Source: a virus
IMG/VR virus record: IMGVR_UViG_3300023184_000011
Location: 1 to 33,377 of that record
Length of the DNA stretch: 33,377 nucleotides
Strand: one strand, 5' to 3'
Below, piece after piece: positions 1 through 33,377 of this stretch. Numbering within the stretch: position 1 is the stretch's first letter; every line of letters begins with the position of its first letter. The notes beneath the pieces are model-generated. The model searched no databases and was not told the origin of the DNA. It saw nothing but the letters and a program-made list of their open reading frames with translations. The position numbers and the translations under genes were made by a program.

Positions 1-127
1 AACATATCTGATAGGGTATGGAAATATTTTAATTCTACCATTCAGTTTGTTTCTACTGATGATGCTGATAAGCTTAGAGGGATTAAATCAGATATTCTGT
101 TTATTGATGAAGCGTCTGAAATTGATG
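1..127. repeat. Terminal overlap, copy 1 (circular genome)
   Basis: These 127 bases are identical to 33251-33377, and the terminase frame runs through the join without interruption. The window is therefore a closed circle written with one overlap. An overlap of exactly 127 bases equals a common maximum assembly k-mer, so it is better read as an assembly overlap than as a biological terminal repeat. Confidence 0.95.
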
Positions 128-915
128 AAGAAAGTTATTTCCAATTATCCATTAGAACTACTGGTCGTATCATACTTGCTTATAATCCTACTATCTCTCC
201 TTATCATTGGTTAAGACAGATGCAGGATTGTGATAGGTTTGTCACAACATTCAGAGATAATCCTTATTTGCCTATTGAGATGATTAAGGCAATTGAAGAG
301 TTAGAAATTAAAAACCCTAAATACTGGAAGATATATGGTAAAGGTGAGTTTGCTGCAAATGATAAGGCAATATTTGAGTTTGAGCTTATTGATGATTGTG
401 ATGGTGATTTTGTATGTTTTGGTTTTGACGTTGGTTATAGTTCTGACCCCAGTTCTCTTGTTGCCATTTATAAGAAAGGTGATGAAATACAATTGGAAGA
501 ATTACTATACGAAAAGAAAATGATTACTGCAGATATTATCAATCACTTTAAGAAGTTAGGAATAGAAAGAAACAATGAGATATGGGCAGATAGTTCTGAA
601 CCAAGACTGATTGAAGAAATATATAGAACTGGGTATAACATTAAACCAGTTGTGAAAGGTAAGGATAGTATTAACTTTGGAATAGAAGTAATGAGAAATT
701 ATAAAATCAAAGTGCATAAGAAATCACAAAACTTAATCAATGAGATGTATGGATATGAATACATTACAGATAAGAATGGCAATGTGACAGATAAACCACA
801 GGACTTTATGAACCATGCAATAGATGCTGCAAGGTATGGTTGTATGATGAGATTATCACAGAAGGCAGCAAACAAAGGCACATACGCAATAACAATAGGA
901 AAATATAAATACTAA
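1..915 (+). CDS. terL: Terminase large subunit (C-terminal 304 residues, cut by the window edge)
   Basis: This is the ATPase-nuclease that cuts concatemeric DNA and drives it into the prohead through the portal. The gene starts at 32990 and continues here, giving 391 residues in all. In full-length numbering, Walker A GGTRSGKT is at 28-35 (on the other end of the window) and Walker B ILFIDEA at 119-125. The RNase H-like nuclease acids are D230 in FGFDVGYSSD, D284 in IWADSSE and D362 in NHAIDAARYG. The order and spacing fit a Terminase_3-like large subunit, and the length is near the lower end for the family. The stop TAA shares its last base with the next ATG at 915, so the two are translationally coupled. 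The first codon of the window is in frame, with no internal stop. Confidence 0.96.
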   Translation, partial: NISDRVWKYFNSTIQFVSTDDADKLRGIKSDILFIDEASEIDEESYFQLSIRTTGRIILAYNPTISPYHWLRQMQDCDRFVTTFRDNPYLPIEMIKAIEELEIKNPKYWKIYGKGEFAANDKAIFEFELIDDCDGDFVCFGFDVGYSSDPSSLVAIYKKGDEIQLEELLYEKKMITADIINHFKKLGIERNNEIWADSSEPRLIEEIYRTGYNIKPVVKGKDSINFGIEVMRNYKIKVHKKSQNLINEMYGYEYITDKNGNVTDKPQDFMNHAIDAARYGCMMRLSQKAANKGTYAITIGKYKY

Positions 916-1127
916 TGGAAGGGATAACAGATACACGACCTCAAATGTGGTCAGCAGAAGAGATTAGAGAGTTAATCTTATATGCAAAAGAAATGGAGAA
1001 ACAAGTAGAAGATATGAAAGCAAATCTTATTACGATGGATGCAAAGTTGAAGAATGAAGAAGCAAAGGTAAGAAAATTAACATTAACAATAAATTGGTTA
1101 ACAAATGGTCAAAGAAATAACGCTTAG
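915..1127 (+). CDS. Small coiled-coil protein downstream of terminase
   Basis: This 70-residue protein of unknown function starts on the last base of the terL stop codon. Residues 14-58 are rich in E, K, L and M with heptad-like spacing (ELILYAKEMEKQVEDMKANL), so a single long helix that forms a coiled coil is likely. It has no signal peptide or membrane segment. Its 3' end overlaps the next gene start at 1105 by 23 bases. The position between terminase and a frameshifted virion-type gene suggests an assembly role, but that is inference from context only. Confidence 0.72.
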   Translation: MEGITDTRPQMWSAEEIRELILYAKEMEKQVEDMKANLITMDAKLKNEEAKVRKLTLTINWLTNGQRNNA

Positions 1128-1731
1128 TATACCTACGGGTTGGCATGACATTACATTAAAAAAGTATTTGGCATTACAAAAAGAATTAAAGAACTACGAA
1201 GATAATGAAGAGGCACAGAATGCAATCATCATGCATACTCTTTGTGATATACAACCTGAAGTATTACATAGTATGGCAGTAGAAGATTATAGAATGTTGC
1301 AATCTGAATTACAATGGTTTACTATAACAGATAACTTGCCACTACAAAGATTTATACAAGTAGATGGAATGGAATATGGATTTGAACCTAACTTATCTAA
1401 AATGAGTTATGGTGCATATGTTGATATTACTCAGTATGGTGAGATTGCAATAGATGATAATTGGAGTAAGATAATGGCAATCCTATACAGACCAGTAGAA
1501 AAGAAACAAGGTGAATTTTATTCTATTAAAAAGTATACAGGTGAATTAACAGAAGATAAGTTTATGAATGTAGGAATGGATGTGCACTTTGGTTGTTTGT
1601 TTTTTTTTATCAATTTGTCAAGGGACTTACTGAAAAATACCCAGAATTATACGATGGTGAAGGATATGCCTCAAAGCATCAAGCAAATTTTGGAAAGAAG
1701 TGGGGAAACTATACAACCATCCATGAACTAG
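1105..1731 (+). CDS. Virion-assembly protein, zero-frame product (possible tail assembly chaperone, short form)
   Basis: This is the 208-residue product made when ribosomes stay in frame. Residues 9-160 look like a globular helical protein (TGWHDITLKKYLALQKELK, then MAILYRPVEKK). This resembles a conserved protein of Bacteroidota siphophages that I know only as a structural or assembly protein. At residues 166-168 (FFF, bases 1600-1608) lies a run of nine T. After it the zero frame adds 40 residues (NLSRDLLKNTQNY and on), an amphipathic tail. A long open -1 frame overlaps this tail. That short/long arrangement is like lambda G/GT, so a tail assembly chaperone is the best guess, although the gene lies far from the tape measure. 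Confidence 0.72.
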   Translation: MVKEITLSIPTGWHDITLKKYLALQKELKNYEDNEEAQNAIIMHTLCDIQPEVLHSMAVEDYRMLQSELQWFTITDNLPLQRFIQVDGMEYGFEPNLSKMSYGAYVDITQYGEIAIDDNWSKIMAILYRPVEKKQGEFYSIKKYTGELTEDKFMNVGMDVHFGCLFFFINLSRDLLKNTQNYTMVKDMPQSIKQILERSGETIQPSMN

Positions 1732-1874
1732 CAGGTGGTGATTTATTAAAGTATGATTTAGTAGTAGAAGAACCATTAGAGAAGTGTTTGTTATTCCTTG
1801 CATATCATTCTGATAGAAACTATATGGAAACCTTAATGCACAACGAAGCAATGGCAAAGATGAAAAACGGATAA
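1105..1874 (+). CDS. Virion-assembly protein, -1 frameshift product (long form)
   Basis: If the ribosome slips back one base on the T run at 1600-1608 (T TTT TTT in the zero frame), translation passes from codons starting at 1105 into the frame ending at 1874. The result is 256 residues, of which 168 are shared and 88 are new. The new part contains KYPELYDGEG, FGKKWGNYTTIHELAGGD and LEKCLLFLAYHSDRN, with the conserved aromatic and charged pattern of a folded domain. It has no good start of its own except a TTG inside the slip region. The alternatives are a one-base error in the T run, which would make the long form the only product, or independent initiation. Coding quality in both frames after 1608 favours programmed slippage. 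Confidence 0.62.
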
Positions 1875-1901
1875 GTATAATTCTTTGCAAGGTTGTTATT
1901 A
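1873..1901 (+). promoter_or_regulatory. Putative phage late promoter (site 1 of 7)
   Basis: AAGTATAA at 1873-1880 and GTTATTA at 1895-1901 are separated by 14 bases, as at six other gaps. ATAAAG follows at 1905-1910. The site lies in the 44-base gap before the gene at 1919. It does not match the host-type TTTG...TAnnTTTG promoter well. Confidence 0.55.
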
Positions 1902-1918
1902 CAAATAAAGCATAACCA

Positions 1919-2194
1919 ATGGAAGGATTAGGTAAATGGTCAAATAGTAGAAGTGGTAATTTGAGATACTCAGTTAATAGAGAAAATCAAAGTGGTATCT
2001 ATCTGGGACCAACTAGAGGTTTATCATCACCAAAGAATAGCAGAAGAGCATGTTTGTGTATTCATTCAAATACATATTCAGTTAGTTGTTGTCAGGGTGC
2101 ATTGATACAACAAGGTATTGGACAAATACAATCTACTGCACCGGCAAAAGGTGGATTTGGTTCAGGCTTTGATGATGGATTTGAAATATCATAA
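1919..2194 (+). CDS. Small Cys-containing structural-type protein
   Basis: This 91-residue protein has no catalytic motif. The middle holds a cysteine pattern, ACLCIHSNTYSVSCCQGAL (residues 44-62), followed by QQGIGQI. A small protein with this C-x-C...CC-x-G-(S/A)-L-x-x-QGIG pattern recurs ahead of fibre and head genes in Bacteroidota phages, where it is annotated as hypothetical. The C-terminus is Gly-rich and ends GFDDGFEIS. It follows late promoter site 1 and precedes the first fibre by 13 bases, so it is probably a late virion or assembly component. Function is unknown. Confidence 0.68.
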   Translation: MEGLGKWSNSRSGNLRYSVNRENQSGIYLGPTRGLSSPKNSRRACLCIHSNTYSVSCCQGALIQQGIGQIQSTAPAKGGFGSGFDDGFEIS

Positions 2195-2207
2195 ATTTTA
2201 ATATAAA

Positions 2208-4133
2208 ATGTCAGAAATATCTAAACAAGCGTTAAAGGTAGATAACTCTACTTCTTTTCCTAATAATACAACAGGATATATTTCCCCTACAATTTTAAGA
2301 GCATTCAATGTAAATATGATTGACTCTTTGGTAGATGAGATTACTTATACTGCAGATAGTAGTAGTTGGAATGTATCAATAGGCCAATTAAACACTTATA
2401 CATCTTCGTTTGCACCTTCATTAACACAATTGAATGCATTTACTGCATCTCAATTAACAATCAATACAGGTGTTAATGGATTTACACAAAGTGCAAATGC
2501 AAGTATTAATAGATTGGACACATTCAGTTCTTCTTTTAATGCATATACTGCATCTATAAATCAAATCAGAAGTAATAATGTGTTCTTAGGATATTCAACT
2601 ATTTTTAATTTAGTTGGACCTGGAACATTCTTTTCTGCATCATTGGTTCAAAATGTGCAAGGTAATATTGCAACTTTAACATTTAGTTCAGATGCTGCAA
2701 AAGTAAACACATCATCATTCAACGATTATACTGCATCAACAAATGCAGCATTCAATCAATACACACAATCAATAAATCAATTCAGTGCATCTGCAAATGT
2801 AAGTATCTTAGCATTAAATGCTTATACTGCATCTGATGATAACTCAATTGACTTGATAAATGCATTTACTCAATCTGCAACACAACAAATTAATTCTTTA
2901 ATTAGTGCAACTGGAAGTTATGCAACAACTGGTAGTAATATATTCTATGGAGAACAAATAATTCAAAACAATGGATTAAGTGTATATGGACAGTATCCTT
3001 TTGCCACATTACAAGCTAATGCACAAGGTAGTGGTTCACAATATCCTACTTTTAATATTACATTAGATAGTCAAGCATATTTACAAGATGGTGTAATTGG
3101 TGGATATCAAGTTCAAGACCCATCAACAAATAATTCAGTTGCATTGGGTATTAATACTTACTCTACGATTTATGGTTTCCCTAACCCAGTTCCAATGATA
3201 TATGGACAGGGTAGTATAACAGGTGGTGATGATACATTGATTGCATTCCCTGCGGGTAGAATTGACATGTGGAGAAATACAAATATATCAGGTGCATTGA
3301 ATTTGACTGGTAGTTTAATATCACGTGGAAATAATACATTCAATGGTAATCAAACAATAACAGGTAGTGTATTAATAAGTTCATCAGCTGCATTTGATTT
3401 AATAGTATCTGGAGCAATTGATACTTTTGGAGGGCCTATTAGAGTAGTAGCAGCTGCAGGTTCTACTGGCTCATTACAACCTACTTTTTTAGCAATTGCA
3501 TCAGGAAGTGCTGGCACACCACAATATTTACAATCTTTAATTGCTAGAGGATATTCACAATTTGCAAGCGGTTCAAATCAAATATCATTACATACAGGTG
3601 CAAATACTTTAGGTGGATTAAATTCAGCTAATGTAGGTGGTGGTATTGCAGTAAGTAGTGGTAGTGCAGGAACTTATTATTATCCAATTCAATTTCAATC
3701 TACAACAGCATACACAGATGGTAGAGTGACATTTGCAACACCTATTAGTGCAAGTGCAGGATTTACAGGTAGTGTTCAATTTAGAGACTCATTAACAATA
3801 ACAGGTAGTGTATATGGAAATATAGAAACATTAAGTATTACATCTAACACTGCAAGTATGAATTTGAGTAGAGGTAATTTCTTTACATTGAATTTAGTAT
3901 CGGGTAGCACAACACATTTAACTGCAACTAATATTAGACCAGGTCAAACAATCAATTTATTATTAACTCAACCATCGGTAGGAACAGGTAGTCTAAGTTA
4001 TAATTCAACATTTGACTTCCCTGCAGGTGGAAACTATATTGCAACACCTATAACATCTTCTAAAGATATAATTACATTTATAACATTTGATACTGCAACA
4101 ATATACGCAACATCAATTAATAACTTAGTATAA
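2208..4133 (+). CDS. Tail fibre-like protein 1
   Basis: This 641-residue protein is rich in Ser, Thr, Ala and Asn. Residues 45-240 carry imperfect repeats built on LNAYTAS and INQFSASANVSI, typical of trimeric phage fibre shafts. The middle (about 240-520) is beta-rich with repeated GS and TGS turns. The C-terminal 75 residues (THLTATNIRPGQTINLLLTQ to the end) are paralogous to the end of the fibre at 12979-15048, so this is probably a shared trimeric tip. The stop overlaps the start of the glycine-rich adhesin by one base, which suggests that the pair works together in host recognition. The position upstream of the scaffold gene is unusual for a fibre. Confidence 0.8.
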   Translation: MSEISKQALKVDNSTSFPNNTTGYISPTILRAFNVNMIDSLVDEITYTADSSSWNVSIGQLNTYTSSFAPSLTQLNAFTASQLTINTGVNGFTQSANASINRLDTFSSSFNAYTASINQIRSNNVFLGYSTIFNLVGPGTFFSASLVQNVQGNIATLTFSSDAAKVNTSSFNDYTASTNAAFNQYTQSINQFSASANVSILALNAYTASDDNSIDLINAFTQSATQQINSLISATGSYATTGSNIFYGEQIIQNNGLSVYGQYPFATLQANAQGSGSQYPTFNITLDSQAYLQDGVIGGYQVQDPSTNNSVALGINTYSTIYGFPNPVPMIYGQGSITGGDDTLIAFPAGRIDMWRNTNISGALNLTGSLISRGNNTFNGNQTITGSVLISSSAAFDLIVSGAIDTFGGPIRVVAAAGSTGSLQPTFLAIASGSAGTPQYLQSLIARGYSQFASGSNQISLHTGANTLGGLNSANVGGGIAVSSGSAGTYYYPIQFQSTTAYTDGRVTFATPISASAGFTGSVQFRDSLTITGSVYGNIETLSITSNTASMNLSRGNFFTLNLVSGSTTHLTATNIRPGQTINLLLTQPSVGTGSLSYNSTFDFPAGGNYIATPITSSKDIITFITFDTATIYATSINNLV

Positions 4134-4894
4134 TGAGATTTACTCCATTTGCATTTTCAGGAACACAATTAGGTCAGTATGTATCTGCAACAGGTGGAAT
4201 AACTGGCACTTATACATCTGGAAGTGTAAACTACAAATATCACAAATTTACTGGAAATGGAACATTTAGTGTTGCAACGGGTGGTAGTATGGAAATTCTT
4301 ATAGTTGGTGGAGGTGCTACCGGTGCTAGAACTGGTGGTGGTGGAGGAGGTGTTTTATATTTATCTCAAAGAATTTATAAAGGAACATATCAAGTGACAG
4401 TTGGTAATGGTGGTGTAAGTGGAAGTGTAGTTGCTGGAACGTCAGCATTATCTGCATCTGGATATCTTTATCAAGCATTAGGTGGTGATAACACAGGTTC
4501 ATCAGGTCAACCAACTAACTATATAGCAGGTGCAAATACTGAATGTGGTGGAAGTGATTTACCAGGTGGTGGTGGAGGTGGTGCATCTCAAAGTGGTTCT
4601 AATGCAACATGTGTTCCACAAGCAACTGGTGGTAATGGTGGACAAGGTTTAACTTATGATTTAGATGGAACTGCAACAGTCTATGGTTCTGGTGGTGGAG
4701 GTAGAGGTAGAGCAACTCCAGGTGGTTTTGCAAGTGGTGGAACAGGTGGAACTAATGCCGGTAATGGTGGAAGTTTCGTAGCTTTTGCAACATCAGGTGT
4801 AGCTAATACTGGTGGAGGAGGTGGAGGTTCGTATACTGGTCCAGTAGGTTTTGGTGGAAGTGGTGTAGTAATAATAAGATATCAAACACAATAA
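4133..4894 (+). CDS. Glycine-rich tail-tip adhesin
   Basis: This 253-residue protein has runs of glycine at about residues 67-73, 146-151, 189-192 and 229-234. The lead-in YKYHKFTGNGTFSV...MEILIVGGG and the ending GFGGSGVVIIRYQTQ are characteristic of the glycine-rich domain of phage adhesins. In T4-like S16 gp38, such runs form a stacked polyglycine-II lattice that presents variable loops to the receptor. The loops here (for example TECGGSDLPGG) are Ser/Thr/Asn-rich. The start overlaps the stop of fibre 1, so this is likely the receptor-binding cap of that fibre. The assignment rests on pattern, not alignment. Confidence 0.78.
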   Translation: MRFTPFAFSGTQLGQYVSATGGITGTYTSGSVNYKYHKFTGNGTFSVATGGSMEILIVGGGATGARTGGGGGGVLYLSQRIYKGTYQVTVGNGGVSGSVVAGTSALSASGYLYQALGGDNTGSSGQPTNYIAGANTECGGSDLPGGGGGGASQSGSNATCVPQATGGNGGQGLTYDLDGTATVYGSGGGGRGRATPGGFASGGTGGTNAGNGGSFVAFATSGVANTGGGGGGSYTGPVGFGGSGVVIIRYQTQ

Positions 4895-4898
4895 AAAT

Positions 4899-4927
4899 AA
4901 CTATTTTTCAAACAACCTTTGTTATTA
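4899..4927 (+). promoter_or_regulatory. Putative phage late promoter (site 2 of 7)
   Basis: AACTATTT at 4899-4906, 14 bases, then GTTATTA at 4921-4927, followed by ATAAAC. The upstream box is identical to that at 7386. The element drives the scaffold and capsid genes; the ATG is at 4949. Confidence 0.62.
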
Positions 4928-4948
4928 AAGGTATAAACAAAAAACGAT

Positions 4949-5689
4949 ATGAATTCAAAAAGCGTATTAAAAAGAATAATGGCATTGTTATCAACAGAAG
5001 AAGTTGAATTAACAGATGCTAAAGATGCACAAGGTCAAATCTTACAATCTCCAACTTTTGATGTAGGTGAGCCAGTTGAAGTAGTTCACGAAGATGGAAC
5101 AAAGTCTCCAGCACCAGATGGTGAGCATGAAATCTCATTAAAGGATAGTGAAGGAAACGATGTAATCATTAGAGTAATGACTAAAGATGGCAAAATCGTT
5201 GAAAGAGAAAATGTTGAGATGGCAGATGTTAAAACTGAAGCAATCCCACAAGGAACAGGTGAAGAATTACCTGAGAACGAAAGACCTGAACAACCAAACT
5301 CAGTAAAATCTGGCACATTAAAGATGGCAGAAGAAGATGAGGAAGTAGAACCAATCCCTGCAACTGAAGACGAACCAATGGAAGAAGAAGGTGAAGACAA
5401 AGAAATCTCTATTGAGTTAGGTAAGAAGATGGAAGAGATGGCATACAGAATTGAAGAAATGGAAAAGAAGATTGCATCTATGGAAGCAATGTATCCTCCA
5501 GTTGCATCAGAAGTAATTCAAGAAGAAGAAGGAATTAAGATGGCTGAAGTAGACGAAGAAGAATTACCAAAATTAGATGGTGCTCCAATTGAAGAAAATG
5601 CAACTAAATTCTCTGCAGAAACAAAAAGAAATTATGGTAAGAAGATTGCAACTCCACAAAGTTCATTCTTATCTAAACTTTATAAATAA
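4949..5689 (+). CDS. Head scaffold (prohead core) protein
   Basis: This 246-residue protein is very acidic. The middle third is rich in E and D (EEDEEVEPIPATEDEPMEEE), followed by a coiled coil at about 150-185 (MEEMAYRIEEMEKKIASMEA) and a basic C-terminus ending SSFLSKLYK. That architecture, immediately upstream of the major capsid gene and co-transcribed with it, is what scaffolding proteins look like: an acidic body that fills the prohead and a basic tail that binds capsid subunits. It would be removed by the prohead protease, probably the gene at 22313. No protease motif is visible in the protein itself. Confidence 0.78.
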   Translation: MNSKSVLKRIMALLSTEEVELTDAKDAQGQILQSPTFDVGEPVEVVHEDGTKSPAPDGEHEISLKDSEGNDVIIRVMTKDGKIVERENVEMADVKTEAIPQGTGEELPENERPEQPNSVKSGTLKMAEEDEEVEPIPATEDEPMEEEGEDKEISIELGKKMEEMAYRIEEMEKKIASMEAMYPPVASEVIQEEEGIKMAEVDEEELPKLDGAPIEENATKFSAETKRNYGKKIATPQSSFLSKLYK

Positions 5690-5719
5690 AATTATTAACA
5701 AATTTTCAAAAGGAAAACA

Positions 5720-6712
5720 ATGAAAAAATTACAAAACTTTGCGAACCCAACTATCGCTAACTCTACCTACGCAGGTGAAGCAGCTAGTGGATATATCGCA
5801 GCAGCATTGCTTTCTGCTACAACTTTGGATAACAAATTGGTGACTATCATGCCAAATGTTAAATACAAAAGTGTAATCCAAAAATTAGCAGTAGCAAACT
5901 TAGTTAACGATGCATCATGTGACTTCGTGACTAACACAGGTTCAGTGACTATCTCTGAACAAATCTTAACTCCAAAAGAGTTGCAAGTAAACATCCAATT
6001 ATGTAAACAAGAGTTTGTTGCATCTTGGGAAGCTTTACAATTAGGTTTCTCAGCATTTGATGAGATACCAAAATCTTTCAATGACTATTTAGTATCTTAT
6101 GTTGGTGGTGTAGTAGCACAAGCAACAGAAGAGTCTATCTGGCAAGGTAATAACTCTACTAACGGTCAATTCGGTGGTTTTGAAACTGCTTTCTCTGCTT
6201 CAGTAGCAGCGGGTGGTGCAACTGCAGTATTACCAGCAAGAGTTTCTGGTGGAACTTCAGCTATCGTTTCTGGTAGTGTGACTCCAGATAATGTTATCTC
6301 TAAATTAAACTCTGTATTCTTAACTGTTCCTAAGACAGTTTATGGTAAGCAAGACTTGTTGATGTATGTATCTACAAATGTTGCTAAATCTTACCAAGCT
6401 GCATTAGCAGGTGGTGGTGCAAGTGGTTTAGGTGCTAACGGATGGAACAATCAATTGAATGTTGGTGAAAAACCAATGAACTTCAATGGTGTTGAAATCG
6501 TAATGTGTCCTGGTATGAGTGATAACAAAATCGTTGCAGCTCAGAAGTCAAACTTATTCTTCGGAACAGGTTTATTATCTGATTACAACCAAGTTAAAGT
6601 TATTGACTTAGCAGACATTGATGGTTCTCAAAATTACAGAATTATCATGAGATACACAGCTGGAACTCAGTTTGGTATTGGTCAAGATATCGTATACTAC
6701 GGAGCATACTAA
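5720..6712 (+). CDS. Major capsid protein (HK97-like)
   Basis: This 330-residue protein forms the icosahedral shell. It follows the scaffold gene by 30 bases. The sequence fits the capsid family of Bacteroidota siphophages: an N-terminal arm (residues 1-40), a block with QVNIQLCKQEFVASWEALQ (about 91-109), an A-domain-like stretch (STNVAKSYQAALAGGG) and a C-terminal segment YRIIMRYTAGTQFGIGQDIV. It has no transmembrane or signal segment. Codon use is enriched in C-ending codons (ATC, TTC, AAC) compared with the fibres, as expected for the most highly expressed gene. A hairpin at 6725-6751 follows. Confidence 0.9.
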   Translation: MKKLQNFANPTIANSTYAGEAASGYIAAALLSATTLDNKLVTIMPNVKYKSVIQKLAVANLVNDASCDFVTNTGSVTISEQILTPKELQVNIQLCKQEFVASWEALQLGFSAFDEIPKSFNDYLVSYVGGVVAQATEESIWQGNNSTNGQFGGFETAFSASVAAGGATAVLPARVSGGTSAIVSGSVTPDNVISKLNSVFLTVPKTVYGKQDLLMYVSTNVAKSYQAALAGGGASGLGANGWNNQLNVGEKPMNFNGVEIVMCPGMSDNKIVAAQKSNLFFGTGLLSDYNQVKVIDLADIDGSQNYRIIMRYTAGTQFGIGQDIVYYGAY

Positions 6713-6724
6713 TAAAAACTAATT

Positions 6725-6751
6725 AAGGTCGGGTGTGAAAGCACCCACCTT
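6725..6751 (+). terminator. Hairpin after the capsid gene (partial terminator or mRNA 3' end)
   Basis: AAGGT(c)GGGTG pairs with CACCCACCTT around a 6-base loop, giving ten pairs with one bulged C, followed by TTAAC. The weak T tail suggests partial termination or 3' end protection that lets capsid mRNA exceed tail-tube mRNA. Confidence 0.7.
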
Positions 6752-6779
6752 TTAACTAACAAATTAAAAACTAATCATT

Positions 6780-7325
6780 ATGGCTTGTAATTTATCAGCT
6801 GGTAGACAAGAAGTATGTAAAGAGAGTATCGGTGGTATTCAAGGTGTTTATTTCATCAACTATACTACTGGAAGCTTTACAAAGAATGGTTCAGGAGAAG
6901 TGACAGCACTTCCTTCTGGCTCAACCGTGTATTACTACCAATTAAAAGGAAATTCAAACTATACTGAGACTGTGAACTCTTCAAGAGATAACGGAACAAC
7001 TTTCTTCAATCAAGAATTAGTATTGAACTTAAAGAAGTTGACTAACGAAATGACTACTCAATTAAAATTGATGGCATACGGTAGACCTCAAATCTTGGTG
7101 TGGACAAACAACGGTGATACATTGTTAGTTGGTGAAAAATTAGGTGCAGATGTGACTGCAGGAACAATTCAAACTGGTGGAGCATTAGGTGACCTTTATG
7201 GTTATTCTGTGACTTTCACAGGTATGGAACAATTACCAGCAGCATTCTTATCTGGCTCAACAACTTCAAATCCTTTCGCAGGATTGAGTTCTCAACCAAC
7301 TATTGTATACGGAACTAATAACTAA
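6780..7325 (+). CDS. Major tail tube protein
   Basis: This 181-residue protein forms the stacked rings of the tail tube. The N-terminus ACNLSAGRQEVCKESIGGI and the block NSSRDNGTTFFNQELVLNLK (about 66-85) are characteristic of the tail tube of Bacteroidota siphophages. It also has LMAYGRPQILVW and YSVTFTGMEQLPAAFL. The predicted fold is a beta sandwich with one helix. It follows the capsid gene in the same transcript and ends at a strong terminator, so capsid and tube form a compact high-expression unit. Lack of a sheath gene beside it supports a non-contractile tail. Confidence 0.88.
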   Translation: MACNLSAGRQEVCKESIGGIQGVYFINYTTGSFTKNGSGEVTALPSGSTVYYYQLKGNSNYTETVNSSRDNGTTFFNQELVLNLKKLTNEMTTQLKLMAYGRPQILVWTNNGDTLLVGEKLGADVTAGTIQTGGALGDLYGYSVTFTGMEQLPAAFLSGSTTSNPFAGLSSQPTIVYGTNN

Positions 7326-7351
7326 TCAGTATTAGATTTGATAAAATAACT

Positions 7352-7380
7352 AACCCTACTCTTCGGAGTGGGGTTTTTTT
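7352..7380 (+). terminator. Rho-independent terminator after the tail tube gene
   Basis: AACCCTACTC and GAGTGGGGTT form a 10-pair stem (one G-U) closed by a TTCG tetraloop, followed by a run of T. This is the strongest intrinsic terminator of the late region. It separates the capsid/tube unit from the portal unit. Confidence 0.93.
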
Positions 7381-7385
7381 GTTTT

Positions 7386-7414
7386 AACTATTTCGGCATA
7401 ATATATTGTTATTA
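7386..7414 (+). promoter_or_regulatory. Putative phage late promoter (site 3 of 7)
   Basis: AACTATTT at 7386-7393, 14 bases, GTTATTA at 7408-7414, then ATAAAG. It sits directly after the terminator and before the gene at 7444, as a promoter should. A host-type reading is also possible here: TTTG at 7378 and TATATTG at 7402. Confidence 0.65.
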
Positions 7415-7443
7415 TAAGATAAAGCAAAGATAAATTATACCTA

Positions 7444-7809
7444 ATGTTAGCTTATCACATATCTCAGTCTAATGAATATGCAATTAGAACTGAACCAACC
7501 GCAAGTAGTGAATTAACAATGAGTTTGCAAGATATGTATACTCTTGCCAATTCAACTATGTCATTGAGTGGAATTACATATGATGGCTACGAGTCATTAC
7601 TACAATTCACTGCAAGTATTAGTGGTGCATACCTTGCAGGAGAATATCGTGCAACTTTATACAATCAATCAGGTAGTTCATCCATAGAAATATGGCATGG
7701 TTCTATTCAGGTATATGCATCTCAATCAATAGATAAAACCGTATATGAAAACCAAATACCGCCAGTGATTTCACACGCTAGCGAAAACAGATACATAATA
7801 TTACAATAA
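7444..7809 (+). CDS. Small beta-rich structural protein upstream of portal
   Basis: This 121-residue protein of unknown function belongs to a type found beside portal or tail genes in Bacteroidota phages. Residues 55-95 (LLQFTASISGAYLAGEYRAT and the block IEIWHGSIQVYAS) predict alternating beta strands, suggesting an Ig-like or beta-sandwich fold. It has no signal peptide or cysteines. It is the first gene after terminator 7352-7380 and late promoter site 3, and the portal ATG follows its stop with one base between. Co-expression with the portal suggests a minor head or neck component. That role is inferred. Confidence 0.68.
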   Translation: MLAYHISQSNEYAIRTEPTASSELTMSLQDMYTLANSTMSLSGITYDGYESLLQFTASISGAYLAGEYRATLYNQSGSSSIEIWHGSIQVYASQSIDKTVYENQIPPVISHASENRYIILQ

Positions 7810-7810
7810 T

Positions 7811-9112
7811 ATGAAACAACAAGAGAAATTTGCAATTGTAAATGTAAATAATAATCAACTTCCGTTCATAACAGAAGATATAAAAACAAGATACACATGG
7901 GTGCCATTCGGTGTTTATGGACATGATGATTTCTTTGATGCAGTAATTACTACTGTCAATGTATCTACTACAAACTCTGCATGTGTTGAGGGAATTGCTG
8001 ATTTGATTTATGGTAAAGGATTATATTCTAAAAGTGAAACATTTAACAAAACACTTCAGAAATTAATTCCACAAGAAGATATTAAAAGAGTTGCATTTGA
8101 TTTGAAACTATTCGGTAATGCTGCATTCCAAGTTTATTGGGATGATACACATACAAAGATAGTAAAGATGTATCACGTTCCTGTTCAATATTTAAGAGCA
8201 GAGAAGTTGTTATCACATCCTAAAATTCAGAACTATTACTATTGCACTGATTGGAATGACCAAAAGAAAATAAAAGAGAAAAAGAAAATCCCAGCGTTTG
8301 AAACATCAAATGAGAAAATGGAAATTCTTTATATTAAAAATTATACACCAGGTTTATACTATTATAGTTTACCTGATTGGGTATCTGCAATGCAGTTTTG
8401 TATTTCAGAGGGAGAGATATCTAATTTGCATTTGAATAACATTACAAACGGTTTCTTGCCAGCAGTAATGATAAACTTCAATAATGGAGTTCCTGCCCCT
8501 GAAGAGAGAGAAACCATTGAAGATTTAGTTCAAGCAAAATTCACAGGAACAGATAATGCAGGTAGATTTATGTTATCATTTAACGATGACCCATCTACTA
8601 AGCCTACAATTGATACTATTGATATTCCTAATCTGCATGAGAAATATGATTATGTTGCAGATTATACACAAGATAGAATATTAGTTGCACATAGAATTAC
8701 ATCACCTTTATTATTTGGTATTAGAACAAAGAACAATGGTTTTAGTTCTCAAAGTGAAGAAATGATGACTGCATTTAGTATCTTACAAACAATGACAATC
8801 ACTCCATTCCAAAACTTAATCTTAAACTCATTAGATTATGCATTGAGTAATGGTGGATACGATAGTATGGAATTATATTTTGAACAATTGACACCATTAG
8901 TATTATTATCACAACAAGCAGAAGATACAGGTAAATCAGTTGCACAGGTTGAAGATGAAACTAATAAATCATTGGAAAATCCTGCAACACAAGAAAACCC
9001 AGGTGACCAATCAGATGATAGTGCAGAATTAGAAAGTGAAATGTTGCCTGAAGCAAAGTATAATATGAGTTCACCATTCTTCAAAAGAGATTACGAAATA
9101 TTAAATAAATAA
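7811..9112 (+). CDS. Portal protein
   Basis: This 433-residue protein forms the dodecameric ring through which DNA enters and leaves the head. The family pattern is clear: VNVSTTNSACVEGIADLIYGKGL (about 49-71; the clip region lies later), FDLKLFGNAAFQVYWD, a conserved ISEGEISNLHLNNITNGFLP block (about 198-217) and RITSPLLFGIRTKNNGFSSQ near 296-315. The C-terminal 60 residues are acidic and low in complexity. The portal lies after the capsid and tube genes instead of between terminase and capsid, which is an unusual order. The next gene is a head-tail connector, so portal and connector are co-transcribed. Confidence 0.87.
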   Translation: MKQQEKFAIVNVNNNQLPFITEDIKTRYTWVPFGVYGHDDFFDAVITTVNVSTTNSACVEGIADLIYGKGLYSKSETFNKTLQKLIPQEDIKRVAFDLKLFGNAAFQVYWDDTHTKIVKMYHVPVQYLRAEKLLSHPKIQNYYYCTDWNDQKKIKEKKKIPAFETSNEKMEILYIKNYTPGLYYYSLPDWVSAMQFCISEGEISNLHLNNITNGFLPAVMINFNNGVPAPEERETIEDLVQAKFTGTDNAGRFMLSFNDDPSTKPTIDTIDIPNLHEKYDYVADYTQDRILVAHRITSPLLFGIRTKNNGFSSQSEEMMTAFSILQTMTITPFQNLILNSLDYALSNGGYDSMELYFEQLTPLVLLSQQAEDTGKSVAQVEDETNKSLENPATQENPGDQSDDSAELESEMLPEAKYNMSSPFFKRDYEILNK

Positions 9113-9117
9113 AATAT

Positions 9118-9636
9118 ATGGGATACGCATTATTCATAAACAGAAACGATATAATTAAAAACACTCCGTTGCAAGGTGCAATTGATGCAGATGCTTTATT
9201 GCCATTTGTAAGAACTGCACAGGACAAATACTTAAAGAATTTGTTAGGCACGGTTTTGTTTGAATATCTACAAGCACAAATCGTTGCAAACAATGTAGAT
9301 AATTTGAATACATACTACCAAGCACTTTTAGATGATTATGTAAAGAATGCATTGATTTGGTATTCTGCAGTTGAGTATATTCCATTCTCTTCTGTTCAAT
9401 TCAAATCAAATGGTGCAGTTAAACAACAAAGTGAACAAGGTATAGCACCACAAAAGAGTGAGATTGATTATCTTTTGAATAAGGCATTGAACAATGCTGA
9501 TTATTATGCATTAAGATTACAAAACTATTTAATTGCATATTCTCAATTTATACCTCAATACTTACAATCAGTTGGTAATCAAACTCAAATCTATCCTGAC
9601 CAATCTAATCAGTATTTTGGTGGCATTCAATTGTAA
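9118..9636 (+). CDS. Head-tail connector (DUF6712-like)
   Basis: This 172-residue helical protein resembles the DUF6712 family of Bacteroidota phages, which is thought to be equivalent to gp6-type connectors that sit under the portal. Recognisable parts are the N-terminal ALFINRNDIIKNTPLQG, then AQDKYLKNLLGTVLFEYLQA and YVKNALIWYSAVEYIPF. A start at 9118 is supported by a 5-base gap after the portal stop and an A-rich leader (AAATAAAATAT). The position directly downstream of the portal agrees with a neck role. Confidence 0.8.
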   Translation: MGYALFINRNDIIKNTPLQGAIDADALLPFVRTAQDKYLKNLLGTVLFEYLQAQIVANNVDNLNTYYQALLDDYVKNALIWYSAVEYIPFSSVQFKSNGAVKQQSEQGIAPQKSEIDYLLNKALNNADYYALRLQNYLIAYSQFIPQYLQSVGNQTQIYPDQSNQYFGGIQL

Positions 9637-9639
9637 AAT

Positions 9640-10164
9640 ATGGGAACACCTCTTATTACAAATACAAATGTAAACTATACCAACTATTACAATTTGGTAA
9701 ACTTCTTTGCAGATTATATGTCTCAGCATCCATCTGTTGCTCAAGTAAGTAATGAAGATATTGAAGAGTTTGATGAGAGAGAATTTCCAAATTACCCTGT
9801 TGCAAATATAACAATACCAGGGACTAGATTTACTGAAAACGAAACTCTTTGGGATGTTCAAATCTTAATTGCTGACAAGTATAAAAATAAAAATGATGAA
9901 AGTAATCCTAGAACGAATGAACAAACTATTCCATTCTATCAAGAGGAAGATAAGATGGACATATGGGCTAATCTTTTAGCAATCGTAAATGATTTTACTG
10001 CATTTGTTCAAAGAGGTGTGACAGGATTTGAAATAAATACAGATATTAGATGTATACAATTCCACGAAAGATTTGACTCTGGGTTAGCAGGATGGGTTGT
10101 GACATTTACATTATCTACACACAATAACAGAAATAGATGTTTATTTGACCTATACCCAAACTAA
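9640..10164 (+). CDS. Neck or tail-terminator-like protein, paralogue A
   Basis: This 174-residue protein has a conserved core: NYYNLVNFFADYMSQHPSV, EREFPNYPVANITI, IADKYKNKNDESNP, MDIWANLLAIVNDF and ERFDSGLAGWVVTFTLST. This matches a protein placed between connector and tail genes in Bacteroidota siphophages and likely ends the tail tube or joins it to the neck. The next gene is a tandem copy with the same blocks in the same order. This copy stops after NRCLFDLYPN. The exact role is inferred from position. Confidence 0.72.
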   Translation: MGTPLITNTNVNYTNYYNLVNFFADYMSQHPSVAQVSNEDIEEFDEREFPNYPVANITIPGTRFTENETLWDVQILIADKYKNKNDESNPRTNEQTIPFYQEEDKMDIWANLLAIVNDFTAFVQRGVTGFEINTDIRCIQFHERFDSGLAGWVVTFTLSTHNNRNRCLFDLYPN

Positions 10165-10165
10165 T

Positions 10166-11029
10166 ATGAGTAATATAATACACAATACAGGCACTAACTA
10201 TACACTTTACTACAATGTGGTAAACTATTGGAAAACCATTATGAATAATCATCCTGGTGTTGGTGCAGCAACTATGGGTGACCTTTGGGATTTTGGTGAA
10301 AGACAATTTCCTCAATACCCTATTGCAAACATTCAAATATTAGAAACTGATTTTGGTATTTCTGTATCAAACTTCAGATGCCAGTTAATGGTTGCGGATA
10401 AAGTTAAAAATAAAAATAACGAAAGTAATCCTACTGACAATACACAAACCATACCTTACTACCAAGTTGATGATAAAGTAGATGTATACGCAAATACACT
10501 TGCAATCATTAACGATTTAACTTCATATACACAAAGAGGAGTTCAGGGGTTTGAAATTAACGATGATATCATTTGCACACCATTCGCCGATAGGCTAGAT
10601 AATGGGGTTGCAGGTTGGACTGCAGAGTTCACACTTACAACACACAATGATAAAAATCGTTGTCTTTTTTTTTTGATTAACCCGTCTGGGAGTGGATATG
10701 TAATTCAAGATTGTATCACCGGTGACCAATATACTGCCGTTCTAAATGGAAGTGGAAGTATTGGACAAGTATTCTCTGCACCTTGGGTTTATCCAAATGC
10801 TAGAAACATCACTACTTCTTACGGAGTAAATTGTTATACTATTATCGGAACATTTGATGACTCAGATGAATTTGATTTGGTTAACTTACCAATATTAGAT
10901 ATACCGATGCCTAATTTCGGAGATTGTCCTAACTGCTTAAAATGGATTGCACCTCAGGTATGGGGAACAACATTTATGAGTTGGGATACACCACCTGATA
11001 CGGCATATAAAACTTGGGCAAAAGCTTAA
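10166..11029 (+). CDS. Neck or tail-terminator-like protein, paralogue B with C-terminal extension
   Basis: This is a 287-residue copy of the preceding gene; the start at 10166 follows its stop by one base. Residues 1-170 align with paralogue A (YYNVVNYWKTIMNNHPGV, VADKVKNKNNESNP, AGWTAEFTLTTHN). At the point where paralogue A ends, a run of ten T (10665-10674) encodes LFF. After it this copy continues for about 115 residues (SGSGYVIQDCITGDQYTAVL, then NCYTIIGTFDDSDEFD and PNFGDCPNCLKW). A -1 slip on the run would give FFD and a stop, making a product the length of paralogue A. The extension may decorate the tail. Its function is unknown. Confidence 0.7.
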   Translation: MSNIIHNTGTNYTLYYNVVNYWKTIMNNHPGVGAATMGDLWDFGERQFPQYPIANIQILETDFGISVSNFRCQLMVADKVKNKNNESNPTDNTQTIPYYQVDDKVDVYANTLAIINDLTSYTQRGVQGFEINDDIICTPFADRLDNGVAGWTAEFTLTTHNDKNRCLFFLINPSGSGYVIQDCITGDQYTAVLNGSGSIGQVFSAPWVYPNARNITTSYGVNCYTIIGTFDDSDEFDLVNLPILDIPMPNFGDCPNCLKWIAPQVWGTTFMSWDTPPDTAYKTWAKA

Positions 11030-11041
11030 AATAAAATATAA

Positions 11042-12943
11042 ATGGGAAGTTTAAGTAATTTATACATATCACAGAGTTATACCTCTCTTGCACATTTAGG
11101 AACTGATAATGCATTAGTTCCAGGTCAAATGACAATATTGCAAGATGGTATTGGACAATCATTAAACATTTCGTTTGATGGAACTAATATAAGTTCTTCA
11201 GGAAATATATACGCAGCAAACCTACAAAATTTAACATCAACTTCTTCGTTCAATGCATATACTGCATCTACGAATATAAGATTAAATAATTTAGAGTCTA
11301 CCTCTGCAAGTGTAAACATTTCTATAACTAATTTGAATGCATCATCTGCATCTCAACAAGTTAGTATTAATGCGTTGAATGTATTTACTGCATCTCAATC
11401 TACCGCAAGTATTGTAAATTCAATTACACAATTAAATAGTTTCACATCTTCTGCAAATGTTAGATTAAATAATTTAGAGTCTACATCAGCAAGTGTAAAT
11501 ATTTCAATCGCTAATTTGAATACAACTACTGCAAGTTTGAATACTTCTGTATCTGAATTGAATAGTTGGTCTGCATCTGCAAAGGTATCTATTAGTGCAT
11601 TAAATACTTATACTGCTTCTCAATCTACTGCAAGTATTGTGACTTCAATTTCTAATTTGAACTCATTTACGGCAAGCCAGATAACGCAGAATGCTACTTT
11701 AGGACAGGTGACATCATCTATTCTATCGTTTACCGCATCAACTAATGTATCTCTTGCAAATATAAATACTGCAACCCAATCATTACAAAGTTTTACTCAA
11801 AGTGCAAACATTAGATTAAACAATTTAGAAAGCACAACTGCTAGTTTGAATGTATCTATTGCAAACATAAACAATGCAACACAATCTTTGCAAGGACAAC
11901 TTACAACGATAGGTTTACAATCAGGTAGTTGGATTACAGAAAGTGAAACAGGTAGTTTTTTAATTACCGCATCTGCTGTTAATAATATTTTAACTTTTAC
12001 TAAAGGTAATAATACACAATTTAATCTTACAGTCGGAACAGATATAAATACAGGTTCTTATTTAACAACTGCATCTTTTAACGCATATACTTCTTCAAAT
12101 AATCAAAGAGTATCTTCATTAGAAAGTAATTCAGCAAGTGTAAATATTTCCATAGCTGCATTAAATGTATTCACTGCATCTCAATCAACTGCAAGTATTG
12201 TAAATTCTATAAATGAATTAAATACATTCAGTGCAAGTGCTAAAATATCAATAAGTAATCTAAATACTGCAACTGCAAGTTTATTTACTTCTACAAGTTT
12301 ATCTTTAATAACTGCATCTTTCAATACATCAAGTAGAAATCTTACATTTACTAAAGGAGATAATTCTACATTTAGTTTGAATATTCCTGATATTACAGGT
12401 AGTGCATCAACCGATACTGGTAGTTTATTATTGAATGCACAAGCAAATGGTGTAAACACAATACAATTTACAAGAGGTGATTATTCAAACTTTAATGTTG
12501 TATTGACAGTAAGTTCATCAGCAGCTGCACCACAAAATACTTATACTGCAATCTATTCAGGCTCTACATGGAATGTGACACATAACTTAAACACATCTAC
12601 ACCATTAGTATTTGCATATGAGAGTGGTTCACAATATACTTTACCAGCTACATTGGATGTAATAAATCCAAATCAAATTACTTTAACTTGGAGTAGAGTT
12701 GTAAATGGTAGTTTAATTGTAGTAAATGGTGGAGGTGGCACATCAACTTATTATGGTGATGTAAACAATGCAACTACTGCATCATTCACACATAATTTAG
12801 ATACATTATATCCTTTGGTTCAATTTTATGAGTCAGGAAGTAATGCACAAGCAATACCTGCAGGTATAGTAAGCACTAATGTAAACACAACTACATTATA
12901 TTTTAGTAATCCTGTAAGTGGTAAAGTGGTAATTAAAAAATAG
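11042..12943 (+). CDS. Tail fibre-like protein 2
   Basis: This 633-residue protein is made mostly of repeats of about 14 residues such as SISNLNTATASLFTS and VRLNNLESTSASVNI (residues 70-420). They are predicted to form an extended trimeric shaft. The C-terminal third has two related tip modules: WNVTHNLNTSTPLVFAYESG and, about 70 residues later, ASFTHNLDTLYPLVQFYESG. The last residues are SGKVVIKK. Nucleotide segments of the shaft recur almost exactly within the gene and in fibre 3, so recombination between them is possible. The N-terminus (MGSLSNLYISQSYTSLAHLG) is probably the attachment part. Confidence 0.82.
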   Translation: MGSLSNLYISQSYTSLAHLGTDNALVPGQMTILQDGIGQSLNISFDGTNISSSGNIYAANLQNLTSTSSFNAYTASTNIRLNNLESTSASVNISITNLNASSASQQVSINALNVFTASQSTASIVNSITQLNSFTSSANVRLNNLESTSASVNISIANLNTTTASLNTSVSELNSWSASAKVSISALNTYTASQSTASIVTSISNLNSFTASQITQNATLGQVTSSILSFTASTNVSLANINTATQSLQSFTQSANIRLNNLESTTASLNVSIANINNATQSLQGQLTTIGLQSGSWITESETGSFLITASAVNNILTFTKGNNTQFNLTVGTDINTGSYLTTASFNAYTSSNNQRVSSLESNSASVNISIAALNVFTASQSTASIVNSINELNTFSASAKISISNLNTATASLFTSTSLSLITASFNTSSRNLTFTKGDNSTFSLNIPDITGSASTDTGSLLLNAQANGVNTIQFTRGDYSNFNVVLTVSSSAAAPQNTYTAIYSGSTWNVTHNLNTSTPLVFAYESGSQYTLPATLDVINPNQITLTWSRVVNGSLIVVNGGGGTSTYYGDVNNATTASFTHNLDTLYPLVQFYESGSNAQAIPAGIVSTNVNTTTLYFSNPVSGKVVIKK

Positions 12944-12959
12944 AAATAGTTTGTTATTA
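12931..12959 (+). promoter_or_regulatory. Putative phage late promoter (site 4 of 7)
   Basis: AATTAAAA at 12931-12938, 14 bases, GTTATTA at 12953-12959, then ATAAAC. The upstream box overlaps the end of fibre 2. The bases from TTTGTTATTAAA onward are nearly identical to site 2. The fibre 3 ATG is at 12979. Confidence 0.55.
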
Positions 12960-12978
12960 AAAATATAAACGAAAGAAT

Positions 12979-15048
12979 ATGAATATACATGGAATACAAT
13001 CAGTTGGAACTTTAACACAAGAAGCAGGTGGATTTGCTACTTTAACCGGCTCATTCACAGGCTCATTCAAAGGTGATGGTTCACAACTAACAGGATTGCC
13101 ATCTCAATCATTTGATACATCATCATTGTTATCAACTGCATCATTTAATGCTTATACACAATCTACTAATGTAAGATTAAATAATTTAGAAAGCACAACC
13201 GCTTCGTTAAATACTTCTGTTAGTAATTTGAATATTGCAACTTCATCATTAAATCAATTTAGTGCAAGTGCAAATCAAAGATTGACTGCAATTGAAAGTG
13301 TTAGTGGTAGTTGGATTACAGAAGCTGAAACTGCATCATTTGCATATATCAACAAAGATAATAACTGGTCTGCAAATCAGACATTCACAAATATTACAGC
13401 AGTATCTGCATCATTTACTTATGTTCAGACTGTTTATGAAACTTCTTCAGTAATTTACTCTAGTGGTTCAAACCAATTAGGAGATGAATTGACAGATGTG
13501 CAAACCTTAAGTGGTAGTGTATTTATTGTAGGTAGTGGTAGTATTAATGGTAATAGAATATTAACTACTGCTGATACTGCATCTTTAACTGCATTAAGTG
13601 CATCATACGCATTAACATCATCTATTACGAGAAATGTTGTAGTAATTGCAAGAAATAATAACGCATCTACATTAGCAGCAGGAACTGTGGTTCACATTAC
13701 TTCTGCAGTAGGTGATAACCCAGTATTTACAACTGCATCTTACAATGATGAAGCTCTTTCTTCAAACACATTTGGTTTGTTAAGAAATTCTTCTCCATCA
13801 GGAGCAGATGTTGAAGTTGTTGTTAATGGTGTTGTGACAGGAGTGAATACAGACCCTGCTTTAGGATATACTGCAGGTGATATACTTTACTTATCATCTT
13901 CTGGTCAATTTACAAAAGTTCAACCACAAGCACCTAATCAAATTGTGACATTAGGACAGGTATTAAGAGCACAACAAAATAATGGTTCAATCTATGTTAG
14001 CATTAATAATGGTTGGGAATTAAACGAATTACATAATGTTCAAATCAATACTGCAAGTTTAGCAACTGGTGATTTTATAGTATACGAAAGTGCATCTTAT
14101 GGATTGTGGGTAAATAAATCAGCAACAGGTGCAGGTTTAACAACTACATCTTCATTTAATGCATATACTTCATCTACTAATACTAGATTGAATAATTTAG
14201 AAACAACTTCAGCAAGTGTTAACACATCTATAAGCAATATAAATACATTTACTGCAAGTGTAGCAACATCTATTTCTAATTTGAATATTGCAACTGCATC
14301 ATTAAATACTTTTAGTGCAAGTGCATTGACATCAATTTCAAATATTAATACATTTACAGCATCTGCAAATACTTCTATTTCTAATTTGAATACTGCAACT
14401 GCATCAATCAATACTTCAATAACTAACTTAAATGCATCTTCTGCATCTCAACAAGTTAGTATTGATAATATTAATTTAGCAACTGGAAGTTTATTTACAT
14501 CAGCAAGTAGAGCAATTGTGACTGCATCTGTGAATTTGAATACAATTACATTTACAAAAGGTGATACAACTACATTCGCATTGACAGTTAATACTGGTAG
14601 TGGTGGAAGTGGTGCAGGATTTCCTTATACAGGAGATGCAGTTATCACAGGTAGTTTATTAGTATCAGGTAGCACAATTCCTGATGTTAGAGTAATTGGA
14701 AATATTGCATTAACTGGAAGTATATACGGACAACCTGTTGCATTATCAGTTGTAGCAAACACTGCATCAATTGATATGAGAACTGGTAATAGTTTTACAT
14801 TGACATTACCTTCATCATCTGTGACACACATCATTCCTACTAACATTATAGCAGGTCAAACTCTAAACTTATTGATTAGACAACAAATAGGCCCTGCAAC
14901 AGGTAGTATTACTTTTGCACCTGCAGTTTTATTCCCATCTGGATTAGACATGCAAGCAACTGCAACAGGTAGTGCAATTGATTTAGTATCTATGATTTCA
15001 TTTGATACTACAAACTTAATGGCAGCAAATGTTAAAAACTTAAAATAA
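12979..15048 (+). CDS. Tail fibre-like protein 3
   Basis: This 689-residue fibre has two shaft regions of 14-residue repeats (about 45-105 and 390-510; units such as SISNINTFTASVAT). A globular insert at about 210-370 (VVVIARNNNASTLAAGTVVH, DILYLSSSGQFTKVQPQA) resembles the capsid-decoration/fibre-spike insert seen in other phages. The C-terminal domain (SVTHIIPTNIIAGQTLNLLI to NVKNLK) is paralogous to the tip of fibre 1. Early residues FATLTGSFTGSFKGDGSQLTG match a common fibre N-terminal module. The lectin-like gene follows with one base between, which suggests a fibre-plus-tip pair. Confidence 0.82.
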   Translation: MNIHGIQSVGTLTQEAGGFATLTGSFTGSFKGDGSQLTGLPSQSFDTSSLLSTASFNAYTQSTNVRLNNLESTTASLNTSVSNLNIATSSLNQFSASANQRLTAIESVSGSWITEAETASFAYINKDNNWSANQTFTNITAVSASFTYVQTVYETSSVIYSSGSNQLGDELTDVQTLSGSVFIVGSGSINGNRILTTADTASLTALSASYALTSSITRNVVVIARNNNASTLAAGTVVHITSAVGDNPVFTTASYNDEALSSNTFGLLRNSSPSGADVEVVVNGVVTGVNTDPALGYTAGDILYLSSSGQFTKVQPQAPNQIVTLGQVLRAQQNNGSIYVSINNGWELNELHNVQINTASLATGDFIVYESASYGLWVNKSATGAGLTTTSSFNAYTSSTNTRLNNLETTSASVNTSISNINTFTASVATSISNLNIATASLNTFSASALTSISNINTFTASANTSISNLNTATASINTSITNLNASSASQQVSIDNINLATGSLFTSASRAIVTASVNLNTITFTKGDTTTFALTVNTGSGGSGAGFPYTGDAVITGSLLVSGSTIPDVRVIGNIALTGSIYGQPVALSVVANTASIDMRTGNSFTLTLPSSSVTHIIPTNIIAGQTLNLLIRQQIGPATGSITFAPAVLFPSGLDMQATATGSAIDLVSMISFDTTNLMAANVKNLK
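14150..14510 (+). repeat. Degenerate tandem repeat in fibre 3 shaft
   Basis: About eight units of roughly 42 bases, each encoding S-I-S-N-(I/L)-N-T-x-T-A-S-x-x-T. Related units occur at 13140-13290, 11230-11900, 12060-12300 and 2370-2870. In-frame repeats of this kind can change shaft length by recombination. Confidence 0.8.
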
Positions 15049-15049
15049 T

Positions 15050-15820
15050 ATGTTGACAGCAACAGCAGTAGCACAAGGTAATGTAGTGACCGAAGGATTA
15101 AATGTTTGGTTTGATTTTGGAAACACAGAGTGTTTTAATCCAACATTATTTACAGGTAGTATTACGGCAGGAACTCTTTTTAATAATTTAGCACCTGGCT
15201 TTTCTGCAGTATCAGGAACAATTAATGGTGCAGTAAACTGGTCAACTGCATTTGGTGGATGTATGAATACAACAAATGCAAATACATCTACTTTACAATA
15301 TACAGGAGGATTGAGTGCATCATTTACTATACAAACAATTGTGACACCAGGAACTGATGCAAACCCCGATTTGAACTGGGTTTCTGATAAAGGTGGTTGG
15401 CCAACGGCAAGATTTGCAAATGGATTGATATGGGCACAAGCAAATGGTGGTGTTCAAAGTGGAAACTATTTAGTTCCAGTTTTATATGCAGGTGCTTCAG
15501 CTGCAACGATAAATGCATTAATACAACCTATATCAGGTAATGATATTTATACAAGATTTCCATCTGTTTATACTATTTCAACTAATGGAAGTAATCAACA
15601 CATTACTTATACAAATAATATATTCAAAGCAACTGATACCACTACTAGAACAAGAGGTAATTCATCTATTGGAACAATATCTTTGAATTTTGATAATGCT
15701 GTTGGTGATAGACATGGCATAGGTAGATTATGTGCATATCTGCAATATAATAGACAATTATCGGATGCAGAAGTATATCAGAATGTCCAATATTATTTGA
15801 ATAGATTTGGAACACGATAA
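15050..15820 (+). CDS. LamG/concanavalin A-like lectin domain tip protein
   Basis: This 256-residue protein has the outline of a LamG-like jelly roll. It opens with GLNVWFDFGNTECFNP, has an inner strand SFTIQTIVTPG and ends with RLCAYLQYNRQLSDAEVYQN, where the N-R-x-L-S-D-A-E-V motif is the characteristic last helix and strand of this fold. Such domains bind carbohydrates at phage fibre tips. The gene follows fibre 3 and its stop overlaps the ATG of the next gene by one base. I infer binding to host surface glycans. The cysteines (four visible) are not obviously paired. Confidence 0.72.
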   Translation: MLTATAVAQGNVVTEGLNVWFDFGNTECFNPTLFTGSITAGTLFNNLAPGFSAVSGTINGAVNWSTAFGGCMNTTNANTSTLQYTGGLSASFTIQTIVTPGTDANPDLNWVSDKGGWPTARFANGLIWAQANGGVQSGNYLVPVLYAGASAATINALIQPISGNDIYTRFPSVYTISTNGSNQHITYTNNIFKATDTTTRTRGNSSIGTISLNFDNAVGDRHGIGRLCAYLQYNRQLSDAEVYQNVQYYLNRFGTR

Positions 15821-16248
15821 TGGCAAGTTATAAAGACATAGTTAGAAAAACAAAATCACTAGCTGATGTAATCAGTAGAGGTGTTGCAAATAAAGCACCT
15901 ATTAAAACTGGTAATCTTAGAGCACAATTAAGAAAGGCAAATACTATTAATACCATGTTAGATACAAGAGGTATGAATAGTAAAGAACTTGGTAATGAGA
16001 GTATAACTATTTCAATTGATTATGCTCCAACAGGTGCAACATATGGTAAGTTTTGGAATGACCCGACAGTAAGTAAGACTGTTAGAAAAGGTAAAACAAA
16101 GAATGTTCCAAAATCAATTAACTTTGTAGACAAGGCATTAAATGATGCAAAAGTAGAGGCAGCAATAGATGAATTAATTGATATGCTTTCTGATAATATA
16201 GTTGCAATGATAGAAGAAAAGCTTAATAAAGTTGAGTCGGAATATTAG
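15820..16248 (+). CDS. Neck/tail completion protein (HK97 gp10-like)
   Basis: This 142-residue basic protein resembles the HK97 gp10 type: an N-terminal helix, then APIKTGNLRAQLRKAN (residues 27-42), a beta block ISIDYAPTGATYGKFWNDP and a C-terminal helix (IDELIDMLSDNIVAMIEEKL). The A-P-(I/V)-x-T-G-N-L-R pattern is the family signature. These proteins sit at the head-tail junction. It begins on the last base of the lectin gene stop. Confidence 0.72.
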   Translation: MASYKDIVRKTKSLADVISRGVANKAPIKTGNLRAQLRKANTINTMLDTRGMNSKELGNESITISIDYAPTGATYGKFWNDPTVSKTVRKGKTKNVPKSINFVDKALNDAKVEAAIDELIDMLSDNIVAMIEEKLNKVESEY

Positions 16249-16252
16249 TATC

Positions 16253-16281
16253 AAATACTTTTACATTTTTATTGGTTATTA
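16253..16281 (+). promoter_or_regulatory. Putative phage late promoter (site 5 of 7)
   Basis: AAATACTT at 16253-16260, 14 bases, GTTATTA at 16275-16281, then TTAAACGAA. It fills the 50-base gap before the tail-tip gene at 16299. Confidence 0.6.
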
Positions 16282-16298
16282 TATTAAACGAATTATAA

Positions 16299-17465
16299 AT
16301 GGCTTTAAGTATAACTCAAACACCTGCATTAGTATCATTGGCACAATCACCAATGCCATTCACCCTTGCAGAAAGTAATGCACAATTGTTAACTTCTGCA
16401 TCTTTTCAATACATCGGTGAATTATATTATTGGACAGGGTCACAATTTCAATCTGCATCATCTGCAGCTTACACAATTGTAAAATATCCAAACAATTCAA
16501 ATGTTGGTATTTTTGATGTTTCTAAAATACTGAATTCTACATTACAAGATACATTGTATAATAACTCTTCTAATGTTCAATTTTATGCAGTAGATTTTTA
16601 CACAAGATATCAATCTGGAAGTATATTTTTAACTGGCTCTCATCTTAAATCTGACACTTATAAAGCGTTAGATGGATATCAATTGATGAACCAAGATGCA
16701 ATTGGACAACAAATAACAACATCATCAGTATTCTGGCCTTTAATGACAGATGGCCCTGCAACTCAAAGTGTATTCGTAGAAAATAAAGGATATGCAGGAG
16801 TTTATGTAGGAACAACAACTGGAACACAACCTACTAAATTAGTATATTCATCATCAATACAATCTGTTGATTATACTTTAACAGGTAATGCATCATCTTC
16901 AGGTCAAATCGTTTCTTATCCTCAAGCACCTGCACAAAGTGGATTTCCTTTATCAGGAAGTTTTTCATCATATACTATTCAAGCATACAATGGTGCAAGT
17001 AAATTAGGTTTACCACTTAATTTTGAAATAACTTGTCAACAAAAGTATCCTAATGTAAGAATAATGTGGAAGAATAGATTAGGCCAATTTGATTGGTTTA
17101 ACTTCTATATGGTTAGTAGAGAAAGTTTTGATGTGCAAAAAAGAAGTTTCCAGCCACAATTAGGAACATGGGATGCATCTTCACTATCTTATGCAAAACA
17201 AGATAGTTCAAATAAAAACTATATTATAGATGCAAATTCTATGATTTCTGTAAATACATTCTTTGTTGACCAATCTTATAATACAATATTTAAGCAATTG
17301 TTAGCAAGTGATGAAATTTATTGGTTATATGATGAAGCAAATAATTTTGTAAGACCATTAAGTATAGAAACATCAAATGTTGTATTCAAAACTGGTGTAG
17401 TAGACCATTTAATACAATACCAATTTACATTCAAATACGGACAATCCTACAAGTTAATATTCTAA
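16299..17465 (+). CDS. Tail-tip/baseplate protein
   Basis: This 388-residue beta-rich protein has blocks found in a tail protein upstream of the tape measure in Bacteroidota siphophages: an N-terminal domain (ITQTPALVSLAQSPMPFTLA), then FEITCQQKYPNVRIMWKNRL (about 245-264) and GQFDWFNFYMVSRESFDVQK. The C-terminus VDHLIQYQFTFKYGQSYKL ends in strands. Its place with the next two genes suggests a distal tail or hub component. The exact counterpart in model phages is not clear from the sequence. Confidence 0.65.
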   Translation: MALSITQTPALVSLAQSPMPFTLAESNAQLLTSASFQYIGELYYWTGSQFQSASSAAYTIVKYPNNSNVGIFDVSKILNSTLQDTLYNNSSNVQFYAVDFYTRYQSGSIFLTGSHLKSDTYKALDGYQLMNQDAIGQQITTSSVFWPLMTDGPATQSVFVENKGYAGVYVGTTTGTQPTKLVYSSSIQSVDYTLTGNASSSGQIVSYPQAPAQSGFPLSGSFSSYTIQAYNGASKLGLPLNFEITCQQKYPNVRIMWKNRLGQFDWFNFYMVSRESFDVQKRSFQPQLGTWDASSLSYAKQDSSNKNYIIDANSMISVNTFFVDQSYNTIFKQLLASDEIYWLYDEANNFVRPLSIETSNVVFKTGVVDHLIQYQFTFKYGQSYKLIF

Positions 17466-17466
17466 T

Positions 17467-19491
17467 ATGGGAGTTATATCTACACAAAACATTACCTATC
17501 GTTTAATTGCAAATGGTGAACAATTAGATGTATTTGAAGATGAAGATTTGAAGATATCAAATAATGTCACAGGACTTTTTGATATTGGAGTTCTTCCATC
17601 TGATTTTACTCGTCAAATTACTTTACCAGGAACTAAAAAGAATAATGCATTCTTTGAACATGTATACGATATCTCTATTGAAAATCCATTCTTATTTGCA
17701 ACCAATGTAAAAATTCCATGTTATTTGGATTTTAATGGTGTGTATTTAATTGATGGATATTTGCAATTGAATAAAGTAAATATGTTTCAATCTAAAGCAG
17801 TTGATAGTTATGAAGTGACAATATTCGGAACTTTATCTTCATTTGGTAAAATAATAAACAATACCTATTTAACTAATTTAACTTCTTTAGCAAAATACAA
17901 TCACACATCATCTTACGATAATATTACAGCAAGTTGGAGTGGAAGTTTATTTAATGGTAATATTGTTTATCCTTTAGCTGATTATGGTAGTAATTATCAA
18001 TTCACACAAGGACAATATGAATTATTTGGAATGGATGATGTTAATGGTGCATTGACAGTTCAAAACTTCAAACCTGCTATTAGAGTAAAAGCAGTATTAG
18101 ATGCAATATTTGAAGAAGCAGGATATACTTACTCATCATCATTTATGAACCAAGATTGGGTTCAAAAAGTTTATATGGTTTGTAATTATGGATTAAAATA
18201 TCCAGAATATGCAGGAGTTGATTTGGAAACTTATGGTAAAATAAAAATAGGTGCAATTAGTGGAAGTGGAATGACAGATATTACATTACCATCAGGTAGT
18301 TGGGTGACACTTCCTTGGTATAATGTTTTATCCGACCCACAAGGTTTTTATAATAATGGTGCATATACGGTTGATAAAAAAACAAGATTATCAGGAGTTC
18401 TAAACTTAAACTTAAATGTAAGTTGCTCTGTAAATAATATGCCTGGTACATTATCTGCAAATGGAACATTTCAAATGCGTATGTTAGAAACAGGAAGTTC
18501 TACTGCTTATTCTACACAAGCATTACAATCATATATTTTCTTCTTTGACCAATTACAACAAAGTAGAACAGGTGGAATAAATCAAAACTATGAATTAGCA
18601 ACTGAATTTTTGATGGATGATATACCAACTGGAAGTTATTATTTCCAAGTTAGACAATCTCCAAACCAACCATCACCGACAGTTTTACCGACTGTGACTG
18701 TTGACCCTAATGGAACAACTAAATCTTATTTGCAAATAAAAGAAGTTAAACAGGCTGCAGATGGTAGAGTAATAGATATTCCATCTAATATGCCATATGG
18801 AACAACAGGTATCAAACAAATTGATTTTATAATTGCATTACAAAGAAAGTTTCATTTAGTAATTTATCCTGATAAAACTAAACCATTTAACTTTATTATT
18901 GAAACATTTAATAATTGGTATGATAAAGGTAGAGTTGCATCTTTTGATAATTACATTGACTTAAATCAGAAATGGGATGTGACACCTGCAAATAATCTTG
19001 CCGTAAATAAATTAAACTTTGGAGATACATTAGATACTGATTATATATCTCAACAATTCTTCAAAGGAGCAAATAGAGAATATGGTAAAGCATATTATAC
19101 CGATTTACAAAACTTTTATTCACAAGGAACATTAGAAGTTAAAACAACACTTGCTTCAACACCATTACTTAGAATTGCAGGAACAGGTCTTTCTGGTAGT
19201 GTGGGTGGTATTAGTCCATCACCAACACATTTCTCAATTGGAACATGGAAAGTTTCTCGTGTGAATTATGCATATTATGTTTGTCAAAACTTTACTGAAG
19301 CTGCATTCTATCAATTATATACAGATACAGGAACATTCCAAACTGGTAAAATTGCATATACTGACCCTTATGGAAATAATCCTGTAATTGGATTTAGTTG
19401 GATGGTATTTAATACAGGTGGTGCAACTGAAGTATATTCATTAGACCCATCAACTGGACAAATAGGATATGGAACTGGCTATTTCTGTTAA
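17467..19491 (+). CDS. Large tail-tip protein (baseplate hub-like)
   Basis: This 674-residue protein has an N-terminal region with LPSDFTRQITLPGTKKNNAF (about 40-59) and FNGVYLIDGYLQLNKVNMF, a pattern found in large tail proteins of Bacteroidota siphophages. Later it has IKQIDFIIALQRKFHLVIYP and FIIETFNNWYDKG (about 448-485), which resemble hub-type domains. Start and stop are well defined; the ATG follows the previous stop with one base between. In some relatives this protein and the next one (19503) appear to be a single longer chain, so this may be a split hub. That comparison is from memory of family patterns. Confidence 0.65.
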   Translation: MGVISTQNITYRLIANGEQLDVFEDEDLKISNNVTGLFDIGVLPSDFTRQITLPGTKKNNAFFEHVYDISIENPFLFATNVKIPCYLDFNGVYLIDGYLQLNKVNMFQSKAVDSYEVTIFGTLSSFGKIINNTYLTNLTSLAKYNHTSSYDNITASWSGSLFNGNIVYPLADYGSNYQFTQGQYELFGMDDVNGALTVQNFKPAIRVKAVLDAIFEEAGYTYSSSFMNQDWVQKVYMVCNYGLKYPEYAGVDLETYGKIKIGAISGSGMTDITLPSGSWVTLPWYNVLSDPQGFYNNGAYTVDKKTRLSGVLNLNLNVSCSVNNMPGTLSANGTFQMRMLETGSSTAYSTQALQSYIFFFDQLQQSRTGGINQNYELATEFLMDDIPTGSYYFQVRQSPNQPSPTVLPTVTVDPNGTTKSYLQIKEVKQAADGRVIDIPSNMPYGTTGIKQIDFIIALQRKFHLVIYPDKTKPFNFIIETFNNWYDKGRVASFDNYIDLNQKWDVTPANNLAVNKLNFGDTLDTDYISQQFFKGANREYGKAYYTDLQNFYSQGTLEVKTTLASTPLLRIAGTGLSGSVGGISPSPTHFSIGTWKVSRVNYAYYVCQNFTEAAFYQLYTDTGTFQTGKIAYTDPYGNNPVIGFSWMVFNTGGATEVYSLDPSTGQIGYGTGYFC

Positions 19492-19502
19492 AATAAAATA
19501 TT

Positions 19503-20024
19503 ATGAGTCAAATTATACCAATATACATACCGACATACATTAGTGACCAAAACTATAATCCAAGTAGAGTTTTACCTAGATTATTATTTTACAATGGATT
19601 GCTTGATTGTGAACAATGGTATTTTGAGAGTGGGTCTTTAACTACATCAGGTGTCACAAAATCACAAACACAATTTCCTTATTTTGACAATTATAATGTA
19701 GTAAGTGGTAGTTTCCCTACAAATGATAGTAAATCATTGCTTTTTAATAATGAAAATGCAGTGTATGGTCAAATACCAACAGATACTTTATATTCAACAT
19801 ATTGGTCAGATTATGTAAATCTTTTATATGACCCACGAACAAGATTAATAAATGCATCTGCAATTATTCCGTTTGCTGAATATACAAAATTAAATCTAAA
19901 TGATATTATTGAATGGAGAGGTAATTATTATCATCTTCGTGCAATAAACGAATATAGTGTAAAGACCGGTGAATGCACAGTCCAATTATTAGGGCCTATA
20001 TTACCGGGTGCATTAAATAGATAA
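19503..20024 (+). CDS. Tail-tip protein, C-terminal partner of the hub
   Basis: This 173-residue protein has LPRLLFYNGLLDCEQWYF (about 24-41), YWSDYVNLLYDPRTRLINAS and KLNLNDIIEWRGNYYHLRAI. These are the blocks usually found at the end of the large tail protein in related phages. Here they form a separate gene in another frame, with an 11-base spacer and its own A-rich start region, so the split looks real and not like a sequencing error. It probably assembles with the product of 17467-19491. Confidence 0.65.
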   Translation: MSQIIPIYIPTYISDQNYNPSRVLPRLLFYNGLLDCEQWYFESGSLTTSGVTKSQTQFPYFDNYNVVSGSFPTNDSKSLLFNNENAVYGQIPTDTLYSTYWSDYVNLLYDPRTRLINASAIIPFAEYTKLNLNDIIEWRGNYYHLRAINEYSVKTGECTVQLLGPILPGALNR

Positions 20025-20043
20025 CGAAACAAACCTGTTATAT
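20015..20043 (+). promoter_or_regulatory. Putative phage late promoter (site 6 of 7, weakest)
   Basis: AAATAGAT at 20015-20022, 14 bases, then GTTATAT at 20037-20043, followed by GATAAAG. The downstream box differs from GTTATTA at its last two bases. It precedes the tape measure gene by about 130 bases. Confidence 0.38.
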
Positions 20044-20203
20044 GATAAAGAACATTATTGATATTCTAAATTCAGAAAACTACTATGGTGTATCTGAAAG
20101 AGTTGAAATAGCTAAAGGTAAATATGAAATACCAACTACATGGAAAATGGGTTGGAATAAAATAAAAAGATTATGGCTGATAAGAAAGTTAAAGTTCAAG
20201 TAG
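20042..20203 (+). CDS. Possible small protein overlapping the tape measure start
   Basis: This 53-residue reading frame fills the gap before the tape measure gene and overlaps its first 31 bases in another frame. The sequence (MIKNIIDILNSENYYGVSER, then IPTTWKMGWNKIKRLW) reads like a protein, with no low-complexity run. It resembles nothing I recognise. Small genes are common directly before tape measures. Against it, its ATG overlaps the weak promoter box at 20037, so a transcript starting there would not contain the start. If it is not real, the gap is a long leader. Confidence 0.38.
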   Translation: MIKNIIDILNSENYYGVSERVEIAKGKYEIPTTWKMGWNKIKRLWLIRKLKFK

Positions 20204-22281
20204 AGGTAGATACTCAACCTGCTGAAACCAAATTAGAAGGTTTAGGTGCTGCTATTCGTAGAGCCAAAAAAGAATTGCGTAATTTACCTGAAGGTTCTGC
20301 TGAATGGAAAGCAAAGTTTAATGAGATTGATGATTTAACGGATAAGTTAAAGGCATCAGAAGCTGCATCAAAAGATTTATTTGATACATTAGAGTCTGCA
20401 CCAGGCCCATTAGGTGCATTAGGTAAAGGATTAAACCAAGTTAAGGTTGCAACACAATCATTCGGTGCTGCATTCAAAGCAATTGGTATCGGTGCAATAG
20501 TTTCTCTTATAGGAACATTAGTAGGTGCATTTGCAAAGACAGAAGGTTCTATGAAGAAATTAGAGCCTGTAATAATCATGTTTGAAAAACTATTAGGTGG
20601 ATTAGTGGAAGCATTCCAACCATTGATAGAAGCATTTGCAAATTTTGCATTAAAAGTATTACCTGTATTCATAACAGGTATTAAAAATCTTTATGGTGGA
20701 TTAGTTTCATTATTTACATTAGTTAAAGAAGTTGGAACAGGTGTTGGTAAAATTCTTAAAGGTATATTCACATTAGATGTTAAAGCATTAGAAGAAGGAT
20801 ATAATCAATTACAAGGTAGTTGGGATAAAACAAAAAAGACTTTTAATGAATTTACAGATAATTTTGAGAAAGGTTATGCAAAACAAACTAAAACTCAAAA
20901 AGAAAATCTTAAAAAACAAAACGAAGATGCACAAAAGGCATTAGATGAGAAGATTAAAAGATTAGAGGCTGAGAATAAATTAGATGAAGCTCAATTAAAT
21001 AAATTAAAAGAAGAAGCATTAGCATTAGCAAAAACTGAACAAGAGAAATTAGATGTTGAGAAAAAGTTTGCTAAGTTATCTTATGATGCTAAGGTAAAGG
21101 ATATTGAAGAAAAACAAAAATTATACAATAAAGATAGTGTTGAATACAAAACACTTCAGGCAGAAAAGATTAATGCAGAAACTGAATATATTAAATCTAC
21201 AACATCATTTGCTGAACAACAAAAGAAGTTAGATGAAGATGCATTAAAATCAAAGCAAGATTTTGCAGAGAAACAAAGAGATTTAGAGATTGCAACTATT
21301 AAAGATGCAACAGATAGAGCAGTATTAGAAAGACAATCTAAATATCAAAAAGATTTAGCTGACTTAGAAGCAGATAAAGAATTTATTAAGAAATCAGAAG
21401 AAGAGAAGAATAAAATCAGAAAAGATTTATTAACTGCATCTAATAATGATATTGATAAAATAAGAACTGAGGCTAAATTAAAACAAGCAGCAATTGAAAA
21501 AGGTGAATATGATGCAAGATATGCAAGATTAGTTGCCGGTGCTGCAAATGATTTACAATTACAAAGAAATCTATTAGAACAAAAGAAAGCAGCAGATGAT
21601 GAATACTATGCAAATGCATTAGCAAATGAAAATCTAACTGCTGAACAAATTAGAGAATTAAATGAGAAGAAACTTGCAGACCAAATCTTTTATACTGAAA
21701 AATCAAATCAAATTGAAAGAGATAGAATTGCAGTTAAACAAAAAGCATTAGATGATATCGTATCAATTGTAGGTGCTGAAAGTGAAGTTGGTAGAGCAGC
21801 ATTAGTTGCAAAACAAATACTAGCAGCAAAAGAATTGATAATGGAAGTAAGTAGAACAATTACTTTCTCAGCACAAGCAGCTGCCCGTTCAACCGTTGCA
21901 GTTGCAGAAGGAACTGCACAAACTGCAAAGATAGGTTTTCCTCAAAATATTCCTATGTTAATTGGATATGCAGCACAAGCGGTTGGTATTATTATGGCAA
22001 TTAAATCTGCAGTTAGTAATGCTAAATCTGCTGCAGGTGCAGCAGGTGGTGCAATTAGTGGAATGTCAACATCTTCTGCAAATATAACTCCACCAACTAT
22101 TACAAGTGCACAAGCACCACAAATACAAACACAAGGTGGACAAAATCCATCTACACAAATTGCAGAAACAATTAGTAGAGCACAAGCACCTTTAAGAGCA
22201 TATGTCGTATCACAAGATATTTCATCACAACAAGCATTAGATAGAAGAACGAATAGAGCAGCAACATTTGTTGGTGGATAA
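20173..22281 (+). CDS. Tape measure protein
   Basis: This 702-residue protein sets tail length and enters the cell during DNA injection. Residues 1-75 are charged helix. At about 95-130 there is a Gly-rich hydrophobic stretch (GIGAIVSLIGTLVGAFA), and at 150-190 a second helical apolar region. A long Lys/Glu/Gln coiled coil spans about 220-470 (EKNKIRKDLLTASNNDIDKI and neighbours). A hydrophobic Ala/Gly-rich part lies near 540-630 (MLIGYAAQAVGIIMAIKSA). Length and composition are typical. At about 0.15 nm per residue it would give a tail near 100 nm. It is placed between tail-tip genes and the protease. Confidence 0.86.
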   Translation: MADKKVKVQVEVDTQPAETKLEGLGAAIRRAKKELRNLPEGSAEWKAKFNEIDDLTDKLKASEAASKDLFDTLESAPGPLGALGKGLNQVKVATQSFGAAFKAIGIGAIVSLIGTLVGAFAKTEGSMKKLEPVIIMFEKLLGGLVEAFQPLIEAFANFALKVLPVFITGIKNLYGGLVSLFTLVKEVGTGVGKILKGIFTLDVKALEEGYNQLQGSWDKTKKTFNEFTDNFEKGYAKQTKTQKENLKKQNEDAQKALDEKIKRLEAENKLDEAQLNKLKEEALALAKTEQEKLDVEKKFAKLSYDAKVKDIEEKQKLYNKDSVEYKTLQAEKINAETEYIKSTTSFAEQQKKLDEDALKSKQDFAEKQRDLEIATIKDATDRAVLERQSKYQKDLADLEADKEFIKKSEEEKNKIRKDLLTASNNDIDKIRTEAKLKQAAIEKGEYDARYARLVAGAANDLQLQRNLLEQKKAADDEYYANALANENLTAEQIRELNEKKLADQIFYTEKSNQIERDRIAVKQKALDDIVSIVGAESEVGRAALVAKQILAAKELIMEVSRTITFSAQAAARSTVAVAEGTAQTAKIGFPQNIPMLIGYAAQAVGIIMAIKSAVSNAKSAAGAAGGAISGMSTSSANITPPTITSAQAPQIQTQGGQNPSTQIAETISRAQAPLRAYVVSQDISSQQALDRRTNRAATFVGG

Positions 22282-22308
22282 TCATTTTTATAACTTATAA
22301 TGTTATTA
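22280..22308 (+). promoter_or_regulatory. Putative phage late promoter (site 7 of 7)
   Basis: AATCATTT at 22280-22287, 14 bases, GTTATTA at 22302-22308. The protease ATG is only four bases further on, so a transcript from this site would be leaderless or nearly so. Confidence 0.55.
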
Positions 22309-22312
22309 CAAT

Positions 22313-23401
22313 ATGAAACTTTACGAATTAAAAATAGAAGATGAGAATGTAGATGAGGTGTTTGCCATTTCATTGGTTGAGTCACCAGCAATAGAGTCTG
22401 ATTTCGTTTATTTTAATAAAAATGAAGTAATGTTTGCTGAAGTTAGTAAAGACCAGCAAATGTTAGTAGGCCCAATCTTAATACCTGATAAAAAGATATT
22501 AAGAGTAGATGGTGAAGGACAACCTTATCATGTATTTTTTACAAAGGAGACTGTTAAGAAATTAGCACAGAATTACTTAATGAAAAAGTATACTGACTCT
22601 GCAACATTAGAACACGATAATAAAATCAAAGGTGTTCATTTAGTAGAGAGTTGGGTAAAAGAAGGCCCATTGGATAAATCTAATCAATTTGGTTTGAATT
22701 TACCTACTGGAACTTGGGTTGGTATGTTTAAGATTACAGATAATACTTTGTGGAAAGATTATGTGAAAACAGGTAAAGTAAAAGGATTTTCTATTGAAGG
22801 TCTATTTGAACACAAATTAGTTGAAGCATCTATTTTAGAAGAAGCAATATTAGAAAAGAATATTGATGAATTATCAGATGCAGAAGCAGAAGTTGCATTA
22901 AAGAAGATTAAGGCAATCATAAAGAAAGATAAAAGATTTGGAAAAGGTGAGAGAGTAGAATTTGAAAGTTATTCTGATTATGGTTCAGCTGTAAAATCTA
23001 ATGCAAAAAGAGCATTAGCATGGGCAGAAAAGAATGGTTGGGGAAGTTGTGGAACTCCTGTTGGCAAATTGAGAGCAAATCAATTGGCAAAGGGTGAACC
23101 AATTTCAATAGATACAATAAAGAGAATGCATAGTTTTTTAAGTAGACACGAAGGTGATTTACAAACATCAACTTCTTATGGAGATGGATGTGGAAAGTTA
23201 ATGTATGATGCATGGGGTGGAAAGAGTGGATTGAGATGGAGTAGAAACAAACTAAGAGAATTAGGATTGTTAACAGAAGGTGAAGGTAATCCATCAATTA
23301 GTTCATCTTACCCTGGTGAAGCAGCAACAACTAAAAAGAAAAAAGATTTGATTGTATCTCCAGCATTATTAGAACCAAAAACATTAGGATTAAATAAATA
23401 A
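22313..23401 (+). CDS. Prohead serine protease, XkdF-like, with C-terminal accessory domain
   Basis: This 362-residue protein starts with the XkdF/S78_2-type protease domain (residues 1-170). Likely catalytic residues are H101 in TLEHDNKIKG and S160 in VKGFSIEGLF; the stretch GVHLVESWVKEGPLDKSN lies between them. The protease removes the scaffold and trims head proteins. Residues 215-320 form a second domain (LAWAEKNGWGSCGTPVGKLR, KRMHSFLSRHEGDLQTSTSY, LMYDAWGGKSGLRWSRNKL) that recurs in head-morphogenesis proteins of many phages. The gene lies after the tape measure, far from scaffold and capsid, which is unusual. Confidence 0.83.
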   Translation: MKLYELKIEDENVDEVFAISLVESPAIESDFVYFNKNEVMFAEVSKDQQMLVGPILIPDKKILRVDGEGQPYHVFFTKETVKKLAQNYLMKKYTDSATLEHDNKIKGVHLVESWVKEGPLDKSNQFGLNLPTGTWVGMFKITDNTLWKDYVKTGKVKGFSIEGLFEHKLVEASILEEAILEKNIDELSDAEAEVALKKIKAIIKKDKRFGKGERVEFESYSDYGSAVKSNAKRALAWAEKNGWGSCGTPVGKLRANQLAKGEPISIDTIKRMHSFLSRHEGDLQTSTSYGDGCGKLMYDAWGGKSGLRWSRNKLRELGLLTEGEGNPSISSSYPGEAATTKKKKDLIVSPALLEPKTLGLNK

Positions 23402-23406
23402 ATATT

Positions 23407-23781
23407 ATGGCAAGTATAGTAGAAATAGTATCATACTTTAACAATGCAAAACAACAAGCAGTTGTATGGCATCATCAAACTACATCTTTATCTGAGCATG
23501 AAGCATTAGGTAAATTCTATGGTGAAATTGAAGGATTATTAGATGGTTTATCTGAAAGTTATGCAGGTATCTATGGTAGATTAAAAGGATTTGATGTAGA
23601 AGATTTAATGGACTGGGGTGGATTGGATAACACAATTGCATATTACAAAGATTGTTATATGTGGTTGCAAGAAGAAAGAAAAACTGCACCTCAAGATAGT
23701 TGGATACAAAACCAAATTGATGAGATTGCAGCATTATTAGGACAAACACTTTATAGATTATCTTTAAGAACTAATGGATAG
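23407..23781 (+). CDS. DUF5856-like helical protein
   Basis: This 124-residue all-helical protein has the pattern VVWHHQTTSLSEHEALGKFY (19-38), then IEGLLDGLSESYAGIYGRL. This matches the phage DUF5856 type, which resembles a ferritin/Dps-like four-helix bundle with conserved His and Glu. It may be a virion-associated or DNA-protecting protein; no function is established that I know of. Its 3' end overlaps the next gene start by eight bases. Confidence 0.66.
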   Translation: MASIVEIVSYFNNAKQQAVVWHHQTTSLSEHEALGKFYGEIEGLLDGLSESYAGIYGRLKGFDVEDLMDWGGLDNTIAYYKDCYMWLQEERKTAPQDSWIQNQIDEIAALLGQTLYRLSLRTNG

Positions 23782-24100
23782 TAATAAAGTATATAACAGA
23801 TTAGTAAACTTTGCAATGCAAGAAATTAGTTTTGCAGAGTTTCAAGAGATGTTATTCGCTTCTACAATTTCTAATCCTGTAAGAGTAGGATGGGAAACAT
23901 TAGAAGGAAATAACAGATATTATTGGATGTTTTGGGACAGTGCAGCCTATGTAGGTGGAAATGCCGGTGGTAGTGATACTAAAGAGGCAGAAGGTATGGT
24001 AAACATTCAATGTTTAGATGTTGATGGTAATTGGAGAACATTAGATTATTCATCAGTGTCTAAAGTAAGATTTAACGGACAAACATTCAAAGTAAAATAA
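23774..24100 (+). CDS. Small SH3-like phage protein
   Basis: This 108-residue protein starts with a helix (VYNRLVNFAMQEISFAEFQE), then ISNPVRVGWETLEGNNRYYW and NIQCLDVDGNWRTLDYSSVS. The second half looks like a small beta barrel of SH3-like shape. A protein with this R-V-x-W-x-T-L-x-G-x-x-R-Y-Y-W pattern is seen in other phages but has no assigned role. It overlaps the preceding gene by eight bases, so the two are probably translated together. Confidence 0.6.
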   Translation: MDSNKVYNRLVNFAMQEISFAEFQEMLFASTISNPVRVGWETLEGNNRYYWMFWDSAAYVGGNAGGSDTKEAEGMVNIQCLDVDGNWRTLDYSSVSKVRFNGQTFKVK

Positions 24101-24112
24101 AAATAAAAAACA

Positions 24113-24376
24113 ATGGGAACAATTATTAACGCACATGGATATTTAGAAAACGGACAATTCTCTGGTGGACAAGCAGTGACAGGTTCTGACCCTATCAGTT
24201 CAAGCCCATTACCATTTATCGCTGGTGGTTTATACATCGGACAAACTGGTAATTTAGTTGCACAAACTGCAGATGGTTCAGTATTGACATTTGTATCAGC
24301 ATCAGGATTTATTCCAGGTATATTCACAGCTATATCATCTTCAACAACTGCAGGTGCTATTATAGCATTAAAATAA
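24113..24376 (+). CDS. Head decoration or spike-base-like protein
   Basis: This 87-residue protein has no cysteines. LPFIAGGLYIGQTGNLVAQT (33-52) followed by DGSVLTFVSASGFIPGIFTA and a hydrophobic end IIALK match the short beta proteins described as spike-base or decoration proteins in other phages (L-P-x-x-x-x-x-(I/L)-Y-(I/V)-G-x-x-G-x-(L/V)-x-x-x-x-x-D-G pattern). It sits before a large fibre-like gene, which could be the spike that it carries. Assignment is from pattern only. Confidence 0.55.
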   Translation: MGTIINAHGYLENGQFSGGQAVTGSDPISSSPLPFIAGGLYIGQTGNLVAQTADGSVLTFVSASGFIPGIFTAISSSTTAGAIIALK

Positions 24377-24383
24377 GAAAAAT

Positions 24384-25739
24384 ATGTTGTATTTAAGAAA
24401 TACAAACCAACTACAAACTTTAGGTAGAGATATTCAAAGAGGTATAACAAATATTTGTTGCACACCTACTTTGAACTCTGTGACTACTGCATCTTTAACT
24501 GAATTGAGAATAAATTCTACATTTGGAACTTATTTAATCAATTGTAAGAGTTGTGTTGGTGGATATATTCAAGTATCAGAAAATAGTGGGTCTACATGGA
24601 CTACCATAAACCCAGGGAATTGTAGCACAACAAATTTAGTGCCACAACCATCTCAATCTGCATATTATAGATTATTTACATCATGCTCATCTAATAATCA
24701 ACCATTTGACCCTCTTACTTCTTCGTTTAGTAATGAAATACAATTTATTCCTTATGGAATTATAAATTATAAATTTGAAGAACAAGGTGGTGCAGCAAAT
24801 GGTATATTCAAATTATTTGATGATAATGTTCAATTAGTAAATGCAACTTCATCTGTAAGTGGAACATTTTGGGAAATCCTTTCTGCTAGTATGGCAACTG
24901 CCTCATTACAAGCAACTGAGTTTCCTTTGACTGGTTCTACTTCAATGTCATTGATTGTAAGTGGAGGTGCTGAGTCATTCTCAACTTCATCTTGTTTACA
25001 ATCAGGAAGTATATTTTTAGATAGTTGGAAAGTAGTTCCACATACATTTTATAATGTGACTGCATCTATTTCACATAGAGGTGAAAATGTTTGCACTGCA
25101 TCAAATTATGAAGATTTAGGATATACTGTCAATTCATTTGACCAATCAACTGGTAGATGGTATCATGCAAACCAATATGGAGTTCCTGATACATCATCTA
25201 CATATCCATACGGAGTATTAGTTGGTGCATCTACTGCAACTAGAACAAATGTTTTGACTGGAGATTGTAGATACAATGCAATTCAATTTAGTGGGTCTAT
25301 GCAATTAGATATTGGTAGTGGTTCATACTCATCAGTTTATATTGCAATTGTGACAGGGTCATTCTCATTATCAGGTGTGAATAAAGAAGCTGGTGGTAGT
25401 TTTAACTCTCCTTGGAGTTTGAATGTTGCAATGTTAAATACTGGTAGTATTAGTGCATTTAACTATTCAATAGGTGATGCAACTACTAGAAATACTTTAG
25501 TTGGAATGGAAATTGGAACATTCGTATCTCCATTTGGAACACAAGATATTGCATTATATACATCTGGAAGTTTACTTGCAAACAATCCTCCTAACTGGAC
25601 ATTTGCTCCTCATAACTTTGGATATACTCTTACATTAAGTGGACAAGGTATTATTAGAGGATTTAGTTATCAAGGAAGAGGAACTACTCAACAACAAGCA
25701 CAATACAATTGTATTTACGAAACAACACCATCAAAATAA
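24384..25739 (+). CDS. Large beta-rich virion protein (head fibre or spike candidate)
   Basis: This 451-residue protein is rich in Ser, Thr, Gly and Asn, with 12 cysteines, many near the N-terminus (NICCTPTL, NCKSCVGGY). An early domain looks like a fibronectin/Ig-like strand set (YIQVSENSGSTWTTINPGNC). Later parts (ASISHRGENVCTASNYEDL, FSGSMQLDIGSG, NVAMLNTGSI) suggest further jelly-roll domains. It has no signal peptide and no repeat shaft like fibres 1-3. It follows the spike-base-like gene by seven bases, so a capsid fibre or second adhesin is plausible. I do not recognise the family. Confidence 0.6.
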   Translation: MLYLRNTNQLQTLGRDIQRGITNICCTPTLNSVTTASLTELRINSTFGTYLINCKSCVGGYIQVSENSGSTWTTINPGNCSTTNLVPQPSQSAYYRLFTSCSSNNQPFDPLTSSFSNEIQFIPYGIINYKFEEQGGAANGIFKLFDDNVQLVNATSSVSGTFWEILSASMATASLQATEFPLTGSTSMSLIVSGGAESFSTSSCLQSGSIFLDSWKVVPHTFYNVTASISHRGENVCTASNYEDLGYTVNSFDQSTGRWYHANQYGVPDTSSTYPYGVLVGASTATRTNVLTGDCRYNAIQFSGSMQLDIGSGSYSSVYIAIVTGSFSLSGVNKEAGGSFNSPWSLNVAMLNTGSISAFNYSIGDATTRNTLVGMEIGTFVSPFGTQDIALYTSGSLLANNPPNWTFAPHNFGYTLTLSGQGIIRGFSYQGRGTTQQQAQYNCIYETTPSK

Positions 25740-25745
25740 TAAATT

Positions 25746-25823
25746 ATGCAAACAATATACGAAAATAATATTATAAAGATAGTTAGAAACGAAAACGGAA
25801 CTATAACAGCAACTAAAAAATAA
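25746..25823 (+). CDS. Tiny 25-residue protein
   Basis: A 25-residue reading frame (MQTIYENNIIKIVRNENGTI and five more) fits exactly between two genes. Its ATG follows the upstream stop by six bases with the usual AAATT leader, and it ends four bases before the next ATG. Strand-turn-strand composition is possible. The packing supports translation; function is unknown. Confidence 0.5.
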   Translation: MQTIYENNIIKIVRNENGTITATKK

Positions 25824-25827
25824 AATT

Positions 25828-26151
25828 ATGCCAGTAAATCCAAATAAAGGAGAAAGAGAAGGAGATTTTATTTCTCGTTGTATATCAGAAGAAATTTCTG
25901 CAGGATACGAACAAACTCAAGCAGCAGCAATTTGTTATTCTTATTGGAGAAAAGATAAGATGAGCAAAATAAAAGATACATCAGCAAAAGTAATGGCAAA
26001 GGTTGCCTATGATACTGATTTCAAAGGTATTAATCTATTTGCAGAAGCTGGTTTAGAAGATGCATGTTGGGAAGGTTATGAAGCTATCGGAACGAAAATG
26101 TTAGATGGACGTGAAGTTCCTAACTGCGTTCCTATTTCTGAACCAAAATAA
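25828..26151 (+). CDS. Small phage protein with two recurring motifs
   Basis: This 107-residue protein joins two pieces often found at the ends of phage portal or protease-linked proteins. NKGEREGDFISRCISEEISA (6-25) runs on to AAAICYSYWRKD. FAEAGLEDACWEGYEAIGTK (71-90) runs on to DGREVPNCVPI. The second motif, D-A-C-W-x-G-Y-x-A-I-G-x-K, is widespread in phage genomes but uncharacterised. Two cysteines in each part could bind a metal. It is probably a late assembly protein. Confidence 0.66.
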   Translation: MPVNPNKGEREGDFISRCISEEISAGYEQTQAAAICYSYWRKDKMSKIKDTSAKVMAKVAYDTDFKGINLFAEAGLEDACWEGYEAIGTKMLDGREVPNCVPISEPK

Positions 26152-26157
26152 AAAATT

Positions 26158-26343
26158 ATGATGCATTTATTTCGTAAAGAAAAGTTTGACTCTAATCTTT
26201 ATGATTTAGAGTTGAAAGTGGAAGCACAACAAAAACAAATAGATGAATTGAGAACCCTGATATTAGAATTATCAAAACAAATTAATTCATTACAAATAGA
26301 AATAGATTATTTAAGTAATAACAGATATGGCAAAGGCCTCTAA
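26158..26343 (+). CDS. Short coiled-coil protein
   Basis: This 61-residue protein has a coiled coil over about residues 14-55 (LELKVEAQQKQIDELRTLIL and LSKQINSLQIEIDYL) with clear heptads. Two adjacent ATG codons (26158, 26161) are possible starts. The end overlaps the next gene by 17 bases. The role is unknown, possibly a small assembly or core helper. Confidence 0.6.
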   Translation: MMHLFRKEKFDSNLYDLELKVEAQQKQIDELRTLILELSKQINSLQIEIDYLSNNRYGKGL

Positions 26344-26452
26344 ACAAACAAACAATAAAGTATCATTTGGCAAAAGAAAAGGTGGTAAAGCACAGAAGTT
26401 CAAAGGGCCAAAGGATAAACCAACAAAGAAATATATAGGACAAGGTAAATAA
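26327..26452 (+). CDS. Tiny basic Lys/Gly-rich protein
   Basis: This 41-residue, highly basic protein has SFGKRKGGKAQKFKGPKDKP and ends KKYIGQGK. Short proteins with the pattern G-K-R-(K/R)-x-G-K-A...P-x-x-K-Y-x-G-Q-G-(K/R) recur in phages of the Bacteroidota, which supports translation. The charge suggests binding to nucleic acid or to a capsid surface. It overlaps the coiled-coil gene and is the last gene of the late rightward block; a convergent terminator follows. Confidence 0.66.
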   Translation: MAKASKQTNNKVSFGKRKGGKAQKFKGPKDKPTKKYIGQGK

Positions 26453-26480
26453 TTAGGTTCTTACCTAATATAACCTAATT
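26451..26480. promoter_or_regulatory. Perfect 9-base dyad after the late block
   Basis: AATTAGGTT and AACCTAATT flank a 12-base centre that contains a second ACCT, so AGGT can pair with either copy. No T tail follows, so it is not a simple terminator. It could be an operator or an RNA processing hairpin. Confidence 0.4.
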
Positions 26481-26524
26481 TAAGAGATTATCTTTGTAAA
26501 GTAAGGAGAATATACGAAAAAGAG

Positions 26525-26563
26525 AAAACCCCTCAGGAAATCAATCCTTTGGGGTTTTTCTTT
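26525..26563. terminator. Bidirectional terminator between convergent blocks
   Basis: AAAACCCC (26525-26532) pairs with GGGGTTTT (26551-26558), with inner AGGA/TCCT pairs. T tracts lie on both strands: TTTTTCTTT to the right and TTTTCTCTTTTT on the minus strand. It ends the late rightward block and the leftward block that begins at 28614. Confidence 0.88.
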
Positions 26564-26585
26564 AGTTATGAATAACAAACAAATC

Positions 26586-27794
26586 CTATCTTCCAACCTC
26601 GCCTAAATACTTTTCTTTACACTCTTCCCAACTCATTCCAATCACATCATAATAGAAAAGCGTTTCAGGTTTCAGTTTATTTTCACTATGCAGTTTTAGA
26701 TATCTATTGATTGCTTTTGGTTTCCACCAATTCATAGTATAATCTAATCCTTGCATAAACTTTGGTTTCATTACCAAATGGTTTTCTTCTATTTTAGAAC
26801 ATAGAAAATCATTTCCGTTCTCATACATTCCTGCAAAATAAACACCTCTCTTAAATCCGTGATTATATGCACCCTGTTTTATTCCTAATTCTTTGAATAT
26901 TTTATTAAGGGTTTTTTGTTTCATTGATGATACTGGCCCTACATCATATCCCATACTTTGTCCATTCCTATCTCTCTCACGCATGATGTAAATATCATAC
27001 CAATCTTTGTGTGTAGTTTTTAACCATTGATGCCACGGGTCATAATACTTATCATCCGGCTTAATACTGATTAATCCTTTTGACTCACCAAGGGTTTTGA
27101 AATGTGGAATACCATTATACATTGAGTGAATACCATAAAGTGATGTAGTTAATACACCAACTAATTTATCTCCATAAGTTTCTTGCCAATGATTACGAAT
27201 TTCTTCAGATGTAGTAAGTGCAGCAATTAATTTACCACCTATAAAGTTATAACCAAAAGGTTGTGTTGAAACAATAGATGTTGCAATCGTAGTATTATTT
27301 AATTTACCATTAACAAACTTATCTTCTTTATTCCAACCGATATATGCATCTCTAACACCTAAACTGGTAATATCACTCCCTAACGAAATTAAACCCAGCA
27401 ATTTTCCACTTTCTCTATCCCTTACATATATTTTCACATTACGACCAGGATTTGGGGTAAAATCCATTGTATGTATCATTCTGCGTGCATCTGACCATTT
27501 GGATGCATCATCACTATCTTTAACAATTTCAATAATAGGATAAATTGAATTGATTTCCTTAATGGTTAAATCTTTATTCATTAAATCCGTTGGCTTCCAA
27601 ATTGTATCGTAGTGAGATGCATACGCTGGTAAATTTGAATAGTTAGAATGTAAATCTTCATTTAACTCTACCCATTTTTTATATAAGGTTTGTTCTTGCA
27701 CGGACATACCTAATATGGTATCTAAATTATTGATAAGTTCACTTCTAGATTTATCGTAATCAAATGTTTCTATTGTAGTATCCCAGAACTTCAT
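26586..27794 (-). CDS. DUF4338/DruA-like protein
   Basis: This 402-residue protein is in the leftward block. The start at 27794 is chosen because it lies one base after the upstream stop and has an A-rich leader; an ATG ten codons earlier would overlap that gene. The middle (about 120-250) has VRDAYIGWNKEDKF, STQPFGYNFIGGKLIAALTT, then WQETYGDKLVGVLTTSLYG and HFKTLGESKG. This matches the layout of DUF4338, the family of the Druantia protein DruA, and resembles uncharacterised proteins common in marine phages. The C-terminal 100 residues include YNHGFKRGVYFAGMYENG and WWKPKAINRYLKLHSENK. The biochemical role is unknown; it could alter or protect DNA or act against competitors. Confidence 0.6.
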   Translation of the reverse strand: MKFWDTTIETFDYDKSRSELINNLDTILGMSVQEQTLYKKWVELNEDLHSNYSNLPAYASHYDTIWKPTDLMNKDLTIKEINSIYPIIEIVKDSDDASKWSDARRMIHTMDFTPNPGRNVKIYVRDRESGKLLGLISLGSDITSLGVRDAYIGWNKEDKFVNGKLNNTTIATSIVSTQPFGYNFIGGKLIAALTTSEEIRNHWQETYGDKLVGVLTTSLYGIHSMYNGIPHFKTLGESKGLISIKPDDKYYDPWHQWLKTTHKDWYDIYIMRERDRNGQSMGYDVGPVSSMKQKTLNKIFKELGIKQGAYNHGFKRGVYFAGMYENGNDFLCSKIEENHLVMKPKFMQGLDYTMNWWKPKAINRYLKLHSENKLKPETLFYYDVIGMSWEECKEKYLGEVGR

Positions 27795-27795
27795 T

Positions 27796-28044
27796 TTATT
27801 TATTTGGTTGAAATGGATTATCAAATGAGTCTTTTAATAAATCCTGATATGAGTATTCATTTAATCCCATATCCATAATATCTGGCGTATCTTCTAAATC
27901 AGTTTCATTTAACTCATCAATAATATCATTGAATTGATTGGTAATGTATTCTCTCTTACCATACAACATATTTGCATTACCTGTTTCTAACCAGATATAC
28001 TTTGAAAGTTCCTGTAATTTTTCTACTAATTGTTCTTTGTTCAT
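27796..28044 (-). CDS. Small acidic protein, leftward block
   Basis: This 82-residue acidic protein begins with a helix (KEQLVEKLQELSKYIWLETG), followed by an acidic stretch NETDLEDTPDIMDMG and a basic-to-neutral end. I do not recognise it. The ATG is preceded by AAATAAGTT, a leader shared with three other leftward genes, and a host-type promoter lies at 28061-28091. Its stop is one base from the next gene start, so the pair is coupled. Small acidic early proteins of phages often inhibit host factors; that is only a possibility here. Confidence 0.62.
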   Translation of the reverse strand: MNKEQLVEKLQELSKYIWLETGNANMLYGKREYITNQFNDIIDELNETDLEDTPDIMDMGLNEYSYQDLLKDSFDNPFQPNK

Positions 28045-28060
28045 AACTTATTTGTTTTTA

Positions 28061-28091
28061 CTAATATATACTATTTTTTTCACTTTGCAAA
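28061..28091 (-). promoter_or_regulatory. Host-type promoter for the leftward block
   Basis: On the minus strand: TTTG (28091-28088), 19 bases, then TATATTAG (28068-28061), one mismatch from TAnnTTTG. The upstream 16 bases TTTTGCAAAGTGAAAA recur exactly at the promoter at 29366-29395. Confidence 0.72.
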
Positions 28092-28093
28092 AT

Positions 28094-28270
28094 TTATCTA
28101 TTTGCACGATTATCTATATTCCAATAATCTCTTTTCTTTGGTTTCTTTTCATTTAGGTCTAATGTTGAATACATTTCCATATCTCTCTCTAAATCGGAAA
28201 CTTTATCTCTTAATTGTTTCACTTGTTCATACATTACTTTTAATGCGTGTTCTATTTTTTCCTGTGTCAT
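28094..28270 (-). CDS. Small coiled-coil protein, leftward block
   Basis: This 58-residue protein is easily missed because of its length. It has a charged helical N-terminal half (EKIEHALKVMYEQVKQLRDK, then VSDLERDMEM) with heptad spacing, and a basic tail EKKPKKRDYW. The ATG has the shared leader TTATAAGTT. The stop lies inside the promoter of the next leftward gene. It is probably a small dimeric protein with a basic tail; function is unknown. Confidence 0.62.
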   Translation of the reverse strand: MTQEKIEHALKVMYEQVKQLRDKVSDLERDMEMYSTLDLNEKKPKKRDYWNIDNRANR

Positions 28271-28288
28271 AACTTATAATTTAATAAA

Positions 28289-28310
28289 GGGGAGTATATT
28301 TCAACTCCCC
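28289..28310 (-). terminator. Hairpin between leftward genes
   Basis: GGGGAGT and ACTCCCC form a perfect 7-pair stem with an 8-base loop. On the minus strand TTTATT follows, a weak T tract. It lies just after the stop of the gene at 28318-28614 and likely attenuates reading into the downstream gene. Confidence 0.68.
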
Positions 28311-28317
28311 ATTTTGA

Positions 28318-28614
28318 TTAATATATTTGAACTTTTGAACCATACCAATTGTTGGCATCTATTGTATTGATAAGATTAATTTGATTACCTATTAATTTTA
28401 CATCAAATTTTAATTGTCTATCTTTAGTAGGTGCCGTATCAATTGCTGATTTAATTAAATACATTGTTGTTTTAATATGGGCAATTTTTTGTTTATGACC
28501 TGGTTTTTCACACTCATAAAACTCTAATGCTCCATCTAATAATTCGTGGATAATTTCCAAATCTTCAATACAAGATGTAATTGTGATTGGTTGATACGCT
28601 CTATATTTTTTCAT
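28318..28614 (-). CDS. Unknown small protein, first gene of the leftward block
   Basis: This 98-residue protein is helical in the first half (CIEDLEIIHELLDGALEFYE, then KQKIAHIKTTMYLIKSAID) and has a beta-like end (LKFDVKLIGNQINLINTIDA). I recognise no family. The ATG has the leader ACATTAGTT. It is driven by the best host-type promoter of the window (28678-28709). The transcript leader contains a TACC-GAAA-GGTA tetraloop hairpin, which could protect the 5' end or affect translation. A hairpin terminator follows the gene. Confidence 0.65.
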   Translation of the reverse strand: MKKYRAYQPITITSCIEDLEIIHELLDGALEFYECEKPGHKQKIAHIKTTMYLIKSAIDTAPTKDRQLKFDVKLIGNQINLINTIDANNWYGSKVQIY

Positions 28615-28677
28615 AACTAATGTGTATTTTTACCTTTCGGTAGGAAATTAACTAACCTTTTTTGTGATTTGATAAGT

Positions 28678-28709
28678 CAAATATACGAAAAATATCCCGT
28701 TTTACCAAA
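28678..28709 (-). promoter_or_regulatory. Host-type promoter, consensus -7 box
   Basis: On the minus strand: TTTG (28709-28706), 20 bases, TATATTTG (28685-28678), a perfect TAnnTTTG. It drives the gene at 28614 leftward with a leader of about 55 bases. Confidence 0.82.
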
Positions 28710-28786
28710 TAATTCTAAAGAAAATATAAAGTTTTTATTGGAAATCAATACATTACATATATAAAAAAAACTAATATATTGAGTTT

Positions 28787-28808
28787 TTCATAACTGATTG
28801 ATTATGAA
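28787..28808. promoter_or_regulatory. Dyad TTCATAA-N8-TTATGAA (operator candidate)
   Basis: A perfect 7-base inverted repeat with an 8-base centre lies in the 288-base gap between 28615 and 28902. Near it are GGGTT/AACCC pairs (28810-28833) and nothing coding. The symmetric form suits a dimeric repressor such as a ribbon-helix-helix protein. Confidence 0.4.
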
Positions 28809-28871
28809 GGGGTTAAATATCGTGAAAAAACCCATATATAAGCGGTTCAAAACCAGTTAGTTGCACCAAAA

Positions 28872-28916
28872 TTAGAGATTTTCTAGCAAAAAACCTCGTT
28901 TTTTAGAGATTTTCTA
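28872..28916. repeat. 14-base direct repeat around a hairpin at the endonuclease 3' end
   Basis: TTAGAGATTTTCTA occurs at 28872-28885 and 28903-28916. On the minus strand the second copy encodes the last codons of the GIY-YIG gene and its stop. Between the copies a hairpin AAAAAAC-gag-GTTTTTT can end its transcript. Confidence 0.7.
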
Positions 28917-29349
28917 ATGATTTGAATATATACCCTTTTGTAGATTTTTGATGGCCATTTAATACATTCCAAATAAGTGAAACATAAATATTTAAGTTTT
29001 TACTAGCTTCTAAAATTGATGAAAATTTACCTATTTCATTTCCTGATAAATTATATGCAATAATTCCAACTTTTCTAGCATCAGTTCCGTTTTTTTGAAT
29101 TGATTTACATAATCTTTTAGAAATTTCCCTATCACTTTCAAATCCTAATTGTTTTTGTAATTTATGCTCAAAATCTAATGCAGCTTTTTTAGTTTTGTAT
29201 TCTTTTATAATTTTATAAGATATGTCTTTACGATTATGAAATTTTCCATTTTTACATTTATGCACTCTAAATCTTTTTATAATATTTGAAGTATGACCTA
29301 CATATTCAATTTCATTTTTTTGATTTACTAACTGATAAACTACATACAT
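28903..29349 (-). CDS. GIY-YIG homing endonuclease with NUMOD1
   Basis: This 148-residue protein starts at 29349 (MYVVYQLVNQ), where the shared leader AAAAGTT precedes the ATG; an earlier in-frame ATG at 29394 lies inside the promoter. The GIY-YIG nuclease domain covers about 1-90: VVYQLVN and YVGHT form the two strands, with R26 and E61 as likely catalytic residues. A NUMOD1-like DNA-recognition module follows at about 97-143 (NLSGNEIGKFSSILEASKNL, then IWNVLNGHQKSTKGYIFK). Such free-standing nucleases spread between related phages by cutting genomes that lack them. It is divergent from the structured RNA and separated from it by about 100 bases. Confidence 0.86.
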   Translation of the reverse strand: MYVVYQLVNQKNEIEYVGHTSNIIKRFRVHKCKNGKFHNRKDISYKIIKEYKTKKAALDFEHKLQKQLGFESDREISKRLCKSIQKNGTDARKVGIIAYNLSGNEIGKFSSILEASKNLNIYVSLIWNVLNGHQKSTKGYIFKSLENL

Positions 29350-29365
29350 AACTTTTAATTTTATA

Positions 29366-29395
29366 CAATATACAAAATAATTTTCACTTTGCAAA
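29366..29395 (-). promoter_or_regulatory. Host-type promoter for the GIY-YIG gene
   Basis: On the minus strand: TTTG (29395-29392), 19 bases, TATATTG (29372-29366), close to TAnnTTTG. It carries the same 16 bases TTTTGCAAAGTGAAAA as the promoter at 28061-28091. Confidence 0.7.
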
Positions 29396-29423
29396 ATAAA
29401 ATAAATTCATAAACATTTTGTAT

Positions 29424-29453
29424 TTTGGAAAATCTTTCGTATATTTATTTTTG
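29424..29453 (+). promoter_or_regulatory. Host-type promoter for the structured RNA
   Basis: TTTG at 29424-29427, 18 bases, TATTTTTG at 29446-29453, a perfect TAnnTTTG. A start near 29457 would begin the non-coding RNA. It is divergent from the GIY-YIG promoter. Confidence 0.8.
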
Positions 29454-29456
29454 TTA

Positions 29457-29923
29457 AAACCTAAAATCTAAACAAGGTATTATATCATAGAGGTAGTTTA
29501 CGAATACAACGCCCTTTCACTACTAACTAAATATAATAAGAAATTGAGTCACAGTGCATTAGTTGAAATACTTAAAAGACTGGAAGGTGTCTCCTAAAAT
29601 CCTCTTATAATGGTAAAAGACAGTTTTAGGATGTTGCGAATAAATTGAATAAGCAAAGTGTCACTCCAATTAGAAGTAGTGAGATTATACACAGCACTTG
29701 ATTATTATTTTTTTTAAGTAGTAATCACGAAAGGTGTTGTGTATCCATTAGAAGAAAATACGACATTGCTACTCTTGATTTAATACTATTTTTTTGAATA
29801 GTGTTATATATCAGTGAGACTTAAACAATGCTGCTTCTTTATTAATTCTAAACTTATAAGCAGTGTCTCACTTCTAATATACAAAGCCCAGTTCCTGCCA
29901 TGTTTCTGGGCTTTCTTTTTGCG
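29457..29923 (+). ncRNA. Large structured non-coding RNA (about 465 nt), family not recognised
   Basis: No reading frame of note covers 29395-30004. The stretch has a host-type promoter, many compensating helices and an intrinsic terminator. Helices seen: TCCTAAAA/TTTTAGGA (29592-29599 with 29624-29631) with TCTT/AAGA inside; TTGC/GCAA (29634, 29653); TCACT/AGTGA (29661, 29678); a long stem TACACAGCAC/GTGTTGTGTA (29688, 29734) enclosing a 12-pair stem with two G-U (29699-29727); ATTAGAAG/CTTCTAAT (29747, 29871) closing a 3' domain; AATACTATT/AATAGTGTT (29782, 29797); TGAGAC/GTCTCA (29815, 29865) enclosing CTGCTT/AAGCAG. CCTTTC (29512) can pair with GAAAGG (29729) as a pseudoknot. Size and form recall large phage RNAs such as GOLLD or ROOL, but I see no shared motif. 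It could instead be a leader. Confidence 0.72.
29883..29920 (+). terminator. Terminator of the structured RNA
   Basis: AAAGCCCAG (29883-29891) and CTGGGCTTT (29906-29914) form a perfect 9-pair stem, followed by CTTTTT. It defines the 3' end of the RNA and separates it from the rightward early operon. Confidence 0.92.
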
Positions 29924-29947
29924 TTTTATTTACGAATGCTATATTTA
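29918..29947 (+). promoter_or_regulatory. Host-type promoter of the rightward early operon
   Basis: TTTG at 29918-29921, 18 bases, TATATTTA at 29940-29947, one mismatch from TAnnTTTG. A start is expected near 29952, just before the dyad at 29956-29978. It directly follows the terminator. Confidence 0.6.
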
Positions 29948-29955
29948 TACTAAAT

Positions 29956-29978
29956 AATATTTGGTATTATCAAATATT
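29956..29978. promoter_or_regulatory. Operator candidate at the early operon start
   Basis: AATATTTG and CAAATATT form a perfect 8-base inverted repeat with a 7-base centre. It lies at the expected transcript start of the early operon, where a bound repressor would block transcription. The operon encodes a ribbon-helix-helix protein (30390) that could bind it. Confidence 0.5.
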
Positions 29979-30004
29979 TTACTTATATTACATTAAATCA
30001 AAAC

Positions 30005-30379
30005 ATGGCAATGGAACAGATTGAAATTAAACAACACCCACTATTTACACATTACGGAGCAGATGCAGATGGAAACATCTATTCATTAAAGTTTGGTAAA
30101 ATTAAAGAACACATACAATCTCCACATCAGAGAGGTTATCTACATTTTACTGCAACTCAATACGGAAATAGAAAATCTTATTTATCTCACAGATTTATCT
30201 ATGAATGTTTTCATGGTATGATACCTTATGGTTTACAGATAAATCACATTGATTGTGACAAACATAATAATAAATTATACAATTTAGAATTAGTTGACCA
30301 ATGGGAAAATATGAGACATGGTAAAGAGAATGGTATCTTATATGGTGCAGCAAATCCAAATTACAGCAGAATATATTAA
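30005..30379 (+). CDS. HNH homing endonuclease
   Basis: This 124-residue protein has the HNH_3-type signature: H62 in LSHRFIYECFHG, then LQINHIDCDKHNNKLYNLEL with N80-H81-I82-D83 and N88/N89 as the metal-binding and catalytic set, ending with WENMRHGKENG. The N-terminal 55 residues (DGNIYSLKFGKIKE and following) look like a NUMOD4-type DNA-contact part. A second ATG at 30011 is a possible start. It is the first gene of the rightward early operon. Together with the GIY-YIG gene it flanks the structured RNA, which suggests that mobile endonucleases have settled on both sides of it. Confidence 0.85.
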   Translation: MAMEQIEIKQHPLFTHYGADADGNIYSLKFGKIKEHIQSPHQRGYLHFTATQYGNRKSYLSHRFIYECFHGMIPYGLQINHIDCDKHNNKLYNLELVDQWENMRHGKENGILYGAANPNYSRIY

Positions 30380-30389
30380 AACAAGTTAT

Positions 30390-30551
30390 ATGACAAAAGA
30401 AGAAAAACAGGTTTACAATAAAACCAATTATGGTTTCCTACAAATTAAAAGAGAAGAATACGAATTGCTTAAAAAGTATTGTAAAGAGCATGGTTTCATT
30501 ATGGGAACATTCGTAAGTAATTTAATCAGAAAAGAAATAAAAAAGAAATAA
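30390..30551 (+). CDS. Ribbon-helix-helix-like DNA-binding protein
   Basis: This 53-residue basic protein starts at 30390 (leader AACAAGTTAT); the frame is open further upstream but overlaps the HNH gene. A strand YGFLQIKREE (residues 13-22) is followed by the helices EEYELLKKYCKEHG and MGTFVSNLIRKEIKKK. This strand-helix-helix layout and size fit MetJ/Arc-type repressors, which dimerise through the strand and bind inverted repeats. Dyads at 29956-29978 and 28787-28808 are candidate sites. It could be the early repressor of this phage. The operator link is inference. Confidence 0.65.
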   Translation: MTKEEKQVYNKTNYGFLQIKREEYELLKKYCKEHGFIMGTFVSNLIRKEIKKK

Positions 30552-30749
30552 ATGAAATTCATAAAATTAGGTGATTACACAGAGGCGTTGATACATGTTA
30601 TCACTTTTGGATTTGGACACAGGATTGCTACTCTAATTGCAAACCTGATGGGTTTTCAATCATGTGGGTGTTGCGAAAGAAAACAATGGTTGAATAGATT
30701 AACAGATAAAGATTACGATGGACAATGTGGACAAATAAAATTATTTTAA
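30552..30749 (+). CDS. Small Cys-rich phage protein
   Basis: This 65-residue protein starts on the base after the upstream stop. It has an amphipathic N-terminal half (GDYTEALIHVITFGFGHRIA) and a Cys cluster SCGCCERKQWLNRL (37-50), then a further Cys near the end (GQCGQIKLF). A protein with G-D...C-G-C-x-x-R-K-x-x-L/W-N is frequent in Bacteroidota phages and is annotated as hypothetical. Metal binding by the three or four cysteines is possible. Confidence 0.66.
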   Translation: MKFIKLGDYTEALIHVITFGFGHRIATLIANLMGFQSCGCCERKQWLNRLTDKDYDGQCGQIKLF

Positions 30750-30750
30750 T

Positions 30751-31020
30751 ATGCAGATAAAGATTTTAACAAAAGAAGAAAGTATAGAGTATTGGGAAAA
30801 AGAGAAAGAAGAATTAAGAAAGTGGACAACAAAACAAATTATAGAAGATGCAAGAATGATGTTGAATATGCCGGACATGGGTAATACAAAATATATTCTA
30901 TCACATCAATACGATGAATTCTATAAATGGTTAGAAACAGAAGAGGCAAGAGAACAATGGAATATCTTACCTAAAACATTACACTTAGCAAAATATTATT
31001 TAGAAAACAAAACAAAATAA
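30751..31020 (+). CDS. Unknown charged helical protein
   Basis: This 89-residue protein is rich in Glu, Lys and Trp, predicted to be all helix (SIEYWEKEKEELRKWTTKQI, then YDEFYKWLETEEAREQW). It has no known motif. The start follows the previous stop by one base, and the gene is part of the tightly packed early operon. It ends with a Lys-rich tail. I cannot assign a function. Confidence 0.62.
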   Translation: MQIKILTKEESIEYWEKEKEELRKWTTKQIIEDARMMLNMPDMGNTKYILSHQYDEFYKWLETEEAREQWNILPKTLHLAKYYLENKTK

Positions 31021-31023
31021 AAC

Positions 31024-31302
31024 ATGGAAGAAACAACAATCTCCTTAGCAGGAACCCAAAAACAATTTGACCCGAATGCAGCATATCTAATTGATTTTAG
31101 TAAGTTGACATCAGTAAACGATTTAGTCCTAATCCTTAGTTGTATGGGTTTTACATTTGCAGGAACACATCCTTACATTGACCAAATAAAACAATTCTTA
31201 AATTTGGACAATCCTATTTATCCAGGTGGTAATATGCCTGCACCAAAGAGTAGTGAATTAAAATTACCTAAATTAAAAACATTAAACAAAGATGGAGAAT
31301 AA
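31024..31302 (+). CDS. Unknown small early protein
   Basis: This 92-residue protein contains LIDFSKLTSVNDLVLILSCM (22-41) and an amphipathic end KSSELKLPKLKTLNKDGE. Proteins with S-V-N-D-L-(I/V)-L-I-L-x-x-M-G-F...L-N-L-D-N-P-I are found in other Bacteroidota phages near the next gene, but without a known function. The 3' end overlaps the next start by 11 bases. It has no membrane segment strong enough to call. Confidence 0.64.
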   Translation: MEETTISLAGTQKQFDPNAAYLIDFSKLTSVNDLVLILSCMGFTFAGTHPYIDQIKQFLNLDNPIYPGGNMPAPKSSELKLPKLKTLNKDGE

Positions 31303-31519
31303 ATATCATCCTCTAACAGAAGCTGAATTTAACGAAATCTCTGAATTTATACTAAACCTAGGTGCTTATCTGCCTGATAATAAAGCATCTTGGGTTTGGT
31401 CTACATTCAATAAGTTAAGAGATGAAAACGAAAACCAACCATGTACCTGTGCATCATCTGCAGGACATTGGAGAAGAGCAGTAGATTATATCTTTAATTG
31501 GGTAAAAGAAAGAATGTAA
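31292..31519 (+). CDS. Conserved small early protein with Cys-His cluster
   Basis: This 75-residue protein has a helical first half (LTEAEFNEISEFILNLGAYL) and a conserved second half QPCTCASSAGHWRRAVDYIF. The C-x-C-x-x-x-x-x-H pattern could bind a metal. The same C-x-C...H-W-R-R-A-(V/I)-D block occurs widely in Bacteroidota phages as a hypothetical protein. It overlaps the sigma-like gene by one base (TAATG), so the two are translationally coupled, and a joint role in transcription is possible. Confidence 0.66.
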   Translation: MENKYHPLTEAEFNEISEFILNLGAYLPDNKASWVWSTFNKLRDENENQPCTCASSAGHWRRAVDYIFNWVKERM

Positions 31520-32076
31520 TGATAACAGGCAGTTGTGAATGTGAAAGAAGATTAATCAATCTACATAGTGAGTCACATAAGTGGTTGTTAAACTCTGCAA
31601 ATAAAATCACACACAATAGAGAAGAGAGTGAAGATTTAGTTCAAGAACTTTACATCTATTTGCATGAGAAGTGTAATCCTAAACTATTCTGGGGAGATAA
31701 ATCTTATAATCTATTCTACGCATCAAAGTTTCTACATAGCAGATTTATCAACAAAACAAAGAAGTTAAATCGGACAACCTTAGTAGATGAAGTATGGAGT
31801 AATGAAGAGGACATACCATATGATGAAGAAAGAGATTTACAGATACAGAAAACACATGATGAAGTAATCAACGAACTAAAGAAACTATCCACAACAAGAA
31901 TGTGGCCATCTGCAAAGATATTTGAATTGTATTGGATGTCAGATGATACATTAGATGAAGTAGCAAGAAAAATAAAAATAAGTAAATCAACTACTTTCTT
32001 AGCAGTAAAGAAAATAAGAAAGTATCTAAAAGAAGTTATAGAAAACCCATTTGATGAAAAGGACAAAACAATTTGA
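31519..32076 (+). CDS. ECF-like RNA polymerase sigma factor
   Basis: This 185-residue protein starts at 31519, coupled to the upstream stop. Residues 17-85 resemble sigma region 2: HKWLLNSANKITHNREESED followed by LVQELYIYLHE (the 'ESEDLVQE' core contact block) and a helix with FLHSRFINKTKKLNR. Residues 133-172 form a helix-turn-helix like region 4 (IFELYWMSDDTLDEVARKIK, then KSTTFLAVKKIRKYLK). It has no region 1 or 3, as in ECF factors. It lies in the early operon under a host-type promoter. It is the obvious candidate to recognise the two-box element found seven times upstream of virion genes. Confidence 0.78.
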   Translation: MITGSCECERRLINLHSESHKWLLNSANKITHNREESEDLVQELYIYLHEKCNPKLFWGDKSYNLFYASKFLHSRFINKTKKLNRTTLVDEVWSNEEDIPYDEERDLQIQKTHDEVINELKKLSTTRMWPSAKIFELYWMSDDTLDEVARKIKISKSTTFLAVKKIRKYLKEVIENPFDEKDKTI

Positions 32077-32479
32077 GTTAAAACCATGTAGTGTATGTGG
32101 AAGTGAATACAAACATTATGCATCAAAAAGAAATGAATTATGCAAACCATGCACAACTAAAGAATATCTTAGAAGAAATAGATTAAAGGAAGATGAATAT
32201 AAAAAACCATATCCATTAGATGATAAGGCAAGAAAGAGAAGATATACAAAGTTAAGACAAGGATTGGCAAAGTGTGAGACAAGAGAACAAAAGAGTGCAT
32301 TCTATGATGCAGTTATAAATGAGATGATAGAAACAGGCATTTACTTATGGTGTATAGATTTAAGGATGCCAGTTAAACCACAAGAAAGAGGTAGTGGTAT
32401 TAGAGGAAGAAAACCAAACAACGGAACAGACCCAAAGAAGAAATGGCCAGATACAAGACATGTCTATGAACAACTCTAA
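32054..32479 (+). CDS. Zinc-ribbon protein
   Basis: This 141-residue protein starts at the ATG at 32054, inside the end of the sigma-like gene (23-base overlap). C12-x-x-C15 and C30-x-x-C33 (PCSVCGSEYK, ELCKPC) form a zinc ribbon. The middle is basic (RKRRYTKLRQGLAK). The C-terminus is basic and disordered (KPQERGSGIRGRKPNNGTDP). This could be a DNA-binding or polymerase-binding helper that works with the sigma-like factor; that is suggested only by the overlap. Confidence 0.68.
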   Translation: MKRTKQFELKPCSVCGSEYKHYASKRNELCKPCTTKEYLRRNRLKEDEYKKPYPLDDKARKRRYTKLRQGLAKCETREQKSAFYDAVINEMIETGIYLWCIDLRMPVKPQERGSGIRGRKPNNGTDPKKKWPDTRHVYEQL

Positions 32480-32663
32480 TAACGATAATGCAAAGATTGA
32501 AGTAGGTTATGTGACATTTAGTTTTGACTGGAATTGGATTAAAACGAAAACAATCATACACAGAGGAAATAAAAATTACGGAATGCTTTTTATTTTAGAT
32601 GAAGATGGTAATGCAGTAAAGATGTATGGATATGAATTAATCGCCGATAACTACAAAGATTAA
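32460..32663 (+). CDS. Small beta-rich early protein
   Basis: This 67-residue protein (65 if the ATG at 32466 is used) overlaps the end of the zinc-ribbon gene by 20 bases. After a polar start (NNSNNDNAK) it has alternating strands (IEVGYVTFSFDWNWIKTKTI, then NYGMLFILDEDGNAVKMYGY). It has no known motif. The start is uncertain because two ATG codons lie close together and an earlier one would lengthen the overlap. Function is unknown. Confidence 0.6.
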   Translation: MSMNNSNNDNAKIEVGYVTFSFDWNWIKTKTIIHRGNKNYGMLFILDEDGNAVKMYGYELIADNYKD

Positions 32664-32715
32664 GTAGTGGTGTTAAATAATATAGAAACCGAATAAAAAA
32701 CGGGCAAAAACGATT

Positions 32716-33054
32716 ATGGGAAAGTTTGAAGTAGGAAATAAATTAGGTGGTAGAAAGCCAGGTGCATTGAATAGAAGCACTGAACAGGCTAAACTTGCCA
32801 TTGCTAGACTTGCTAATCAGGGATTGAATGCCATACAAGAAGATTTTGAAAAGATAAGAAAAGATAATCCTATTGAAGCAGCAAAGTTATATCTTAAACT
32901 ATTGGAATACATTGTGCCTAAGAAGGCATCGGTTGATATAACAGGAGAAGTAAATCATAGAGTTCAACAGGTCACAATACAAATAAACAATGCCAACACA
33001 GATAAATATACAAACTACACAGACGTTTCAGAACCTACTGGACAGCAAGAGTAG
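32716..33054 (+). CDS. terS: Terminase small subunit
   Basis: This 112-residue protein selects phage DNA for packaging. The N-terminus KFEVGNKLGGRKPGALNRST (3-22) is a basic DNA-contact motif of the DUF5681 type found at the start of many small terminases. A helical middle (LAIARLANQGLNAIQEDF, then AAKLYLKLLEYIVPKKASVD) would form the oligomer core. The end carries a conserved-looking 'VQQVTIQINN' strand. Its last 65 bases overlap the start of terL. The 52-base gap before it has no clear promoter of either class. Confidence 0.83.
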   Translation: MGKFEVGNKLGGRKPGALNRSTEQAKLAIARLANQGLNAIQEDFEKIRKDNPIEAAKLYLKLLEYIVPKKASVDITGEVNHRVQQVTIQINNANTDKYTNYTDVSEPTGQQE

Positions 33055-33377
33055 AGTATCACAACATATCGGAGGAACGAGAAGTGGTAAGACATATGCA
33101 ATCTTGCAGTTCTTATTAGTAAAGATGATTGAAGAAGATGGCATAAACATAACCGTTGTCAGAAGTTCAATACCTGTTTTGAAAAGGACAGTAATTAAAG
33201 ATTTTATAGACATATTAAAAAGTTTAGAGATATACAATGAAGAAGATTATAACATATCTGATAGGGTATGGAAATATTTTAATTCTACCATTCAGTTTGT
33301 TTCTACTGATGATGCTGATAAGCTTAGAGGGATTAAATCAGATATTCTGTTTATTGATGAAGCGTCTGAAATTGATG
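32990..33377 (+). CDS. terL: Terminase large subunit (N-terminal 129 residues, cut by the window edge)
   Basis: This is the first part of the packaging motor gene; it continues at position 1 of the window after the 127-base overlap. Walker A GGTRSGKT is at residues 28-35, preceded by SRVSQHI. A conserved arginine-rich block (TVVRSSIPVLKRTVIKDF, about 68-85) follows, and Walker B lies in the duplicated segment. The start at 32990 gives a normal distance to the P-loop and overlaps terS by 65 bases, a common arrangement for terminase pairs. Confidence 0.94.
   Translation, partial: MPTQINIQTTQTFQNLLDSKSRVSQHIGGTRSGKTYAILQFLLVKMIEEDGINITVVRSSIPVLKRTVIKDFIDILKSLEIYNEEDYNISDRVWKYFNSTIQFVSTDDADKLRGIKSDILFIDEASEID
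33251..33377. repeat. Terminal overlap, copy 2
   Basis: Exact duplicate of bases 1-127. See the entry at the start of the window. Confidence 0.95.

What the first reader, a model, noticed from the sequence alone, without database searches (positions are those of the whole stretch)
29457..29923. Unrecognised large structured RNA in a 610-base gene-free gap
About 465 nt with a perfect host-type -7 box, at least eight clear helices (several nested, some with G-U pairs), a possible pseudoknot and a strong terminator, but no protein. In a genome this compact, such a long non-coding unit must be useful. It matches none of the large RNAs I know by motif, and it lies between two homing endonucleases and divergent promoters. 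It could be abundant during infection, packaged, or a regulator.
Basis: partly seen in the sequence, partly recalled or inferred. Interest (0 to 1): 0.86.

Follow-up and report, generated by a model that had tools for sequence, protein, structure and literature searches.

The report
Phage antisense RNA targeting homing endonucleases
The gap encodes a real structured RNA whose last 120 bases look like a small antisense RNA: the loop of its terminator hairpin matches the start-codon region of the neighbouring selfish DNA-cutting gene, and in dozens of related phages that loop changes in step with whichever such gene is present, which suggests that an RNA holds these genes in check.

Summary
Window 29457-29923 (+) is a structured RNA with a Bacteroidota-type promoter, no protein, a terminator and relatives in other phages, and it matches no Rfam family. 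It is not one unit, however. (1) A ~290-nt 5' domain (RNA-A) occurs in nine contigs; other phages have a different structured RNA (RNA-B) or a protein gene in the same slot. (2) A ~120-nt 3' module (29803-29923) occurs in over 50 related phage contigs: a hairpin with very strong covariation followed by a terminator. The module's 5' edge is a recombination joint, so the two parts are separable. The terminator loop is complementary to the start region of the first downstream gene, an HNH or GIY-YIG endonuclease in essentially all of 44 loci. In the window it is 10/10 nt (TGCCATGTTT/AAACATGGCA). Loop and target change together across phages (44 loci, z=8.3, 0 of 20,000 permutations; a held-out set of 12 agrees). 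Complementarity persists where the module is transcribed divergently from the endonuclease, which implies action in trans. Best explanation: an antisense sRNA that blocks translation of the endonuclease. It works like C4 RNA, RNA-OUT or the I-TevI hairpin, but is a member of none. The function of RNA-A remains unknown. There are no expression data.

The parts
29423..29453 (+). promoter of the RNA: TTTTGG (-33 type) and TATTTTTG (-7 type)
   Evidence: consensus in PMC7366714; a near-identical promoter precedes RNA-B in L128 and L109
29457..29760 (+). RNA-A, conserved structured 5' domain with helices P1-P5; function unknown
   Evidence: relatives in L002, L084, L088, L089, L092 and partial L095, L096, L099; helices kept by different letters
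29592..29631 (+). RNA-A hairpin P3 with conserved loop TATAATGG (29606-29613), able to pair with the terminator loop
29688..29745 (+). RNA-A hairpin P5 with invariant run of eight U
29803..29881 (+). hairpin of the 3' antisense module: GTGAGAC + bulge TTAAACAAT + GCTGCTT pairing with AAGCAGT + GTCTCAC
   Evidence: covariance-model hits in over 50 contigs; covariation
29883..29914 (+). intrinsic terminator hairpin that presents the antisense loop
   Evidence: stem letters differ between phages, loop motif kept
29896..29905 (+). antisense loop TGCCATGTTT
   Evidence: 10/10 complementary to 30001-30010; co-change test
29960..29990 (+). promoter-like TTTGG...TATATTA between terminator and HNH gene, so HNH mRNA can start without the loop
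   Evidence: same arrangement in the relatives
30001..30010 (+). target: AAACATGGCA, translation start region of the HNH gene
30005..30379 (+). HNH endonuclease gene, proposed target
   Evidence: Pfam HNH_3 1.5e-11; PHROG HNH endonucleases
28903..29394 (-). divergent GIY-YIG endonuclease gene on the other side of the gap
   Evidence: Pfam GIY-YIG, NUMOD1

Best explanation
The last ~120 nt (29803-29923) are a small antisense RNA. A covarying hairpin is followed by a terminator hairpin whose loop is complementary to the translation start region of the adjacent endonuclease mRNA. The free sRNA pairs through that loop with the start-codon region of the HNH mRNA (which can start at its own promoter after the terminator) and blocks ribosome entry, keeping the endonuclease low or late; readthrough transcripts could be silenced by the same loop in cis. 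In this phage the sRNA is the 3' end of a longer transcript whose 5' domain, RNA-A, is a separate structured RNA module of unknown function; its P3 loop resembles the target and might mask or tune the antisense loop. Shown here: structure, covariation, loop-target co-change, modularity. Inferred: expression, repression as the direction of control, action in trans, role of RNA-A.
For: Hairpin covariation: 12/14 pairs with changes on both sides, 98.0% of cells paired, slid controls at most 51%; held-out set 13/14 and 96.9%. Loop and target: 10/10 nt in the window, and for the 13-nt loop core the best of 33,365 + strand positions. Co-change over 44 loci: mean own match 7.59 nt against 5.80 permuted, z 8.3, 0/20,000; held-out 12 loci 8.00 against 6.12, 4/20,000; reversed and sense controls 4.75 and 3.57. 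Several different loop classes follow their own targets (TGCCAT/ATGGCA, TTTGCCAAT/ATTGGCAAA, TGTCATT/AATGACA, TTGCTATT/AATAGCAA). In L088 and L152 the match has moved to the second gene, and L185 has the same loop class with a matching first gene. In L116, L203, L195, L170, L179, L181 and L182 the module is divergent from the target gene yet 7-9 nt match, and several of these modules have their own promoter directly upstream. The first downstream gene is an HNH or GIY-YIG type endonuclease in essentially all loci.
Against: No transcript or reporter data. About ten of 44 loci have only 3-5 matching nt (for example L102, L101, L002, L084, L134, L146, L213). TGCCAT against ATGGCA is partly a trivial match, because many genes start with Met-Ala. 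Loci are related, so permutation counts overstate independence. With a 15-nt loop query one internal coding site of the window scores marginally above the HNH start (24.5 against 24.0). For L168, L172 and L124 no convincing target was found.
Confidence: 0.72

Rival explanations
1. Cis-only control, as in T4 I-TevI: only readthrough transcripts carry both loop and start region, the loop sequesters the start, and transcripts from the internal promoter escape; no free sRNA acts.
For: Loop and target are about 105 nt apart on the same strand with a promoter between them in the window and most relatives; T4 endonucleases are controlled in this way (PMC2988022).
Against: Complementarity persists where the module is transcribed away from the endonuclease (L116, L203, L195, L170, L179, L181, L182) and some modules have their own promoter. 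A strong terminator precedes the target.
Confidence: 0.15
2. DNA-level signal: loop and start region are an inverted pair of operator sites for the endonuclease or another DNA-binding protein.
For: T4 intron endonucleases bind operator sites that overlap their late promoters (PMC2988022); loop and target are an inverted repeat about 100 bp apart.
Against: One arm always lies in the terminator loop and the other at or just before the start codon, not over the promoter; the letters differ between phages; in L088 and L152 the second arm is at a gene about 0.8 kb away.
Confidence: 0.06
3. RNA-A and the 3' module form one large functional RNA, for example a host-directed or packaged RNA, and the loop match is secondary.
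For: RNA-A is well conserved and structured, preceded by a strong promoter, and replaced in other phages by a different structured RNA after a near-identical promoter.
Against: The two parts recombine separately, are separated by ORFs in L092 and L099, and the module occurs without RNA-A in most loci.
Confidence: 0.15
4. Ordinary terminator with conserved loop; the match to start codons is chance plus shared ancestry.
For: Met-Ala starts (ATGGCA) are common and many loci are related.
Against: Own targets match far better than those of other phages, including in the held-out set; the flanking letters follow too (13 nt in L089, 11 in L217, 10 in the window).
Confidence: 0.07

Closest known systems
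T4 I-TevI, SegB and Aeh1 MobE translational-control hairpins
   Same: An RNA structure keeps a phage homing endonuclease from being translated, with an internal promoter that escapes it (PMC2988022).
   Different: Those are local cis hairpins over the ribosome binding site; here the complementary loop belongs to a separate, terminated RNA unit about 100 nt upstream, or in some phages on the opposite strand, and is shared by unrelated endonucleases.
C4 antisense RNA of phages P1 and P7
   Same: A structured phage RNA whose loops pair with the ribosome binding region of a nearby mRNA and block translation (PMC12197685).
   Different: Target is an antirepressor, not an endonuclease; no Rfam match here; here the antisense loop sits in the terminator hairpin.
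RNA-OUT of IS10
   Same: A short hairpin RNA whose loop pairs with the start of the mRNA for a selfish DNA enzyme (own knowledge; literature located).
   Different: RNA-OUT is encoded on the strand opposite its target, so its complementarity is automatic; here sRNA and target are different DNA stretches and complementarity must be maintained by selection.
CfrI antisense RNA of cyanophage S-PM2
   Same: A phage antisense RNA linked to a homing endonuclease gene, F-CphI (PMC12197685).
   Different: CfrI is antisense by overlap and linked to psbA; no modular structured sRNA with a retuned loop is described there.
GOLLD, ROOL and OLE RNAs
   Same: Large structured noncoding RNAs with unclear function (PMC12286853), comparable to RNA-A.
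   Different: RNA-A is about 290 nt and matches none of them in Rfam.

Membership tests
C4 antisense RNA (P1/P7) | sequence and structure match to the family in Rfam | tested here: not met
   no match at gathering or permissive threshold
C4 antisense RNA (P1/P7) | loop complementary to ribosome binding region of a nearby phage gene | tested here: met
   (works like, not member of)
T4 I-TevI type cis hairpin | ribosome binding site of the endonuclease sequestered within one local hairpin | tested here: not met
   complementary segment is about 105 nt upstream in a terminator loop, and on the opposite strand in some phages
RNA-OUT/IS10 antisense | transcribed from the strand opposite its target gene, overlapping it | tested here: not met
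   same strand, no overlap
Large ornate RNAs (GOLLD, ROOL, OLE) | Rfam match | tested here: not met
Group I/II intron, tRNA, tmRNA | Rfam or ARAGORN match, or an interrupted gene | tested here: not met
   the RNA lies between two complete genes
Bacterial base-pairing sRNA | expressed as a discrete RNA and represses its target | not testable with these tools
   no expression data or reporter assay available

The most novel reading that the evidence does not exclude
These phages keep a dedicated locus for free-standing homing endonucleases in which each endonuclease is leashed by a trans-acting antisense RNA whose terminator loop is retuned at every exchange of the endonuclease, or travels with it as a cassette. 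Upstream, a second slot carries interchangeable large structured RNAs (RNA-A, RNA-B, a third in L146), two of them behind the same type of early promoter, with an unknown activity that may be directed at the host.
Probability: 0.4. Interest if true: 0.86.

Novelty: new variant of a known kind. Interest (0 to 1): 0.72.

Why it matters
It would be a sequence-level case that selfish endonucleases in phages are controlled by co-changing antisense RNA, extending the local T4 hairpins to a modular, probably trans-acting system found in dozens of related phages. It gives a directly testable case of RNA control in Bacteroidota-type phages; no obvious Hfq or ProQ is known in Bacteroides (PMC7366714). 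It also exposes two structured RNA families with no known function that alternate at one position behind the same type of promoter. The loop-start pairing predicts targets from sequence alone.

Tried and rejected
Known RNA families: Rfam at gathering and at permissive threshold, no match. tRNA/tmRNA: none. Hidden protein: no ORF, and indels of 1-2 nt between relatives break all frames. Internal pseudoknot between the P3 loop and the terminator loop as the main function: possible (-7 kcal/mol) but weaker than the target pairing and not available in phages without RNA-A. Packaging: nothing tested points to it. Isolates or prophages carrying the system: none found in 50,697 phage records or in the GTDB genome scans. 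Specificity: the DruA-protein locus set (850 kb) has no module. The module-like hit on the minus strand of L146 (5407-5488, 26.9 bits) lacks a terminator and was treated as chance. An early alignment (A6) contained an L089 row with one base left out by my mistake; it was discarded and not used for any model.

Full report
WHAT IS THERE. The window is an IMG/VR virus record whose portal protein is distantly related (33%) to that of Nonlabens phage P12024S. Between a GIY-YIG gene on the minus strand and an HNH gene at 30005 lies a gene-free gap. It holds a promoter (TTTTGG at 29423, TATTTTTG at 29446-29453; Bacteroidota consensus TAnnTTTG/TTTG, PMC7366714), a structured stretch (z -3.7 against shuffles) and a terminator at 29883-29914. 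Rfam has no match.

RELATIVES. blastn and nhmmer found a 79%-identical copy in L002; exact-pattern scans gave L084, L088, L089, L092 and partial L095, L096, L099. Alignments show invariant loops and variable stems. RNA-A helices P2, P3, P3b and P4 are formed by different letters in the two sequence types; RNAalifold counts four column pairs with double changes, probably an underestimate because indels shift the stems in the alignment.

TWO PARTS. A search with the downstream sigma-like protein (A4; weak Pfam Sigma70_r2) brought 66 loci. Only the last ~120 nt of the RNA recur widely. A covariance model of the hairpin finds the module in 36 of the 69 sources searched at E < 0.001, with weaker hits below that. 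Part of the other loci are short contigs that may end before the position. It finds none in 850 kb around the DruA-like protein, and 26 (E < 0.01) in loci fetched independently with the small-terminase-like protein. Pair counts: 98.0% of cells paired, 12/14 pairs with double changes; in the independent set 96.9% and 13/14. L095 and L101 are unrelated upstream of the module and 99.7% identical over 691 bp from it onward; L152 and L088 are unrelated upstream and 88.9% identical from the module on; L084 and L088 show the reverse. In L092 and L099 an ORF lies between the parts. So the 5' edge of the module is a recombination joint.

THE LOOP. The terminator stem differs between phages, but the loop keeps a motif (TGCCAT, TGTCAT, TTGCTAT, TGCCAAT) complementary to the start region of the downstream gene. 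In the window TGCCATGTTT pairs 10/10 with AAACATGGCA across the HNH start; for the 13-nt loop core this is the best of 33,365 + strand positions, though with a 15-nt query one internal coding site scores marginally higher. Over 44 loci the own match averages 7.59 nt against 5.80 for permuted partners (z 8.3, 0/20,000). The 12 loci fetched after the hypothesis was formed give 8.00 against 6.12 (4/20,000). Reversed and sense controls give 4.75 and 3.57. L089 has 13, L217 11, and the window, L128, L120, L107, L144 and L225 10 contiguous bases. In L136, L117, L130 and L107 the match lies upstream of the predicted ATG, so it is not simply a match to a start codon.

TELLING EXCEPTIONS. In L088 and L152 the first gene does not match, but the second does; L185 has the same loop class and a matching start at its first gene, consistent with an endonuclease having inserted between sRNA and target. 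In L116, L203, L195, L170, L179, L181 and L182 the module is transcribed away from the target gene, yet 7-9 nt of complementarity to that gene's start remain. In several of these a good promoter lies directly before the module (TATCTTTG, TACATTTG, TAAGTTTG). This implies a free RNA acting in trans, although short matches of 7 nt are weak one by one.

THE TARGETS. 17 of 44 first genes match HNH_3 and 26-28 match other endonuclease PHROGs, many with an N-terminal Cys motif and a C-terminal GIY-YIG-like motif. L116 is an exception: its match is at the divergent slot protein.

MECHANISM. The loop-start pairing covers the start codon or leader, so blocking ribosome entry is the natural reading. T4 endonucleases are held back by cis hairpins (PMC2988022), and C4 RNA pairs by loops with a start region (PMC12197685). 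Shown: structure, co-change, modularity. Inferred: transcription, repression, trans action. Whether the phage uses the RNA to tame the endonucleases, or the endonuclease cassette carries its own brake, is open; the linkage in L095/L101 fits a cassette.

RNA-A AND THE SLOT. Other phages have at the position of RNA-A either a protein gene directly before the module or a different structured RNA, RNA-B (5' hairpin with a GAAA loop, then a long hairpin between two AAATCAT-like motifs), found in 12 loci, or a third sequence in L146. RNA-A and RNA-B follow nearly identical promoters. The RNA-A P3 loop TATAATGG can pair with the terminator loop (-7.0 against -21.2 kcal/mol for the target) and may act as an internal decoy; this is speculation.

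LIMITS. No isolate or prophage was found to carry the system, there are no expression data, about ten loci have weak matches, and relatedness inflates permutation statistics. The paper library holds open-licence papers only, so a prior description elsewhere cannot be excluded.

Noticed in passing
L113, L109, L144, L105, L128, L138, L225, L232, L212, L185, L191, L189 (coordinates): RNA-B: a second structured RNA family with a 5' GAAA-loop hairpin, G-rich runs (GAGGGGGGTAAGGGGGG) and a long hairpin between two AAATCAT-like motifs, in the slot taken by RNA-A in the window.
   Followed up: partly
L146, about 5120-5500 (+): A third gene-free sequence after the same type of promoter, unlike RNA-A and RNA-B.
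   Followed up: no
window 26586-27824 (-): A DruA-like protein (Pfam DruA, 1.4e-19) in a phage genome; 149 stretches in viral contigs encode relatives.
   Followed up: no
window 29783-29805: A further hairpin ATACTAT-TTTTTTG-AATAGTGTT between RNA-A and the module, with a run of U in the loop like the U8 loop of P5; not conserved in L002.
   Followed up: no
L134 2312 and 4332: The L134 loop (TTGTGCCAT) matches the starts ATGGCACAA/ATGGCACGA of two upstream genes better than that of the endonuclease, so the sRNA may have several targets.
   Followed up: partly
window 31498-32076 (+): A small protein with weak sigma-70 region 2 and HTH matches upstream of the terminase genes, conserved in the phage group.
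   Followed up: no
L182 around 6565; L181 around 6000: On the strand opposite the module a four-codon ORF, ATGGCACATCTCTAA, with 9 bases complementary to the module loop.
   Followed up: no
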